A stretch of DNA of 64,000 nucleotides from assembly GCF_000420325.1 (NCBI RefSeq), contig NZ_ATUS01000001.1, positions 1,120,463-1,184,462 of the forward strand. The letters run 5' to 3'. Below are positions 1-64,000 of the stretch, one piece after another. Source of the stretch: Spongiibacter tropicus DSM 19543 (GTDB lineage: Bacteria > Pseudomonadota > Gammaproteobacteria > Pseudomonadales > Spongiibacteraceae). The notes under the pieces are model-generated. The model worked only from the letters and a program-made list of their open reading frames with translations. It was not told the DNA's origin and ran no database searches. A program made the position numbers and the translations under genes. Positions within the stretch are counted from its first letter, which is position 1. Every line of letters begins with the position of its first letter.

Positions 1-411
1 AAAATGACCGGCGTCGCCGAGCAGTTCCAGTACATCCTGCGCGACGAATCCATGCACCTGAACTTCGGCATCGACATGATCAACCAGATCAAGCTCGAAA
101 ACCCGCATCTGTGGAGCGCCCAGTTCCAGGAAGAAGTCACCCAGATGATCGTCGAAGGCATGCAACTGGAAATCGAATACGCCAAAGACTCCATGCCTCG
201 CGGCGTACTCGGCATGAACTCGGCCATGATGGAGGAATACCTCAAATTCATCGCCAACCGCCGCCTCTCACAACTCGGCCTCAAAGAGCAGTTCCCCAAC
301 GCCCAAAACCCCTTCCCGTGGATGAGCGAAATCATGGACCTGCGCAAAGAGAAAAACTTCTTTGAAACCCGAGTGATTGAATACCAGACTGGCGGTGCGC
401 TGACTTGGTAA
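1..411 (+). CDS. nrdB: Ribonucleotide reductase class Ia beta subunit, C-terminal part (5' cut by window)
   Basis: The frame is open from base 1, so the gene starts before the window. About 136 C-terminal residues are present. NrdB carries the diiron-tyrosyl radical cofactor that lets the alpha subunit reduce ribonucleotides to deoxyribonucleotides in the cytoplasm. The segment [10 protein letters not shown] near the start supplies a Glu and a His of the second iron-ligand group. The end [10 protein letters not shown] is the flexible tail with the conserved Tyr for radical transfer to the alpha subunit. A strong terminator follows 10 bases after the stop. The alpha subunit gene is presumably upstream, outside the window. 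Confidence 0.93.
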
Positions 412-420
412 TAGCTCCCA

Positions 421-450
421 AGGCCCTCTTTTAAGAGGGCCTTTTTGTTT
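421..450 (+). terminator. Intrinsic terminator after nrdB
   Basis: The arms AGGCCCTC and GAGGGCCT enclose TTTTAA and are followed by a T-rich tail (TTTTTGTTTG). This is a textbook rho-independent terminator for nrdB. The rest of the gap up to 607 shows no convincing gene. Confidence 0.9.
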
Positions 451-607
451 GTATCAGTCAAGATACTCATTCACACCCTTTTAGAACGCGCCAAGCCATA
501 CGGCATCACATCTACTTCATCATCACCGAGCTTTCCCAGCGCCTATCACATCATGGTAAGTTGCCCTCAGACTGGCGACTGCCAACACTCAGCAGGGAGG
601 CGCAACC

Positions 608-1252
608 ATGACTGCCACTCGATTTACCATCACCACCTTTGACTGGGTCCCGGAGTTTCCGCGCGGCTTTGTCCGCGACTTGCGTGCGCGTTGGGCATTG
701 GAGGAAGCTGGACTCGACTACATGGTGGAATCGGTGCCGTTTCACAACCGCCAGCCCGCGCACTTCAGTCAGCAGGCCTTTGGTCAGGTCCCGTGGCTGC
801 GCGATGGTGATATCACGCTGTTCGAAAGCGGGGCCATGCTGCTGCATATCGGCGAGCAAAGCGACGCGCTGCTCCCCACTGCCCCGGCAGAACGGGCAGA
901 GGTCATACAGTGGCTATTCGCCGCGCTGAACTCGGTGGAAATGGCCAGCCTGCCCTGGTTTATTTTGCGGTTTACCGACGGCGATGAATCGGCTCCCGAG
1001 CGCGCCCGCATTCTAGACTTTCTCAAGGCTCGCCTTCGTCACATGGGAGCCGTGTTGGCAGACCGGGAGTGGCTGGCCGACAGCTTCTCGATTGCCGATA
1101 TTGCGATGGCCGATGTGTTGCGTCTGGTGGACCGCCTGGATGGGCTGGACGACTCGCCACATTGTCGCCAGTATGTTGCAAAGGCTTGCTCGCGACCGGC
1201 GTTTCAAAAAGCCCATGCGGATCAGCTCGCCCATTTCGCCCAGAACGACTGA
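608..1252 (+). CDS. Glutathione S-transferase family protein
   Basis: A 214-residue cytoplasmic protein of normal GST length. Residues about 1-85 form the thioredoxin-like domain, with the ESGAMLLHIGE stretch that usually contacts the gamma-glutamyl part of glutathione. The rest is the all-helical C-terminal domain, including the SIADIAMADVL stretch (the N-capping box region of GSTs). The start is supported by AGGGAGG about 8 bases upstream. Substrate cannot be inferred. It lies 18 bases before a GFA-like gene and may be cotranscribed with it and the following GNAT gene. Confidence 0.85.
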   Translation: MTATRFTITTFDWVPEFPRGFVRDLRARWALEEAGLDYMVESVPFHNRQPAHFSQQAFGQVPWLRDGDITLFESGAMLLHIGEQSDALLPTAPAERAEVIQWLFAALNSVEMASLPWFILRFTDGDESAPERARILDFLKARLRHMGAVLADREWLADSFSIADIAMADVLRLVDRLDGLDDSPHCRQYVAKACSRPAFQKAHADQLAHFAQND

Positions 1253-1270
1253 CGGACAGGAGTCCCTGTT

Positions 1271-1819
1271 ATGAGTTCGAACAGCATCACCGTTCAATGT
1301 CGCTGCGGACACACGACTCTGGCGCTTGAGGGTAAGCACATTATGAGCGTGGAATGCCTGTGCCGGGATTGTCAGCAGGCGGGAGCGCTGCTTCAAACAC
1401 TGGACAGCGCCCCACCGCTATTGGACGACAACGGGGCCACGCGATTTGTGGTGTATAGAAAGGACCGTGTTCGCTGTCAGTCCGGGCAAGACGCACTGAA
1501 GGAGCACCGCCTGTCTCTGGCAGCGAAGACGCGCCGCGTGGTTGCCTGCTGCTGCAATACGCCGATGTTCCTCGAATTTATGAACGGTCATTGGCTGAGC
1601 CTGCATGGCGGCCTTTGGCCTGCACAGACGCTGCCCGCACTGGAGATTCGTACCATGACCCGCGATAAGCCAGCGGGTGTATCGCTGCCTGATGATGTGC
1701 CGAACCCTGCCACACACACGCCGCGATTTTTCTTCAAGCTCATTGCAGCCTGGGCAGCGATGGGGTTTCGCTCTCCAGCCGTCGATTATATTAGCGGCGA
1801 TATCACCCTTCCCGAGTAG
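1271..1819 (+). CDS. GFA/CENP-V-like zinc-binding protein (DUF6151-type)
   Basis: A 182-residue protein with the cysteine layout of the glutathione-dependent formaldehyde-activating (GFA) fold: CRC at residues 10-12, CLCRDC at 29-34 and CCCNTPM further on. These would bind zinc. The divergence from true Gfa and the length fit the DUF6151 family, whose function is unknown. Its position right after a GST gene hints at thiol chemistry, but that is inference. The start ATG follows AGGAG (1259-1263) at 7 bases. Confidence 0.75.
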   Translation: MSSNSITVQCRCGHTTLALEGKHIMSVECLCRDCQQAGALLQTLDSAPPLLDDNGATRFVVYRKDRVRCQSGQDALKEHRLSLAAKTRRVVACCCNTPMFLEFMNGHWLSLHGGLWPAQTLPALEIRTMTRDKPAGVSLPDDVPNPATHTPRFFFKLIAAWAAMGFRSPAVDYISGDITLPE

Positions 1820-1829
1820 CCAAAATCCG

Positions 1830-2291
1830 ATGACCGAAATCACCTATCCTCGCCTTGACGCGATCGATGCAGAGGAGTTGCTGCCCTTACTCAACAGCCA
1901 CCGCGTTCGACAACACCTTATTGCGCACCCCTTGTTTACTCTGTCGTCCTTACAGCAGTGGCTGGTCGAGAAGCAGCGCGTTGACGCGACACCGGGCTGC
2001 CGCGTCAGGGCCATTGCGCTGAACGATGCGCTGATAGGCTGGTGCGGTATTCAGCGGGAAAACGACGAGTATGAGCTGGCCGTGGTGATTGGCGAACAAG
2101 CCTGGGGAGTCGGCAAAGCCGTTTTTCTCGAGCTGATGGACTGGGCGAAGACAATGGGCCACCGCGAAGTGGCGATCAACTTCTTTCACACCCGGCGGCC
2201 ATACCGTTTCCTGACAAAGCGGGCGATCTCGGTCAGGCAGGTTGAGCTGCTGGGCGCGTCATTCACGCGCTACCAGCTCGCCGTGGATTAA
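1830..2291 (+). CDS. GNAT-family N-acetyltransferase
   Basis: A 153-residue protein beginning MTEITYPRLD, 10 bases after the stop of the previous gene. An in-frame ATG at 1677 would run deep into that gene and is rejected. The central part (ELAVVIGEQAWGVGKAVF) matches beta4 and the start of the acetyl-CoA binding helix of GNAT enzymes, with the usual R/QxxGxG/A loop reduced to AWGVGKA. The C-terminal half has the NFFHTRRPYRFLTK segment. It probably transfers an acetyl group from acetyl-CoA to an amine; the acceptor is unknown. Confidence 0.7.
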   Translation: MTEITYPRLDAIDAEELLPLLNSHRVRQHLIAHPLFTLSSLQQWLVEKQRVDATPGCRVRAIALNDALIGWCGIQRENDEYELAVVIGEQAWGVGKAVFLELMDWAKTMGHREVAINFFHTRRPYRFLTKRAISVRQVELLGASFTRYQLAVD

Positions 2292-2421
2292 CGGTTCCGA
2301 TCAAGCAAAAATTGATTTGGCATGTTCTGCGGGAAACCGCGCCAAGGAGCCAGAACTTTATTTGTCAGGCGGTATCCTATAGGCTCATCAGCAGCTCATT
2401 TCACAACAGCTTCATTTGGAC

Positions 2422-2760
2422 ATGAAACGCCGCGTACGTATCATCTACATACTCATCGCCCTGCTGGCATCGCAGTCTGTCTGGTCGATGCTGGATGAGC
2501 ACGGCATTAGCAACGCCGCTCCGGCCACCGGAGAGCTGCGCCACGATGGGCATGCCGCTGATGATCAAGGTGAACGCCAGCATGCCGATGATGCGGAAAG
2601 TTGCATTCATTGTTGCCACTGCCATTTCCACCAAATCTCGTATGTTCCCCCTTCAGAATCCTCACTTGAGCTAGCGGTCAGAGAGGCCAATTCATCAGGC
2701 TATAGCGCGCTGCTGACCGAAGCGTATCCAAACACTCCCTTCAGGCCTCCCATCTTGTAA
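2422..2760 (+). CDS. Small exported His/Cys-rich metal-binding protein (CzcI-like)
   Basis: A 112-residue protein with a hydrophobic N-terminal export segment (residues about 5-23), a His/Asp-rich stretch (HDGHAADDQGERQHADD) and a dense metal-site motif CIHCCHCHFH at residues 61-70. It sits immediately upstream of czcCBA in the same direction, where CzcI-type periplasmic regulators or buffers lie in known czc operons. The TTG two codons upstream is a possible alternative start. The role is inferred from position and the thiol/imidazole cluster. Zinc, cadmium, cobalt or copper cannot be told apart from sequence. Confidence 0.65.
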   Translation: MKRRVRIIYILIALLASQSVWSMLDEHGISNAAPATGELRHDGHAADDQGERQHADDAESCIHCCHCHFHQISYVPPSESSLELAVREANSSGYSALLTEAYPNTPFRPPIL

Positions 2761-2807
2761 ATCCTGTCTCAACCGACACATTTCGCGTTAAAACAACAGG
2801 ATTACAC

Positions 2808-4059
2808 ATGAGTACTCTTCGTATCTGGTGCGAGCGATGGCTTGCGCTGGCCTTGTGTTTGCTGGCGTCTCCAGCCCATGCACAACTGACACTGCCAGAA
2901 GCGGTCGCTCGCGCACTCGACAACAACCCTTTTCTGCAAGTTTTCCCGCTTCGCGAACAAGCGGCAGCGGCAAGGACGGACACCGCCAAGCAAGCCCCTG
3001 GCTATGCCATCGGTATTGAAGCGGAAAACCTCGCCGGCAATGGCACATTGGCCGGCACTGGCAATGCGGAGTATGCACTGTCGATTAGCTCGGTGATTGA
3101 GCTTGGCGATAAACGCAAGGCCCGAACCGCCCTGGCCAACACCCGCTATGCCAGGACGGCTCTGGAGCACAAAGCGGCCGCGCTGGATTTGGTCGCCACC
3201 GTCACGCAAGGCTTTGTTAGCGCACTCAGTTTGAAGCATCAGATTTTCGTCGAAGAACGTGCTCTGGCGTTAACTGACGAGACTCTTGATGTTATCTCAC
3301 GGCTCGCCCGTAAAGGCGCTGTGCCCGAGGCAGACAGACTCCGAGCGAAGGCGCAACAGTCGCAGGCCGAACTTAATCTCGCCGCGCTCAAAGCGGAATA
3401 CGACGCTGAAAGACAGTCTCTGGCAAGCCTCTGGGGCGAGCCACAGGCCGGGTTCAACGACGTGGAGGGCAATCTCTTTTCCTTCGCCAATGCCACCGAC
3501 TTCCCCAGCCTGCGGCGTCGCGTAGAGCGTTCACCCGAGCTGGCGATTCTCGCCTCAGAGCGGCGGATGGCGGAAGCGGAACTGGCGCTCGCACGCAGCC
3601 AGTCCAGTGCCAATATCAATTGGAGACTGGGTGTGCGTCATGAGCAGTTTAGTGGCGACTCTGCGTTGACGGCGAGCCTGGAAATCCCGCTATTTTCAGC
3701 CGCCCGAAATCGCGGAGAGGAAAAGGCAGCCCACGCCGAGTTCAATAGTCAATCTTATCGTCGCGAAGATCGGGAACTGAAGCTGGGCGCGCGGCTATAT
3801 CGCGCCTGGCAGGCGTTTCAGCAAAACCAGTTGGCGGCAAAGACGCTGCAGACAAGGATTATCCCCACGCTGGAATCGGCCCAATCACAAACCCGCCGCG
3901 CCTACGAGCAGGGCCGTTATCGCTATACCGACTGGCTGGCCGTCCAGAATGAACTGCTGGATGCCCGGCGACGACTGATCCACGCCGCCACCGCGGCGCT
4001 CCACAATCAAACACTTATCGAACAGTTGACGGCCACTCCCCTCGCCGAGGAGGCAAGCC

Positions 4060-4070
<11 letters not shown>
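2808..4070 (+). CDS. czcC: CzcC-type outer-membrane efflux protein (TolC family)
   Basis: A 420-residue outer-membrane factor for a tripartite heavy-metal exporter. It begins with a clear signal peptide ending in SPAHA, then LTLPEAVARALDNNP, the typical start of OEP repeats. Two OEP domains follow with long alpha-helical, coiled-coil-prone stretches, which is the expected TolC/CzcC architecture and length. The stop overlaps the start of the adaptor gene, so the two are translationally coupled. It should form the trimeric exit duct for the CzcBA pump. Confidence 0.88.
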
Positions 4071-8146
<4,076 letters not shown>

Positions 8147-8155
8147 CCATTCTCC

Positions 8156-8179
8156 GCGGTGCAGCTTACCCTGCACCGC
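8156..8179 (+). other. Intergenic hairpin between czcA and the CDF gene
   Basis: Perfect 9-base arms GCGGTGCAG and CTGCACCGC enclose a 6-base loop. No T-tract follows, so it is more likely an mRNA processing or stability element, or a partial terminator, that lowers expression of the CDF gene relative to czcA. It ends 18 bases before the CDF start. Confidence 0.5.
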
Positions 8180-8197
8180 AATACACAGGAGACAATC

Positions 8198-9070
8198 ATG
8201 CACGACCATACGCATGCCGCCCGATCCCAGCGCATGGGCTGGGCATTCCTCTTGAACCTGTCGTTCTCGATCATCGAATTTATTGGCGGCTGGCTCACCA
8301 ACAGCACGGCCATTATGGCGGATGCGGTCCACGACCTGGGAGACAGCTTGTCCATCGGCAGTGGCTGGCTACTCGACCGGCTCGGAAATCGAAAGCCAGA
8401 CTCTCAATTCACCTACGGCTATCGTCGCCTGAGTCTGGTGGGGGCACTCGTCAACGGTCTTGTATTAATCAGTGGATCAATATGGGTGATATCAGAGGCC
8501 TTACCGCGCCTGCTTAATCCCGTGATGCCTCACACCGAGGGGATGATTGCCTTGGCCGTGTTGGGAGTCACTGTAAACAGTTTCGCCGCCTATAAGCTCA
8601 AGGCAGGCAAAACACTCAATGAGAAGATTCTAAACTGGCATCTGATGGAGGACGTGTTTGGATGGCTGGCGGTTCTTCTCGTGGCCTTGGTCATGCCAAT
8701 CGTAGACATGCCAATTCTCGATCCATTGCTGTCAGTCGGATTTACCTTATTCATTCTTATCAACGTAGTAAAAACGGTGTTGAAAACCGGGCGCCTTTTT
8801 ATACAAGCCACGCCAAGCGCAAATACCGTCGATACGATCACTCAGTCTTTACGCTCCCTTGATAAGGTTGAGAGCGTCCATCACCTTCACCTCTGGTCAC
8901 TGGACGGCGAGCAACACGTTCTTACCGCGCATATCAGGGCATATCCACTGGACTCACTTGAAGACTATTCAAAGCTAAAAGAAACCATCCATACGGCGCT
9001 GTCGAGCGAGGATATTGCACATACCACAATTGAAATTGAGCTGAGCGACGAGCGATGTCGGGATGAATAA
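8198..9070 (+). CDS. Cation diffusion facilitator (CDF) metal exporter
   Basis: A 290-residue inner-membrane protein of the CzcD/ZitB type. The start at 8198 has AGGAG 8 bases upstream. The short N-terminus has MHDHTH, a small His cluster. TM2 contains MADAVHDLGDS and TM5 contains HLMEDV; these His/Asp pairs form the tetrahedral transport site in zinc-transporting CDFs. A cytoplasmic C-terminal domain with HHLHLWSLDGEQH can bind metal and dimerise. It follows czcA by 51 bases and probably feeds cytosolic metal into the periplasm for CzcCBA. Confidence 0.9.
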   Translation: MHDHTHAARSQRMGWAFLLNLSFSIIEFIGGWLTNSTAIMADAVHDLGDSLSIGSGWLLDRLGNRKPDSQFTYGYRRLSLVGALVNGLVLISGSIWVISEALPRLLNPVMPHTEGMIALAVLGVTVNSFAAYKLKAGKTLNEKILNWHLMEDVFGWLAVLLVALVMPIVDMPILDPLLSVGFTLFILINVVKTVLKTGRLFIQATPSANTVDTITQSLRSLDKVESVHHLHLWSLDGEQHVLTAHIRAYPLDSLEDYSKLKETIHTALSSEDIAHTTIEIELSDERCRDE

Positions 9071-9094
9071 CACATCCACCACATCACGCCGTAT

Positions 9095-10018
9095 CTACAC
9101 CTCACCCAACCACTCTATTCCCATATGGGCGGCATTGAGCAGCACAAACACCAGACCCACCACACTGAAGAACAGCAACAGACTGAGCAACACTTTCTGC
9201 AGGACATCGCGCCCACCGGCGGCCTGCCGCTCCTCACCTTGACGCAGCCGCTCCGTATCACGCGCGGTTTTACTGCCCGACATTTTTTCCAATGCCGAGT
9301 GCAGCGCTGCCGGATCGCAACGCTTTCCAGCAAGTTGATCGCAGGCGAGTTCGGCATCGTGCTGATAGTCGTGCCTGATGCGCCTTGCAATGACTGGCGG
9401 CCACAGCAGGGACGACCAGCGCAGCATCAGCGATTTGAGGTTATCCAGACGGTAGGCGTGAGCCTGTTCATGGGCAATCACCGCCTGAAGTTCAGCTGCA
9501 CTGAGTTGCTGTGTGAGTTGCCGGGAGACAAAGACTTTGGGTCGCAATAGCCCCACGCAGGAAGCCAGCATCCCCGGAGTATCGATAACACGCAGGGCCT
9601 GACCGGTTTCGGCTTCGGTGAGTTTTTCCAGCAGACGAAAGCGCCGTTGACTGAGGTGCAGCGACCAGATCAGTACCGCAAACACCAGCAGCACCAGCAA
9701 ACCGCTTAACATGGCAACCGCCACCACGGCGCCCGCATTGGCATGCACCGGCGCATGAACACCGCAACGGCCGTCATGGCAATGCTCGGCAAGCAGATGT
9801 TCGAGCAGCGTCGGCTGGTTCAACAGCGCCACAACCGCGATGGACGACAGCGGCGCGGTCATACTGAATAGCAAACGCGCGGTGCTGCGCAGGGCGGGGT
9901 TGAGCGGCGCAATGCCGCGATGAAACAGGGGGTAACAAGCCGCCGTCAGCCATTCGGCAAGCACCGTCACAAGAAGCCAGATGCCTGCCCATTTCAGCAG
10001 GAACAACAGCTCAGTCAT
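9095..10018 (-). CDS. M56-family (BlaR1-like) membrane metallopeptidase without a penicillin sensor
   Basis: A 307-residue membrane protein. The zincin motif HEQAH is at residues 183-187 and the downstream HDAELACD (Glu223) supplies the third ligand. Predicted TM segments lie near 5-25, 47-67, 97-120 and 272-296. Full BlaR1/MecR1 proteins are nearly twice as long because of a C-terminal penicillin-binding domain, which is absent here. The loop between TM2 and TM3 instead has a His/Cys cluster, EHCHDGRCGVHAPVH at 78-92, a plausible metal-sensing site. It overlaps the repressor gene by 8 bases (ATGACTGA). It probably cleaves or inactivates the BlaI-like partner when triggered. Confidence 0.85.
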   Translation of the reverse strand: MTELLFLLKWAGIWLLVTVLAEWLTAACYPLFHRGIAPLNPALRSTARLLFSMTAPLSSIAVVALLNQPTLLEHLLAEHCHDGRCGVHAPVHANAGAVVAVAMLSGLLVLLVFAVLIWSLHLSQRRFRLLEKLTEAETGQALRVIDTPGMLASCVGLLRPKVFVSRQLTQQLSAAELQAVIAHEQAHAYRLDNLKSLMLRWSSLLWPPVIARRIRHDYQHDAELACDQLAGKRCDPAALHSALEKMSGSKTARDTERLRQGEERQAAGGRDVLQKVLLSLLLFFSVVGLVFVLLNAAHMGIEWLGEV

Positions 10019-10457
10019 CGGCGGACTCGGTATCGCCGCGTTGATCCGCCTGCAGCACTTGCGAGACCTCTTCGCCGAGTGCCGGTGACTTCATCCGCAG
10101 ATAGTCCACAAAGCCGGACAGCATAGGCGCCAGCTTTCCAGCGGCCACATCGTCGGCAAGATCATTCATCAGCCCGCTGATCAGTTGCGACTGGGTCATC
10201 AAGGCGCGATAGCGATACGCTCGCCCCACTTTGTGGCGCTCGACTAACTGTTTGCGGTGCAGGCGTTCCAGCGTGCTTTGTACCGTCGACAGAGAAAGTG
10301 TGTTTCCCCCCAACTGACTCAGTACTTCCTGGGCACTGGCGGTATGGCTGGCCCAGAGAATATCCAGCACCTCCACTTCGCGCGTCCCCAACTCTGGCAA
10401 ACGCTGTGCGCGGGGCCACGTCAGCCGGCGTATCCATTTATTGTTATCCGATGCCAT
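10011..10457 (-). CDS. BlaI/MecI/CopY-family transcriptional repressor
   Basis: A 148-residue protein. The N-terminal winged helix begins at LGTREVEVLDILWASH and includes LSLSTVQSTLERLHRKQLVERHK, the typical recognition helix and wing of Penicillinase_R proteins. The C-terminal part is the dimerisation domain. Frame extends upstream to 10592, but the ATG at 10457 matches where family members start. It is cotranscribed with the M56 protease gene, giving a BlaR1/BlaI-type pair. No beta-lactamase gene is nearby; candidate targets are the divergent TonB receptor and the metal exporters. Confidence 0.85.
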   Translation of the reverse strand: MASDNNKWIRRLTWPRAQRLPELGTREVEVLDILWASHTASAQEVLSQLGGNTLSLSTVQSTLERLHRKQLVERHKVGRAYRYRALMTQSQLISGLMNDLADDVAAGKLAPMLSGFVDYLRMKSPALGEEVSQVLQADQRGDTESADD

Positions 10458-10540
10458 ATCCTTCACGTACCTTACTCTGAACGCCTCAGTACTTGCCTTT
10501 AATGTCTGAAAACCGATGACTGGTCGGCCAAGGGGCTCGC

Positions 10541-10562
10541 TGTTATCAATACGACTATAACA
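10541..10562. promoter_or_regulatory. Inverted repeat in the repressor/TonB-receptor divergent promoter
   Basis: TGTTAT and ATAACA form perfect 6-base arms around a 10-base spacer, inside the 147-base divergent region. The right arm overlaps a TATAAC that could be the -10 of the TonB receptor promoter. It is a candidate operator for the BlaI-like repressor. It does not match the classic TACA-N-TGTA core of BlaI/MecI/CopY, so the assignment is tentative. Confidence 0.35.
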
Positions 10563-10604
10563 ACGACAAGCAAAGCGATTGCCAACCCTCACGGAGACAA
10601 CATA

Positions 10605-12668
10605 ATGTCACGACATTCAGGCCCATCCACATTACCGTCTATTCACCTGCTGGCCTTGGCAATCGGCGCCGTGAGTTGTTTGCCCGCCAACGCCCATATT
10701 GAAGAGCTGGTGGTAGAAGGGCGACGCGACGCACTGGTCGGGGATGCACGCTCCGCGTCCGAGGGCGTTATCGGCCAGGTTGATCTGGCCCTGCGACCGG
10801 TCCAGCGCCCCGGCGATATTCTCGAGGCCATTCCCGGAATGATCGTGACCCAGCATAGCGGCTCGGGGAAATCCAACCAGATGTTTCTGCGCGGCTTTAA
10901 TCTGGATCACGGCACCGACTTCGCAACCTGGATCGACGGCATGCCGGTGAATATGCGCACCCACGGTCATGGGCAGGGCTACACCGACGCCAACTTTCTG
11001 ATCCCCGAAATCATCGAGAGCCTGCATTATGTGAAAGGCCCCTATCACGCCGAGCTGGGCGATTTTTCCTCGGCGGGCGGCGTGCATATCAACACTTTTC
11101 ACCGGGCGCCCGACAACCGCCTGCAACTGGAAATGGGCGAAGATAATTACCAGCGCCTGTTAGCCATGGGCGGCGCGACGGTCGCGGGCCAACAGCTCTT
11201 TGCCGCTATCGAAAATCAGTATTTCGATGGACCGTGGACGGATATCGACGGCAATGCCCAAAAGCTGAACGGTCTGCTTCGCCTCAGCAGTGGTGATGAC
11301 CGCGATCGCCAGTGGAGCATCACGGCCATGTACTACGACAATGACTGGGATTCTGCCGATCAGATCCCCCAGCGCGCCGTGGATCAGGGACTGATCGACG
11401 AACTGGGTTCGCTCGACGAGCGATTGGGCGGCAACTCCCGGCGCGCCAGCCTGTCTGCTCAATTCAATACGGAGACGGCGCACGGCAATACCGCCTGGGG
11501 CGCCTATGTCATCGACTACGAAATGCAATTGTGGTCGAACTTCACCTACTTCCTGGATGACCCGGTGAATGGCGACCAGTTTGAGCAGTTGGATAAACGC
11601 CGCATTCTCGGCGGGCATTGGAATCATGGCTGGCTAAGCGGCAGCCGCAACCAATTTCGCCAGAAAGTGGGCGTCGAAGTTCGCCACGATGATATCAGCG
11701 ACGTTGGCCTGTACCACACAGCAAACCGACAACGCCTTGCCACCACTCGGGAAGACAGCGTGGAAGAAAGCAGTGCCGCGCTGTTCTACGAAATGGAATG
11801 GCACTTTCATGAGCGCTGGCGCGCCATTCTCGGCCTGCGAGGCGACTACTACCGCTTTGATGTCGACGCCGACAATCCCCTCAACAGCGGCGACACCAGC
11901 GACAGCATTGCCAGCCCCAAAGCCAGTCTGATTTATGCGCTTTCCCCCCGCAGTGAAATGTACCTGAGCGCCGGTCGCGGTTTTCATTCCAACGACGCCC
12001 GCGGCACCACCATACGCGTTGATCCCGGCAGCGGCAGCGCGGTGGACAAGGTCGATCCACTGGTACGCTCCACCGGCGCCGAATGGGGCATCAAGAGTAC
12101 CCTGTTTGAACGCTGGAACACCTCGGTAGCGCTGTGGTATCTCGAACTCGACTCCGAACTGCTGTTTGTTGGTGATGCCGGGACAACCGAGGCCAGCCGC
12201 CCCAGCCGTCGTCGAGGTGTGGAGTTCAACAACTTCATCACGCTCAGCGATATCTGGACCCTGGAAGCCGACCTCGCCTGGACCGACGCAGAATTTTCGG
12301 ACCGCAGCCCTGACGGCCAAGACATTCCCGGCGCCCTGCCCTTTGTCGCCACCGCCGGCCTCACCGCCAATGCGCCCAACGGCTGGTTTGGCTCACTGCA
12401 CCTGCGCCACTTCGCCAGCTATCCGCTGATTGAAGACGACAGCGTGGAATCCGACGGTTCCACCCTCGCCAGCGCCACCGTGGGCTGGGGCAACGAGCGA
12501 GTCACCCTGCAACTGGATGTGCTGAACCTGCTCGACAGCGATGACCACGACATCGATTACTTCTACGCGTCCCGCCTGCCCGGCGAGCCCGCCGCCGGTG
12601 TCGAAGACATTCACTACAAGGTGTTTGAGCCGCGTCAGCTACGGGCGCGGCTTCGCTTCACCTTTTAA
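10605..12668 (+). CDS. TonB-dependent outer-membrane receptor
   Basis: A 687-residue receptor with a signal peptide ending around PANAH, a TonB-box-like IEELVVEGRR, and a plug domain with GDILEAIPGMIVTQHSG and MFLRGFNLDHGTDFATW. A 22-strand barrel follows, ending in LRARLRFTF with the terminal Phe used for Bam-dependent insertion. The ATG follows GGAGAC. The plug contains NMRTHGHGQG, a His-rich surface loop typical of this subfamily. Its placement next to a protease/repressor pair and a czc locus suggests regulated import of a metal or metal chelate. The substrate is unknown. Confidence 0.85.
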   Translation: MSRHSGPSTLPSIHLLALAIGAVSCLPANAHIEELVVEGRRDALVGDARSASEGVIGQVDLALRPVQRPGDILEAIPGMIVTQHSGSGKSNQMFLRGFNLDHGTDFATWIDGMPVNMRTHGHGQGYTDANFLIPEIIESLHYVKGPYHAELGDFSSAGGVHINTFHRAPDNRLQLEMGEDNYQRLLAMGGATVAGQQLFAAIENQYFDGPWTDIDGNAQKLNGLLRLSSGDDRDRQWSITAMYYDNDWDSADQIPQRAVDQGLIDELGSLDERLGGNSRRASLSAQFNTETAHGNTAWGAYVIDYEMQLWSNFTYFLDDPVNGDQFEQLDKRRILGGHWNHGWLSGSRNQFRQKVGVEVRHDDISDVGLYHTANRQRLATTREDSVEESSAALFYEMEWHFHERWRAILGLRGDYYRFDVDADNPLNSGDTSDSIASPKASLIYALSPRSEMYLSAGRGFHSNDARGTTIRVDPGSGSAVDKVDPLVRSTGAEWGIKSTLFERWNTSVALWYLELDSELLFVGDAGTTEASRPSRRRGVEFNNFITLSDIWTLEADLAWTDAEFSDRSPDGQDIPGALPFVATAGLTANAPNGWFGSLHLRHFASYPLIEDDSVESDGSTLASATVGWGNERVTLQLDVLNLLDSDDHDIDYFYASRLPGEPAAGVEDIHYKVFEPRQLRARLRFTF

Positions 12669-12698
12669 GCTGACACACAACGTAAGAAGACACACGAC

Positions 12699-12715
12699 GA
12701 CCGGCGGCGCCGGTC
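12699..12715. terminator. Hairpin between convergent TonB receptor and SDR genes
   Basis: Perfect 7-base arms GACCGGC and GCCGGTC enclose a 3-base loop and overlap the stop codon of the SDR gene. There is no T-run, so it is only a possible bidirectional terminator. Confidence 0.4.
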
Positions 12716-13535
12716 ATGACTGACTGCGCTGCTCTAGCTGCGCCAGATACCGCTGACGTCCGCGTTCGCCAATACGTTCCATGAGAGGCAAAACTCGGGG
12801 AATCAGCCAGGGGAAACTGCCAACCAGACGGCCGGACAGACTGTCCATCCACGAGGGATAGATCTCCACTTTCCCGGTAGCCAGTGCCCGTTCGAAGGCA
12901 TCGCCAATATCCGACACCGATTGCAGGGCGCTGGCAAAATTCAGCGCGCTGCCATCATTGCGGGCCTCGTATTGCAGCATCGGCGTGTCCACCCCGCTGG
13001 GATAGATGCCCGAGACGCTAATGCCGTGAGCACGAAGCTCATTGTGCAGACTGACCACAAAACCGCGTAAACCAAACTTGGTGGCGGCGTAGCAGGCACT
13101 GCCCTTGAGCGCGATAATGCCGCCCATCGACACCGTGGTAATAATGTGCCCCCGCTTGCGCGGCAGCATATGGCGGGTAAAGGCGCGCAGCAGATGGATG
13201 GCCGAGCGCAGATTCACCTCCAGCTCCAGATCCAGCTCGCCGGGGTCGGTATCCTGCACCAGTTTCGGGAAGATCACCCCTGCATTCATGACCGCTACGT
13301 CGTAGCCGTCGACATCGCCTTCAATCTTGGCGCACAGCTCAGCCAGTGCCTCGCGATCACACAGATCCGCCGCCACCGCCGTAGCACGGCTCAGTTGCTC
13401 CGCCAGGGTCTGTATCGCCAACAGGTCGCGGTCGACCAAGGTCAGCTCATAGCCCTGACGATTCAGACGGCGGGCAATTTCCGGCCCGATGCCGCCGCTG
13501 GAGCCCACCACAATCGCTCTCTTTATCTCGCTCAT
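12714..13535 (-). CDS. Short-chain dehydrogenase/reductase (SDR)
   Basis: A 273-residue Rossmann oxidoreductase. The nucleotide-binding motif is GSSGGIG near residue 12, MNAG lies in the middle, and the catalytic pair is in CYAATKFG (YxxxK), preceded by VSMGG. The C-terminus is extended (RLVGSFPWLIPRVLPLMERIG), as in membrane-associated SDRs that act on lipophilic substrates. Its ATG overlaps the stop of the upstream monooxygenase (ATGA), so the two are coupled. Together they could oxidise or reduce a ketone or alcohol pair. Confidence 0.85.
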   Translation of the reverse strand: MSEIKRAIVVGSSGGIGPEIARRLNRQGYELTLVDRDLLAIQTLAEQLSRATAVAADLCDREALAELCAKIEGDVDGYDVAVMNAGVIFPKLVQDTDPGELDLELEVNLRSAIHLLRAFTRHMLPRKRGHIITTVSMGGIIALKGSACYAATKFGLRGFVVSLHNELRAHGISVSGIYPSGVDTPMLQYEARNDGSALNFASALQSVSDIGDAFERALATGKVEIYPSWMDSLSGRLVGSFPWLIPRVLPLMERIGERGRQRYLAQLEQRSQS

Positions 13536-14830
13536 GATGCCACTCCCAGTTCGCGCTTCACCTGCCCCAAGACCTTCAGATAGCGGTCCACATCGACGTA
13601 ATTGGCGTGGCGCGGCGTGGCAATATAACGATGGCCTGCCTTGAGGTCGGGATCGTGGTGCTGCTTCTTCTCTGCCAGTTTGCGAGCCAGACTCGTCTCC
13701 TTCGTCGCCGTTGCATCAGCCACAATCAGCTCGGCCATTTCATCGAAGCTGGCGTAGGCCGCCGAGGCAAACTCCACAAAGCCCAGTACCGCCAGATTGT
13801 TGTAGCGCTTGGAGAAAATGCGTAGATACAAGTCGGGGCGCCCGCCTTTGTCTTCCCAGGCATCTTCCGGCAGAAAGGGACTGGCGTGCTGATAGCCCGT
13901 CGCGGCAATCACCAGATCAATCTGCTCGCGGCTGCCATCGGTGAACACCACCTCATCGCCCTCGAAGCGCTCGATTCCCGGCTTGGGAATACAGTCCCCG
14001 TGCTTGATGTAATGCAGAATCTGCGTGTTCATCAGCGGGTGAGACTCAAAGATTTTGTGATCCGGCGTAGGCAGGCCGTAATCTTCAGGCTTGCCGTTGA
14101 TCAACCGCAACAAACCGCCAAACAGCATCTGCTGCAAACGAAACGGCAGCTTCGGCCCCTTTGTCGCCAGCACATCGGAGGGAATTCCCATCAGGTGCTT
14201 GGGCAAAAAGTGATAACCACGACGAGTACTCAAAAAGGCTTGATCCGCCGCAAAGGCCGCATCGCAGGCAATATCCACCCCCGAGTTGCCACAGCCCACA
14301 ACCAACACCCGCTTGCCCGCAAACTCCTGGGGCGAACGGTAGCTGACCGAGTGGCGAATCTCACCGCTGAACTCGCCGGGCCATTCAACGATATTGGGCT
14401 CCCAGGTCACCCCGTTGGCACAGATCAGATAGCGGGTTTGCAGTACCTCGCCACCGCTGAGCTGCAGCTGCCAGAGGCCGTCATCATTCTGAAAGGTCTT
14501 GACCACCTCGGTGTTAAAACGAATGTGCTTACGCAAATCGTGGTGATCGGCATAACTGCGGATATAGCTCAGCAACTGCCGGTGACCGGGATAATCGGGG
14601 AAGTTCTCCGGCATGGGAAAACCCGGAAAGCCGGAGCAACTGCGCGAGGAGATAAAATGTGCTGATTCGTACATCGGCGAACCGGGCGCATCGATATCCC
14701 AAATCCCGCCCACATCGCCATTGCGCTCCAGACTCACAAAGTTAACGCCGCTTTCCGCCAAACGGCGTGTCAGTATCAAGCCGCCAGGCCCCGCTCCTAT
14801 TACTACAACATCGAATACAGAATCCGCCAT
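13532..14830 (-). CDS. Flavin-dependent monooxygenase of the FMO/Baeyer-Villiger type
   Basis: A 432-residue flavoprotein. GAGPGG near residue 12 binds FAD, GCGNSG mid-protein binds NADPH, and FSGEIRHSVSY fits the FxGxxxHxxxY fingerprint shared by FMOs and Baeyer-Villiger monooxygenases. The ATG at 14830 follows a GGGGG ribosome site; the earlier in-frame ATG at 14875 lies among the operator repeats and is less likely. It heads a two-gene operon with the SDR and is divergent from a TetR regulator. Substrate may be a ketone, amine or thioether. Confidence 0.87.
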   Translation of the reverse strand: MADSVFDVVVIGAGPGGLILTRRLAESGVNFVSLERNGDVGGIWDIDAPGSPMYESAHFISSRSCSGFPGFPMPENFPDYPGHRQLLSYIRSYADHHDLRKHIRFNTEVVKTFQNDDGLWQLQLSGGEVLQTRYLICANGVTWEPNIVEWPGEFSGEIRHSVSYRSPQEFAGKRVLVVGCGNSGVDIACDAAFAADQAFLSTRRGYHFLPKHLMGIPSDVLATKGPKLPFRLQQMLFGGLLRLINGKPEDYGLPTPDHKIFESHPLMNTQILHYIKHGDCIPKPGIERFEGDEVVFTDGSREQIDLVIAATGYQHASPFLPEDAWEDKGGRPDLYLRIFSKRYNNLAVLGFVEFASAAYASFDEMAELIVADATATKETSLARKLAEKKQHHDPDLKAGHRYIATPRHANYVDVDRYLKVLGQVKRELGVAS

Positions 14831-14849
14831 CACTGCCCCCAAAAGAAAA

Positions 14850-14918
14850 CGACCAAAGGTCACTTTTTCAAACAAACGCGACCATTGGTCACATATTTAA
14901 AACGTGATCGTTAGTCAC
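14850..14918. promoter_or_regulatory. Three copies of one palindrome between the monooxygenase and TetR genes
   Basis: Sites at 14850-14863 (read on the minus strand GTGACCTTTGGTCG), 14879-14892 (GTGACCAATGGTCG on the minus strand) and 14904-14918 (GTGATCGTTAGTCAC) fit the shared consensus GTGACCNNTGGTCRC. Centres are about 29 and 25 bases apart. They fill the gap between the divergent genes and are the obvious TetR operators, controlling both the monooxygenase-SDR operon and tetR itself. Confidence 0.75.
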
Positions 14919-14938
14919 TTTTAAGGTAAAGTCAAGCG

Positions 14939-15559
14939 ATGACAACGAATAACAGCAAACAATTACGCCGCCAGCCCGAACAGGACCGCGCTAAAAAGAA
15001 CCTGAATGCCATGCTGGAGGCCGCCGCCACACTCATTGGCGAATGCGGCGCCGATGGCTTTTCCATGGCCGAGCTGGCGCGCCGTGCGGGGGTTTCCAAG
15101 CCCGCCCTGTATCGCTATTTCCCCAACAAACAGGCGGTATTGCTCGAACTGGCAAGGGCCAGCTTTCAGGAAAATCGCGAACTGTTGGTCGCCAGCCTCA
15201 AACCCGACAACGACGATGAATGGCAGGCCATGCGCAAGGCCATGCAGCAGTATTGTCAGCTTCAGCGCTCGCAGCCCTATCGCAGCCACCTCCGTGCCGC
15301 GATTCAGGCTGACCCCGAACTGATGGCTCTGGATATGGCCGACACCCGCCAGAACAGCCGCTTCGCCGAAGACATTTTCACCGAGCGCTATCCCGGTGTG
15401 GATCGTCAGGCGCTGCGCACTCGCCTGATGCTGATCATGAGCTGCGCCGAAACCGTTGCCCATATGACTACCCAGGTGAGCAGCGGCGAAGCCGAACAAC
15501 TGATCGAGCAGTTTATTCAGATGTGTCAGGCCAGCCTGCCAGCATCCAGACAGACATAG
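14939..15559 (+). CDS. TetR/AcrR-family transcriptional regulator
   Basis: A 206-residue regulator. Residues about 20-70 form the helix-turn-helix: GADGFSMAELARRAGVSKPA followed by LYRYFPNKQAVL, the canonical TetR signature. The remainder is the helical ligand-binding and dimerisation domain. It starts 21 bases after the last of three shared palindromes and is divergent from the monooxygenase-SDR operon, so it is very likely the local, autoregulated repressor responding to a substrate of that operon. Confidence 0.88.
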   Translation: MTTNNSKQLRRQPEQDRAKKNLNAMLEAAATLIGECGADGFSMAELARRAGVSKPALYRYFPNKQAVLLELARASFQENRELLVASLKPDNDDEWQAMRKAMQQYCQLQRSQPYRSHLRAAIQADPELMALDMADTRQNSRFAEDIFTERYPGVDRQALRTRLMLIMSCAETVAHMTTQVSSGEAEQLIEQFIQMCQASLPASRQT

Positions 15560-15560
15560 T

Positions 15561-15579
15561 GCTGCTAATAGCTAGCAGC
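15561..15579 (+). terminator. Hairpin after the TetR gene
   Basis: Arms GCTGCTA and TAGCAGC with a 5-base loop start 2 bases after the tetR stop. It lacks a T-tract, so termination strength is uncertain. Confidence 0.4.
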
Positions 15580-15727
15580 GCATATGCCATCAAGGCGGCT
15601 GCGCGCCAGCTAAGGGCTAACGCGAAAAGACTGTCGCGATTTAATTAAACGCATCGTAATCTTCCAACGCTCCAACCAATGTCCCAAAACAGTTAGACTG
15701 CGCTCTTTTCTCATCGTCGGACATCTC

Positions 15728-16513
15728 ATGAGCAACGAAAACAAGAGCCTTAGCGGGCTGCAGCGTTTCAGCAATAAATCCATTATCGTCACCGGCGCCG
15801 GGTCGGGGATTGGCCAGGCAACGGCACTGCGTATTGCCTCCGAAGGCGGCGCAGTCATCGCGGTAGACCTCAATGAAGCCGGGTTGCAGGAAACTGTTTC
15901 AGCCGCTGCAGATATGTCTGGCAGTGTTCGCGCCTACTCGGCGTCAGTCGCAGAAGAAGAACAGGTCAAAGCCCTGATTGCCGACGTTAAAGACAAAGAA
16001 GGCAAGCTGGATGCGCTGATTAATATGGCGGGCATCTTGCGATCCATGCCCAGCACGGAAACCTCGTTGGCAGAATTTCAGCAAATTCTGAACGTCAACC
16101 TCATCGGCACCTTCCTGTGCTGTCGCGAAGCCATTCCCGCACTGCTGGAAACCAAAGGCTGTATCGTCAACGCGGCATCTACCTCAGCCCAATTCGGCCA
16201 CCCGTATATGGCTGCCTACGCGGCCAGTAAAGGTGGTGTGTATGCGCTCACGCGCACGCTGGCATGGGAATACCTCAAGCAAGGCGTTCGGGTAAATGCC
16301 GTTGCACCGGGCGGCATTTTGACCCCGATGGTACTGGCGCAGGGCGAGCGAATGGCAAGCCTCGATATGGATCTCTTTACCCACCTCAACCGCCCCGATG
16401 GTCAGTTCGGCGCGCCGGAACAAGTCGCGGGCGTTATCGCCATGCTGGCATCTGCCGATGGTGCGCATATGACGGGCGAAGTAGTGAAAGTCGACGGTGG
16501 CGTTCACAACTAA
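15728..16513 (+). CDS. SDR-family oxidoreductase
   Basis: A 261-residue classical SDR. GAGSGIG near residue 23 binds NAD(P), NMAG lies in the beta4 region, and YAASKGG carries the catalytic Tyr-Lys pair, preceded by AASTSAQFG with the Ser. The end VVKVDGGVHN is the usual FabG-like tail. It appears to be a single-gene unit; a hairpin follows. Likely a 3-oxoacyl or hydroxysteroid-type alcohol dehydrogenase, but substrate cannot be assigned. No strong ribosome site is visible upstream. Confidence 0.85.
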   Translation: MSNENKSLSGLQRFSNKSIIVTGAGSGIGQATALRIASEGGAVIAVDLNEAGLQETVSAAADMSGSVRAYSASVAEEEQVKALIADVKDKEGKLDALINMAGILRSMPSTETSLAEFQQILNVNLIGTFLCCREAIPALLETKGCIVNAASTSAQFGHPYMAAYAASKGGVYALTRTLAWEYLKQGVRVNAVAPGGILTPMVLAQGERMASLDMDLFTHLNRPDGQFGAPEQVAGVIAMLASADGAHMTGEVVKVDGGVHN

Positions 16514-16526
16514 ACCCTGAGCGATC

Positions 16527-16546
16527 AGCGGGGCTGACGCCCCGCT
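16527..16546. terminator. Hairpin between convergent SDR and PhoX-like genes
   Basis: Perfect 8-base arms AGCGGGGC and GCCCCGCT with a TGAC tetraloop lie 13 bases after the SDR stop and 14 before the end of the convergent gene. Likely serves both directions. Confidence 0.55.
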
Positions 16547-16559
16547 ATAGGGTGGCCAA

Positions 16560-18032
16560 TTACGCGGTCAAGGGCTTCGCCATCGGGCGATCAACACGCA
16601 CCGAGAACGGCATTTGAATCTCGTAGGTCACCCCGGCTACGCGGGTCGGAATGAGTGAACCCGGCTCCAGTTCTGGCGGGAAAATACCCAATGGGCGGCT
16701 GCGCTGCCCCGAGACATAAATGCGATCGCCACTCGGTGCAATCGCAATGCCTGTCACTTCCGTCAAGCTGGGACTGCCCGGAAGCTGTAACAGGGGAATG
16801 GTCGTGCGGTCGGGCAGCAACACCATACAGCGCATAAAGCCGCCGTCTTCCACGACCAGCATTTCACCATCGAGCGTCATGGCAATATTATCGACACCGC
16901 TTAATGGCTCCTCGTCCAAATCAAACGGCGAGCCAATCACGCCGTTCTCTGGGTTATAGATACTCTCGATAGTGCCCCCGGCAACATCAATCGCCCAGAT
17001 ATTGTCATCGCTCTTGGTAGAGAAGAAGACCATTCCCTCCAAGTACCAAACACCTTCATTGCCGCCGAAAATGGTGGCATCCACTTCATCTACCGTGTCT
17101 GGCTGAGCGCGGCCATCATCAACGGCATCGTTCCATTGGAAGGCGACCGGCCCCAGACGCGCAGCCTCAATGCCATCCGGCACGAACAGTACCTGCAATT
17201 TACCGGCATCCATGTTCGGGCGTTCCGTCGCCTCCGGCCAATCATTCAGCTCCCAGACAGTGCGATAGAAACGATCGGTGTCGGTATCAATATCCTCGGT
17301 GTGATAAATGGCACGGTGCTCGACATCCACCGCCACCATCTCGTGAGCCTTGCGGCCAAAACAGGGAAGTTCAACAGCTTCCCCACCATCGCGGAGCGGG
17401 CTGCACTCGAACATTTTTCCGTCCCAGATTTCTTCGCCGTTAATCCAGGTTCCCCACGGCGTGGCACCGCCAGAACAGTTGGTAGTGGTGCCGCGCTGAC
17501 AGGGATAGGCATCCACCAGATTCCCGAGCGCATCAAAGCGCAGTGCGCTCACACCACCGCCAAAGAAAGGCGGTAACAACGCCGCCGTATCGCGATCGAG
17601 GTTCCGGCGAAAAATGCCGGTGGGATCCTGATCTCGAAGGGTTGTCAGATCTCGCGCTTCGGAATTACTGACGTAAATCCAACCGCCGTCATCCGTGCGA
17701 AAGGTACCGCCCCCATCAGGGTCGGAATGCCAGATAAAAAAGGGATCAACCTCTGGCACCGGCGGCTCGCCAAAAACCGCCAATTGGCGCGACGTAAAGC
17801 CTTCGGGCAAGCGAATGCCGTCGTCATTGGGCTCAAGCAATGGCCCGATATTACGGAACTTACTGGAGAAACCGGCCGACCGACCGCCGCCGCTGCCACC
17901 GGAGCCTCCGCCGCAGGCTGTTAACCAGCTGGCGGTGGCGACGCTACCGGCAGAAAACAGCAGATTTCGCAGGAAAACCCGGCGCGACCAGCCCTTGCGT
18001 TCAACTTCTTTCAATAATGGATTCACATTCAC
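16560..18032 (-). CDS. Tat-exported lipoprotein of the PhoX/DUF839 beta-propeller type
   Basis: A 490-residue protein. The N-terminus has a twin-arginine motif SRRVFLR at 16-22, then a hydrophobic stretch ending in the lipobox LTAC (Cys40) and a Gly/Ser linker, so it should be a Tat-exported, lipid-anchored envelope protein. The body (GIRLPEGFTSRQLAVFGEPP, GTWINGEEIWDG, GGNEGVWYLEGMVFFSTKSD) matches the DUF839/PhoX family, calcium- and iron-dependent phosphatases and relatives. PhoX itself is larger (over 600 residues), so phosphatase activity is not certain. It appears monocistronic. Confidence 0.75.
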   Translation of the reverse strand: MNVNPLLKEVERKGWSRRVFLRNLLFSAGSVATASWLTACGGGSGGSGGGRSAGFSSKFRNIGPLLEPNDDGIRLPEGFTSRQLAVFGEPPVPEVDPFFIWHSDPDGGGTFRTDDGGWIYVSNSEARDLTTLRDQDPTGIFRRNLDRDTAALLPPFFGGGVSALRFDALGNLVDAYPCQRGTTTNCSGGATPWGTWINGEEIWDGKMFECSPLRDGGEAVELPCFGRKAHEMVAVDVEHRAIYHTEDIDTDTDRFYRTVWELNDWPEATERPNMDAGKLQVLFVPDGIEAARLGPVAFQWNDAVDDGRAQPDTVDEVDATIFGGNEGVWYLEGMVFFSTKSDDNIWAIDVAGGTIESIYNPENGVIGSPFDLDEEPLSGVDNIAMTLDGEMLVVEDGGFMRCMVLLPDRTTIPLLQLPGSPSLTEVTGIAIAPSGDRIYVSGQRSRPLGIFPPELEPGSLIPTRVAGVTYEIQMPFSVRVDRPMAKPLTA

Positions 18033-18153
18033 TCCTATTGCATCATCGCTCGGCGCCCAGTCCTGCCCCTCGGCGCTGAGATGCTTTCCTCAGTCCAGAA
18101 GACAAAGTAAAACACAGCATCATGACAAATGTGCAAAAGCAGCTACCCGCGAC

Positions 18154-18462
18154 TCACTCCGGAACGTACACCATTTTACCGTCGGGCAGGCGGTAGGTGA
18201 CGCCGGCTTTGGTGCCCTGGCCTTCTCCCATTTCTCCGCTGCTTTCGTAGCGAGTGAGTTCTTCGCCGTTTTTGATGGTGATCCGCATATCGTCTTCGCC
18301 GGGGTTTTCAACAATCACCACGTTGTCGCTGGCAAAGGGGTTGAGGGGATTGCGGACAATAATAATCAGCAGGATGACGGTAATGACCAGAAACAGGTCG
18401 ATGAGGTTAACCACCGACAGGATGGGATCGTCGTCTTCGTGTTCCAAAAAACGTCGGGGCAT
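18154..18462 (-). CDS. DUF2149 membrane protein, ExbD-like partner
   Basis: A 102-residue protein with one TM helix (LIDLFLVITVILLIIIV) preceded by an acidic segment EDDDPILSVVN and followed by a small periplasmic domain. This is the ExbD/MotB topology. It starts one base after the ExbB-like gene stop (TGAGATG), completing a four-gene operon with a TonB receptor and a CobN-like chelatase. DUF2149 proteins accompany CobN-like genes in the hmu haem loci (HmuV). It probably pairs with the ExbB-like protein to use proton-motive force. Confidence 0.8.
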   Translation of the reverse strand: MPRRFLEHEDDDPILSVVNLIDLFLVITVILLIIIVRNPLNPFASDNVVIVENPGEDDMRITIKNGEELTRYESSGEMGEGQGTKAGVTYRLPDGKMVYVPE

Positions 18463-18463
18463 C

Positions 18464-18952
18464 TCACTGTTCTCCACACTGTTGCGCGCGCTCGATGTCA
18501 CGCAGTTCTTCAAACAGCCAGCGCCGACGAATATTGAGCAACACGAAGCTCAGGCTGGCGGCGATCAGTGCCAGCGTTACCCCGGAAAACGCGACGACCA
18601 TATTGCTGCCCACCGCAGAGGTGTCGTTCTCTGACAGGGCCAACAAAGCGGGCCCCATCGGGATCAGCGTGGCCACCAGACCGAGCAGCGGCGTGACCCG
18701 TGAGGTGAGTTTCAACCATTCCAGACGGCGCAATATCCACAGTTCCAGATCATCACTGACCACACCTGCCTGCCGGGCATAGCCGCTCAATGCGCTGCGA
18801 TGTTCCGAAGAACGGCGCAGCCAGGCTTCGCAGATCAGGCTGCCGCTGGCGTAGAGGGTGTAGAGCAGAGCCACGACAATGCACAGTAATGCGGGCAACA
18901 GAAACATCGCCGAGATTTGATAAAACACGGATTCAAGTTGACTGCTCAGCAT
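18464..18952 (-). CDS. MotA/TolQ/ExbB-type proton channel protein
   Basis: A 162-residue inner-membrane protein. TM segments are near residues 12-35, about 83-105 and 115-138, and the conserved stretch LTSRVTPLLGLVATLIPMGP is the ExbB/TolQ/MotA signature region. The start overlaps the CobN-like stop by 7 bases (ATGCTGA). It probably forms a proton channel with the DUF2149 protein to energise the neighbouring chelatase or receptor, parallel to HmuU in Bacteroidota hmu loci. It is shorter than canonical ExbB. Confidence 0.85.
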   Translation of the reverse strand: MLSSQLESVFYQISAMFLLPALLCIVVALLYTLYASGSLICEAWLRRSSEHRSALSGYARQAGVVSDDLELWILRRLEWLKLTSRVTPLLGLVATLIPMGPALLALSENDTSAVGSNMVVAFSGVTLALIAASLSFVLLNIRRRWLFEELRDIERAQQCGEQ

Positions 18953-21900
18953 GATGCCTTCACCTGTTGTCTGAAAGATTGAGAGTGGTAATAGTTGCTG
19001 GCCGCACCGGCCAGAAAGCTCAGTGCCAGCAGCAGCCATGCCCCCCACAGCCACCAAGACGGCGGCTGCGGTGAATCCTCAGCTTGTACGGCCTCAAGCA
19101 CCTGACCCTTAACGACCTGGGGTTCAGCAGCACTTGCCTCTGCGGCCTCACTGGCCGCCTCTGGCCAGCTCATCCCGAACCCGGCGGCTTGTTCTTTAAG
19201 GAAAGCGACCGTTTTGTCGGCGCCGGGCTGCGCGCCCTCCTCGCTTGTCAGCGTTTGCCAGCGCTCGACGAGTTCCTTTCGGGTCTGCTCGCTGGCGTCC
19301 CAATAGCCCTTGCGAATCGCCTCGGCCATGCGTTCGATTACCTGCGCCTGAGCCGTGGGGTTATGTTCGGCAAACCACTCATTCAACCCCAGCTCACGGC
19401 GGTCCATCACATAGGTGTCGTGCATAGCCTGCCACTGGTCTTCACGCACCATATTCGGGTCCATCACCTGCCAGCCAAAGAGGTTGTTAACAACTTTCAG
19501 CATGGCCACTGTTCCGGCGTAGCCCTCGGCCTTCATGCCGTTTATCCACTGCGGGTTCTGATAGCGGGTACGCATTTCGCTGCTCAGAAACGTGCTGGCC
19601 GAGGCAATGCTGGCGCGGGCGCTGCGGGCATTAGATACATACAGGGCCGGTCGCTCGCCGCTGACATGATTCACCGTTGCCGACAGTCCGCCAAGGTACT
19701 CAAAGGGGTGGTCGGTAGACAGCAGGCCGTGCAAATTGGAAGAACGCGACAGCAGCACGGCGTCCACACCGTTTAATTGCGCTTCCATCACGCCAAGTTC
19801 TTTCACCGAACGGCCCCAGTGATGCTGGCTGTAAATGTGAGACTGGCTGTTCAAAAAGGTCTCGGCCAGCACGGCGCTGTCGTCCCACTCGGTAGAATCC
19901 ATCGCCACACGGGTAACACCGCTGCCGTAGTCGCCGGGCGGATTACTGAAAATACGTGCGCTGGCATATTGCCCGGCTTCCGCCATCGGCACGCCCTGCT
20001 CACGCAGCAACGAGGCCAGACGTCGGCTGTTTTCTGCAATGGGGTTATTGGCTTCATCGCGCCCGGCCAGTTTTTCCAGCACAACCGACAACTTATCCAT
20101 CACCGCATCGAACTGGTCTCGGTAAACACTGGTGACATGAATAACAGCGTCCACTCGCGGACGCCCCAGTTCTTCGACGGGAATAATTTCCAGATCCACC
20201 ACTTGCCCACCGGCATCCCACACCGGCTTCACACCCAGCGCCTGCATGATCTGTGCTTCGCTCAAGCCGAGGGTGCGAATGGTCTCCGACGACCACAGCG
20301 AGAAAGCCAGCTTGTCGGGCCACTGCCCCTGATGGTTGCTACGGTAATCGTCTATCAATTCCCGGTACGTTTCCTCCGCAGCCCGGTAGGCCTCCGGACT
20401 GGGAATTTTATGCGGGTCCAGTGCATAGAGATTGGTGCCGCTGCTGGTGCCCGGGTTGCGCACCGGGTCGCCGCCCGGCCCCGGCCGGACGAAGCCCCCG
20501 GCCAAGCTGGTTATTAGCGCCTCAATTTCACCGTTATTTCGCAGTGCGGTATCGTACTGCTGGGCGCGCTGCATAAGCGCCGACAGTTCCTTGCTACCGG
20601 CGTCCTCCGCAGATTTTTCTCCGCGTAGATACGGCAGCAAGTAGCGGTAAGCGGGCGATTCAAACAGTTGCTCAAAGCTGTCGGCAAACAGTTCGGTGGT
20701 ATCCAGCTCCAGCGCCCGATAGTACTCCTCTCCGAGTTGCTGCATCACGGTGGCCCAGCGGTAGTCGTCATCCGCCGATTCGCCGAAGCTGTGCAGACCA
20801 ATAGGGGTGGTCGCCTGAGCCAGCTGGTGAAGGTGGTCGTGAAGCAGAGCAATAAACGGCCCGGTGTCTCCGCGCATGGCGTCGGTCGTCCAGCCCAGGT
20901 CTTCGTGCAGTTTGTGTTCCTGCACCATCGCCAACAGCGATTCCCGCGTGGTATCGCGCACCGCCCCGTCTTCCAGCTGCAGGTACTGGTGCATCAAATC
21001 ATGGATATCCTGCAACTCATCGTAGAACCCCGAGGGGGCAAACGGCGGCGTCTGATGGCTGATGGTTACCGCCCGGCCACGGCGTTTGGCCTGCATGGCT
21101 TCGCCGATATTGTCCTGAATATAGGGGTAGAACACCGGCACGTTGCCCACCGCCAAATTGGGATAGTCATAGGCCCACAAGCCGCGATCTTTGCCCGGCG
21201 TCCACTCCTGCGTCCCGTGGGTGCCGAGGTGAATCAAGGCGTGGGCCGTAAACTGCTCGCGCAGGTAGAGGTAGACCGCCAGATAAAAGTGACCGGGCGG
21301 CTGGATTAGATCGTGTGTGCTCTCACCGGGCCGGTCAGCGCGTGGCGGCTGGGGCAGATACAGCAGATTGCCACGGCGGGCAGCGGGAATAACAAACTGC
21401 GGCTCGCCATCAATCGTGCGTACACCCCAGTGGCTGTCCGGTTCACCCCAGGTGTTTTGCAAGGCCTGCTGCCGTGAGGCGGGCAGGGTTGCCAGCCAGT
21501 TGCGATAGCTTTCCAGCGGCAACGTCACAGCCAGGCCATCGGCCAGCAACGCGTCCAACTGCTCCGGGTGATAGTAAGCACCGAGCAGGCGCTGGGCGGT
21601 GGCGATAATATCCGCTTCCTTTTCCGGCCTCAGCGAATAACCCTGCGCCGCAAGAGCTTCAATAATATTTTCAATGCTGCGCGGAATATTAAGGTTCGAT
21701 GCGGACAGATTCTTTTCGCCTGCCGGGGAATTCCAGAACATCATCGCCAGACGGCGCTCATTGGCGGCAGTGTTGCGCAACGCCGCCTGCGCCTTGAAAC
21801 GCCCCACCAACAGCGCCAGTTGCTCGGGAATAGCCACGGGCGAGCCGTTTTCTACGGCGGTCAGCACCAGCGGATCAGACATCCCCCAGCCTTCGGGAAT

Positions 21901-22806
21901 CACCATGAGTGCGGCTGATGAGGCGGCGGGCATCCCCTGCGCGGCCTCCCGCCATTGGGCGACCGTACCGTTGCGATAGCTCAGCCCCATGACCACCGGA
22001 ATGTTCAACGCAGGAAATTCAGCCTTGCGCGCTTCATCCACCATGTGAGTGGTGTTCAACAGCATCGCCGGGCGGGCCTGCGCAATCATGCTAGCCAGAG
22101 CATCGGCCTTGCCGCGCTCAAACCAGAACACCAGCGGAATGCCTCCCGCCGCTTCAACCGAGGCAATCAAATCATCGTAGAGCGCGGTTTCGCCATTGCT
22201 CACCACACTTCGAGACATCGCCACAGCCAATACCGGCGCATTCTCAGACCAGCGGTGCTGTCCCCAGTCTTGATAGGCTGCCCAATCTGGAAAGATTTGT
22301 TCAGCCCCGGAGTGGTAAATCCCCGCACCGGGCAGCGGAACGGCAGGGGGAATCGCTGACAGAGTGCTACCGTCCTGCCAGGCACGGATGAACGCCATCA
22401 TATTTCGGAAGTTGGCTTCGCCGCCAGCGGCATAGTAAGCGAGCAGTGGGCGCAGAATCACCGGAGACAGATTGCCACCCTGCGGCGGCCCGCCGCCCAC
22501 GACTAACCAAGGCGTATTACCCGCCTTCAGTTGTGCTCCAACACGCCCCATCACCTCCGCGCGATCTGAGCCGCGAGGTGTATCCATAATCAGCAGGTCG
22601 GCCGTGGCCAAGGTTTCAGCCGTGGCACCTTTGCCAAAATCTGCCTGCACGGCAATGCCATGGGGATTGGCCAGTCGCTGCAAGCGATTGACCTTCCCGG
22701 GTAACAGAAAGTCACTGCTTAGCACCTGAATACGCGTGACCTCTGCCGCCGCAGGCATTGCTGCCAGCACGACAAATGCGAGCAGCCATCTAGGAAAAGC
22801 GAACAT
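18946..22806 (-). CDS. Exported, membrane-anchored CobN/HmuS-family tetrapyrrole chelatase
   Basis: A 1286-residue protein of CobN size. The core has HLGTHGTQEWTPGK near residues 520-540 and DNIGEAMQAKRRGRAV, hallmarks of CobN/BchH-type chelatases. Unlike cytosolic CobN, it has an N-terminal signal peptide (WLLAFVVLAAMPAAAE) and a C-terminal TM (WGAWLLLALSFLAGAA) with a short basic tail, so the catalytic domain should face the periplasm. No CobS/CobT or other cobalamin genes are nearby. It lies between a TonB receptor and ExbB/DUF2149 genes, the layout of hmu loci whose HmuS is described as a haem dechelatase. Metal insertion into another tetrapyrrole remains possible. Confidence 0.85.
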   Translation of the reverse strand: MFAFPRWLLAFVVLAAMPAAAEVTRIQVLSSDFLLPGKVNRLQRLANPHGIAVQADFGKGATAETLATADLLIMDTPRGSDRAEVMGRVGAQLKAGNTPWLVVGGGPPQGGNLSPVILRPLLAYYAAGGEANFRNMMAFIRAWQDGSTLSAIPPAVPLPGAGIYHSGAEQIFPDWAAYQDWGQHRWSENAPVLAVAMSRSVVSNGETALYDDLIASVEAAGGIPLVFWFERGKADALASMIAQARPAMLLNTTHMVDEARKAEFPALNIPVVMGLSYRNGTVAQWREAAQGMPAASSAALMVIPEGWGMSDPLVLTAVENGSPVAIPEQLALLVGRFKAQAALRNTAANERRLAMMFWNSPAGEKNLSASNLNIPRSIENIIEALAAQGYSLRPEKEADIIATAQRLLGAYYHPEQLDALLADGLAVTLPLESYRNWLATLPASRQQALQNTWGEPDSHWGVRTIDGEPQFVIPAARRGNLLYLPQPPRADRPGESTHDLIQPPGHFYLAVYLYLREQFTAHALIHLGTHGTQEWTPGKDRGLWAYDYPNLAVGNVPVFYPYIQDNIGEAMQAKRRGRAVTISHQTPPFAPSGFYDELQDIHDLMHQYLQLEDGAVRDTTRESLLAMVQEHKLHEDLGWTTDAMRGDTGPFIALLHDHLHQLAQATTPIGLHSFGESADDDYRWATVMQQLGEEYYRALELDTTELFADSFEQLFESPAYRYLLPYLRGEKSAEDAGSKELSALMQRAQQYDTALRNNGEIEALITSLAGGFVRPGPGGDPVRNPGTSSGTNLYALDPHKIPSPEAYRAAEETYRELIDDYRSNHQGQWPDKLAFSLWSSETIRTLGLSEAQIMQALGVKPVWDAGGQVVDLEIIPVEELGRPRVDAVIHVTSVYRDQFDAVMDKLSVVLEKLAGRDEANNPIAENSRRLASLLREQGVPMAEAGQYASARIFSNPPGDYGSGVTRVAMDSTEWDDSAVLAETFLNSQSHIYSQHHWGRSVKELGVMEAQLNGVDAVLLSRSSNLHGLLSTDHPFEYLGGLSATVNHVSGERPALYVSNARSARASIASASTFLSSEMRTRYQNPQWINGMKAEGYAGTVAMLKVVNNLFGWQVMDPNMVREDQWQAMHDTYVMDRRELGLNEWFAEHNPTAQAQVIERMAEAIRKGYWDASEQTRKELVERWQTLTSEEGAQPGADKTVAFLKEQAAGFGMSWPEAASEAAEASAAEPQVVKGQVLEAVQAEDSPQPPSWWLWGAWLLLALSFLAGAASNYYHSQSFRQQVKASC

Positions 22807-22817
22807 GACTGTTAGCC

Positions 22818-24743
22818 TTAAAATGCCAGGGTCAGGCCAATCCGGAACTCTCGCCCGGCTTCCGCCAGGGTAAACAGTTCCGATTTTTCAGCCAGGCGCT
22901 CGTCGAAAAGGTTTTCCACACCGGAATAGAGACGCAGACTCTCGGTCAGATCCACCGTAATATCGAGGTGATGCAGCGTGTAGTCCGGCGTATATTCCCC
23001 GCTGTTGTATTGCTTACCGACGTACTCGGCACGCCAGCGGAGCTGCGTCGTCGCCACCGGCGTCCAGGACAGGGTGACATTGGCCGCGTTGAGAGGACGA
23101 TTTTCTAACGCCTCACCACTGCCCAGATCTTCGGTATTGAGGTAGCTGTAGTTTGCGACCAGCGCCACGCTGTCACTCAGGTGACGACTCACCGCCAACT
23201 CCAGACCGCGGATCAGTGACTCGTCCACATTCTGATAATTGCGACGCTCTACTCCACGCACGCCGCAATCGCTGTAACAGACCGTTTGCACCAGATTATT
23301 CAGCTCATTGCGGAACAGCCTCGCAGATAGCTGCATATCGGCATGGCTGTATTCCAGTCCGATCTCGTAGCTTTTTGAACGCTCCGGTTCCAGGTCGGGG
23401 TTACCCTCCACCCAAAAGCGACCGCCCGCCGCCAACACTTGATAGTTCTTCGACAATTCCGTTAACGAGGGCGCTCTAAAGCCTTCACCGTAGCCGCCTT
23501 TCAGCGTCCACGCGTCGCTGAGACGATAAACCGAATACAGACGGGGACTGACTTCACTGCCGTAGTCCTCGTGGTTATCCACACCCACGCCCGCGACAAT
23601 TTGTAAGGCGTTGCTCAGCTGCCATTCGTCTTGCAGAAATACCGTGTGATGAGACGCTGACGCTTCGCCACTGCCCTGCAAACGCTGGTCGTTTAACGTT
23701 TCCTCACGCAGTTGACCACCTACCGTCAAAAAATGACGGGGGCCCAGCGCGGCCCCCACATGTCCATCGACAATCTGGTCTTCAATTTCCTGCGGCAGCA
23801 ATGCCGTGCCACCCGCGCTCCGGCGATTTTCCCGCAACACTGATGACTGGTACGCGTTCACGATGGCGTGTCCCCATTGCCAGTTGCCCTGATACGCCAG
23901 CCCGTACTGCTCGCGCTCAATGTCATCGGTAGAGGTGTAGTTACCGGAGCGGGAGGCAATATCCAGCTCGCGCGTATCATCGTTGCGGCTGTAACTGAGC
24001 GCCAGCTGCTGGCCATCGACCGGCGTCCACATCAACGAACCACGAGCAGCGCCGGACTCCCGCTCCTCAATTTCGGAAACGGTCTCGTCTTCTTCCGTTG
24101 GCAGATTGTCTCGATCCAGCACCTGCCCGGCCAACGTAAACGCCAGAGTATCGGGAATCAGCGGCCCCGCCATATACAGCGAGGTCTTTGTGCTGTCGCC
24201 GCCCTCGGCGCCATCGACAAAGGTGGCCGTGGTTGACAGCTCACCAAAGAATTCCTCACCCGGCGCCTTGGTGATCACATTCACCACACCGCCCAGCGCA
24301 TCGGCGCCATACAGCGACGACATGGGACCGCGCACGACTTCAATCCGCTCAATAGCCGAGTTGGGAAGCCAGCTCAGCTCATAGTCAGAGTGGGCAATAA
24401 CACTGTTGCTGGAATTGATCCGCCGACCGTCGATCAGGTACAGCGTGTGCTCCACGGGCATACCGCGGATACTGATGCCACGCCGGGTCTGCCCGACCGG
24501 CGTGACCGTCAGCCCCACCTCCGCAGTCAGTGCATCGGCGACATCGTCGGCGTTAATACGCCGCAGCTCTTCGGCATCGACCACAGAAATACTGGCCGGT
24601 GCCTGCTGCAACGATGTTGCATGACGACTGGCGGTCACAACCACCGTTTCAAGCCGAGGAGACTCCTCGGCAAAAACACCCTCGAAAGGCGTAGTGACGA
24701 GCGCTAGCCCGACGCAAAACGCCGCCTTTATTGAATGACCCAT
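22818..24743 (-). CDS. TonB-dependent receptor (BtuB/FepA/HmuR-like) of the chelatase operon
   Basis: A 641-residue outer-membrane receptor. It has a signal peptide ending near GVFAEE, the TonB box ETVVVTASR, a plug with EVGLTVTPVGQTRRGISIRG and VVRGPMSSLYGADALGGVVN, and a barrel ending EFRIGLTLAF. It is the first gene of the operon, 11 bases before the CobN-like gene. In the analogous hmu loci the receptor imports haem. BtuB-like plug features also allow a corrinoid or siderophore. No FRAP/NPDL-type haem motif was clearly found, so haem specificity rests on context. Confidence 0.87.
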   Translation of the reverse strand: MGHSIKAAFCVGLALVTTPFEGVFAEESPRLETVVVTASRHATSLQQAPASISVVDAEELRRINADDVADALTAEVGLTVTPVGQTRRGISIRGMPVEHTLYLIDGRRINSSNSVIAHSDYELSWLPNSAIERIEVVRGPMSSLYGADALGGVVNVITKAPGEEFFGELSTTATFVDGAEGGDSTKTSLYMAGPLIPDTLAFTLAGQVLDRDNLPTEEDETVSEIEERESGAARGSLMWTPVDGQQLALSYSRNDDTRELDIASRSGNYTSTDDIEREQYGLAYQGNWQWGHAIVNAYQSSVLRENRRSAGGTALLPQEIEDQIVDGHVGAALGPRHFLTVGGQLREETLNDQRLQGSGEASASHHTVFLQDEWQLSNALQIVAGVGVDNHEDYGSEVSPRLYSVYRLSDAWTLKGGYGEGFRAPSLTELSKNYQVLAAGGRFWVEGNPDLEPERSKSYEIGLEYSHADMQLSARLFRNELNNLVQTVCYSDCGVRGVERRNYQNVDESLIRGLELAVSRHLSDSVALVANYSYLNTEDLGSGEALENRPLNAANVTLSWTPVATTQLRWRAEYVGKQYNSGEYTPDYTLHHLDITVDLTESLRLYSGVENLFDERLAEKSELFTLAEAGREFRIGLTLAF

Positions 24744-25100
24744 GGCTATACCTTGTTGGTTTTGGTTTTTGTGTTCGAGAAAAATTCAGGAACAGAGAAG
24801 GCCAGGAAACCTCAGCTTTAGATATGATATATCACATCCTAATTGCATCGCAATCGCGAAAACCCTCCCCCCCATCTCAGGGGGTAAAACAGGCATTTGC
24901 GCACAAACTCACACTTCGTCGCTAAAATGCGCTTGGTGTTATCACGACCAGCCGTTATTTTTCCGTAGCAGGTCTAAACGCCGCTTACCCGCTGCCTCCA
25001 GAGGAGCAGGAACAGGAGTACGATTCGCCAGCCATCCCAACGGCATAGCGACGGCGAAACTCAGCAGTTTTGAAAACATATTATGCAGGGAGCATTTTCA
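24744..25100. other. Divergent intergenic region with no gene
   Basis: About 357 bases between the divergent TonB receptor and lipoprotein genes. It holds the palindromes described at 24821-24854 and an AGGGAG ribosome site at 25086-25091. No cobalamin riboswitch (B12 box) was recognised on either strand and no credible short ORF was found. Confidence 0.5.
24821..24838. promoter_or_regulatory. Near-perfect 18-bp palindrome upstream of the chelatase operon
   Basis: GATATGATATATCACATC is palindromic at 16 of 18 positions, with a perfect TGATATATCA core, 78 bases before the TonB receptor start. A second small inverted repeat, ATTGC-ATC-GCAAT, is at 24842-24854. The site is not a convincing Fur box or FNR/ANR box (its half-sites are too close). 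It is a candidate operator for this operon. Confidence 0.4.
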
Positions 25101-28058
25101 ATGGCGGACTCATCACGTCGCGGGTTCCAGGGAGCGGGGCTGTTTTCCAAGCACACGTCCTCCGTGTTTACTTTCGCAAAACCTCTTTCCATTCTTCTGC
25201 TTGCCAGCGGATTACTTGCCTGTGGCGGTGGCGGCGGCGGGGGCAGCAGCTCCGGCAGTATCGCAGCCTGCTCAGGGGCGGATTTCACCGCCACGCAATA
25301 TGAAGCGGGGGATAGTGCGGAGCTGATTACCAAGAAAAGCCTCTCTCAGATTTATCTGATGCAAGGCAGCGATGCCCTGCCGCTTGAGAGCACGCCCAGC
25401 GATATGGGTTACTTCATTACCGTACCTATGACGCCCGATCTGGCCGCCAACGGTGGTACGGTGAGCTACGAGGCCGAGCTGGATGGCAAGCGCTGCGCAC
25501 TGCCCTCTCTGGACGTGACGCCACTGCCTCAGGCTGACGATGATGCCTATGCCGATGCGCTGGATGCATTGGAAAAAGCACTCACTAATATCGAATCTGC
25601 TCTGGCTTTCGATCCCGATACAGCCACTAGTGATGACATCAGCAAAGATCCATTCCAGTTTCTTGCTTACTGGCTACATGAAATTTTCTATGACCCAAAG
25701 AGCGAAATCAGCCTGCCCTATCAACGGAATCTTCTCGCCAGCCTCAGTGCGACAGACATCCAGTTCTTTTCACAAATGGTGGAAAAGCTCGACCTGATCC
25801 AGACACTGGATGACCTTGCCACTGAATTTGAACAACCGATATTTGGCATCAATTCGCCGCAGGCTGCGAGCATACGCTCCACTCGGAATCAGCCTACTGT
25901 CTATCGAGCGGAAACCTGCACGCACTATCTGAATGACCCGCGAGACTATAAAGTCAGCCTGACTGATGCAGGTTCGCTCTCCATTGCCATGAACATGGCC
26001 TACGAAGCACAACGCAAGGCGAAGAATGCCCAAGCCAACGCTGCGGCAAAAGCGGCTCAAAACACCGCACTCAATTCAGTGATGGCCGTGGCCAGCGAGG
26101 TAAAGGGCGGCGCGTTAGGCCTGCCACTGGCTGTACTGGGTACGATTGCCGGCTCAGCATCATTACGCGCAAATCTATTAGATGACATGACCGCGAATAT
26201 GCTGCCTTCCAAGATTGTTCATACCAATATTGAGGTCATCCCGCGTGCCAGCTTGGAAGAGGATTTTTCTGACGGACAAACCAATCCAAAATGGATTTTC
26301 AGCGTCAATGCGGAAAGCGAAACCTTTGAAATCGGCAAGCAAATTGCCGCCATGGTTCAAACAATCCTGGGGGCACCGGGCAGCCCAATGGATGGCAAAG
26401 CTCTGACGGGATATAACGAGGTAGCCAATCGCGCACTCTCAGACGCCAAAGTGAGCGACTGTGCCCTCACGGTCCCTCCACTGCTTTGGTCAAATATCCG
26501 CATTCCCGGCAACTTCGCTGAAGGCAGCGTCACTGGCGATGCCTTTGCCATCGATAGTGAACCTGACACCCTCAAACCCCTCGCCATCGGTCAGGCGGAG
26601 CTTGCCGTACAGATGAAGTCGGGGCTGTTCCCCTCATACTCCAATACGCTGGCAGACCAGCGGGGAACAAAAGCCATTGAGAACCGCAAGAAATCTTTCG
26701 TGTTTTCTTCTGACCCCATCGTTGTCAAAAACCCCGGCGAAAGTAAAAACATCGATGTATTAATCAGCAACTCTTCGTTCCCGGAAAAGCATTCACTGTT
26801 CTACTCAGGAGCGTTACAGGTAAATGAAAGTCTGTCGGGAAACATCCTGTCACTCGCAATTGATACGCCCTCCGACCCGGACCTTTATCCGCTGGATATT
26901 ACCATTCAATCCACCTCGCACAGCCTCGCTCCGGTCAACGCGCGAAGCAAAACGGTGCAAGTCGTCCTGCAAGGGCTGGAAATTGAAATAGAGGAAATAC
27001 AATCCGGGTTTTGCGATAGCGGTAGTTATATCGAGGAAAATAACGCCAGAATCACCGGCGCCAAAAGCGATGACACCGTGACGTGGACGGCAAGCGGCGG
27101 CAAGATAACCACTCTCGCTGACAACCATATGCGCTTCGAAGCGCAACAACCCGGCGACTACACCCTTACTGCCACCAGCAACGAGGACCCGACAATCTCC
27201 CAAAGCTTCGTCATCCAAGCCAGTGATTGCAGTACCAACATGTATATGTACGGCAAAGTAATCACCAATGTTGAAAGCCCGGATGTCTCCGGCAGCTGCC
27301 CGGTAAACAATCCTGACGACACTGAGGAGATCACTACTTACGGCGTAGAGGTAGACAGCTACAACAATATTAATCCCGGCAACATCCGCAGCAAGATGAG
27401 CACCTTTGGTCCCAGCCAGGCAATTAACTTTGATCAGTCCGACAGTGGCACTTACCTGCATTCTTACGACGCCAATGAGGTCTGTCATACAAAACAGATT
27501 GACCTTATCGCGAGTAGCTCAGGACAGGTCCGCAGTGTCGGCGACGGTAGAGTGAATTTTAATACCGAGCACACCACCAAAGGCGAATGTTATGCCAGCC
27601 AGGAAAGCGATGGCAGCAATACCACACTGTGTACCCTTGCAAGCGCTGGAGAAACCTACCAGATCATCTGGATGTTCGATCACAAACAGGCTCGCAGCTA
27701 CAACGTGGTGAACGCCCTTAGCTGCACCGCGCCACCTGTTAACTACCCCCAGGGTATCCCCACGTCGCCGGACATGGTCTACCAACTCCTTATGTACGAC
27801 GAGAATAATCAGTTCGTAGACCCTTCACTGATAACGACACAACCCGCGTTTTCAACGAATTGCCGAGCAGGTAGCCCACCCGGCGGTCATAGTTTCGATT
27901 TGCCGGAGATGCCGGAGGGATATCACGTGATGATTCTGCTGAGCATGGCCTACCCGGTGGGCAAGCTCCCCGACCTCAGCGGTGGAAATAATCCTGGCGC
28001 GACCTCGCTGCCCGCCAGCGGCAAGATTACGGGCTATATACAGGTTAAACCCCAGTAA
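25101..28058 (+). CDS. Large surface or periplasmic lipoprotein, unknown function
   Basis: A 985-residue protein. The start at 25101 has AGGGAG about 9 bases upstream; an ATG at 25083 precedes that site. A hydrophobic signal ends at lipobox LLAC (Cys41), followed by a poly-Gly/Ser linker typical of outer-membrane-exported lipoproteins. The middle has an Ala-rich helical stretch (AQRKAKNAQANAAAKAAQN). Around residues 655-710 an Ig-like/BIG-type module is suggested by DTVTWTASGGKITTLADN and GDYTLTATSNEDP. Cys residues are frequent in the C-terminal third. No enzymatic motif is visible. It appears monocistronic with its own terminator. Confidence 0.7.
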   Translation: MADSSRRGFQGAGLFSKHTSSVFTFAKPLSILLLASGLLACGGGGGGGSSSGSIAACSGADFTATQYEAGDSAELITKKSLSQIYLMQGSDALPLESTPSDMGYFITVPMTPDLAANGGTVSYEAELDGKRCALPSLDVTPLPQADDDAYADALDALEKALTNIESALAFDPDTATSDDISKDPFQFLAYWLHEIFYDPKSEISLPYQRNLLASLSATDIQFFSQMVEKLDLIQTLDDLATEFEQPIFGINSPQAASIRSTRNQPTVYRAETCTHYLNDPRDYKVSLTDAGSLSIAMNMAYEAQRKAKNAQANAAAKAAQNTALNSVMAVASEVKGGALGLPLAVLGTIAGSASLRANLLDDMTANMLPSKIVHTNIEVIPRASLEEDFSDGQTNPKWIFSVNAESETFEIGKQIAAMVQTILGAPGSPMDGKALTGYNEVANRALSDAKVSDCALTVPPLLWSNIRIPGNFAEGSVTGDAFAIDSEPDTLKPLAIGQAELAVQMKSGLFPSYSNTLADQRGTKAIENRKKSFVFSSDPIVVKNPGESKNIDVLISNSSFPEKHSLFYSGALQVNESLSGNILSLAIDTPSDPDLYPLDITIQSTSHSLAPVNARSKTVQVVLQGLEIEIEEIQSGFCDSGSYIEENNARITGAKSDDTVTWTASGGKITTLADNHMRFEAQQPGDYTLTATSNEDPTISQSFVIQASDCSTNMYMYGKVITNVESPDVSGSCPVNNPDDTEEITTYGVEVDSYNNINPGNIRSKMSTFGPSQAINFDQSDSGTYLHSYDANEVCHTKQIDLIASSSGQVRSVGDGRVNFNTEHTTKGECYASQESDGSNTTLCTLASAGETYQIIWMFDHKQARSYNVVNALSCTAPPVNYPQGIPTSPDMVYQLLMYDENNQFVDPSLITTQPAFSTNCRAGSPPGGHSFDLPEMPEGYHVMILLSMAYPVGKLPDLSGGNNPGATSLPASGKITGYIQVKPQ

Positions 28059-28068
28059 TCATTCAATA

Positions 28069-28104
28069 AAAGGCCTCCCCATCGGCGATAGGTGGAGGCC
28101 TTTT
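28069..28104 (+). terminator. Intrinsic terminator after the large lipoprotein gene
   Basis: AAAGGCCTCC pairs with GGAGGCCTTT around a loop of about 14 bases and is followed by TTTTC. It lies 10 bases after the stop. Confidence 0.85.
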
Positions 28105-28375
28105 CATTAACGGGCATACATGCTGTCGCCTTGCCCGATAAAAACCAAGCAGCTCGGCTTAGCTGCTCCCACCACCAGACAAGCACAACCCAATTCACGC
28201 TTTGATGACCTCCTCTCGAAACTCCCCCCACAATTTTGTAAGCTTGCCACGCAGAACATAACGCCGCTGCACCGACGTCGGCCGACTGACAATCAAAAAT
28301 CCGCGGAGCCGTATCACGTGCAATCCACCCCGACTGATATTCGCGCCGAAGAGTCGCTGGCAGATCTCGCGTCCT
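28105..28375. other. Intergenic region before the GGDEF gene
   Basis: Together with the terminator, about 317 bases carry no convincing gene. A hairpin with arms AGCAGCT (28148-28154) and AGCTGCT (28161-28167) is present and may sit in the 5' leader of the GGDEF gene. An overlapping open frame from 28120 has no family resemblance and runs into the GGDEF gene. Confidence 0.4.
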
Positions 28376-29317
28376 ATGTGTCTGCCGCGCGATCTCGAAT
28401 CACTGACACGGCCAATGCTCGCCTTGATGGAGCGCGTTACCGGGCTGGAATCAACCTACCTCACCTCCATTGATGAGGCAGCCGGGCAACAAACGGTATT
28501 GTTCAGCCACTGCTCTGAGCGACTGGATATTCCTGAGGGACTCAGCGTTCCCTGGGGAGACACGCTGTGCAAACGGGCGCTCTCCGAAGAAACCTACTTT
28601 GTGAATGACGTTCCCGAGCGCTGGAGTGACTCTGATGCCGCCCGCCAGCTTGGGATTACCAGCTACATGAGCCAGCCGGTCATCACTGCTGATGGTCAGT
28701 TGTATGGCACGCTGTGCGCCGCTAGCAGCCTGCGCGCAACGTTCTCGGCCGCCACCACCAACATCGTCTCCCTTTTCGCCAGGCTGATAGGCCAGCAGAT
28801 TGATCGCGAGATGATGTTCAACCGGCTGATTGATACCAACAGCCGCCTGCTGAACAGCGCCAGTATCGACCCGCTCACCGGCGTCGCGAACCGGCGCGCC
28901 TTTATCGAACAGCTCGATGCGCTGCTGGCGGCATCCGACAGCACCGTGAGCGTGGCCTTTATCGATCTGGATGGATTCAAGGAAATCAACGACCGCTACG
29001 GTCACGATACCGGCGACCGCTTCCTGATTGAAATTTCGCTGCGGCTGCTCAAATGCCTTCGTCGCCAGGACATCGTGGCGCGTTTGGGCGGTGATGAATT
29101 CGTTGTTGCTTCGCTCGAAGCCTCGGAAGAAACCTTGAAACAGCGTATTGAAGCGGAAACCCAGGGCAAGATTTCCCTGGCGACTCACTGCTTCCATTAC
29201 GATGGCCCCAGCGTCGGGACCGTGGAGTCAGAACCCGGCGAGGATGCACGCGCCGTGATTACCCGCGCCGACCAGGCGATGTACGAGGTAAAAAAGAAGC
29301 GACGTTCACGCCGCTGA
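28376..29317 (+). CDS. GAF-GGDEF diguanylate cyclase
   Basis: A 313-residue cytoplasmic signalling protein. Residues about 5-140 form a GAF domain (GLESTYLTSID, VPWGDTLCKRAL, GQLYGTLCAAS). The GGDEF domain follows from SIDPLTGVANRRAF. The active site is an intact GGDEF near residue 239, and RRQD about five residues upstream fits the RxxD inhibitory site, so it should make c-di-GMP and be product-inhibited. No TM segment or EAL domain is present. The ribosome site is weak and the true start could lie slightly elsewhere. Confidence 0.9.
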   Translation: MCLPRDLESLTRPMLALMERVTGLESTYLTSIDEAAGQQTVLFSHCSERLDIPEGLSVPWGDTLCKRALSEETYFVNDVPERWSDSDAARQLGITSYMSQPVITADGQLYGTLCAASSLRATFSAATTNIVSLFARLIGQQIDREMMFNRLIDTNSRLLNSASIDPLTGVANRRAFIEQLDALLAASDSTVSVAFIDLDGFKEINDRYGHDTGDRFLIEISLRLLKCLRRQDIVARLGGDEFVVASLEASEETLKQRIEAETQGKISLATHCFHYDGPSVGTVESEPGEDARAVITRADQAMYEVKKKRRSRR

Positions 29318-29331
29318 TTGCCCCTAAATGA

Positions 29332-29351
29332 AAGCCGCCCGCAGGCGGCTT
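29332..29351. terminator. Bidirectional hairpin between GGDEF and EF-hand protein genes
   Basis: Perfect 8-base arms AAGCCGCC and GGCGGCTT with a 4-base loop lie between convergent genes, 14 bases after one stop and 21 before the end of the other. Confidence 0.6.
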
Positions 29352-29372
29352 CTTGGCAAATGCCGGGCGCTT

Positions 29373-30092
29373 TTACTGCCCCAGATCAATCAAGGCGTCA
29401 AAGGCTTCCCAAGTGTCATCACCGGAACCGGCGGGATCATCCTGAACTTCCAGGCTCTTCACCATCCGTACCTCTTCAACACCCAGTGAGCCATTGCCGA
29501 CAATCGCGACGGCGCCAGCAGCATCGTCAGAGGTGGCGGTCTCAATTTGCGCCTGTACCGCAATCACGTGCTCACCCGACTCAAGATCTGTCAGTACAAA
29601 GTTAAACGCGTTCGCGGCCAGCGTTTTTATCGCCAGATCAACACTTTCATCTTCACACTCATCGGCGGTGATAGTGCCGTCGTCATTGGCATCATCACAC
29701 TGTCCGGCAAACTCGGCCGTCATGGTTTGCTCACGCGAACAGAGCGTAATTTCGCCCGGAAATGCCAAACGCTCATTGGCTGTGCCGGGGTCCAGAACGA
29801 CCCGCGCGCGGACGATCGCTTCAGCACTGCTGGTGAACGGCTCCAGCAGCGACGAGAGCACATAAGTCTGTGTGAAAACACCACATTCAAACGAGGCCTG
29901 TACAAACAGATCTTTCTGGCTAGGTGTTTTAATACCGGTACTCAGAACCGTCTCAAAATCAGACGCGGTTCCCGACAGCAAGACGTGATCGCTGGTCGCT
30001 GCGGAAAATTTAGATGACTGTGCATGCGCCACAGCGCTCAGCCCCATTGACGCCACAGCGGCGGCCATGATTACTTTTTTCATATTCCCCAT
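29373..30092 (-). CDS. Secreted protein with one EF-hand calcium loop, unknown function
   Basis: A 239-residue protein. The start at 30092 has GAGGA 8 bases upstream; Met4 (30083) is an alternative. The signal peptide ends in AVAHAQ. Residues 134-145 (DANDDGTITADE) are a complete 12-residue EF-hand loop with D/N/D/G/I/E at the ligand and hydrophobic positions, embedded between Cys132 and Cys146. Cys70 and Cys118 could pair in the periplasm. The rest is beta-rich with no recognised family. It is probably a periplasmic or secreted protein stabilised by calcium. Confidence 0.65.
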   Translation of the reverse strand: MGNMKKVIMAAAVASMGLSAVAHAQSSKFSAATSDHVLLSGTASDFETVLSTGIKTPSQKDLFVQASFECGVFTQTYVLSSLLEPFTSSAEAIVRARVVLDPGTANERLAFPGEITLCSREQTMTAEFAGQCDDANDDGTITADECEDESVDLAIKTLAANAFNFVLTDLESGEHVIAVQAQIETATSDDAAGAVAIVGNGSLGVEEVRMVKSLEVQDDPAGSGDDTWEAFDALIDLGQ

Positions 30093-30469
30093 AGTCATTT
30101 CCTCGTTATTTGAGTGGTTTATCACGATTGCCGGAACAGCAATCGAGGCGCAGTCTATAGCGCTGCTTTCACCAAAAATGTGACCACGTTTCACCACCCA
30201 GGCTAACTGTGGCAATAATGCGCGTTAGTTTTTTCTCCCGCACAAAACGGCAATTCCCTGTGTGATCCGGATGCCATTTAGGGAACTTTTTCCGCGAAGA
30301 CGAACAGGCTCTCGCGCCGGTTCCTCCTATACGTCGTTCGGCTTTCCTAATCCAAATGGCGGTATTTCCGAGCCGCCGGGCCTGCCATGATAGGTACAGC
30401 ACAACGCGCCCAAAATGCGGTGTAAGCTTTCCAACAAAATTCCAATAATCAGCGAGATCAGGAGAGAAC
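30093..30469. other. Divergent intergenic region, no gene seen
   Basis: About 377 bases between the EF-hand protein and the cupin/P450 operon. It contains a small inverted repeat (GGCGG ... CCGCC around 30357-30378) and the AGGAGAG ribosome site of the cupin gene at 30461-30467. No promoter could be assigned with confidence. Confidence 0.4.
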
Positions 30470-30916
30470 ATGTCACTTCCCGAGGCGATTCATATCGGTG
30501 CAGAAGAGCTGCCGTTTATCGACATTGGCGACGGCAGCCTGCTGCGCGTGCTCCAGGTAAAACGCGGCGAGGGGTTGTGGATTATCGAGAATATCTTCAA
30601 AGCCGGTTACGAGGTGGAGACTCACAAGCACACGGGTCCGGTGTGGGGCTACACCACATCTGGGGCGTGGAAGTACAAGGAATACGACTACGTCAACCGC
30701 GCGGGCTCCTTCCTCTATGAGCCCGCAGGCTCCGTCCATACCCTGCAATGCATTGAGGACAATACGCGGGTGTGGTTCCAGATGTATGGCTCGAATATCA
30801 ATCTGGATGCCGACGGCAATATCACCTCCGTCGTCGACGGACAGATGACCCTCGACTTCTATCTGGCAATGTGTGAAGCCGAAGGCCTGCCTACTCCCAA
30901 TGTGCTTGTCGAATAA
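30470..30916 (+). CDS. Cupin of the 2,4'-dihydroxyacetophenone dioxygenase family
   Basis: A 148-residue single-cupin protein. THKHTGPVWGYTTSG (His52, His54), a Glu near 71 and GSVHTLQC (His90) give the metal-binding set. Overall sequence resembles the small cupin enzymes annotated as 2,4'-dihydroxyacetophenone (acetylacetone-type) dioxygenase, which cleave C-C bonds with non-haem iron. AGGAGAG precedes the ATG. It is 9 bases before a cytochrome P450, so the two probably act in sequence on one compound: hydroxylation, then cleavage. Substrate is unknown. Confidence 0.78.
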   Translation: MSLPEAIHIGAEELPFIDIGDGSLLRVLQVKRGEGLWIIENIFKAGYEVETHKHTGPVWGYTTSGAWKYKEYDYVNRAGSFLYEPAGSVHTLQCIEDNTRVWFQMYGSNINLDADGNITSVVDGQMTLDFYLAMCEAEGLPTPNVLVE

Positions 30917-30925
30917 GGGGGTGGC

Positions 30926-32122
30926 ATGAAGATCGATGTCTACAACCCCGACAATTACCTGAACGGTATTCCCCATGCGCAGTTTCAATGGCTGCGCGAG
31001 AATGCCCCGGTGCACTGGCACGAGCACCCCGCCGGGGGCGGCTACTGGGTGCTGAGCAGACACGCCGACGTGATGGCCGTGTCTCGAGACTTTCAGACCT
31101 TCTCTGCCGAGCAGGGCTTTGTGCTGGTGGACGACCTGCCCGAAAGCACGCTGGAGATGGCCCGCAATCAGTTGCTGGGTATGGACCCGCCGCGCCACGC
31201 CAAGCCGCGCCGGGCGGTGATCAGTCGTTTTACCTCCAGTCGACTGAAAGCACTGGAGCCGCAGATTCGCGCCATCGCGCAGGAGATCATGCAGGCGGCG
31301 CAGGGCAAAGACACGCTGGATTTTGTCGACGACCTGGCGGGCGACTTGCCGACCGCCGTCATCTGCCGGTTGATGGATATTCCCCGCGACATGTGGAAAC
31401 AGATCCGCGACTGGTCCGATATGCAAACCTCTTCTTCCGACCCAGACCTGGGCGGCAGCGAGGAAGAGGTGCTGCAAGCCAGCATAGAAATGGGTACCTA
31501 CGGTTTCGAGCTGGCCTGCGAGCGCAAGGACAAAGGCGGCGACGATCTGATCTCGCTGCTGATTAACCAGCAAGTCGACGGCGAACTGATTTCAGAAGCG
31601 GAATTCGCCAGCCTGTTTGTACAGATTGCCGTGGCGGGGAATGAAACCACACGCGGGCTGATCAGCTCGGGCATGTATGAACTGCTGCAACGCCCCGAAC
31701 TGTATCGCGCGCTGGAGGCCGCGCCGGAAAAGCTGCCTGCCGCCGTGGAGGAAATGCTGCGCTGGACCTGCCCGCTGCACTACTTCCGCCGCACCGCCAG
31801 TTGCGATACCGAGATTGCCGGTACGCCCATCAAGGCCGGCGATAAAGTAGTGATGCTGTACAGCTCCGCCAACTTTGATGAAGCGGTATTCGAGCGCCCG
31901 ATGGACTTCGACATCCAGCGTCAGGAAAACCCGCACATGGCCTTCGGCCACGGTATTCACCTGTGCCTGGGTGCCAACCTGGCGCGCATGGAAGCACGGA
32001 TTTTCTTCGAGGAATTTTTCAAGCACTTTGCTGGCGTAGAGCTGCTGGACGCGCCGAGCTATATTCGCTCGAACTCGATCCACGCCTTTAAAACCATGCC
32101 GGTACGCCTGCTGCCCCGCTGA
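30926..32122 (+). CDS. Cytochrome P450
   Basis: A 398-residue soluble bacterial P450. AGNETTRG is the I-helix oxygen-activation motif (A/G-G-x-E/D-T-T). EMLR gives the K-helix ExxR. FGHGIHLCLG at residues about 339-348 is the haem-ligand loop with the thiolate Cys near 346. Start follows GGGGGTGGC. There is no adjacent ferredoxin or reductase, so electron partners must be encoded elsewhere. Operon with the upstream cupin. Confidence 0.93.
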   Translation: MKIDVYNPDNYLNGIPHAQFQWLRENAPVHWHEHPAGGGYWVLSRHADVMAVSRDFQTFSAEQGFVLVDDLPESTLEMARNQLLGMDPPRHAKPRRAVISRFTSSRLKALEPQIRAIAQEIMQAAQGKDTLDFVDDLAGDLPTAVICRLMDIPRDMWKQIRDWSDMQTSSSDPDLGGSEEEVLQASIEMGTYGFELACERKDKGGDDLISLLINQQVDGELISEAEFASLFVQIAVAGNETTRGLISSGMYELLQRPELYRALEAAPEKLPAAVEEMLRWTCPLHYFRRTASCDTEIAGTPIKAGDKVVMLYSSANFDEAVFERPMDFDIQRQENPHMAFGHGIHLCLGANLARMEARIFFEEFFKHFAGVELLDAPSYIRSNSIHAFKTMPVRLLPR

Positions 32123-32130
32123 GCACTACT

Positions 32131-32148
32131 GCCCCGGTCTGCCGGGGC
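32131..32148. terminator. Hairpin after the P450 gene
   Basis: Arms GCCCCGG and CCGGGGC with a TCTG loop lie 8 bases after the P450 stop and 8 before the end of the convergent gene. There is no T-run. Confidence 0.55.
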
Positions 32149-32156
32149 CGATTCAC

Positions 32157-32630
32157 TCACTGCACAGGATCAAAAATCAGTACGGGAATGTGGCGGATAT
32201 CTGCCGTGCGCCGGCGATACTCCTGATAATCGGGATACATGGCCTCCAGCTTTGGCCACAACTCAGCCTCTTCCTGTGCATTGGCCTCGCGCATGCGATA
32301 GCGATTTTTCTGTTTGCCAATCTGAATCGCCACCTCCGGCGTGGCCTTCACATTCAGATACCACACCGGCAGTGTCGACATGCCGCCTTTGGAGGCGGTC
32401 ATCACCACACTGTCACCGTGCATGAGATACAGCAGCGGCACTTTGCGCTCCAGCCCGGACTTGCGCCCCACGGTGGTGAGAATCGCCACTGGCGCGCCCA
32501 GAAACTTTTTCCACAGGCGGCCGCCGCTCCACTCATACACGCGAATCTGCCAGCGCCCGATGCGGTTAATCAGCCAGGTGCCGAATTGCTCCTGCTTTGC
32601 GCTATAGGGTTTGATGCCTTTGTTATTCAT
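32157..32630 (-). CDS. Ddn-like deazaflavin/flavin-dependent reductase family protein (DUF385)
   Basis: A 157-residue split-barrel protein. GAPVAILTTVGRKSGLERKV followed by PLLYL and VWYLNVKATPEVAIQIGKQK are the hallmark segments of the nitroreductase/Ddn family (PF04075), best known as F420-dependent reductases in actinobacteria. F420 use in a gammaproteobacterium is uncertain; FMN or haem binding is also possible in this fold. The ATG at 32630 follows GGGGGC. A longer frame extends to 32813 but lacks family similarity. Confidence 0.75.
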   Translation of the reverse strand: MNNKGIKPYSAKQEQFGTWLINRIGRWQIRVYEWSGGRLWKKFLGAPVAILTTVGRKSGLERKVPLLYLMHGDSVVMTASKGGMSTLPVWYLNVKATPEVAIQIGKQKNRYRMREANAQEEAELWPKLEAMYPDYQEYRRRTADIRHIPVLIFDPVQ

Positions 32631-32724
32631 GATGCCCCCAGAGTAATCACTCACTGCGCAACGATTGTACGCAGGCGGCAACGCCCGGCAGATACCCCGA
32701 GTGAAGGAGGCGCAGACCGCCGCC

Positions 32725-33525
32725 TCAGTAGCGCAACTCCAACTGAAGACCCAGCTCTCTGGGTCGCCCGTAGGTGGCATAACCGCGCGCTTCCGTCGCG
32801 CCGATATAACCATCGGGGAACTGGTAGGTTTCAGTAATATAATCTTCGTCGGTCAGGTTGCGGCCAAACAAGTAGGCGCTCAGGTGCTCACCTTCCCAGC
32901 CAAGGCGCATGTCCAGTAATGTGCGGGCTTCAGAAAACTCCGTTTCTTTATTGCTGGGTCGCGTAAAGCTGTGTTCGCGGTGCGAGACATTCGCCGAGGC
33001 CATCCAGGCACCGACGCGCAGCACCGCACCGAGACTGCCGGTAAATCGTGGCGCAAAGATGAATTCATTGCCGCTGTAATCCTCACCCTGCGCGGTGTAA
33101 TTGAGGAATTCGGTTTCTACCCAACCCAACGAGCCGGTCAACGTCAGTGGCGTCCAAGGCTGCCAGCCCAGCGACAGTTCCGTACCGTAGAGTTCGGAGT
33201 TCGCGGCATTTTCAGTCGCGTAGAAAAGCCCCCTCAGCACAGGGACCTGCTGGTCTTCCCACTCCACATAGAACACGTTGGCCGCCAGTTGCAGACGCTG
33301 CTCGGGGAACTCGGCGCGAAAGCCCATTTCGTAGTTATCGGTGTATTCCGGGTCGAAGGGGAAGACTTCGCCATTCGAGGAATCCACCGACACGGCCCCG
33401 GCGCGGTAGGCTTGCGAGTAGCTGAGAAAAAACGACCACTCGTCGCTGGCATCAAAGCGCAATGCGGCCTTGGGCAACAACGCCGAGTAAGTGGTTTCCC
33501 CGCCCTGCAAACCACTGGTGGCGGG
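32725..33525 (-). pseudogene. TonB-dependent receptor, C-terminal remnant
   Basis: About 265 residues of a barrel are present, ending in REYG-type repeats and GLQLELRY with the terminal aromatic residue. Segments such as WSFFLSYSQAYRAGAVS and NLTDEDYITETYQFPDG are typical of the last third of siderophore receptors. The signal peptide, plug and first two thirds are missing. Upstream the frame runs directly into a PepSY-type gene in another frame, showing that a deletion removed the join. No proper start codon or ribosome site is available, so it should be non-functional. Confidence 0.85.
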
Positions 33526-34394
33526 TGCCGCGGCGTGGAGAAATCCGTGCCCGGGAATATCACCGTCGACACCTGCCAGCCGGGATCGGCAGCCGTGTTG
33601 GCCTGCTCAAACACACCCGCGAGTTCAAGCGGCGGGCGACGGGCATCCACGGCTTCCAGCGCATCAAAGCGCTCACGATTGGCCTCGAGCGCCGTCATCT
33701 GCCAGAGGCCCAGCGCCACCGTGGAAAAACCGAGCAAAAAGCCTGTCAGCGTGACCACAAACAACCAGCCGAGCACGATCACCCCGACAAAATTGTGCAA
33801 ATCCAGTTGCAGCAGCCGGGCGCCGCGTCCACGGCGAAGCACCCCCAGAGCAATGCGCTTGACGTAGGGCGCGTACACCACAACGCCTGATACGAGCGAG
33901 ATGAGTACCAGCAGCGCGATCAGCGCGCCGACTAACTCGCCGACGGGCCCTAAAAACCACTGGGCATGCAGCTCCAGCAAAAATCCGGTCAGTGTTTGCG
34001 AATCGCTGCCATCGCTGGTCAGCGCCCCCGACGCGAGGTCGGCAAAATGCACTCCGGCATCATCAAGCGACGACTCCCCCGCTTCTGCCGTCACGATCAA
34101 CAACACGCCGGGATGGTGCTCGGGATCGATCCCCACGCTTAACACCCGCTGCTCGGGATAGCGTTCCAGAACCGTGTCGATCGCGGTGTTGTATTGCGGC
34201 GCCCGGCCCTCGGGCAAGGCCGTAGCAACGGGAACCGTCTCCAACCAGGCGTCAATTTCCTCGTGGAAAATCAACACCGCCCCGGTCAGGCAGAGAATCA
34301 GAAATGGCAGCGTCGCAATCAGGCTGCTCCAACGATGCAGCCACAAATTCGCCCGGAACCAGCGGCTCCCCGACGCAGCAGTTTGAGGTTTCAT
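33520..34394 (-). pseudogene. PepSY-associated TM protein (iron-uptake reductase type), 3' truncated
   Basis: About 290 residues of a PepSY-TM protein start at 34394 with RWFRANLWLHRWSSL and a first TM with CLTGAVLIFHEEID. TM2-3 (LIALLVLISLVSGVVVYAPY, DLHNFVGVIVLGWLFVVTLT) contain the His residues expected for haem. Normal sequence ends at FPGTDFSTPRH near 33525; beyond that the frame reads through TonB-receptor DNA in the wrong frame and yields nonsense (PPPVVCRAGKP and on). The last periplasmic part and final TM are lost. Such proteins release iron from ferri-siderophores after TonB-dependent uptake. Confidence 0.85.
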
Positions 34395-34465
34395 GGCGGT
34401 TACTCTGGCATTCGGTGGCGCGGAAGAATGACGTCGCGGCGAGGGCTCATCTCGCAAAATTTATT

Positions 34466-34489
34466 AAATGATAACTATTTGCATTATTA
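34466..34489 (-). promoter_or_regulatory. Fur-box-like site upstream of the broken iron-uptake locus
   Basis: The 19-mer AATGATAACTATTTGCATT (34467-34485; minus strand AATGCAAATAGTTATCATT) resembles gammaproteobacterial Fur boxes. It lies about 75 bases upstream of the PepSY start. Iron-repressed expression of the PepSY and TonB genes would fit, although both are now damaged. It could also touch the divergent DMT transporter. Confidence 0.6.
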
Positions 34490-34603
34490 ATTACCACCAC
34501 AAACATAATGTGTCAGACGTTTTTTTTCACCGCAGCTCTCCGTGTCAAACCGCAGCAAGCACGCTATGATGCGCAGCCGATATGCTCAGGGAAGCTCCGA
34601 CCC

Positions 34604-35476
34604 ATGCCCTATCTTATTGCCGTTACCTTGCTGTGGGCGGTGTCGTTCAGTCTGATTGGCGAGTACCTGGCGGGGCAGGTGGATAGCTATTTTGCAGTGC
34701 TGACGCGGGTGGTACTGGCCTCGGCCATTTTCCTGCCGCTACTGCGTCCTTCACGCCTGCCCGGAGGCTTGATGCTGGGCATTACCGCCACCGGCGCCCT
34801 GCAGTTCGGTCTGACCTATATTGGGCTTTACCTGTCGTTCGGCTACCTGAGCGTACCCGAAGTACTGCTGTTTACCGTGACCACGCCGGTCTATGTGGCC
34901 CTGCTCGACAATGCCTTGCTGCGTCGCTTCAGTTGGTCACCGGTGGTCGCCACCGGGATCGCGGTGATCGGCGCAGGCATCATCCGCTATGACGGCATCA
35001 GCCCCGACTTCGTTAGCGGCTTCCTGATTCTGCAGGGAGCCAATCTGACCTTTGCCGCCGGGCAAGTCGGCTACGCCCATTTGATGAAGTGCTACCCCGA
35101 CAGTCGCGGCTGGGACAGCTTCGGCTTTTTCTTTATCGGTGCCCTGTTGGTGACACTGCCCGCCTGGCTGGCACTGGGCGACAGCAGCAAACTGCCCAGT
35201 ACCGGCACCCACTGGCTGGTTCTCGGCTGGCTGGGGCTGGTGGCTTCCGGGCTGGGGTTTTTCTTCTGGAATCGCGGCGCCACCCAGGTGGATGGCGGTA
35301 CGCTGGGAATTATGAATAACGCCCTGATTCCGGCAGGACTGATTGTCAATCTGCTGATCTGGAACCGCGACGCCGATCTGGGGAGACTGGCGATCGGCGG
35401 CGCCATTATCGCCCTGTCGCTGTGGTTGAACGCCCGCTGGCAGCCGGTCAAGCCCACTGCGCAGCGCCGGGCCTAG
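34604..35476 (+). CDS. EamA/DMT-family transporter
   Basis: A 290-residue inner-membrane protein with about 10 TM helices in two EamA repeats: one from LIAVTLLWAVSFSLIGEYLA, the second from LILQGANLTFAAGQVGY. The end has a short basic tail. The ATG at 34604 is chosen because upstream in-frame codons are hydrophilic and lack a ribosome site. Likely an exporter of amino acids or small metabolites; substrate unknown. Its 3' end overlaps the convergent lon gene by 4 bases. Confidence 0.82.
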   Translation: MPYLIAVTLLWAVSFSLIGEYLAGQVDSYFAVLTRVVLASAIFLPLLRPSRLPGGLMLGITATGALQFGLTYIGLYLSFGYLSVPEVLLFTVTTPVYVALLDNALLRRFSWSPVVATGIAVIGAGIIRYDGISPDFVSGFLILQGANLTFAAGQVGYAHLMKCYPDSRGWDSFGFFFIGALLVTLPAWLALGDSSKLPSTGTHWLVLGWLGLVASGLGFFFWNRGATQVDGGTLGIMNNALIPAGLIVNLLIWNRDADLGRLAIGGAIIALSLWLNARWQPVKPTAQRRA

Positions 35477-37893
35477 AACAGCAGCGCCCGGACGTGATCG
35501 TAATGGGCGGCAAAGTTGACCGTCATACCCTTGCGCACATAGTCCGGCAACTCCTCGTAATCCCGGCGGTTATCTTCAGGCAGAATCAGCTTTTTGATGC
35601 CCACCCGCTTAGCGGCAATCACCTTCTCGCGAATGCCGCCTACCGGCAACACTTGCCCGGTCAGCGTCAGTTCGCCTGTCATCGCATAGCCCGCCTTCGG
35701 CGCCTTATTCAGCGCCAGCGACAGCAGCGCTGTGGCCATGGTCACCCCGGCACTGGGACCGTCTTTGGGCGTCGCCCCCTCGGGCACATGCAAGTGCACC
35801 ATCGATTCGTTGAAAAAGCGCTCGTCGGCACCGAAGGCCTCAAGGTTCGACATCACATAGCCGTAAGCGATATTGGCGGATTCTTTCATCACATCGCCCA
35901 ACTGCCCGGACAGTTGAAAGCCACGATTCAAGGTGTGAATGCGTGCGCACTCTACCCCCAGGGTGGCACCCCCCATGGCCGTCCACGCCAGTCCGGTGAC
36001 AATGCCCACGCCACGCTGGGGCGTTTCCCGCTTGAAGATCGGTCTGCCCAGCCACGCCTCCACCTGCTCCGGCGTAATTTTCAAGCTCAGCGAGTCATCC
36101 TCAAGCAAGCGTACCGCCGCCTTGCGTACCAGTCTCCCAAGCTGCTTTTCCAGCCCGCGTACCCCGGCCTCGCGAGCGTAGCCATCAATCACATGGCGCA
36201 GCGCGGCGGCGTTGATCGACAGGCGTTTGCGGTCAATCCCGTTGCGCTTTAACAAACGCGGCCACAGGTGCTTTTTGGCGATAGCGAGTTTTTCCTCGCC
36301 CAGATAACCGGCCAGCCGAATCACTTCCATCCGGTCCAGCAGCGGGCCGGGAATGCTGTCGAGCTGGTTCGCGGTGCAGACAAACAGCACCTTGGACAGA
36401 TCGAAACGCAGGTCGAGGTAGTGATCCAGAAACTCGCTGTTCTGCTCCGGGTCCAGCACCTCCAGCATCGCCGACGCCGGGTCGCCCTGATACGACGCCC
36501 CCACTTTGTCGATCTCGTCGAGCATGATCACAGGGTTGGCGGTTTGCACCTCTTTCAGCGCCTGTATGAGCTTGCCGGGCATGGCGCCAATATAGGTGCG
36601 GCGGTGACCCTTTATCTCCGCTTCGTCGCGCATCCCGCCCAGACTGAAGCGATAGAACTCCCGCCCCAGCGCATCGGCAATCGAACGGCCGATCGAGGTT
36701 TTCCCCACCCCCGGTGGCCCCACCAACAGCACAATGGAACCGGCCACCGAGCCCTTGAATTTGCCCACCGCGAGGAATTCCAAAATCCGGTCTTTGACAT
36801 CCTCCAGCCCGGAATGATGGGCCTCCAGCACCTTGCGCGCATGGGCCAGATCGAGCTTGTCCTCGGAGTACACCCCCCAGGGCAGTTGGGTGGCCCAATC
36901 CAGATAGTTGCGCGTCACTGCATATTCCGGCGAACCGCTCTCCAGCACCTCCAGCTTGTCGATTTCATCATCGATGCGGCGTTGAGCCGCTTCGGGCAAC
37001 TGCTTGCCCTTGAGGTTATCGAGAAACTCCTCGGCATCGGCAGTACGATCATCTTTGGAGATGCCCAGCTCCCGCTGAATCACCTTGAGCTGTTCGCGAA
37101 GGAAAAATTGCCGCTGGCTCTCGCTGATTTTCTCGTTCACCTGCTCGCTGATGCGCCCCTGCAGCTCGGCCACTTCGCGCTCTCGATTCAGCAGTTGCAG
37201 CACCTTTTCCATGCGCCGCAGCAGCGGAATCGTTTCGAGAATATCCTGCAGTTCATCGCCCTTGGCGGTGGTGATCGCCGCGGCAAAATCCGACAACAGC
37301 GACGGCTCATTGGGGCTGAAGCGCGACAGATACTGCTTCAGCTCTTCGCTATACAGCGGGTTAATGGCCAGCAGCTCCTTGATCGCCTTGATCACCGCCA
37401 GTGCATAGGCTTTCACCTCGTCGGTATCGCGTTCGCCGATATTGTCCGGGTAGTCCACTTCCACCATGTAAGGCGGTTTGTCGCTGAGCCAGCGGCGAAT
37501 GCGGAAACGTTTGAGGCCCTGCACCAGAATCTGCACCTTGCCGTCTTCCTGATGCGCCTGATGCACACGCACTGCGCAGCCAATCAGTGGCAGCTCGGCG
37601 GGGTTCAGTTCACGGGGATCACTGTCGCCACAGTAAATCAGCCCCATCACTTTGTCCTGCATATTACCGACACGCTGGAGGGTGCTTTCCCACACCCCCA
37701 TATCCAGCAGAATGGGCTGGATTTGCGCGGGGAAAAACGGCCGTTTGGGCGCAGGCAAGAGGTACAGCGTGGACGGCAACACCGCATCGGGAATGACCAG
37801 TCCCGTCCCCTGCTCATCGCTGTTCAACATTTCGCCATCCAGCACCGCATCGTTGGCGTCATCATCGATCATCATCAACAGTCTCTCATCCAC
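35473..37893 (-). CDS. lon: ATP-dependent Lon protease (LonA type)
   Basis: An 806-residue cytoplasmic AAA+ protease, full length. It has an N-terminal LON substrate-binding domain (TLYLLPAPKRPFFPAQIQPI), Walker A GPPGVGKT near residue 393, Walker B with VIMLDEIDKVG, and a C-terminal Ser-Lys protease domain with KDGPSAG (Ser about 714) and VGGIREKVIAAKR (Lys about 756). It degrades misfolded and regulatory proteins. N-terminus differs somewhat from E. coli Lon, so it may be a second lon paralogue. A heat-shock-like promoter lies upstream. Confidence 0.95.
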   Translation of the reverse strand: MDERLLMMIDDDANDAVLDGEMLNSDEQGTGLVIPDAVLPSTLYLLPAPKRPFFPAQIQPILLDMGVWESTLQRVGNMQDKVMGLIYCGDSDPRELNPAELPLIGCAVRVHQAHQEDGKVQILVQGLKRFRIRRWLSDKPPYMVEVDYPDNIGERDTDEVKAYALAVIKAIKELLAINPLYSEELKQYLSRFSPNEPSLLSDFAAAITTAKGDELQDILETIPLLRRMEKVLQLLNREREVAELQGRISEQVNEKISESQRQFFLREQLKVIQRELGISKDDRTADAEEFLDNLKGKQLPEAAQRRIDDEIDKLEVLESGSPEYAVTRNYLDWATQLPWGVYSEDKLDLAHARKVLEAHHSGLEDVKDRILEFLAVGKFKGSVAGSIVLLVGPPGVGKTSIGRSIADALGREFYRFSLGGMRDEAEIKGHRRTYIGAMPGKLIQALKEVQTANPVIMLDEIDKVGASYQGDPASAMLEVLDPEQNSEFLDHYLDLRFDLSKVLFVCTANQLDSIPGPLLDRMEVIRLAGYLGEEKLAIAKKHLWPRLLKRNGIDRKRLSINAAALRHVIDGYAREAGVRGLEKQLGRLVRKAAVRLLEDDSLSLKITPEQVEAWLGRPIFKRETPQRGVGIVTGLAWTAMGGATLGVECARIHTLNRGFQLSGQLGDVMKESANIAYGYVMSNLEAFGADERFFNESMVHLHVPEGATPKDGPSAGVTMATALLSLALNKAPKAGYAMTGELTLTGQVLPVGGIREKVIAAKRVGIKKLILPEDNRRDYEELPDYVRKGMTVNFAAHYDHVRALLF

Positions 37894-37912
37894 ACAGAAA
37901 GGCTCACCCTTT

Positions 37913-37943
37913 GTATATAGGATCGCGCGGCGATGATCTCAAG
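37913..37943 (-). promoter_or_regulatory. Sigma-32-like promoter of lon
   Basis: On the minus strand CCCTTGAGA (-35 core CTTGAGA at 37937-37943) is followed after 15 bases by CCTATATA (37914-37921), close to the heat-shock pattern CTTGAAA-N13-17-CCCCATNT. It is 20 bases before the lon start, so the leader would be very short. Fits heat-inducible lon. Confidence 0.5.
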
Positions 37944-38017
37944 GGCGTTGCACGCCAAATCGCGAAGCGCGTGTAGTGGAAAAACCGGATACGTGCACCA
38001 TCAAAATTGCAACGACT

Positions 38018-38043
38018 GTCACAATTTCCCGTGCAGTTGTGAC
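38018..38043. promoter_or_regulatory. Inverted repeat upstream of the BLUF-GTPase operon
   Basis: Perfect 7-base arms GTCACAA and TTGTGAC are 12 bases apart, centred about 180 bases before the BLUF-like start. It is a candidate operator. The rest of 37894-38213 (about 320 bases) shows only the lon promoter and no gene; an open frame from 38112 gives an implausible N-terminal extension. Confidence 0.35.
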
Positions 38044-38213
38044 GATTCAGGCAGCTTAGGTAAATCTACGAATACTTCCCATCTGCCTCGGCGAGGATAG
38101 TTTCTCCATAGTTGCACGCATCGTCGTGGACAGCCACTTTGACAGGGAGCCCAGCGCGCAATGAGTCTCACCTCGCTTCAGCGAAAACGATGTACTCACC
38201 GCCTACAACGATC

Positions 38214-39053
38214 ATGAGCATGAAACGTATTGCCTGCCTGAGTACTCTCACAAACCTCCCCGCCGGGGAGAGCGGCTCTGAGCAACTGATCGAGCTGTAT
38301 AACTCCACGCGGGTCTACAACCGCGAACACGACGTGACCGGCGTGTTTCTGGTGAGCGGCGCTTACCTCTTGCAGATTCTGGAAGGCGACGGCCAGACCC
38401 TCGCGAATTTGCTGTACCGTTTCAGCCGCGAGTCGCTCAGCCAGGATGTCAGCGTGGTTTATAAAACGGACATCTCGCAACCCAAGTTTCAGAACTGGAG
38501 CATTCGCTTCGTCGGTATCGGCGACGACAAACACCGCGAGTTTCTCGGCAAGTTGCACACCCTGCTCGCCGGGCAGTTGCAACCGCGATCCGCCCAAGAC
38601 CAGCTCCGTCTGCAATCTTTCTTTGGCGACCTGCCCTCGCCAGCCGCCACCGCCGCCCCACAGCCTGCCACAGAGGCCGTGGAGCAGAGCGCGGCCAGCG
38701 CCCAGGCCCAGTTGCACAGCCATTATGAGAAGTGCCTGATTTCACTGTCGCGCTGGCCCAAACCCAGCCAACTGAAACTCAGCCACGAGCTGATCAAGCT
38801 GTGCTCGCGACTGGTTCGCAAGCCCATGCTTTACGAGCGTCTTCGTGCACTGGACATCTGCCAGTCCGAAGCCGTTCTGGTGGACTACCTGCAAAGCCTG
38901 GAGGCACTGGGCATTCTCAGCGCCAAACGCGACACCACCAATGTCCGCAATATCGCCGCGTCGGTCCCGGCGACTGCCGCCTCCCCTTCCCCGGCGTCCG
39001 CGCGCTTCAGTCAGGTGCTGCGCCGTTTCTTATCGACTTCAAAAGTGTCCTGA
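38214..39053 (+). CDS. BLUF-domain-like sensor protein lacking the photoactive Tyr
   Basis: A 279-residue protein. Residues 4-100 match the BLUF fold: KRIACLSTL (beta1), YNREHDVTGVFLV, LLQILEGDG and FQNWSIRFVG. The flavin contacts Asn36 and Gln54 are kept at the 18-residue spacing seen in AppA. The essential beta1 Tyr is replaced by Cys8 and the beta1-alpha1 loop is longer by about four residues. A low-complexity Ala/Pro linker leads to a helical C-terminal domain (about 165-255). It is 3 bases upstream of an MglA-like GTPase and probably signals through it. Classic blue-light photochemistry would not be expected. Confidence 0.75.
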   Translation: MSMKRIACLSTLTNLPAGESGSEQLIELYNSTRVYNREHDVTGVFLVSGAYLLQILEGDGQTLANLLYRFSRESLSQDVSVVYKTDISQPKFQNWSIRFVGIGDDKHREFLGKLHTLLAGQLQPRSAQDQLRLQSFFGDLPSPAATAAPQPATEAVEQSAASAQAQLHSHYEKCLISLSRWPKPSQLKLSHELIKLCSRLVRKPMLYERLRALDICQSEAVLVDYLQSLEALGILSAKRDTTNVRNIAASVPATAASPSPASARFSQVLRRFLSTSKVS

Positions 39054-39056
39054 TTA

Positions 39057-39641
39057 ATGACGCATATGATCGAGCCTATTTATAAAAAACTCGCCATTGT
39101 CGGCGAAGTCGGCGCGGGCAAAACACAGCTGATTCATACCATCAGCGAGATTTCGCCCTTTGCCACCGAAGCCCGTTCCTCGGTCGACATCGGCAAGCAA
39201 TACACCACCGTCGGTATCGACTACGGTCGTCTCACACTCGACGAGGACATCGCATTGGGGCTCTACGGCTTACCCGGTCAGGAGCGCTTTTCCATGCTCT
39301 GGGACATGGTCAAACAAGGCCTGTGGGGATTGCTGGTGCTGGTGAAGTTCGGCAGTGAATTTAACCTCGAAGCCTTCGACCGCGTGCTGAGGCACTTCGA
39401 CGCGGCAGCGGCGGGTATTCCGCTGGTCGTGGGCATCAGCCACAGCGAGAACGCCAGCGAGAACGATATCGATGCCCTGTCAGAAGAGATCGACAGCGTG
39501 CTGGACAAGCACAATCTGGTCTCTCCGATTACGCCGGTCGACCCCCGCGATATCGGCTCGTCGCTGATGTTGCTGGAATTATTCGACGCCCTGAACAGCC
39601 AATTGGATCAAGAGCCCTGGGAGGCCGCCGATGCCATCTGA
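39057..39641 (+). CDS. MglA/Ras-like small GTPase
   Basis: A 194-residue GTPase. P-loop GEVGAGKT is at 16-23, a G2 Thr lies in YTTVGIDYG, and G3 is GLPGQERF at 71-78 with the Gln kept but the usual Asp lost. The G4 [N/T]KxD motif is not recognisable (GISHSE in its place), so guanine specificity may differ. It belongs to the family of prokaryotic GTPases encoded beside Roadblock proteins, which act as polarity or signalling switches. It overlaps the next gene by 11 bases. Confidence 0.82.
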
Positions 39642-40038
39642 ACACCCCTTATTGCCGGAGCTGGAGACGCGTTTTCAGCACTACGCCGATGAACAACAGG
39701 CCATCGATGTCATTGCGCTGGCCACCACCGACGGTTTCCCGGTGCACACCTACACACGCAGCCCCGGCGATTTCGCCACCGATACCTTGGCGGCCGCCGC
39801 CAGCACCCTGTACTCGGTCAGCAATGCGGTCGCCCAACAGATTCTGGGCAAACGCTTCAAGGTGACGTTTATCGAAGCCGAGCAAGGCAATGTCGCCTTC
39901 GTGGCGCTCAGCGTGCAGGACCGGGACTATGTGCTGGCAATGTCGGCAAAGGCGGCGATGAATATCGCCAACCTGCGCTTACAGATTCAACGTTTAGCTA
40001 CTGAGATCAGCGGTATCGACCGCCCCGCCGTAGCTTGA
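39631..40038 (+). CDS. Roadblock/LC7-domain protein 1
   Basis: A 135-residue protein with a single Roadblock/LC7 fold: [20 protein letters not shown] and a long amphipathic helix with [17 protein letters not shown], then beta strands [16 protein letters not shown]. MglB-type Roadblock proteins act as GTPase-activating or scaffold partners. It is translationally coupled to the GTPase gene (11-base overlap, GGAGG site inside that gene). Confidence 0.8.
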
Positions 40039-40102
40039 TGTTCCCCAACGTTCCCGTAGTGGGTACGAATACAACGATACCTTCCCATAGATGGAGAGAA
40101 GC

Positions 40103-40465
40103 ATGAGCACAATCAACCAGGTTTTGGATGGCATGATGACAATTGACGGCGCACTCGGCGCAGCGGTTGTCGACTACAGCTCGGGCATGCTGCTGGGTTC
40201 ACAGGGCGGCGGCGTCGACCTGGAGCTGGCCGCTGCCGGTAACAGCGATGTGGTTAAAGCGAAGATGAAAACGATGAAGTCACTGGGCCTTGACGGCGGC
40301 ATCGAAGACATTCTGATCACCCTGAAAGACCAGCTCCACATCATCCGTCCCAGCGCCAGTAACGAAGGCCTGTTCCTGTACTTGGTACTGGACAAGCGCA
40401 GCGGTAACCTCGCCCTGGCCCGCCGCAAAACGGCCGACCTTGAAGGCGATATGCAACGGGTATAA
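40103..40465 (+). CDS. Roadblock/LC7-like protein 2
   Basis: A 120-residue protein beginning MSTINQVLDGMMTIDGALGA, with VVDYSSGMLLGSQGG, EDILITLKDQLHIIRP and LFLYLVLDKRSGNLALAR, the strand-helix pattern of Roadblock-like regulators. The ATG at 40103 has AGAGA upstream; an ATG four codons earlier lacks a ribosome site. It closes the four-gene BLUF-GTPase-Roadblock unit and is followed by a terminator. Confidence 0.72.
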   Translation: MSTINQVLDGMMTIDGALGAAVVDYSSGMLLGSQGGGVDLELAAAGNSDVVKAKMKTMKSLGLDGGIEDILITLKDQLHIIRPSASNEGLFLYLVLDKRSGNLALARRKTADLEGDMQRV

Positions 40466-40474
40466 GCGACGTCG

Positions 40475-40501
40475 GGCAGCCGCAGTTACTTTGCGGCTGC
40501 C
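40475..40501. terminator. Bidirectional hairpin after the Roadblock operon
   Basis: Perfect 10-base arms GGCAGCCGCA and TGCGGCTGCC with a 7-base loop, which contains the TAA stop of the convergent hydrolase. The stem overlaps that gene's last codons. Confidence 0.6.
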
Positions 40502-41340
40502 ACGTTGTCATCGCGCTGAGACAGAAACGCCACCGCTTTTCGCTCGGCGCCACCCGCAAACCGATACGCACCAATATGCCCGGTAAACTTCACCGTATAG
40601 GTTTCCACCGGCACCGACTTGGCTTCCAGCGCCTCCTGCATAAATGTCATCTGCTCCGGCTCGACCAACTTGTCCCACTGGCCGTGGTAGAGAAAGACCG
40701 GCGGCGATTGCTCGCTGACGTGATTCACCGGCGATGCCTCGCGCCAGGTCTGCTCCGCATCCACCAGCTTTTCACCAATCAATCCAAACACCAGCGGTGA
40801 GTTTGGCCACGCGGTCAAATCGGCGGGCGTTCCTCCGGCTACAATGCCGTTCAGATACGGCGCCTGCTGACGGTCCAGCCCCGCCATCAAAATCAGATGC
40901 GCGCCCGCCGAGTACCCCCAGCCGCCAATGCGCTGGGGGTCAATATCAAAGCGCGGCGCATTGTCGTAAAGCCATTGCAGGGCGTCTGACACGTCTTCAA
41001 CTTGCGTTGGATGACGATTTTCCGGCGCCAGCCGATAGGTCGCGTTGAAGACCACGAAACCGGCTTTTGCCAGCCGCTTGCTGATGCCGCCCATTTCGCC
41101 GGAGCGATTGCGCCATCCCCCGCCGTGTACCACCAGCACCGCCGGTTTGATGCCGGTTTTCTTCGGCAGATACAGATCGCCGGTCAGCGACTGTCCGTCG
41201 ACCTGCTTGTAACTGACCGCTTCCTCAACGCGGTACTGCGCCTCAGCGCCTGGCAGCGCCGCGCAACCGACCGCCAGCAAACTGCCGAGAACAATTGCCG
41301 CCGATGTCACCGTTACTTCTCTGCCTAATAGTGCGGTCAT
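40486..41340 (-). CDS. Exported alpha/beta hydrolase (esterase, HSL-like)
   Basis: A 284-residue hydrolase. The oxyanion motif HGGGW and the nucleophile elbow GYSAG are clear, with an Asp (YHGQWDKL) and His (KFTGHIGAY) completing the triad. The N-terminus is hydrophobic (AAIVLGSLLAVGCAAL) and could be a signal peptide or a lipoprotein signal with Cys near 26. It is likely a periplasmic or membrane-anchored carboxylesterase. It is divergent from a similar hydrolase at 41548, suggesting an old duplication. Confidence 0.82.
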   Translation of the reverse strand: MTALLGREVTVTSAAIVLGSLLAVGCAALPGAEAQYRVEEAVSYKQVDGQSLTGDLYLPKKTGIKPAVLVVHGGGWRNRSGEMGGISKRLAKAGFVVFNATYRLAPENRHPTQVEDVSDALQWLYDNAPRFDIDPQRIGGWGYSAGAHLILMAGLDRQQAPYLNGIVAGGTPADLTAWPNSPLVFGLIGEKLVDAEQTWREASPVNHVSEQSPPVFLYHGQWDKLVEPEQMTFMQEALEAKSVPVETYTVKFTGHIGAYRFAGGAERKAVAFLSQRDDNVAAAK

Positions 41341-41547
41341 GGATACGCCTGTGCTGTTGATGGCTGGTCTTCGTTAATTGCTGATTTGTAGTTTACGCAG
41401 AAAGCCGCGTTACTCGTTTTATTTATTCGAAAATACGGCGCCTCCGTGCCGAAGGCAGCTTAACACGGCACAGCGACACATCCTCCGCAAACACGCTATG
41501 CTGGCGCTGTTGCCCTTTGCTCACCACAGACCACAAGGAGTTGTGCC

Positions 41548-42402
41548 ATGTTTCGCGCTCTGGGATTCCTGTTGCTGTTAACGCTCGGCAGTGCAAGCCA
41601 CGCTGCCAGCCTGCCTGAACCCGGCGTGTATCGGGGCCACACCGTCTACCGCGACCTTGCCTACGGTCCCGACAAACGCCAGAGATTGGATATCTATCTG
41701 CCCGACAAACCCCGTCAGGCCAAGGCCGTCATTCTGATGGTTCATGGCGGTGCCTGGCGTATCGGCGACAAAGCGCAGCGCGCCGTGATCGATAATAAGC
41801 TCGATCACTGGCTGCCGCAGGGCTTGATCTTCGCCTCCGCCAATTATCGGCTGTCGTCAGCGCTGATGCCCCGCGATCAGGCCGACGATGTCGCCCGTGC
41901 ACTCGCTGCGCTGCAGAACGTCCTGCCCCACTGGCTGGATAGCTCGCCGAGCATTTTCCTGATGGGCCATTCCGCTGGCGCTCATCTGGTCGCCCTGCTC
42001 GGCGCCAATCCAGAGCAGGCACGGTCACAAGGCGCGAACGACTGGAAAGCGACCATCGCCATAGACAGCGCGGCCATGGATCTCCCCGCACTGATGGCGG
42101 CGCCGCATCCACGCTTCTATGACCGGGTATTTGGCGACGATCCCACACCGTGGCGCGCCAACTCCCCACGCCATCAATTAACGCCCTCCGCCACGCCATT
42201 CCTGCTGATTTGCAGCAGCAAGCGCGACAATGCCTGCCCTCAGGCCAGCCAGTTTGCCGACACCGCAAGCAAACTCGACGTTCGCGCCGACGTCCTTGAG
42301 CAAGCCCTGTCGCACCTCGCGATCAACCGCGAGCTGGGCAAACCCGGCGACTATACCGACGCGGTGGATCTTTTTATAAACCGACACATCGCGACGCCGT
42401 AA
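41548..42402 (+). CDS. Periplasmic alpha/beta hydrolase (esterase)
   Basis: A 284-residue hydrolase with signal peptide MFRALGFLLLLTLGSASHAA. HGGAW gives the oxyanion hole and GHSAG the nucleophile. CSSKRDNACPQ and ALSHLAINRELG supply probable acid and His. Start follows AAGGAG. Same length and motif order as the divergent hydrolase at 40486 but low identity. The 207-base gap between them holds the divergent promoters and no gene. Confidence 0.82.
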   Translation: MFRALGFLLLLTLGSASHAASLPEPGVYRGHTVYRDLAYGPDKRQRLDIYLPDKPRQAKAVILMVHGGAWRIGDKAQRAVIDNKLDHWLPQGLIFASANYRLSSALMPRDQADDVARALAALQNVLPHWLDSSPSIFLMGHSAGAHLVALLGANPEQARSQGANDWKATIAIDSAAMDLPALMAAPHPRFYDRVFGDDPTPWRANSPRHQLTPSATPFLLICSSKRDNACPQASQFADTASKLDVRADVLEQALSHLAINRELGKPGDYTDAVDLFINRHIATP

Positions 42403-42477
42403 AATCGCCTGGGTACTCCCTCCCGTAGGAATAAAGTTGGCACTGACGCCAGCAATCACAAACGAGGGGGAATCACT

Positions 42478-43257
42478 ATGTATCGGCTACTTACCGCGCT
42501 GACATCAGCAACGCTATTGGCGACACCCGCATTCGCGATCGAGCAATGGGAGGGTTTGTACACCGGCGTGAGCATCGGGGTCGGCTTCAACCCCGGCGAT
42601 AATGGCGAACTGGAATTCAAGCGCGTCGATGGCAGCGACAATGAAGCCGCTATCGACGCCGCTTTCGGCGACAACTTTGACGGCAAGTTCAACGCCGGCA
42701 GCCTAACCGGTGTCGAGCTGGGCTACAACCTGCAACAGGGGCAGTGGGTATACGGCGCCGAGCTGAGCATCGCCCTTGCCGACCTTTCGCAGGAACAAAG
42801 CGCCTTCTCAGCCACCCCCGCCACCTACGTTGAACGCCGCGAAATCGATACACTCAGCACGCTGACCGCACGCATTGGTTACGCGACCGACAGCCCGTTC
42901 TTACCCTACGTCAAACTGGGCGCCGCCTATGGCGACGTCGATTACAGCTGGCAGGGCAACTCAGGCGCCTTCCGCGGTGACAACGGGGACGATGATCGCA
43001 ATATCGGCTACCTCTTCGGTGTCGGTGTTGAAGCCAAGCTCACCAAGCAGCTCTCTGCAGCCTTTGAGTATCAATACATCGACCTGGGTGACGCAGATTT
43101 CTCAACGAACTTCAGTGGCGAGCAATCGATCATTGGCGGCAATAACGGCGCCTTCAACGCCTTTGGCGACGCCGCATCCGGCGGCACGAACGCGCAGGGC
43201 AGCGACGATGACTTCGACTTTCAGGCCGTACGGGTAGCTCTTCGCTACCACTTCTGA
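42478..43257 (+). CDS. Outer-membrane beta-barrel protein (porin-like, OmpA-barrel type)
   Basis: A 259-residue protein with a signal peptide ending ATPAFA and a small beta-barrel pattern: WEGLYTGVSIGVGFNPGD, GVELGYNLQQGQWVYGAELS, LTARIGYATDSPFLPYVKLG and a last strand VRVALRYHF with terminal Phe. An acidic Gly/Asp-rich extracellular loop (NNGAFNAFGDAASGG) lies before the last strand. Function unknown; likely an eight-stranded envelope protein. GAGGGG precedes the start. Confidence 0.8.
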   Translation: MYRLLTALTSATLLATPAFAIEQWEGLYTGVSIGVGFNPGDNGELEFKRVDGSDNEAAIDAAFGDNFDGKFNAGSLTGVELGYNLQQGQWVYGAELSIALADLSQEQSAFSATPATYVERREIDTLSTLTARIGYATDSPFLPYVKLGAAYGDVDYSWQGNSGAFRGDNGDDDRNIGYLFGVGVEAKLTKQLSAAFEYQYIDLGDADFSTNFSGEQSIIGGNNGAFNAFGDAASGGTNAQGSDDDFDFQAVRVALRYHF

Positions 43258-43344
43258 ACCATCTTGTTCTGAGCCATCTTGTCGCGACGGTCGCAGGCCG
43301 TTGCGGCAAACCCCGGCCCATCAATCCCGTCTACCAGCCACAAA

Positions 43345-43372
43345 CAAAAAAGGCTCCCTGATAAGGGGAGCC
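43345..43372 (-). terminator. Intrinsic terminator, minus strand
   Basis: Arms GGCTCCC and GGGAGCC lie at 43352-43358 and 43366-43372. On the minus strand the stem is followed by TTTTTTGTTTG, so it ends transcription from the YghU-type gene. Confidence 0.8.
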
Positions 43373-43482
43373 AAGGTGGGTCATGAAATGCCTACTTTAT
43401 AAGCGCAGAGTACGCATTCGGATCACCCACCCAGGCTGTTCAGCGTCGTACTAGTACGCTGTCTTTCTTTTGATCATCGGCA

Positions 43483-44322
43483 CTATTTAAAATCGGCGGC
43501 GCTGTGGCGCTCGGGAACCTGCTCCTCTTCCGGTCCCCATACGCGGTTCACCCGGCGTCCGCGCTGCACGCCCGGACGCGCCTCTAGTTCCTGCGCCCAG
43601 CGGCGCACATGGCTATAGCTTTCCACATCCAGGAATTCGGCCGCATCGTAGAGCTGCCCCAGAGCCAGTGCGCCATACCAGGGGTAAATGGCGATATCGG
43701 CAATGGTGTAGTCATCGCCGCAAATGTACTGACGTTCCGCGAGCAGCGTATCCAGCACATGTAATTGGCGCTTCACTTCCATGGTGTAGCGATTAATCGG
43801 GTACTCAAACTTCTCCGGCGCGTAGGCGTAGAAGTGCCCGAAGCCGCCGCCAAGGAAGGGAGCACTGCCCATCTGCCACATCAGCCAGCTCTGGCACTCG
43901 GCACGTTGAGCCGGGTCTTTGGGGTAGAAGGCATCAAACTTTTCAGCCAGATAGAGCAGGATGGCGCCGGACTCGAATACCCGCGTGGGCGGCTCACTGC
44001 TGTAATCGATAAGTGCCGGAATCTTGGAGTTGGGGTTGATGCTCACAAAGCCGCTGCCAAACTGATCACCGTCCATAATATTCACGGTATAGGCATCGTA
44101 CTCGGCATCGCTGATGCCCAGCTCCAGCAACTCTTCCAACATCACCGTGGGCTTTACGCCATTGGGCGTTGCCAGCGAGTGCAGTTGCAGCGTGTGCTCG
44201 CCGCGTGGCAGTGGCTTTTCATGTGTGCTGCCGGAAATCGGGCGATTGATATTGCTGAACTTGCCGCCGCTTTGGGCATCCCAGGTCCACACTTTGGGCG
44301 GGATGTAGTTGGATTCAGACAT
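43483..44322 (-). CDS. yghU: YghU-type GST, glutathione-dependent disulfide-bond oxidoreductase
   Basis: A 279-residue cytoplasmic GST, close to the E. coli YghU length (288). It has the long N-terminal extension IPPKVWTWDAQSGGKFSNIN and PISGSTHEKPLPRGEH typical of the Nu-class, then TPNGVKPTVMLEELLELG, INPNSKIPALID and FESGAILLYLAEKF. The C-terminal helical domain has DYTIADIAIYPWYG. YghU binds two glutathiones and has disulfide reductase and peroxidase activity. It is monocistronic with its own terminator. Confidence 0.93.
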   Translation of the reverse strand: MSESNYIPPKVWTWDAQSGGKFSNINRPISGSTHEKPLPRGEHTLQLHSLATPNGVKPTVMLEELLELGISDAEYDAYTVNIMDGDQFGSGFVSINPNSKIPALIDYSSEPPTRVFESGAILLYLAEKFDAFYPKDPAQRAECQSWLMWQMGSAPFLGGGFGHFYAYAPEKFEYPINRYTMEVKRQLHVLDTLLAERQYICGDDYTIADIAIYPWYGALALGQLYDAAEFLDVESYSHVRRWAQELEARPGVQRGRRVNRVWGPEEEQVPERHSAADFK

Positions 44323-44448
44323 CGTGCAAAGCTCCTCGTCGATCGGCGCCCCAATCCGCAGGACACCAGAATGGCATCATCGCGCCCGGCCCCTTGGCCT
44401 GCTCTGGCGCATGCGACACAATAGCATTTCCTTATCAGGGAGACAGTC

Positions 44449-44724
44449 ATGAAGTGTGTGCAGCTCCGTATCACCGGTAAGGTCCAGGGAGTGTGGTATC
44501 GCCGCTGGACCGTCGGGCAGGCCAAAGCGCTGGGCCTGAATGGCTGGGTGCGCAACCGTCAGGACGGCAGCGTGGAAGCACTGGTCTATGGCCCCGCAGA
44601 TCAGGTCGACGCCTTAATCGCAGCCTGCCATGACGGCTCCCCCAAAGCCCGCGTTGAATCTGTTACCGCCACGCCCGCCGAGCCGGAGCCAGTGACCGGC
44701 TTTCAACAGCGCCCCACTCTCTGA
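44449..44724 (+). CDS. acyP: Acylphosphatase
   Basis: A 91-residue protein of standard length. VQGVWYRRWT carries the catalytic Arg (18) that binds phosphate and GWVRNRQDGSVE the catalytic Asn (36). It hydrolyses acyl phosphates such as acetyl or carbamoyl phosphate. GGGAG precedes the ATG. It lies 12 bases before a CoA-transferase gene and is probably cotranscribed. Confidence 0.93.
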   Translation: MKCVQLRITGKVQGVWYRRWTVGQAKALGLNGWVRNRQDGSVEALVYGPADQVDALIAACHDGSPKARVESVTATPAEPEPVTGFQQRPTL

Positions 44725-44736
44725 GGTTCAGCCGTC

Positions 44737-46017
44737 ATGACGGAACTCTGCAACACCGCACAGGACGCACTCAACATTCTTAAATCCGGCGATACGCTGT
44801 GGTGCCACTCCATGGCCGCAACGCCCTACCGCTTGCTGGAAGCCCTGGCGGAAAAGGCCCTGTCGCTGCAAGACCTCACGCTGATGCAACTGCACCTCGA
44901 ACACGCCGATGCCCTGTGCGCAGCGGCGCTGGACGGTCATCTGCGCAACCGCTGTTTTTTTGTCGGCAAGGAAATGCGCGAACTGGTCAACAACGGGCGC
45001 GCCGATTACGTGCCCATCTTTCTCTCGGAAATTCCGCGCCTGTTCCGGCAGAAAGTGCAGCCGGTGGATGTGGCCTTGATCCAGGTCTCGCCGCCCGACC
45101 GCCACGGCAACTGTTCGCTGGGGGTATCGGTGGAAGCCACCCGCGCGGCTTGTGACGTCGCCAAAACGATCATCGCCCAGATCAACCCCCGCATGCCTCG
45201 CACCCACGGCGACGCCTGCATTCCCTATTGCGATATCGACTATGCGGTAGAAATCGACAGTGCATTACCCGAACACCCTCCCGCCACCTTGAACGAGGTT
45301 CATCTTCGTATCGGTCGGCATGTGGCCGAACTGGTCGAAAACGGTGACTGCCTGCAAACCGGCATTGGCGCCATCCCCGACGCTGCGCTGCATTTTCTGC
45401 AGCAGCACGACAATCTGGGCATCCACACCGAGATGTTTGCCGACGGTATCCTCCCGCTCATCGAGCGCGGCGTGATCACCAATCGCAACAAGGTGGTTCA
45501 GCGCGGCAAGCTCGTCACCGGTTTTGTCCTCGGCAGCAACGCCCTCTACGACTTTGTCGACGACAATACCGATATTGCCTTCACCGATATCGAAGAAGTG
45601 AACAACCCGGCGGTCATCAGAAAAAACCCCCAGGCGGTGTCGATTAACAGCGCCATTCAAATCGACCTCAGTGGCCAGGTCTGCGCCGACTCCATTGGTA
45701 GCCGTATTTATTCCGGCTTTGGCGGGCAAGTCGACTTTGTCACCGGAGCACAGCTCTCCAAAGGCGGTCGGTCCATTATCGCCCTGCCCGCCACCGCGGC
45801 GGGCGGCACCGTCTCCAGACTGGTCACCCAGCTCAGCCCCGGCGCTGGCGTGGTCACCTCACGCGCGCAAATCGATCATGTTGTTACCGAATTCGGTGTC
45901 GCCTCGCTGCGCGGATGCAGCCTGCGCGAGCGCGCCAGAGCACTGATCGCCATCGCCCATCCCGACTTTCAGGACCCGCTCCATCGCCAGTGTTTCGACG
46001 CCGGTCTGCGTCTCTGA
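44737..46017 (+). CDS. Acetyl-CoA hydrolase/transferase family protein (4-hydroxybutyrate CoA-transferase-like)
   Basis: A 426-residue protein of the Cat1/AbfT family. Recognisable blocks are SGDTLWCHSMAATPYRLLEA near the start, HGDACIPYCDIDYAVEID, LQTGIGAIPDAAL, and near the end GGQVDFVTGAQLSKGGRS and ALPATAAGGTVSRL. These enzymes move CoA between acetyl-CoA and a short-chain acid through a glutamyl-CoA intermediate, or hydrolyse acetyl-CoA. The acid substrate is not clear from sequence. Confidence 0.85.
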   Translation: MTELCNTAQDALNILKSGDTLWCHSMAATPYRLLEALAEKALSLQDLTLMQLHLEHADALCAAALDGHLRNRCFFVGKEMRELVNNGRADYVPIFLSEIPRLFRQKVQPVDVALIQVSPPDRHGNCSLGVSVEATRAACDVAKTIIAQINPRMPRTHGDACIPYCDIDYAVEIDSALPEHPPATLNEVHLRIGRHVAELVENGDCLQTGIGAIPDAALHFLQQHDNLGIHTEMFADGILPLIERGVITNRNKVVQRGKLVTGFVLGSNALYDFVDDNTDIAFTDIEEVNNPAVIRKNPQAVSINSAIQIDLSGQVCADSIGSRIYSGFGGQVDFVTGAQLSKGGRSIIALPATAAGGTVSRLVTQLSPGAGVVTSRAQIDHVVTEFGVASLRGCSLRERARALIAIAHPDFQDPLHRQCFDAGLRL

Positions 46018-46107
46018 ACCCGCACGACGTCACTGAGCCAGACTCTCGCATTCGCCAGATTTTGCGACTATGCTCCAAGCATCTAATAATTCTAAAAGGA
46101 ATACGTT

Positions 46108-46638
46108 ATGAAGCACCGCTCCCTGCCCACACTGCTCTCCGCCTGCCTGCTCGCCAGCTCACTCCCGGCGCTGGCAGACTATGAATCTCCCGCCGAAACC
46201 GACCTCGGGCTCTATGTCGGCGGGCAACTCGGCAAACTCAAAGTCGACGTGGACGGCATACAAAACGCCGATACGGTCGGCGTGTTGGTGGGCTATGGTC
46301 TCGGCTTTAACGGCGTATCGGTGGAAGCCGAATACAATACCGGCGATGGCGACATCAATATTCTCGGCAATACCGGCAGTTACGACGCAGACACGCTGGG
46401 CCTGTTTGTTGCCTACCGCACTCCGGGGCCGGCCTACCTCAAGGCCCGCGCGGGTGCCGTCAGATCGGAAGTGGAAGCCGACATCACGGGGATGGGACAG
46501 ACCGACGAAAGTGAAACCGAATTCTCCATGGGCGTTGGCGTCGGTATCCGCCTCGACAACTTCCGCATTGAAGGGGAATTCAGCAAAGTGGACAACGATG
46601 CCAACCTGCTCAGCTTCGGCCTGATCTACCAGCTATAA
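46108..46638 (+). CDS. Small outer-membrane beta-barrel protein
   Basis: A 176-residue protein with a signal peptide ending PALAD and barrel strands of the OMP_b-brl type: DLGLYVGGQLGKLKVD, VGVLVGYGLGFNGVSVEAEY, LGLFVAYRTPGPAYLKARAG, FSMGVGVGIRLDNFRIEGEF and the final LLSFGLIYQL. Eight short strands with short loops. AAAGGA precedes the ATG. The next gene encodes a clear paralogue. Confidence 0.78.
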   Translation: MKHRSLPTLLSACLLASSLPALADYESPAETDLGLYVGGQLGKLKVDVDGIQNADTVGVLVGYGLGFNGVSVEAEYNTGDGDINILGNTGSYDADTLGLFVAYRTPGPAYLKARAGAVRSEVEADITGMGQTDESETEFSMGVGVGIRLDNFRIEGEFSKVDNDANLLSFGLIYQL

Positions 46639-46744
46639 AGCACCTTTTCGGCGACTGAGGGCAGTGGCGGAAAGTCATTGCCCTCGGCGCGCGAATGGCA
46701 CATTATTTCTGCTCCAAGGACGTTATCCCCACAAGGAACTGTGT

Positions 46745-47266
46745 ATGAAATCCCTTATTCCGTTTGCTCTGACCTCAGGGCTTATTCTCGCATCCGCCAT
46801 GCCCGCCGTGGCAGAAACCTCCGCGGCGGAGAGCGGCCCCTATCTCGGCGCCAAAATCGGTCGGCTCGACATTGATGCTGGCTACGAGGTAGACGACCCG
46901 GCAATGACCGGCTTCGTTCTCGGATACAACTTCGGCGGCTGGGCCATTGAGCTTGAACGCAACAGCGGGGAAGGCTCGCTGACCGAACCCTTTGGTGGCA
47001 GCAGCTATGATTTCGATGTGGACACCACCGCCGCCTACTTCGCCTACCGAACAGAGGGCGAAGTCTATTTCAAAGTCAAAGCGGGCTGGCTAGAAGAGGA
47101 AATCGCGTTTGACTACGAGAATGAGAACATCAACGAATCCGACACCGGCTTCAGTGCCGGTATCGGTGCAGGGTTTCGCGGGGAAATATTCCGCATCGAG
47201 CTCGAAGTCACCCGCATCGAAGAAGACGCGATTCTACTGGGTGCCGGGCTGATCGCGCAATTCTAG
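46745..47266 (+). CDS. Small outer-membrane beta-barrel protein, paralogue
   Basis: A 173-residue protein with the same plan as the preceding gene: signal peptide ending AMPAVAE, GPYLGAKIGRLDIDAG, GFVLGYNFGGWAIELERN, AAYFAYRTEGEVYFKVKAG, GFSAGIGAGFRGEIFRIELE and a final LLGAGLIAQF. The start at 46745 follows AAGGA. The two are tandem duplicates that have diverged; the 106-base gap suggests separate or weakly coupled expression. Confidence 0.78.
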   Translation: MKSLIPFALTSGLILASAMPAVAETSAAESGPYLGAKIGRLDIDAGYEVDDPAMTGFVLGYNFGGWAIELERNSGEGSLTEPFGGSSYDFDVDTTAAYFAYRTEGEVYFKVKAGWLEEEIAFDYENENINESDTGFSAGIGAGFRGEIFRIELEVTRIEEDAILLGAGLIAQF

Positions 47267-47300
47267 CGAGACAATATTTCATCAGTCACACGCAGTGCCG

Positions 47301-47819
47301 CTATGCGTCGAGCATGGCGGCCAGCTTCTGCTTCATCGGCAGCACCCAGTTGTTCTTCAACTCCGGCGACAACAGCCCCTGCGCCTCCAGTTCATCACAC
47401 AAATGCATCTGATGCGCGAGATCAAACATATCCAGCTGATGGATAATTTTCCCGCCGTCGCTAAAGGTAATAAACGATACGCCCGGCGTTTCGAAAAACT
47501 CGCCATTGTCTCGTCGGCCAGGTCCGCGATTCATCCAGTGGGTGATAATCCGGTTGTCGGTTCCCACATAGACGCCCGCATAGGGAAAGGTCCACGCTTC
47601 CCAGCCCTTCTGCATATCGCGGCCATAATGCGTGGCTTTAATCTCTTCCGTCCCGCGCGCCGTCACATTCATGGTCCCCGCATACTCGCAGGTATAAATG
47701 CAGTCGCGGTCGTATAGCTCGTCGACGAAAAACGTCCACTCATTCGTCTCGTCAGCCTGCCGGTGCGCGCGAATCAACTTGTCAGCCAGCTCGCGCAGGG
47801 CCGTTTCACTCAGTGCCAT
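47301..47819 (-). CDS. NTF2/SnoaL-like fold protein
   Basis: A 172-residue protein with the cone-shaped NTF2-like pattern: helix 1 with LADKLIRAHRQAD, then a first strand region EYAGTMNVTARGTEEI, ending SFITFSDGGKIIHQLDMFDL. Such proteins are polyketide cyclases, isomerases or small ligand binders. No catalytic pair can be identified with confidence, so function is unknown. It is monocistronic and cytoplasmic. Confidence 0.68.
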   Translation of the reverse strand: MALSETALRELADKLIRAHRQADETNEWTFFVDELYDRDCIYTCEYAGTMNVTARGTEEIKATHYGRDMQKGWEAWTFPYAGVYVGTDNRIITHWMNRGPGRRDNGEFFETPGVSFITFSDGGKIIHQLDMFDLAHQMHLCDELEAQGLLSPELKNNWVLPMKQKLAAMLDA

Positions 47820-47975
47820 AATCTGTTCCCTGTTATTGTAAGAGGATGAGAACCGCTTCGTACTTTAGCCTATTGCTCCTCAACCAACCGGAACATCCTC
47901 CCTTTTAGTGATATCTATTACACAACGGCGCGGCCACGGCCGCACCGCTCCAGCGTAATAACAAATGGGGAATGC

Positions 47976-48446
47976 ATGATGAAAACCTACAAACGCACAC
48001 TATTGCTGCTCGTCAGCACTGTCGTTTTCGGAAGCGGCGCTGCCTTTGCCAAGCCGCCAGAAGGTGCGGGGAACAGCGGCAAGCAAACACCGCCCGGCCA
48101 TGCGATGAAACAAGGCAAGCAGAGCCACTACGATGGAGGCCGCTACTTCAGCGACCGTCGTACCAGCGACATCCGCCAGTATTACAGCGACACCGCGCGC
48201 AGCGGCAAATGCCCTCCCGGACTGGCGAAAAAAGGCAACGGCTGCCAGCCGCCGGGACAGGCTAAACAGTGGCAGCGCGGCCACCGTCTGCCCGACGATG
48301 TGCGCTACTACGATTTGCCTCATGCCCTGCTTCACGAACTGGGCCGTACGCCCGAAGGCCAGAAATTAGTCCGCGTGGGTACGGATGTACTGCTGATCAG
48401 CACCGCTACCGGCGTGGTTATTGACGCACTCGAAGACCTGTTCTAG
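47976..48446 (+). CDS. CigR/RcnB-like exported small protein
   Basis: A 156-residue protein with a signal peptide ending GAAFAK, a Gly/Pro/Lys-rich middle and CPPGLAKKGNGCQPPGQAKQ, two Cys framing a repeat characteristic of CigR-type proteins. The C-terminus (GTDVLLISTATGVVIDALED) is a hydrophobic segment matching the end of CigR/RcnB family members. CigR was described as an anti-virulence regulator in Salmonella; in free-living bacteria its role is unknown. Two consecutive ATGs are possible starts. Confidence 0.65.
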   Translation: MMKTYKRTLLLLVSTVVFGSGAAFAKPPEGAGNSGKQTPPGHAMKQGKQSHYDGGRYFSDRRTSDIRQYYSDTARSGKCPPGLAKKGNGCQPPGQAKQWQRGHRLPDDVRYYDLPHALLHELGRTPEGQKLVRVGTDVLLISTATGVVIDALEDLF

Positions 48447-48458
48447 GCAGACCGAACG

Positions 48459-48488
48459 AAGGTGATCCGTCATTCGAGGGATCACCTT
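48459..48488. terminator. Bidirectional hairpin between CigR-like and DMT transporter genes
   Basis: Perfect 10-base arms AAGGTGATCC and GGATCACCTT with a 10-base loop lie between the convergent genes, 12 bases after one stop and 8 before the other. Confidence 0.65.
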
Positions 48489-48496
48489 CATGCCGC

Positions 48497-49411
48497 TTAT
48501 TCCTTCACCGCGGCCAGAGCCGTTTCCTGCCGCCGGAGCAGTCGCAGCGGATTAAACTCCGAATGGATTGCCAGCCCGAACAGGATCATTCCCGCACCGA
48601 CAAACATGCCGGTAGAGACCTGCTCGTCATTGACCAGTACGCCCGCCGTCATTGCCAATACCGGGGTAATCAGCGGAATGAGCGACACGGCCTCCACACT
48701 CATTTCCCGCAGAATAAAGTAATACGCCGCGAAGCCCACCAGCGAAGCAAACAGCGCCAGATACAGCAGCGATGCCAGCGATACCGGACTGAATACAATC
48801 GGTTCCACCCCCACCACAAAGACCCAGCTCAGCAACATACCGGGCAAAGCAAAAGCCATCGCGCCCAAGGCTTGCTCGAAGGGCGGCACACTCAACTCGG
48901 CATTGAGCTTTTTCACCCATAGCGCACTGCCGGAAAACAATATATTGGATACCAGCATTAAGCCGATTCCGGTCAGGCCATCACCGCTAAGCGCCGCTTT
49001 ATCGAAAACAATACAGCCCAGTCCCAGCGCGGCAATACTCAGTGCCAGCAGCTTGCGGGGCCGAATCAGGTTCTCGCCGAGAATGGGTTTAGCCAGTAAC
49101 AGCGTGAAGAACGGCGACAGACCAAACAGCAGGGACACCAGCCCCGAACTGATGTGTTGTGTCGCCATGTATACCAGCGCCATATTCGGGAACAGACTGA
49201 TCGACGCCGCGAAATACAGTTTGCCATTGCGGCGTACCGACAGCCCCGCCAGACCAAACAGTGTGCACACCGCGCTGCCCACCATAAAGGCGAGTGCAAT
49301 ACGCAGGCTGAGTGCGGCCATCGGGCTGAGGGTATCGCCCCCTAGCTTGATCGACAGTGGCGTGGTCGCCCAAATGAAGATGACCAACAGATAGGTCAAT
49401 TTCACAAACAT
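48497..49411 (-). CDS. EamA/DMT-family transporter
   Basis: A 304-residue inner-membrane protein with about 10 TM helices in two EamA repeats (LTYLLVIFIWATTPLSIKLG and LMLVSNILFSGSALWVKKLN). The ATG at 49411 has AGGGA upstream; the longer frame from 49465 is hydrophilic. The C-terminal tail is basic. Substrate unknown; probably metabolite export. It is not closely similar to the DMT protein at 34604. Confidence 0.83.
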   Translation of the reverse strand: MFVKLTYLLVIFIWATTPLSIKLGGDTLSPMAALSLRIALAFMVGSAVCTLFGLAGLSVRRNGKLYFAASISLFPNMALVYMATQHISSGLVSLLFGLSPFFTLLLAKPILGENLIRPRKLLALSIAALGLGCIVFDKAALSGDGLTGIGLMLVSNILFSGSALWVKKLNAELSVPPFEQALGAMAFALPGMLLSWVFVVGVEPIVFSPVSLASLLYLALFASLVGFAAYYFILREMSVEAVSLIPLITPVLAMTAGVLVNDEQVSTGMFVGAGMILFGLAIHSEFNPLRLLRRQETALAAVKE

Positions 49412-49477
49412 GATGGTGTCCCTGTATTTTCCCCTACACGTTTTGGGGAGAGGACAGTTTTCCAAGGCCAGAACGAC

Positions 49478-49508
49478 AAAGGCCGCGGGAGAACTGTCCG
49501 CGGCCTTT
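49478..49508 (-). terminator. Strong hairpin downstream of a candidate small gene
   Basis: Perfect 11-base arms AAAGGCCGCGG and CCGCGGCCTTT with a 9-base loop. On the minus strand it ends in TTTGT. It follows the putative small ORF at 49526 and lies upstream of the DMT gene. Confidence 0.6.
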
Positions 49509-49525
49509 GAAAAGAAATCTGCTGT

Positions 49526-49630
49526 TTAACGCTGCATCATCTCCGGGCCGCACGCCATCGCGCCACGCGCACAACGGCGCGAGCGACGACAGACATCTTC
49601 GGGGCCCAACAATTTTGCATGGCAATACAT
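49526..49630 (-). CDS. Candidate 34-residue cysteine-rich protein
   Basis: An ORF of 34 codons with Cys at positions 3, 14, 20 and 27 (starts MYCHAKLLGPEDVC) and several Arg. It lies in an otherwise empty 300-base gap and is followed after 17 bases by a strong hairpin, which supports a real transcript. No good ribosome site is visible and no family is recognised. It could be a small metal-binding protein or an accident. Confidence 0.3.
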   Translation of the reverse strand: MYCHAKLLGPEDVCRRSRRCARGAMACGPEMMQR

Positions 49631-49737
49631 TCAGAAATTCAGATTGAAAAGCACTATAAGGCAGCGCCGTTTGAGCGCGCAAGCATTAATTGCGCGACGG
49701 GATACCAAGGCGCTAAGCCGTCGTCAGCAAGCCATAC

Positions 49738-50505
49738 TCAGGCGGCGTACTCCTGATCCAGATACGCCAGAATATCCGCCGACTCAAACATCGCCACACC
49801 GGTATTCGGGTCCACCAGATACGGCACCTGACTGCGCCCGGTCAACTCAAACAGGCGGCAGCGGTTGTCGCTGGTGATCGGCGCATCGGGAAAGAATTTT
49901 TCGCGCACGACTGGCGGCCCCATTTCCTGCCAGCGCGACTTGGCAAAATTGCGCAAATGATAGGGAAGCTCCAGCTCGCACAGGCGCTCGCGCACTAGCC
50001 GGGCATACGGACTGGACTCGAAACTGTACAACTCCAGCGGTTTAGCGGGCGCCACCGAATCGCGGGCACTCAAACCACGCGTGGCAGGCAAGGAACGCCA
50101 GCCGGTGGCAACATGCGAGCCCAGCAACTGGGCCGCGCGACGAACACCACGCGGTGCCTTTCGCCCATCGCCGTACTCCGCATACAGGTAGTCGATAATG
50201 TCTGCCGACTCCTGCAACACCACGCCGGTATTCGGATCTTCCAGCAGCGGGAACTGACTCTTGCCGGTTAAATCCAGCGCCTCGGTGCGAAAACGCATCC
50301 CGCCTTTGGGGCAGGGATAAACCATCGCATCCAGATCCAGCTCCGACAGCACTTCGCGCACCAGCCGACAAAAAGGACAGGCTTCAAACTCATAGAGCTT
50401 CAGCAGCTTTTCGGGCTTTTTTTGCGCCCCATTAAAGGCCGCCGTACCACGCCAGGCACGGCTGGAACTGGCAAAGACCGATGTCGCAACATCCAGCGCT
50501 TTCAT
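49738..50505 (-). CDS. Protein with two tandem GST N-terminal (thioredoxin-fold) domains
   Basis: A 255-residue protein with two copies of the GST_N/glutaredoxin fold. Copy 1 is at about 35-112 (LYEFEACPFCRLVREVL with a CPFC redox motif, ending ADIIDYLYAEYG) and copy 2 at about 150-253 (LYSFESSPYARLVRERL, where the redox motif has become SPYA, ending ADILAYLDQEYA). Both end with the same DPNTGV/ESADI block. There is no GST C-terminal helical domain. Copy 1 may be redox-active and copy 2 glutathione-binding only. GGGGGAG precedes the ATG. Confidence 0.85.
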   Translation of the reverse strand: MKALDVATSVFASSSRAWRGTAAFNGAQKKPEKLLKLYEFEACPFCRLVREVLSELDLDAMVYPCPKGGMRFRTEALDLTGKSQFPLLEDPNTGVVLQESADIIDYLYAEYGDGRKAPRGVRRAAQLLGSHVATGWRSLPATRGLSARDSVAPAKPLELYSFESSPYARLVRERLCELELPYHLRNFAKSRWQEMGPPVVREKFFPDAPITSDNRCRLFELTGRSQVPYLVDPNTGVAMFESADILAYLDQEYAA

Positions 50506-50626
50506 AGTGACTCCCCCAAGAATAATTATGTGACTACGCTAGCACAGAATACCGACGGGACAATGACACAGCGCTCAGCCCGTTAATAACGCACTGCAGA
50601 ACAAGGGGAAATACCTCAGTGGCGAA

Positions 50627-51019
50627 TCAGGCAAAGCGACCACGTACAGCCAGGGCAACTCTCGGCGCCAGCAGCGTCGTCAACAGCACCAACAGCCAGA
50701 GATTCCCGCCCTCCAGCCGGTAGGCAGCCAGCAACTCCTCTGCGTTCTTACCCTGCCACCAGCCAAAACTGAACTCGAACAGCAGGGTCATCAGCAGCCA
50801 GACGAGACCGAGACGCCAGCAGGCAAGGCTCTGCCCCGGCTTTATCCACGGCAAACTCAGAAACGCGACCAATAAAATCAACAGCGACAGCAGCACACCG
50901 CTGAGCGGTAGCCCAGCGTGCGCGCCAAATTGGGGAATCAGCACCGCTTCGCGAAACAGACCATTGGCCATCGCGAGAAGCAGAATGCCAAACCAAACCA
51001 CCACCGCCTTCAGCCACAT
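50627..51019 (-). CDS. Four-TM membrane protein of unknown function
   Basis: About 130 residues with four hydrophobic helices: AVVVWFGILLLAMANGLF, LSGVLLSLLILLVAFLSLP, LACWRLGLVWLLMTLLFEF and LWLLVLLTTLLAPRVALAV. A GGAG site is spaced for the ATG at 51019; an ATG two codons earlier is less well placed. A conserved-looking GWWQGKNAEELLAAYRLEGG loop lies between TM3 and TM4. Family is not recognised with certainty. Confidence 0.6.
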   Translation of the reverse strand: MWLKAVVVWFGILLLAMANGLFREAVLIPQFGAHAGLPLSGVLLSLLILLVAFLSLPWIKPGQSLACWRLGLVWLLMTLLFEFSFGWWQGKNAEELLAAYRLEGGNLWLLVLLTTLLAPRVALAVRGRFA

Positions 51020-51077
51020 AGCCATCTCCGGACTCCGTGAGGAAAAAGGGATACTCGGCGCTCACGCCCAACAAAGG

Positions 51078-51500
51078 CTAAGGCCGCTCCAGCTCCACAA
51101 ACGCGCCTTCCCAAATACTGTAGGTCAGCCCGTTATTGTGGATGAGTGTAGAAAACGGATGCACGGCCGAACCGGCACACTCTGCACGCAGCATCGACAG
51201 CGATTCACCTTCAAAACCCAATGCCGAAAACCTTAGCCGATAATCAAACTCAAATGCCGCCCTATCCACTTGCATCACAGAAAGCGCTGGCGCATCACAT
51301 TGCCTATTACCAAGCGTCAGTGCTGCATTTGAAATCGTCCCCACTTGTCCAAGTAAAGGCTCGATATCGTCGACACCCACGGCACTGACACCGGGAAACT
51401 TGGCGGATACGACGCGCCATTGGCACTCGTACCAAGGCGACTTTGAGCAAGCCGCCAACGCGAGTATCACAACGAAATTAACAATGCGTTTAATATTCAT
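51078..51500 (-). CDS. Small lipoprotein, unknown function
   Basis: A 140-residue protein with a signal peptide and lipobox LAAC (Cys18), so likely an outer-membrane lipoprotein. Four further Cys could form disulfides. The body shows short beta-type segments (FEFDYRLRFSALGFEGESL). No family recognised. Base composition is lower in GC than genes to the left, approaching that of the integron cassettes to the right. Confidence 0.55.
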   Translation of the reverse strand: MNIKRIVNFVVILALAACSKSPWYECQWRVVSAKFPGVSAVGVDDIEPLLGQVGTISNAALTLGNRQCDAPALSVMQVDRAAFEFDYRLRFSALGFEGESLSMLRAECAGSAVHPFSTLIHNNGLTYSIWEGAFVELERP

Positions 51501-51599
51501 TACTTCAATGAAGTCCGACTTATCTGCGAATGCCCAGCCAAAGCAAGCACTCGTCCTGACTAATCTACAACCTCTACTGACGCTACGATAGTTGGTGGG

Positions 51600-52145
51600 C
51601 TATTGTGCCGCTTGCGCCGCAGCCAGAGTCGTCGCAATCTGCTGCTGAGTGATATATCGGCCACCCGAGGACTCGCAGCAATAGAAAATATCCCCACCTT
51701 CCGACTTCTCTGAGACATACCGGGCCAACTCCAGCGCCTTTCTTGCATCTGGGCTTACACTGTCTCCACTCAGGTAAATATTTGCCAGTTGATAACGTGC
51801 AACCAAGGCATCGCTATTCCGATTAAAATAACCCGCCTTACCCACCGCACCGACAAGCAGACCATTCGCCCAATTACCTTCCGCCTCCTGCGCCGCAGCC
51901 AGCGAATACCATTTGATCGCCGTCGGAATATCCTTCTCCACGCCCACCCCAAGTTCATAGGCCACGCCCATACGCAACTGAGCCCAAGGCTCTCCTCGCT
52001 CGGCGGCAGGACGAAGAATACGAAATATCGTATTGTAATCGCTACGCTCCCACGCAATGTCGACCGTACGTTCACCGGGATTCGGATTTGGCCCAGCGCA
52101 GGCCGACAGACACAGCAAGACAACACATAGCAAGCTACGAATCAT
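51600..52145 (-). CDS. Sel1-repeat lipoprotein
   Basis: About 181 residues starting MIRSLLCVVLLCLSACAG, with lipobox LSAC. At least two Sel1-like/TPR helices follow: AAERGEPWAQLRMGVAYELG and DIPTAIKWYSLAAAQ, with AQLRMGxAYxxGxGVxxDxxxA matching the Sel1 consensus. The end (CCESSGGRYITQQQIATTLA) has two adjacent Cys. The start at 52145 follows GGGAGAGG. Sel1 lipoproteins usually scaffold envelope complexes. It lies just outside the cassette array, which holds another Sel1 protein. Confidence 0.75.
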   Translation of the reverse strand: MIRSLLCVVLLCLSACAGPNPNPGERTVDIAWERSDYNTIFRILRPAAERGEPWAQLRMGVAYELGVGVEKDIPTAIKWYSLAAAQEAEGNWANGLLVGAVGKAGYFNRNSDALVARYQLANIYLSGDSVSPDARKALELARYVSEKSEGGDIFYCCESSGGRYITQQQIATTLAAAQAAQ

Positions 52146-52233
52146 AAAAACCTCTCCCTTTACGCCATACTTATTATCAGCGTCCATCAGGACTTCTTTA
52201 ATCATTTGTCTTGCCGACAACTTAGGGGAAATG

Positions 52234-52312
52234 GGGTCAAGTCTTTCACCGTGCCTCAACTACAAAACTGGCGTTATTTCGTCTAGAAAGCGCTCGAGGA
52301 AAAACCTGACCC
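52234..52312. mobile_element. 79-bp miniature element with imperfect terminal inverted repeats
   Basis: Left end GGGTCAAGTCTTTC (52234-52247) and right end GAAAAACCTGACCC (52299-52312) are inverted copies matching at 12 of 14 bases. Ends of this kind (GGGGTCA-G/A-GT) flank short elements mobilised by REP-associated tyrosine transposases in gammaproteobacteria. It carries no gene. It lies exactly beside the eroded end of the integron array and probably disrupted the last attC. Confidence 0.45.
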
Positions 52313-52321
52313 TAGTATCTT

Positions 52322-52331
52322 TTTAGGTGTT
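52322..52331 (-). repeat. Eroded R'' box, array end
   Basis: TTTAGGTGTT matches the GTTAGGTGTT at the start of the last cassette (52691-52700, minus strand) except for the first base, so it is the R'' end of that cassette's attC with the conserved AAC mutated to AAA. The rest of the attC is missing or replaced by the miniature element at 52234-52312. Confidence 0.6.
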
Positions 52332-52335
52332 TGGT

Positions 52336-52695
52336 TCACAGCTCAGTGCTGACCTCGACGGCAGATTCAGTAACCACTGCGATAACCGTTGTGCCTGACG
52401 TAAAGTACACTGCAGGGCTGCTGGTAATAACCAGACCGTTCGGATAGACAGCCCGAAACTCCATTGCTGCTTCATCGTTTACCTCGAACACTCGCTCGCT
52501 ACCTGCCGGAATGTTGCCAAGGCTTTTGCTTTGCTCCCTCCAATGCGCAGTGACTTCGACGCTGATGTCCGATTCGTTTTTCACAACTAACTTTGGAGTT
52601 GCGACATAGGGAGCAGCAAAGTACACGAGCGAGCCTGCTCCAATGACGAGAATCGCAACAGTGACGAACAGCAGCTTCTTGACCACAAACAACAC
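52336..52695 (-). CDS. Cassette gene: membrane-anchored small protein
   Basis: A 119-residue protein starting at a GTG inside the attC core region. One N-terminal TM (KLLFVTVAILVIGAGSLVYF) anchors a beta-rich exported domain (LVVKNESDISVEVTAHWR, ERVFEVNDEAAMEFRAVYP). No family recognised. It is the last cassette of the array in the direction of transcription, between the attC at 52694 and the eroded R'' box. Confidence 0.6.
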   Translation of the reverse strand: MLFVVKKLLFVTVAILVIGAGSLVYFAAPYVATPKLVVKNESDISVEVTAHWREQSKSLGNIPAGSERVFEVNDEAAMEFRAVYPNGLVITSSPAVYFTSGTTVIAVVTESAVEVSTEL

Positions 52696-52743
52696 CTAAC
52701 GCCGCGTTCACCGCCTTGTCCGGTGCAACGCTTTGTTATAAGC
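52694..52743 (-). repeat. attC site 1
   Basis: A 50-bp site. On the minus strand it runs from R'' GCTTATAAC to R' GCGTTAGGT. The C-terminal codons of the upstream gene (KALHRTRR-stop) are encoded inside it, a common trait of cassettes. Its R'' is the exact reverse complement of GTTATAAGC at the start of the same cassette (53783-53791). Confidence 0.85.
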
Positions 52744-53103
52744 GTTGTCGATTTCAGAAGATATATCTTTCATGCCCTTACTTAGGGTAGAACTAATTGA
52801 TTCTTGAGGTATATATCTATTCATAACCACATCCAGCTTTTGCGCTTCAGGATGCCTAACCATCACATCAAGATATACCTTCAGCCTATCTGCTTTTGTT
52901 GTCGGTCGTTGAAGCTCCTTTTTAAGCTTCTCTTGAAACCTACAGATTTCGTCTTCGTCATCCCACTCATGCAATTCGCTGTACAAAATTCGAGCAAGCC
53001 TATTCTGAGTCCATCCTAGCTCAGCTATCAGACCTTTTATTTGCAACAAAAGCTCATGATATTCAGGTTTTGTCCCCATTTGTCTTTTCTTAACCCCTAG
53101 CAT
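52708..53103 (-). CDS. Cassette gene: cytoplasmic helical protein, possible DNA-binding
   Basis: About 131 residues with no signal or TM. The segment LIAELGWTQNRLARILYSE resembles a helix-turn-helix of the XRE type, followed by a charged helical stretch (CRFQEKLKKELQRPTTKAD). Met9 at 53079 is an alternative start. The C-terminus lies in attC 1. It is the third gene of a three-gene cassette and could be a regulator of it; that is inference. Confidence 0.55.
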   Translation of the reverse strand: MLGVKKRQMGTKPEYHELLLQIKGLIAELGWTQNRLARILYSELHEWDDEDEICRFQEKLKKELQRPTTKADRLKVYLDVMVRHPEAQKLDVVMNRYIPQESISSTLSKGMKDISSEIDNAYNKALHRTRR

Positions 53104-53110
53104 TGTCAAT

Positions 53111-53126
53111 GTCCCAGCGGGGACAA
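53111..53126. other. Hairpin in the internal promoter region of the three-gene cassette
   Basis: Arms TGTCCC and GGGACA with an AGCG loop lie between two divergent cassette genes and are followed by a T-rich tract on the plus strand. It could be an operator or attenuator for either gene. Confidence 0.35.
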
Positions 53127-53151
53127 TTTTTATTGAACTATGGAGATTACT

Positions 53152-53361
53152 ATGTCCAAATCAATGTCAAAAGCCGCTGCTGCTCGAATTCAGTCAGCGA
53201 CAGCTAAATCAAACGGTGGAGTCGTCCCGAAAGGTTCTTTTGCTGCAAGAGCGCAATCTGCAGCAAGCCAATCTGGTTCAACTCGCCCACCCAACGGCCC
53301 AAGCACAACCGGTAAGCCTTCTGGAGGTGGGCGAGGCAATAACCCTCCAAAAGGAAAGTAA
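53152..53361 (+). CDS. Cassette gene in reverse orientation: Ser/Ala/Gly-rich small protein (SMP-like)
   Basis: A 69-residue protein starting MSKSMSKAAAARIQSATAKS, with a repeated AARIQSATAKSNGG / AARAQSAASQSG unit and a Gly/Pro-rich, probably disordered tail ending in Lys. It resembles small stress-type proteins with seed-maturation-like motifs found in many bacteria. GGAGATT precedes the ATG. It is the only array gene on the plus strand, so it needs its own promoter. Confidence 0.6.
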   Translation: MSKSMSKAAAARIQSATAKSNGGVVPKGSFAARAQSAASQSGSTRPPNGPSTTGKPSGGGRGNNPPKGK

Positions 53362-53769
53362 CTAATTGCAGCTAGTCAGACTGCTTCTAAAGCGAGTCAG
53401 AAACTCTGACTCGCTTTTCTTTAGCTCTTTGTAACTGATCACTTCCATTGTTTTTTCTAATGCACATACACAAACCTGAGTTTTTTCAGCTTGTCGGTAA
53501 GAGTTCATTAGTATGCGCGACGAGTTTACACAACTATCTATAAGTTCATATTCAACATTAATCGGGTACCGTTGATCCTCAAAGAATATTTGGTCTGCTT
53601 TATAAGCTCCGAATGCGCCAATAAATAGAGCAGCTGTAGCCGACAAAAGCGGCTTCTTAAATTTCTTATAAGAGTGACCTGCAAATGACTCTTTGCATTC
53701 GCTACAAACAATATTCTCACCAAACTCAATTTTATTGTCTGTAGCGCAAGATGGACATTCGATCTGCAT
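53362..53769 (-). CDS. Cassette gene: zinc-ribbon membrane protein
   Basis: A 135-residue protein. CPSC at 5-8 and CSEC at 22-25 form an N-terminal zinc ribbon; a TM (LLSATAALFIGAFGAYKA) follows at about 41-60, and an exported C-terminal domain with four Cys (DSCVNSSR, VCVCALEKT, LTSCN). AAGGA precedes the ATG, 14 bases after the attC core. Resembles zinc-ribbon/DUF-type envelope proteins; function unknown. It is the first gene of a three-gene cassette. Confidence 0.6.
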   Translation of the reverse strand: MQIECPSCATDNKIEFGENIVCSECKESFAGHSYKKFKKPLLSATAALFIGAFGAYKADQIFFEDQRYPINVEYELIDSCVNSSRILMNSYRQAEKTQVCVCALEKTMEVISYKELKKSESEFLTRFRSSLTSCN

Positions 53770-53782
53770 GGATTTCCTTAGA

Positions 53783-53880
53783 GCTTATAACGCCCTGCGG
53801 CAGGGGCAGACAAAAAAGCGCAGCTTTTTGAATGTCCCGCCGCGTTTTTCAGCGGCAACTGCCCGCTCTTGTTATAGGGC
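53783..53880 (-). repeat. attC site 2
   Basis: A 98-bp site with R'' GCCCTATAAC and R' GCGTTATAAGC on the minus strand and a long imperfect stem between. R'' differs by one base from the complement of the cassette start GTTATAAGG at 54234-54242. Confidence 0.85.
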
Positions 53881-53884
53881 TTGC

Positions 53885-54226
53885 TTAAATACATGTGAAT
53901 GAGAAGGTTAACCGGCAATCAACGGTTCGAAGGATTTCATTCACCAATTTTGGAGCCTCCCAGATTTCTGAATCGCTTTCCGTGGTTAAGGACAAGAAAA
54001 TATCGCAATCTTTTAGAGCCACATCGTTAAGCCGATAAAAACTTATGATTGAGCCTATGACCTCTTCTCGAAGCTCGACCACACCGACATTAAACGAGTT
54101 ATCTTTCCCTTTTCGACACTCAGCGCCAGAAATCGCTTTCGACAATTCTGCTGCTTGGGCATCTGTCAGACATAGGAATCTAAAGGATGTAGATTCCGAA
54201 AATCCGTAGTCCCGGCATCCGCTCAT
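53885..54226 (-). CDS. Cassette gene: unknown cytoplasmic protein
   Basis: A 113-residue protein with no signal or TM and five scattered Cys. The pattern suggests an alpha/beta fold (DNSFNVGVVELREEVIGSII, LKDCDIFLSLTTES). No family recognised. AAGGA lies in the sequence just after the attC core, so the attC boundary also supplies the ribosome site. Confidence 0.55.
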   Translation of the reverse strand: MSGCRDYGFSESTSFRFLCLTDAQAAELSKAISGAECRKGKDNSFNVGVVELREEVIGSIISFYRLNDVALKDCDIFLSLTTESDSEIWEAPKLVNEILRTVDCRLTFSFTCI

Positions 54227-54233
54227 TGAGTAT

Positions 54234-54296
54234 CCTTATAACGCCAAAAGCAGGCTCGCCGCTTTTTGGCGTCGCACTGCCTTTTCTTGTTATGTG
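54234..54296 (-). repeat. attC site 3
   Basis: A 63-bp site with R'' CACATAAC and R' GCGTTATAAGG on the minus strand. R'' is the exact complement of GTTATGTG at the start of the same cassette (54945-54952). The TAA inside R'' serves as the stop codon of the upstream gene. Confidence 0.87.
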
Positions 54297-54919
54297 TTTT
54301 TTTCGAGATTTTCATATATTGTTCGCCCCCCATGAAAATCAGGTTGAGCGCAACTGAAAAAAACTTCTTGCTTCACTGTATATTTGTACGATTCTCTAGT
54401 TACGAGAGAGCTGAAATTAATCTCTAGTAGAACCACAATATTCGGCCTCTCCATTGGGCTTTTGGGGCTGCTTAAGTACTTGTTGAAAAGTTCCTTCTGG
54501 ATAGTCCCGGACTGCAATACCTCACCGGGAGCCAGTATCTGAGTGCCGTCTTCCTGATGTTCAATCTTTGTAACAACATCGTCCAAATACTTTTCACCAT
54601 ACCAAACTTTAAAATCGCTATTCTCGACTAGGACTGGAACATTCGACATATTTTTATAATAGAGAAAAATGCCGATAGGTGGGCTTTCACAGCTTAGCAC
54701 CTCAGAATCCATGGCCCACTTATGATCAACAAGTTTTATCAAGGGGTCGGTCAGCGAAATAAGTCCTCGCTGAACTGTAGTTAATGCCTCACTCACTTTT
54801 CTGGAAGATCGAACGGAAAGGTGGAGGCTTAAGACGGCGACAGATGCTATAACGTACGTCGCAATGTAATACCACTTTTCCAACGGTGAGATAGCTATCT
54901 CGATTAGTTCCTTTTCCAT
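54290..54919 (-). CDS. Cassette gene: single-TM protein of unknown function
   Basis: A 209-residue protein with one TM near 17-37 (YYIATYVIASVAVLSLHLSV) and a larger domain after it, with a beta-rich centre (VLVENSDFKVWYGEKYLDD). Probably an inner-membrane protein with a soluble domain of unknown fold. AGGA precedes the ATG. The stop is provided by the R'' box of attC 3. Confidence 0.6.
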   Translation of the reverse strand: MEKELIEIAISPLEKWYYIATYVIASVAVLSLHLSVRSSRKVSEALTTVQRGLISLTDPLIKLVDHKWAMDSEVLSCESPPIGIFLYYKNMSNVPVLVENSDFKVWYGEKYLDDVVTKIEHQEDGTQILAPGEVLQSGTIQKELFNKYLSSPKSPMERPNIVVLLEINFSSLVTRESYKYTVKQEVFFSCAQPDFHGGRTIYENLEKNT

Positions 54920-54944
54920 AAAATTATCCTGAGGTCATAGCGTA

Positions 54945-55006
54945 CACATAACGCCAAAAGCAGCCGCACTGCTTTATAGCGTCGGTTGCCTTTGCTTGTT
55001 ATATTT
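54945..55006 (-). repeat. attC site 4
   Basis: A 62-bp site with R'' ATATAAC and R' GCGTTATGTG on the minus strand. R'' matches the complement of the cassette start GTTATATTTC (55794-55803) apart from a small length change in the A-run. Confidence 0.85.
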
Positions 55007-55783
55007 TTCGATCCACCCAGCTACCCGATCATGCACTTTAGATCGCGTAGCAGCACTCAGAGCCAGTTCAAATCTGGCCAAACCATCTGGAATATTGCCA
55101 GTCAATTGCTTAACCGCGTACAACCAAAAATAAGCACTCTCAGGATCGAGGTTTTGATGAGAGCGATCTGAATAGAATTCAGCAAGCGCCAACATCGCAT
55201 TCAAGTTTAATTCTTCAGCTGCTCCTGTGAGCCAAAATTTAACCTTGTCCTTTTGTATATTCGCATCTAAATTAGCGCCGGGCTCTAAGCCATACATATA
55301 CATCATGCCGAGCTGCAACATTCCATTGGAATCACCATGCTCGACAGCCGAAAGAAGATACTTTTCGCCCTTTTTGGCGTCTATGATTTTATGGTCAAAA
55401 GTTAAGTTGAGGTAATAACTTCCGAGGAGCACTTTCGCATCTGTATTACCCATTTCAGATGCCCGTTCTAGTATAGATAAGGCCTCTTCAGTATTCTTGG
55501 GGACGCCAGTCCCATAAAGAGTTCTATAGCCAAGATCAAAAATTGCTGGGGGATAATCTTGGGCAACAGACTTCTTTAGCCATCTCATTGATATATCTTC
55601 GTGCCGAGAAAGGCCCCAGCCGTTCCAATAAGCTTGAGATACCATTAACTGAGCGCTTGCGTCACCTTTCTTTGCAGCCTCCATATAGAACTGTGTTGTG
55701 GCACGAAGTTCTTCTTCCGTAGGTTCCCCCGCTTGAGAAATTGTGGAGTAAATCAGTACGAAAATAAGTAGAATACGTTGCAT
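54974..55783 (-). CDS. Cassette gene: secreted Sel1-repeat protein
   Basis: A 269-residue protein with signal peptide MQRILLIFVLIYSTISQAG and five or more Sel1-like repeats (for example AQLMVSQAYWNGWGLSRHED, PAIFDLGYRTLYGTGVPKNT, GMLQLGMMYMYGLEPGAN). The start at 55783 follows GGGAA. Sel1 proteins often mediate protein contacts in the periplasm. The C-terminal residues are encoded in attC 4. A longer frame upstream crosses the attC and is rejected. Confidence 0.75.
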   Translation of the reverse strand: MQRILLIFVLIYSTISQAGEPTEEELRATTQFYMEAAKKGDASAQLMVSQAYWNGWGLSRHEDISMRWLKKSVAQDYPPAIFDLGYRTLYGTGVPKNTEEALSILERASEMGNTDAKVLLGSYYLNLTFDHKIIDAKKGEKYLLSAVEHGDSNGMLQLGMMYMYGLEPGANLDANIQKDKVKFWLTGAAEELNLNAMLALAEFYSDRSHQNLDPESAYFWLYAVKQLTGNIPDGLARFELALSAATRSKVHDRVAGWIEKYNKQRQPTL

Positions 55784-55793
55784 AGCTTCCCTA

Positions 55794-55889
55794 GAAATAT
55801 AACGCCTGCAACATGGGCGCACAAAAAAGCGCAGCGTATTGGGCGTCCCAGCGACCGCAGGGAGCGAATGCTTGCACTTGTTATGAGCC
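55794..55889 (-). repeat. attC site 5
   Basis: A 96-bp site with R'' GGCTCATAAC and R' GCGTTATATTTC on the minus strand. R'' is the exact complement of GTTATGAGCC at the array start (56232-56241). TAA in R'' is the stop of the upstream gene. Confidence 0.87.
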
Positions 55890-56204
55890 GCCAAGTTTAA
55901 ACAACCCAATGAATAGTAATACAAGAACCAGAAACGCAAATAGAACAATGAATGAACCTAAGATGCGCGCGACATTTTCGATAGTATTTTTTTCAAGATT
56001 GAACCCGGATAAAGCCGCACCTAAAACATAGCCCGATCCACACATTGCTGTGTGCCAAACATACGCAAAACTAAGAAGAACGATTGGTAGAACCCAGTTA
56101 CTCTTTGTTTCCCAATATGCTGCTCCAATAGCGGCGGTTAAGGTCACCCATTCCAACCATTTGAACCAATTTTCAATGTGATCTTTCCTAAATGCCCAGT
56201 GCAT
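55881..56204 (-). CDS. Cassette gene: small multi-TM membrane protein
   Basis: A 107-residue protein with hydrophobic segments at about 18-30, 37-55 and 80-102 (FIVLFAFLVLVLLFIGLF), so two or three TM helices. AAGGA precedes the ATG. First cassette in the array; its stop codon is the TAA of R'' in attC 5. No family recognised. Confidence 0.6.
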   Translation of the reverse strand: MHWAFRKDHIENWFKWLEWVTLTAAIGAAYWETKSNWVLPIVLLSFAYVWHTAMCGSGYVLGAALSGFNLEKNTIENVARILGSFIVLFAFLVLVLLFIGLFKLGGS

Positions 56205-56231
56205 AATTTTTGCTTCCTTGCGTAGGCCTAA

Positions 56232-56241
56232 GGCTCATAAC
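56232..56241 (-). repeat. Array-start core site (attI-like or deleted attC edge)
   Basis: On the minus strand GATGTTATGAGCC contains the recombined core GTT followed by the first bases of the first cassette, which exactly complement R'' of attC 5. The sequence upstream has no paired R'' within 150 bases, so this is either an attI or the scar of a lost attC. Confidence 0.6.
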
Positions 56242-56592
56242 ATCTTAATAACAAGCGCGCTCGGTTTGCCCTGAATACACTTTCCCCCTTGCACATCCAA
56301 GCCATTGAAATAATTGGACATTCACTCTGGTGAATCACTTTCCACAAAAAAATAACCGCGCGCGCACGGTTATTGGGATAACGAGGGGGTCTTATATATC
56401 CTGGCTTCATGTCCCTATGCGCCTGTTTTAATTGGGCTTTTCCGGGGAGGAATTGGAAAAGCGTGCCGTATTCACAGTGGAAATCCGTCTTTGGATTTCA
56501 TCGTCCTTTGACTATAGCAAGTGCACGGTAAATTGAAAGCCATTGGACGGCAGCAAGGCAGGCGGCGCGCCCGCCTTGCTGGTTAACAGCGT
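56242..56592. other. Gene-free region at the array edge
   Basis: About 351 bases. It holds GCTTGTTATTAAGAT next to the core site on the minus strand, a minus-strand terminator and a short purine-rich stretch (GGGGAGGAATTGG). This is where an intI gene would start on the plus strand, but no integrase frame is seen here; the next gene is a sulfotransferase on the minus strand. Confidence 0.5.
56345..56374 (-). terminator. Intrinsic terminator before the cassette array
   Basis: Arms AATAACCG and CGGTTATT with an 8-base loop; on the minus strand the stem is followed by TTTTTTT. It would end transcripts from the sulfotransferase side before they enter the cassettes. Confidence 0.75.
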
Positions 56593-57249
56593 TTATTTCA
56601 CGCCGTCGTAGCCGAACACGACCTCGGGGCCGTGTTGGATGATTTGATTGATGATGTCTTTGGTGGCTTCGGCATCGTTAATACGCGGGAAGTCGCTGTC
56701 TGGGACCGGCACATTTAGGAAGCGGCACAGGGGCTCCCAGCCTTCGGCGACGTTGAAGACGAGCAGGCGCGATGCTGGTATCACGTGTTTTACCTCGTCG
56801 ATGTGCTGCTGATAGCGCTGAATCAGATGCGCTTTGTCGTGCATGCGGTCGTCGAAGTAGTCGTTGATGGTGAGCTGCATAAAGCGCCCGAGTTCGACGC
56901 TGCGCAAGTAGTCGATCCAGTGGGGTGCAAAGATGGTCTCCTGCGTAGAGGCAAACCACTGCTCGGGATCGCGCACGGTGAGAATCACCTTGGCGTCGGG
57001 GTAGGCGTCGGCCAGCGCCTTGTAGCTGGTGCAGGCGGGAAAATCGACCGTGGAGTGAAAGCCTTCAAATGTGGCCGCCCAGTCTGGCTGTCCGGTCAGG
57101 GCATCGACCCAGTGCTGCCAATGTTGTGGCCCGCGCGGCAGGCATTCCACCATGTGATAACAGGGGCCAAAGCCCAGTTGTTCCAGCGCCGCCTTCATAC
57201 TCATGGTGCCTGTACGGCCAAAGCCCGCACCGATCACGTTTACGCTCAT
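56593..57249 (-). CDS. Sulfotransferase-family protein
   Basis: A 218-residue cytoplasmic protein. GAGFGRTGTMSMKAALEQLG at 7-26 is the P-loop-like PAPS-binding segment, and LTVRDPEQWFAS holds the conserved 3'-phosphate-binding Arg/Ser motif. The pattern matches the short bacterial sulfotransferase_4 (NAD-dependent-epimerase-unrelated) family. It should transfer sulfate from PAPS to a hydroxyl, though many members have no known substrate. It is monocistronic, followed by a terminator, with a 229-base empty gap upstream. Confidence 0.8.
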   Translation of the reverse strand: MSVNVIGAGFGRTGTMSMKAALEQLGFGPCYHMVECLPRGPQHWQHWVDALTGQPDWAATFEGFHSTVDFPACTSYKALADAYPDAKVILTVRDPEQWFASTQETIFAPHWIDYLRSVELGRFMQLTINDYFDDRMHDKAHLIQRYQQHIDEVKHVIPASRLLVFNVAEGWEPLCRFLNVPVPDSDFPRINDAEATKDIINQIIQHGPEVVFGYDGVK

Positions 57250-57478
57250 GTTTTTCGTCTCTTGATATCGCTGCCATTATTAGGAAGCCGCCGTACTGCG
57301 TGATCATCGCGATCACCGAGCAGAACCGGCAGCTAGTAGAGCAGTTTTTGTAGACGCAAAATATGAAATGGATCGCGATGTGTCGACGGCATTTTACGAA
57401 CACATTGACGCCACTGAATGCTGCTAATAATAGACAGACATTGCCCGCAGCACATGAACGCTGCGGACAATGACTGCG

Positions 57479-58495
57479 TCACGCCCTGGACAGGGTAATG
57501 GCGAGGTCTTCGATCAAATCCTCCTGGCCGCCAACGGTCCCCCGGCGGCCGAGTTCCACCAGCAGATCCCGCGCGGACACGCCGTATTTTTTCTCGGCAC
57601 GCTTGGCGAATAGCAGAAAAGAACTGTAGACACCGGCATAGCCGAGAGTCAGTGCATCCCGGTCGATACGCACCGGATGGTTCATCATGGGCAGCACAAG
57701 GTCTTCGGCAACGTCCATGATTCGGTATAGATCAATCCCCGACTCAACACCCATGCGACTCAGGACAGCGACCAGCACCTCCAGCGGGGTATTGCCCGCA
57801 CCGGCGCCCAGTCCTGCCGCTGAACCGTCGATGCGGACGGCGCCCGCAGCGATGGCAGCGACGGAGTTTGCGACGCCCATGCTGAGGTTGTTGTGGCCGT
57901 GAAAGCCAATCTCTGTGTCGGCGTTCAGCCCTTCGCGCAGACACTGTATTTTACTGCTGACCTCGTCGGGCAGCATGTAACCAGCGGAATCGGTGCAGTA
58001 GATACAGTTGGCGCCATAGGATTCCATCAGTTTCGCCTGTTCAAGCAGCGACTGGGCATCGAGCATATGCGCCATCATCAGAAAACCGACGGTGTCCATG
58101 CCCTTCTCCCTTGCGGCGGCGATATGCTGCTGGGACACATCGGCTTCTGTGCAATGGGTTGCGACCCGGATTGTCGACACGCCCAGTTCATGGGCCATGT
58201 TCAGGTGATCGACGGTACCAATCCCCGGCAACAACAGCGCCGAAATACGGGCGTTTTTCATCGCCGGGATGACGGCACTCAAGTACGCTTCGTCGCTGTG
58301 CGCGGCGAAGCCATAGTTTACCGAGTTACCGCCCAAACCGTCGCCGTGGGTCACTTCGATCAAGGGTACGCCAGCCGCATCCAGCCCACTGGCAATGCTG
58401 AGCATTTCTTCGATAGAAATCTGGTGCTGTTTCGGGTGCATACCGTCACGCAGACACATGTCGTGCAGGACCACCTGCTTACCGTGTAGATTCAT
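57479..58495 (-). CDS. mhpE: 4-hydroxy-2-oxovalerate aldolase
   Basis: A 338-residue DmpG/MhpE-type aldolase. [16 protein letters not shown] near the start holds the metal-binding Asp and catalytic His; [15 protein letters not shown] gives the metal-binding His pair. It cleaves 4-hydroxy-2-oxovalerate to pyruvate and acetaldehyde in the lower meta-cleavage pathway. The start at 58495 has GAGGT 7 bases upstream. It is 21 bases behind the acetaldehyde dehydrogenase gene; the two normally form a channelling complex. Confidence 0.93.
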
Positions 58496-58516
58496 TGCAA
58501 TACCTCGGGTCATTGT

Positions 58517-59422
58517 TCAGCGCGGGGGGAGCTGTAGAGTGTTTTCGTCGACGGACTCGGCAAACATTTCTGCCGTTCTCAGCCCGGCGGCCGTCATAAT
58601 GTCCAGGTTGCCCGCGTAGTTGGGCAGGAAGTCGCCGAGGCCTTCCACCTCCAGAAAAGCGCTGACGCGATTGCCGTCAAACACCGGCCCGTTCACCAGA
58701 CGATAGCCCGGCACATAGCGCTGCACTTCCGCCACCATGCGCTTCACGGACGCAGTAATGGCCGCTTCGTCAGGTGCCTCAGCCGTGAGGCAGTGCACGG
58801 TGTCGCGCATCAGCAAAGGCGGTTCCGCAGGATTGATAATGATGATGGCTTTGCCCTGTTTGGCGCCGCCAACGCTTTCGATGGCAGAGGCGGTGGTGCG
58901 GGTGAATTCATCGATATTTCGGCGCGTGCCCGGCCCGACTGACCGCGAGCTGACCGTGGCGACAATTTCACCGTAGTCGACGGCCTGCACCGCGGAGATG
59001 GCGGCCACCATAGGAATGGTGGCCTGCCCGCCGCAGGTGACCATATTCACGTTCATCGCCAGGTTGCCGGCGTGCTCAGACAGATTGACCGGGGGCACGC
59101 AGTAAGGACCAATCGCCGCCGGGGTCAGGTCGATCATGATCACCCCCAGCGCATTCAGCTTTTCGCTGTGCTCGGCATGGACGTATGCGGAGGTGGCATC
59201 GAAAGCGATGCGAATATCGTCATCCACCACCGAGGGCAGCAAGCCTTCGATGCCGGAGGTGGATACCTTCAGGCCATATTGCTGCGCCCGCTTAATACCC
59301 TCTGACTCCTCGACGCCAACCATCCACACCGGCTCGATCCACTCGCTGCGCAGCGCTTTCATCAACAGGTCGGTACCGATGTTTCCCGGCCCGATGATCG
59401 CCGCTTTCAATTTCTTCGCCAT
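58517..59422 (-). CDS. mhpF: Acetaldehyde dehydrogenase (acylating)
   Basis: A 301-residue DmpF/MhpF-type enzyme. GPGNIG at 11-16 binds NAD and [13 protein letters not shown] carries the catalytic Cys130. It oxidises acetaldehyde from the aldolase to acetyl-CoA with NAD and CoA. Start at 59422 is preceded by GGAGAG; an in-frame ATG six codons upstream is possible. With the aldolase it forms the leftward operon of a divergent catabolic locus. Confidence 0.93.
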
Positions 59423-59520
59423 ACCGCCAGCACTCTCCATTCAATGCCATCCCACTGCGACAGAGCTTCCCGACGACTGCGGGGCGCCTCTGCCTTGCCG
59501 AATCAATATATCACTCAATA

Positions 59521-59537
59521 ATATTGTCATACAATAT
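59521..59537. promoter_or_regulatory. Palindromic operator in the mhpF/hydroxylase divergent promoter
   Basis: ATATTGTCATACAATAT is a perfect 7-3-7 palindrome, 49 bases before the hydroxylase ATG and 99 before mhpF. The core ATTGTCATACAA recurs at 63584-63595 in the Rieske/asparaginase divergent promoter. The TTGT-N3-ACAA form is typical of GntR (FCD) family sites. No regulator gene for it lies in the window. Confidence 0.7.
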
Positions 59538-59585
59538 CACAAGGTGCTACATTGGCCTCAACTGTACATTCGGGAGAGAGTTGTT

Positions 59586-60809
59586 ATGGCCCACACTGAT
59601 CAGGTCATTATTGTTGGAGCAGGGCCGGTAGGTGCCGTACTCGCCCTCGCATTGCGCAAGATGGATATTCCCGTCTGCCTGATTGAGGCACTCGACGAAC
59701 CGGAAATTGATTGTCGGGCAGCCTCCTGCCACCCGCCGACTGTTGCCATGCTCGACGATCTGGGGCTGCTGCCGATTGGCCTGGAGGAAGGGCTGGTATC
59801 CCCGGTTTTCCATTACCTGGATCGCGTAACCGGCGAGCTGATCGGCAAGTTCGATATCGGCGCGATGCAGACGCCGCCTGCCCACCCCTATGTGCTTCAG
59901 TGGGAACAGTACAAGATTGTGTTTGCGGTTCTGGACCTGCTGGAAAAGGACAGTGGCGCCAACGTCCGCATGTCGACGCAGTTGCTGGGTATTACCCAGG
60001 ATGACAATGGTGTCTGCGCCTCGGTACGCAATGCCGATGGCGAGCAGGAAGACATACGCGGGCGGTTTCTGGTCGGCAGCGATGGCGGACGCAGCACCGT
60101 GCGCAAGCTAATGGATATCGACTTTGAAGGCTTCACCTGGCCGGAACGTTTTATCAAGATCGACACGCGTTTCGACTTTTTCCAGCTCGACGCCGACATT
60201 AGCAATCGCAACTACTTTTCCGACCCCGACGAGTGGATGAACCTGTTTAAGGCGCGAGGTCCCGACGGCGAGGGAATGTGGCGCTCCGTCAGCCCCACCC
60301 GCCCCGAGCAGACCGAGGAAGAGCTGCTGGCACCGGAAGCGCTGGAGGCCAAGCTGCAGAAATTCTGCCCCTCAGCGCAGCCCTACGACATTGTGACCGT
60401 TGCGCTGTATCACGTTCATCAACGCGTGGCGGCGACCTTTGATAAGGGGCGCGTTCTGCTGGCCGGTGATGCGGCTCATGTGAACAACCCGGTGGGGGGC
60501 ATGGGCATGAACGGCGGTATTCATGACGCCATCAATCTCGCCGACAAGCTCCGGCAGGTATGGTTTGACGGCGCGGATTACTCGCCGCTGTTCGCACACT
60601 ACACCCGGCAACGGCGGAAAGGGCAAATCGACTATGTGCAGGCCCAGAGCATTCAGAACAAGGAAACCCTCGGCGAACGCGACCCGGTACTCCGCGCCGA
60701 GAAGCTGGCCGCCATCCGCCATCAGTCAGAAACCCCGGCGCTGCACGACGCGTTTATTCGTCGCTCCTGCATGATCGACAGCCTTAATGATGCCAACGCG
60801 ACCCCCTGA
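59586..60809 (+). CDS. FAD-dependent aromatic hydroxylase (PHBH/MhpA-like)
   Basis: A 407-residue group A flavoprotein hydroxylase. GAGPVG at 11-16 binds the FAD ADP part; GRVLLAGDAAHVNNPVGG near 290-305 binds the ribityl chain (GD motif), followed by MGMNGGIHDAINLADKL. It is shorter than MhpA (about 550 residues) and lacks its C-terminal thioredoxin-like domain. GGGAGAG precedes the ATG; the frame extends upstream to 59136 through the divergent promoter, which is rejected. Likely hydroxylates an aromatic acid to start ring cleavage. Confidence 0.88.
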   Translation: MAHTDQVIIVGAGPVGAVLALALRKMDIPVCLIEALDEPEIDCRAASCHPPTVAMLDDLGLLPIGLEEGLVSPVFHYLDRVTGELIGKFDIGAMQTPPAHPYVLQWEQYKIVFAVLDLLEKDSGANVRMSTQLLGITQDDNGVCASVRNADGEQEDIRGRFLVGSDGGRSTVRKLMDIDFEGFTWPERFIKIDTRFDFFQLDADISNRNYFSDPDEWMNLFKARGPDGEGMWRSVSPTRPEQTEEELLAPEALEAKLQKFCPSAQPYDIVTVALYHVHQRVAATFDKGRVLLAGDAAHVNNPVGGMGMNGGIHDAINLADKLRQVWFDGADYSPLFAHYTRQRRKGQIDYVQAQSIQNKETLGERDPVLRAEKLAAIRHQSETPALHDAFIRRSCMIDSLNDANATP

Positions 60810-60837
60810 CCCGAGAGTGAATTGAGAGGTACTGACC

Positions 60838-61365
60838 ATGGCTACAGCCAGACACCCCCGCCCCCCCGAACTGAAAGACGCCTCGCTGGACGACATCATG
60901 AAGCGCTATGTCGCCCGCTTCAAAGACCGCAGCCCCGACTGGGACGCCTTTGCCGACGCCAACATCGACGGCTACCGCCGCGCACAGCATCGCTTTGTGG
61001 GCGCCGGTGCGTCGGGTAAGCACAGTGACGACACCATTGTGCCCGCCGGAAACTTCACGGTATCGATTATGCTGGTGCCACCCGGTCAGGCGAATGCACC
61101 ACATACCCATGAGGTTGAGGAAATTTTCTTCGTACTGCAGGGGCGCTGCGTAGTATTTATTGAAGATGAGGAAGGCAACCGCCTGTCGGAAGAGCTAGAG
61201 CCCTGGGAAATGATCTCCTGCCCGCCCGGCGTGATTCACGGCTATATCAACGAAACTGATGAGCCGGTATATCTGCAGGTCATGCTCGGTCGCGGCCAGC
61301 CCGAAACGGCGGGCTTTACCGATCAATCCCTGTTCGATAACCGGGAGCGCCACCTGAAAGACTAG
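60838..61365 (+). CDS. Cupin-domain protein, possible dioxygenase
   Basis: A 175-residue protein with an intact cupin motif 1: Gly83, His89, His91, Glu95 and Gly102 at exactly G-x5-H-x-H-x3-E-x6-G, and His134 in motif 2 (PPGVIHGYINE). The metal set (three His, one Glu) supports a non-haem iron or manganese enzyme. It follows the hydroxylase by 28 bases and may cleave the ring of its product or act as an isomerase. An N-terminal helical segment (KRYVARFKDRSPDWDAF) precedes the cupin. Confidence 0.82.
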   Translation: MATARHPRPPELKDASLDDIMKRYVARFKDRSPDWDAFADANIDGYRRAQHRFVGAGASGKHSDDTIVPAGNFTVSIMLVPPGQANAPHTHEVEEIFFVLQGRCVVFIEDEEGNRLSEELEPWEMISCPPGVIHGYINETDEPVYLQVMLGRGQPETAGFTDQSLFDNRERHLKD

Positions 61366-61411
61366 CCGCCGATACCACGCCTCCATCAAGCTGACACACC
61401 GAGGGCCTCCG

Positions 61412-63202
61412 ATGTTTACCACCCGTCCCGAAATCCGTGGCACCTTCGGTGTCGTCGCCTCCACCCACTGGATTGTGTCATCGGTGGGTATGTCCATTCT
61501 GGAGCGTGGCGGCAATGCCTTCGATGCCGCCGTGGCGGCGGGCTTTACCCTGCAGATCGTCGAACCCCATTTGTGCGGACCTGCGGGAGAAGTCCCCATT
61601 CTGTTTCATGCGGCAGGCGCCGACAGCCCCAGTGTGCTCTGCGGCCAGGGCGTTGCGCCCGCCGCGGCCACGATAGAAGCTTTTAAACGTCAGGGAATGG
61701 ATCTGGTGCCCGGCTCGGGGCTGATGTCGGCGGTCGTTCCCGGCGCCTTCGATGCCTGGCTATTGCTGCTTCGCGATCACGGCAGTTTCGATCTGAAAGA
61801 CGTTCTGGAACCGGCCATTCACTATGCAGAGGCCGGACACCCACTGTTGCCCGGCGCCGCGCGCGCACTGGAGGAAGTGGCACCGATATTTCAGAACGAA
61901 TGGCCCTCCTCCGGCCCGGTGTGGCTGCCAAACGGGCAGGCGCCGAAAGCGGGAAAACTGTTCCGCAACCCCACACTCGCCGCCACCTGGCGTCGCATCC
62001 TCAAGGAAGCCGGAAACGGATCGCGAGAGCAGCGCATTGATCGTGCACGGCGCGCCTGGTCGCAAGGGTTTGTCGCGGAACAAATCGACCATTTCTGCCG
62101 CACGCAGTCATTGATGGATTCCAGCGGCGACTGCCACGGCGGTCTGCTCACCGGCGACGATATGGCCGCCTGGGAGGCCCATTACGAAACCCCGGTGAGT
62201 TACAACTATCGGGGCTGGACGATCTGCAAAACCGGCCCCTGGGCACAGGGCCCGGTGATGCTTCAGGCACTGTCGCTGTTGTCGGGCTACGACATTCAGT
62301 CACTGGATCCGAATGGCGCCGAGTTTGCACACCTGACACTGGAGGCCATCAAGCTCGCCATGGCCGACCGGGAGGCCTATTACGGCGACCCGAATTTTGT
62401 CGACGTGCCGCTGGCGCAATTGCTGAGCGATGACTATGCGGCCGAGCGCCGCAAACTGATTACGCCGCGCGCCTCCCAACAGCTTCAACCGGGCGTGGTA
62501 AACGGTTTTGAGGAACAGGTACAACGCGCACTGGCACAAGTGCGGGAAGCGACCGACGAGGCCGCCGGTCTGGGCATTGGCGAGCCGACTATGGCCCACC
62601 TGCAATCGACCACCAAGCCGGGCGATACGGTGCACGTCGATATTATCGACCGCTACGGCAATATGGTCTCGGCAACCCCTTCCGGGGGCTGGCCGCAGTC
62701 GTCGCCCACGCTGCCCGGACTCGGTTTTGCCCTGAATACCCGCGCCCAGATGTTCTGGCTGGAGCCGGGCCTGCCCAGCAGCCTGGCACCGGGCAAACGC
62801 ACCCGCAATACGCTCACGCCCACCCTCGCCCTCCGCGAGGGTCGCCCGGCACTGATCTGCGGCACCCCTGGCGGCGACCAGCAGGACCAGTGGCAACTGC
62901 TCTTGCTGCTGCGGCATATCGATCACAGTATTCCCCTGCAGCAGGCCATCGACATGCCGCTGTTCCACAGCCTGCACGCCCCGGCATCGTTCTATCCCCG
63001 TGAGGCGATGAGCGGCGTTGCAGTGGTAGAGGAAAATATGGGGAGCGAGATGATTGAAGAGCTGCGTCGGCTGGGTCACGACCTGCGTATTGCCCCGGCC
63101 TGGTCAGCGGGTCGACTGACAGCGGCGAGCCGGGATGCAGACGGCCTGCTCAGTGCAGCGGCAACGCCGCGCCTGATGCAGGCCTATGCCGTGGGGCGCT
63201 GA
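61412..63202 (+). CDS. Gamma-glutamyltransferase-family hydrolase
   Basis: A 596-residue Ntn-hydrolase. The small-subunit start GDTVHVDIIDRYGNMVSATP matches the self-processing site, with the predicted nucleophile Thr406. The large-subunit part begins TFGVVASTHWIVSSVGMSIL and has RGGNAFDAAVAAGFTLQIVE. Unlike periplasmic GGTs there is no signal peptide, so it should act in the cytoplasm, probably removing or adding a gamma-glutamyl group on a catabolic intermediate. It sits in a putative operon with the hydroxylase and cupin. Confidence 0.85.
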   Translation: MFTTRPEIRGTFGVVASTHWIVSSVGMSILERGGNAFDAAVAAGFTLQIVEPHLCGPAGEVPILFHAAGADSPSVLCGQGVAPAAATIEAFKRQGMDLVPGSGLMSAVVPGAFDAWLLLLRDHGSFDLKDVLEPAIHYAEAGHPLLPGAARALEEVAPIFQNEWPSSGPVWLPNGQAPKAGKLFRNPTLAATWRRILKEAGNGSREQRIDRARRAWSQGFVAEQIDHFCRTQSLMDSSGDCHGGLLTGDDMAAWEAHYETPVSYNYRGWTICKTGPWAQGPVMLQALSLLSGYDIQSLDPNGAEFAHLTLEAIKLAMADREAYYGDPNFVDVPLAQLLSDDYAAERRKLITPRASQQLQPGVVNGFEEQVQRALAQVREATDEAAGLGIGEPTMAHLQSTTKPGDTVHVDIIDRYGNMVSATPSGGWPQSSPTLPGLGFALNTRAQMFWLEPGLPSSLAPGKRTRNTLTPTLALREGRPALICGTPGGDQQDQWQLLLLLRHIDHSIPLQQAIDMPLFHSLHAPASFYPREAMSGVAVVEENMGSEMIEELRRLGHDLRIAPAWSAGRLTAASRDADGLLSAAATPRLMQAYAVGR

Positions 63203-63547
63203 TCAGCGCTCACTGGCATTAATCCATACGGCATCATTAATAATGCTGACCGGCCAAGTGCGCAAGGGTTTGCGGCAGGGGCGCTTCATCGCCTCGCCGG
63301 TTTTCACATCAAAGCTGCCGCCGTGAACCGGACAAATCACCAGACCGTCTTCGAAGCGCCCTTCCGACAGTGACGCAATGGCGTGGGTGCAGTCGTCATC
63401 CACCGCGTAGAACTCCCCGTCGAGATTACACACCACGATCGCATCCATGCCCTCCGGATGAAAGCGGCGCATCTCGCCAGCAACAAAACCGTCCACATCG
63501 CACAAACGAATACCGGCATCTACCGCCAAAATTTCAGAGTTGCTCAT
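63203..63547 (-). CDS. Rieske [2Fe-2S] ferredoxin
   Basis: A 114-residue soluble Rieske protein. CTH (Cys53, His55) and CPVH (Cys72, His75) ligate the cluster at standard spacing, flanked by GEFYAVDDDCTHA and GGSFDVKTG. This is the BphA3/NdoA-type electron carrier to a ring-hydroxylating dioxygenase, so such an oxygenase is expected nearby outside the window. A TTG one codon upstream is also possible as start. It is convergent with the GGT-like gene. Confidence 0.9.
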   Translation of the reverse strand: MSNSEILAVDAGIRLCDVDGFVAGEMRRFHPEGMDAIVVCNLDGEFYAVDDDCTHAIASLSEGRFEDGLVICPVHGGSFDVKTGEAMKRPCRKPLRTWPVSIINDAVWINASER

Positions 63548-63583
63548 CAAAAAAGCCTTCCTATCGAGTTAACTTTATGTATT

Positions 63584-63595
63584 ATTGTCATACAA
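63584..63595. promoter_or_regulatory. Second copy of the shared operator, between Rieske and asparaginase genes
   Basis: ATTGTCATACAA is identical to the core of the palindrome at 59521-59537. Here the outer arms are less symmetrical. It lies 36 bases upstream of the Rieske start and 57 upstream of the asparaginase start, so one regulator could control both directions. Confidence 0.65.
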
Positions 63596-63652
63596 AGTTA
63601 TTTTGGTCAATACGCGATCGCTGACGATCATCGACGAACGGGAAAACGAGCC

Positions 63653-64000
63653 ATGCGCTATCTGCAGCTCATCAATGCCGGCGGCACAATTACCTCCAAG
63701 AGCAACGACCAAGGTGTTCTTGAGGGCGCCGGTCACTCGCTACTGGCAGGTGTAAACCTGGACAGCTTGCCGCTGGCGGTAAGAGAAAAAACGGTTTATC
63801 GCGGACTGAGTGAAGACCTCAGTCTGAATCAAGCCAGCGCCATTGCCGGGGCCGCACTGGACGCGGTGCATCAGGACGATGTCGCTGGTGTCGTGGTGAC
63901 ACACGGCACCGACACCCTTGAGGAAACCGCGTTCCTGTGTGACCTGTCGCACGACGGCGGCAAGCCTGTGGTTTTCACTGGAGCCCAGCGCGCCCCCGAA
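63653..64000 (+). CDS. L-asparaginase-family amidohydrolase, N-terminal part (cut by window end)
   Basis: 116 codons are present and the frame is open at the last base. It starts MRYLQLINAGGTITSK, with GGTIT (Thr12, the first catalytic Thr of type I/II asparaginases), and has VVVTHGTDTLEET at 81-93 with the second Thr/Asp/Lys-type motif (THGTDT). No signal peptide, so probably cytoplasmic. It is divergent from the Rieske gene and shares the operator. An amidase role in catabolism of an amide or glutamyl-type intermediate is possible. Confidence 0.88.
   Translation, partial: MRYLQLINAGGTITSKSNDQGVLEGAGHSLLAGVNLDSLPLAVREKTVYRGLSEDLSLNQASAIAGAALDAVHQDDVAGVVVTHGTDTLEETAFLCDLSHDGGKPVVFTGAQRAPE

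Follow-up and report, generated by a model that had tools for sequence, protein, structure and literature searches.

The window, that is, the whole stretch of 64,000 nucleotides analysed here, harbours an array of integron cassettes on the minus strand, preceded by an attI and a leader of about 300 bp (Table 1). Among the cassette proteins only the Sel1-repeat protein scored above the Pfam cut-off. The plus-strand ORF of cassette 5 gave two Pfam matches, both below cut-off, and a weak PADLOC match (E 0.0074) of the ORF at 52708-53079 was set aside. Rfam, at the gathering threshold, and tRNA searches of the window returned nothing. Cassette 4 displayed 84% nucleotide identity to a cassette of G014, in the B integron that carries intI; the identity begins at the exact cassette boundary, and the neighbouring cassettes are different in G014. 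The Sel1 protein has a 59% homologue about 1 kb from an orphan attI in G019, on the opposite strand.

Table 1. Features of the array and its flanks, numbered from the first nucleotide of the window.
Feature	Position	Strand	Description
GST-like gene, left flank	49738-50505	-	In G011, G012 and G020 adjoins the gene beyond P2
Element beside truncated attC6, 79 bp	52234-52312	.	21-nt imperfect (76%) inverted repeats
Sixth attC, cut off at far end of array	52323-52333	-	R'' remnant, from sequence
Cassette 6	52323-52699	-	119-aa protein, ORF 52336-52695; attC truncated
attC5	52694-52741	-	Covariance model R2, E 4.7e-7
Cassette 5	52700-53790	-	Three ORFs: 53362-53769 (-), 53140-53361 (+), 52708-53079 (-)
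attC4	53785-53877	-	R2, E 1.4e-9
Cassette 4	53791-54241	-	113-aa protein, ORF 53885-54226
attC3	54236-54295	-	R2, E 2.5e-8
Cassette 3	54242-54951	-	209-aa protein, ORF 54290-54919; no Pfam family
attC2	54946-55004	-	R2, E 4e-6
Cassette 2	54952-55802	-	Sel1-repeat protein, ORF 54974-55783; Pfam Sel1, E 5e-17
attC1	55797-55886	-	R2, E 3e-13
Cassette 1	55803-56240	-	107-aa protein, ORF 55881-56204, hydrophobic by eye; no Pfam family
attI core, 37 bp	56238-56274	-	Crossover G at 56241 / T at 56240
Leader-attI unit (platform P3)	56238-56542	-	About 87% identity to unit P2
Terminator-like hairpin within leader	56351-56374	-	Consensus scan only
Conserved leader block, 58 bp	56383-56440	-	78% identity to leader of intI-bearing copy

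The five attC sites are real. They had been claimed in the first-pass annotation, which proposed a covariance-model search as a check; the model used (R2), trained on 13 attC sites from other arrays of the same genome and none from this array, matched all five in the 64 kb and nothing more at E<=10. Their structure-scanner scores were 15.3-19.3. When the 4-kb region was dinucleotide-shuffled 200 times and searched on both strands, matches scoring at least 14 averaged 0.02, with never more than one match per shuffle and a top score of 15.7. Across 18 aligned attC sites the hairpin was paired in 97.2% of cells, and covariation reached 0.722, where shuffling gave a mean of 0.129. Bottom-strand DNA folding, likewise proposed, paired the R arms in the attC-like manner in the minimum-energy folds of four of the five sites, but not of attC4; the fold energy of attC1 was not better than that of shuffled sequence (z -0.51). 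The reported match between each cassette start and the R'' of its own attC is genuine: within the 7 bases of the RYYYAAC box it is exact for four of the five, cassette 4 having one mismatch. Compared with the R'' of the other cassettes, the own R'' was the best or tied match in all five. The number of genes ending in attC DNA had been put at three and is corrected to four (cassette ORFs 1, 2, 3 and 5c). The truncated sixth attC is an addition to the earlier five.

Leader-attI units and integrases

The attI upstream of cassette 1 had earlier gone unrecognised. The P3 core is identical in 35 of 37 bases to the attI beside the intI at C1:1400053 (P1), and the 58-bp leader block aligns with its homologue in the intI-bearing copy, whereas most of the sequence around the block cannot be aligned. 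The closest copy of P3 is P2, located 27 kb away, which shares its 5' limit and has diverged by about 13%. Homology among the leader-attI units stops at the attI crossover. A complete integron has a cassette promoter, Pc; a consensus scan of the P3 leader region (56150-56620) found no consensus sigma-70 promoter. An ORF spans the attI in P1, P2, P3 and P4, but a conserved leader peptide was rejected: G014 and G003 had no ORF of like length, and the ORFs of other units were dissimilar.

In a complete integron intI adjoins attI, which is not so at this array. No intI was detected in the window by a scan of the genome, and a tblastn search of the window for remnants gave a best E of 0.65, which bears out the annotated absence; P2, P3 and P4 carry no trace of intI. 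The suggested look elsewhere in the genome was rewarded with IntI-B at C1:1400053, an intact, full-length integrase with the near-identical attI beside it. It is the nearest full-length intI on the contig, 223 kb from the array, and has the tyrosine-recombinase motifs. Its promoter region contains a LexA-type box, CTGN10CAG, which was not found at P2, P3 or P4. Two other integrases were rejected as the supplier. The one at C3:9652 is open over its length and 48% identical to IntI-B, with no B-type attI within the locus, and that at C6:216126-217072 is split into two pieces and has a stop. Either could still be an actor, with a matching attI absent from both. By eye, the C3:9652 integrase adjoins a radC-like gene. 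A related-locus search with IntI-B found mostly distant integrases, in records from which those near this genome may be missing.

The leader-attI unit occurs in seven copies on this contig, one with an integrase (P1) and five, other than P3, without. In the family, 29 units were found in 13 of 21 genomes; a complete integrase lies beside four of them, a remnant beside two (G005_998k and G005_878k) and no trace beside 23. Four of 20 leader-match loci (L245, L247, L248 and L253), having no attI at the right distance, were excluded from this count. For the 16 units added in the wider survey, an ORF starts 2-100 nt past the attI, and GC content drops in 14, an uncontrolled count. Two ungapped attI profiles (G005_998k/G013_C30_B and G003_C55/G003_C16) were one base out of register and unused, gapped comparisons being used instead. 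Covariance-model attC matches (E<=1) were present at only 8 of the 20 loci examined, and the crossover G is lost at G011_C8 and P8. Many platforms may be idle now, because G007, G009 and G012 contain B-type attI units and no intI at E<=1e-40. The arrays at C1:1053421-1056716 and C2:338028-340401 contain no B-type attI.

Cassette change and probable homogenisation at related platforms

Gene order at the locus, for which a comparison had also been proposed, is not fixed: the insertion is absent in G011, G012 and G020, the three relatives in which the two flanking genes were found together. P3 has no orthologue among the relatives examined that would show it before and after a change. Orthologues were compared at two integrase-less platforms of the sister species G011 and G012. 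Homology stops at the attI crossover both between G011_C7 and G012_C6 (94.6% flank identity; +9 to +11 nt) and between G011_C8 and G012_C1 (89.4%; +4 nt), and in both pairs the first cassettes differ. Judged from these sequences, the cassettes at both platforms changed after speciation. P4 of G000 and G011_C7 have both flanks in common, and for the DNA in between, 4.5 kb and 1.8 kb respectively, blastn gave no match at E<=1e-4.

The P4 leader is 92% identical to P1 of its own genome and far less so to its own orthologues. AU tests, on a tree from which G009_C5 was excluded, rejected a single clade of P4 and its orthologues (p 2e-52) as well as P1 with G011_C5 (p 1e-7). This closeness to P1 suggests concerted evolution. 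Homogenisation is not general, since orthologous units of G011 and G012 are 89-90% identical and paralogues 76%; between these sister species it was unseen.

A platform probably served from a distance

On sequence grounds the array is more than a cluster of attC sites and makes up an integron platform that has no resident integrase, because it has its own leader and attI, a distant intI has a near-identical attI, and five further copies exist. It is probably a satellite platform on which the distant integrase acts in trans. The leader and attI, without an integrase gene of their own, would take in cassettes one after another, as an integrase made elsewhere, most likely IntI-B, recombines folded bottom-strand attC sites into the P3 attI. 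The platform may have originated by copying of a leader-attI segment to a new place or by deletion of intI from a complete integron, and some copies within one genome would then have been homogenised, probably by gene conversion. IntI-B as the acting enzyme, present activity, leader-driven transcription and the route of unit copying are what we infer.

A rather doubtful alternative is that the unit is a small MITE-like mobile element that spreads attI sites, the cassettes coming afterwards. Three G003 units of about 427 bp with an identical start base and different flanks would fit, as would P7: it directly follows a gene that has a match in 20 of the 21 genomes, and synteny with the four relatives compared breaks there. 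The G003 contigs may, however, come from another species or contamination: pyk on contig C105 is 95% identical to G011, whereas G001, of the same genus as G003, gave a match of only 39% and G002 none. G003 is thereby weakened as proof of orphan units in a second genus, and G003_C16 has too little upstream sequence for judgement. An unsystematic look revealed no terminal repeats or target duplications, and the insert at the single empty site resolved on both sides is 33 kb long and includes other genes.

That the array is a dead relic, a complete integron which lost intI and was frozen as an ordinary CALIN (cluster of attC sites lacking an integrase), is unlikely. CALINs are held, in the part of PMC11389934 drawn on, to come from integrase loss or translocation; a G011 locus with a P1-like upstream flank has a leader-attI and no intI, and the two G005 remnants and the truncated attC6 point the same way. 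Against decay stand the lack of any intI trace at P2, P3 and P4, the common 5' limit of P2 and P3, as if both had been copied from a unit that already lacked intI, the attI core kept nearly identical to P1 although most of the leader diverged, and the cassette changes after speciation at other integrase-less platforms. Insertion of cassettes at a non-attI genomic site (attG), giving a CALIN far from any integron, is mentioned in PMC12444791 and in the reference list of PMC11389934, as far as excerpted, but is highly improbable here, the entry point being a 37-bp attI in a leader partly homologous to that of the intI-bearing integron.

Beyond a satellite platform at this locus, the genus could, more tentatively, possess a distributed integron. 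One integrase would serve several dispersed leader-attI platforms without integrases, which capture cassettes locally and whose attI sites are kept matched to that of the integrase by concerted evolution, the leader-attI unit being a satellite element of the integron.

Relation to known integrons

At least two attC sites recognised by sequence and structure (here five, by R2 and covariation) and no nearby intI place the array among CALINs, the label that the standard software would give. The first-pass annotation was right that the window contains cassettes and no integrase; its CALIN reading missed the retained leader and attI. CALINs (Cury et al. 2016, via the portions used of PMC9024848, PMC12444791 and PMC11389934) are likewise attC arrays without an adjoining intI, said to be mobilisable in trans, whereas the array here keeps attI and leader and its platform is multi-copy. 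The attI detection of IntegronFinder is, according to the excerpted PMC9024848, limited to class 1, so attI-bearing platforms outside it would be reported as CALINs, and such platforms could be common but overlooked. If some CALINs are attI-bearing satellites, integrons can deliver captured genes to several places in the chromosome, and integron evolution would have as its unit a network of attI sites, not a single locus. A genome-specific attI common to dispersed sites would also offer natural data on how IntI and attI co-evolve.

Sedentary chromosomal integrons, as in Vibrio and Xanthomonas, have one intI with one attI. The system here resembles them in its attI, its mostly unknown cassettes and the LexA-type box at intI of the B integron, but has several attI sites per genome and one or no intI-B. 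In Xanthomonas (PMC12444791, in the parts drawn on), ilvD is the site of integrons with inactivated intI, and CALINs occupy other loci that are partly conserved. Integrase loss is a shared feature, and so is the presence of arrays at several loci of the chromosome whose positions are relatively conserved; those parts contain no mention of attI copies or concerted evolution at the CALINs, which may be the same phenomenon. P2 and P3, 27 kb apart, are attI sites in direct repeat with DNA between them. This arrangement is also known from the unusual class 1 cassette attI1-aadB-attI1, a single cassette which, by the excerpt of PMC12901181, was excised at a frequency of 100%; the segment between P2 and P3, by contrast, persists.

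Cassette array and attI in the window

Five minus-strand attC sites had been claimed in the first-pass annotation, and five were found by the structure scanner, against at most one match in each of 200 dinucleotide-shuffled versions of the 4-kb region. A covariance model trained on 18 sites including these five (R1) returned them at E-values of 4e-18 to 1e-8, and an independent model trained without them (R2) found exactly the same five and no others in the 64 kb at E≤10. The named hairpin was paired in 97.2% of cells across the 18 attCs, with covariation far above that of shuffled or slid controls. On the gene strand, the base outside the stem was G in 16 of the 18 and C in two; Vibrio and aadA attC sites generally have a C there. 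Bottom-strand folding, a check proposed with the claim, agreed in part: the R arms were paired in four of the five minimum-energy folds, but not in that of attC4. The attC1 bottom-strand fold was no more stable than its shuffles.

The G+C content drops across the array from about 0.57 to 0.44-0.46. Cassette 6 ends in an R'' remnant adjoining a 79-bp inverted-repeat element. Cassette 5 contains an ORF of 73 aa that runs against the direction of the other genes; after it, at about 53387-53424, comes a hairpin of terminator-like appearance. The earlier reading as a CALIN (cluster of attC sites lacking an integrase) holds in that no integrase is resident; the array is, however, headed by an attI, hence an integron platform and not a mere attC cluster. 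It consists of an attI and six cassettes, the last attC being truncated, without an integrase of its own.

Features of the array, the leader-attI units (P) and other integron loci of S. tropicus DSM 19543 (bare coordinates are window positions; C, contig)
Feature	Position	Strand	Remark
attC sites, five	52694-55886	minus	structure scanner and covariance models
attI core, 37 bp	56238-56274		just upstream of cassette 1; 35/37 identical to P1 attI
ORF in cassette 5	53140-53361	plus	
Three ORFs	50627-52166	minus	one Sel1-like; between GST gene and array
GST-like gene	49738-50505		left flank of P3
P1	C1:1399725		with intI
P2	C1:1203891		without intI
P3	C1:1176700		without intI; the window's own
P4	C1:800140		without intI
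P7	C1:906199		without intI
P8	C1:1852146		without intI; 26/37 core positions as P1, crossover G missing
P9	C1:1877931		without intI; 25/37 core positions as P1
IntI-B	C1:1400053-1400994		intact integron integrase
Three attCs	C2:338028-342572		
Broken A-type intI	C6:216126-218170		beside lipA-like gene (by eye)
Third integron integrase	C3:9652-10581		L002, L022; full-length, divergent; beside radC-like gene (by eye)

IntI-B and the leader-attI units

An integrase elsewhere in the genome (3.95 Mb, 7 contigs; the window is C1:1120463-1184462), for which a search had been advised, was indeed found: IntI-B scores above the TIGR02249 cut-off (384.6 vs 265 bits), and the P1 attI is the region between it and its cassettes. 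A CTGN10CAG LexA-type box lies at its start and at those of three B-type relatives (4/4 examined). A second block, of 58 bp in the leader, is 78% conserved between P3 and the intI-bearing copy, most of the surroundings being not alignable. The intI tree placed the five integrases that have a B-type attI in one group with the integrase of locus L070 (98/95), joined by that of L072 (100/99). At L070 no B-type attI was found within 13 mismatches, and at L072 there was a single weak candidate site with 12, so the attI type is established for part of this clade.

P3 is one of at least seven leader-attI units in the genome, P8 and P9 being more degenerate; these two lie 26 kb apart in direct orientation, as do P2 and P3. 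A whole-genome R1 scan gave at least 24 attC matches at E≤0.05 (150 of 1495 candidates scored), five of them in the window. The C2 and C6 loci, with similar transposases (IS1595-like by eye) at both contig ends, are probably one integron split by insertion and by assembly. Palindromes resembling attC lie just upstream of the C3 integrase.

The P4 leader was matched in 14 of the 21 family genomes at E≤0.05, and 29 units with a correctly placed attI were collected from 13 of the 21. A complete intI-B lay beside four and a remnant beside two; the 23 with no trace were spread over 12 genomes and include one (G003_C16) with too little upstream sequence. One leader piece without attI (G005_2634k) retained an intI remnant. 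In 16 further-collected units an ORF of at least 60 codons begins 2-100 nt past the attI (ORF starts without control comparison), and the G+C falls after the attI in 14 of these.

Cassette change at orthologous platforms

The platforms G011_C7 and G012_C6 of two relatives are orthologous, with 94.6% identity over 5.5 kb until 9-11 nt beyond the attI; past it, no match (E≤1e-4) was found in the 644 nt left on the G012 contig. G011_C8 and G012_C1 share 89.4% identity until 4 nt beyond the attI core, then have differing first cassettes, and further on have a 1-kb segment and the right flank (92.6%) in common. P4 and G011_C7 share both flanks around 4.5 kb and 1.8 kb, respectively, of non-matching DNA (gapped alignments and ungapped profiles). 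The aligned flanks of P4, G011_C7 and G012_C6 lack intI, and their ancestral platform therefore probably lacked it there too. No intI was detected in G012 at E≤1e-40, and only A-type in G011 at that threshold. The G011 locus with a P1-like upstream flank has the leader-attI without intI, and loss of intI there would be the natural inference. Breaks just past the attI of orthologous platforms, together with the absence of intI, indicate from the genome comparison that cassettes were gained or lost after the species split at attIs without an adjoining integrase. Window cassette 4 also occurs, 84% identical from its exact boundary and with different neighbours, in an intI-bearing B integron of G014.

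Only about 64 bp separate the GST-like gene from the right-hand neighbour of P2 in G011 and G012, and both genes are also near each other in G020. In S. tropicus about 33 kb lie between them, in which the three minus-strand ORFs are followed by the P3 array, other genes over about 23 kb and the P2 array. The three ORFs, which G011 and G012 lack between the corresponding neighbours, are possibly old cassettes; no attC-like site was found among them at a low scanner threshold. P2 and P3 are direct repeats (87% over 312 bp) with attIs 27 kb apart, and the 23-kb segment of non-integron genes between them (from 56543 through the window end at 64000 to about C1:1200400; sulfotransferase and, by eye, aldolase, dehydrogenase, TonB receptor and transporters) might be excised as one unit.

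Relatedness of the units and comparison with known integrons

Identity between P1 and P4 is 92% over 277 bp (89% over 304 bp), whereas P4 and its orthologue G011_C7 share 62% in a gapped alignment of about 440 bp, or 75% in the alignable 158 bp, vs 80% in the flank. The orphan and intI-bearing units of G014 are 93% identical over 237 bp, the three G005 units 82-85% and the three G003 units 92-96%. In a tree of 28 units, five genome groups jointly needed four label changes, the minimum (shuffled mean 12.3; 7 ungrouped rows left out); singly, G000 (S. tropicus) and G005 each needed two. Clades of P4 with G011_C7 and G012_C6 (p 2e-52) and of P1 with G011_C5 (p 1e-7) were rejected. Against general concerted evolution, orthologous units of G011 and G012 (90% and 89%) are closer than paralogues (76% within G012), and P7 groups with units of these genomes; branches are long for P2/P3 with P8/P9. 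Gene conversion would be the simplest cause of the within-genome similarity, replacement of platforms at the same site being a possible alternative.

Judged from sequence, service in trans by IntI-B would best explain the window array. That one integrase serves dispersed integrase-less platforms, matched to it by concerted evolution, as a distributed integron, we put at a little under an even chance. In the open PMC literature, neither multi-copy integrase-less attI platforms nor concerted evolution of attI appeared in the titles and abstract openings of the matches listed; on this open-access scope the novelty of such platforms is provisional. Published reports (PMC12901181, PMC12444791, PMC9024848, PMC3607928, PMC9229058, PMC11389934) portray CALINs as degraded or translocated arrays that can be mobilised in trans, and attI sites other than those of class 1 as poorly described.
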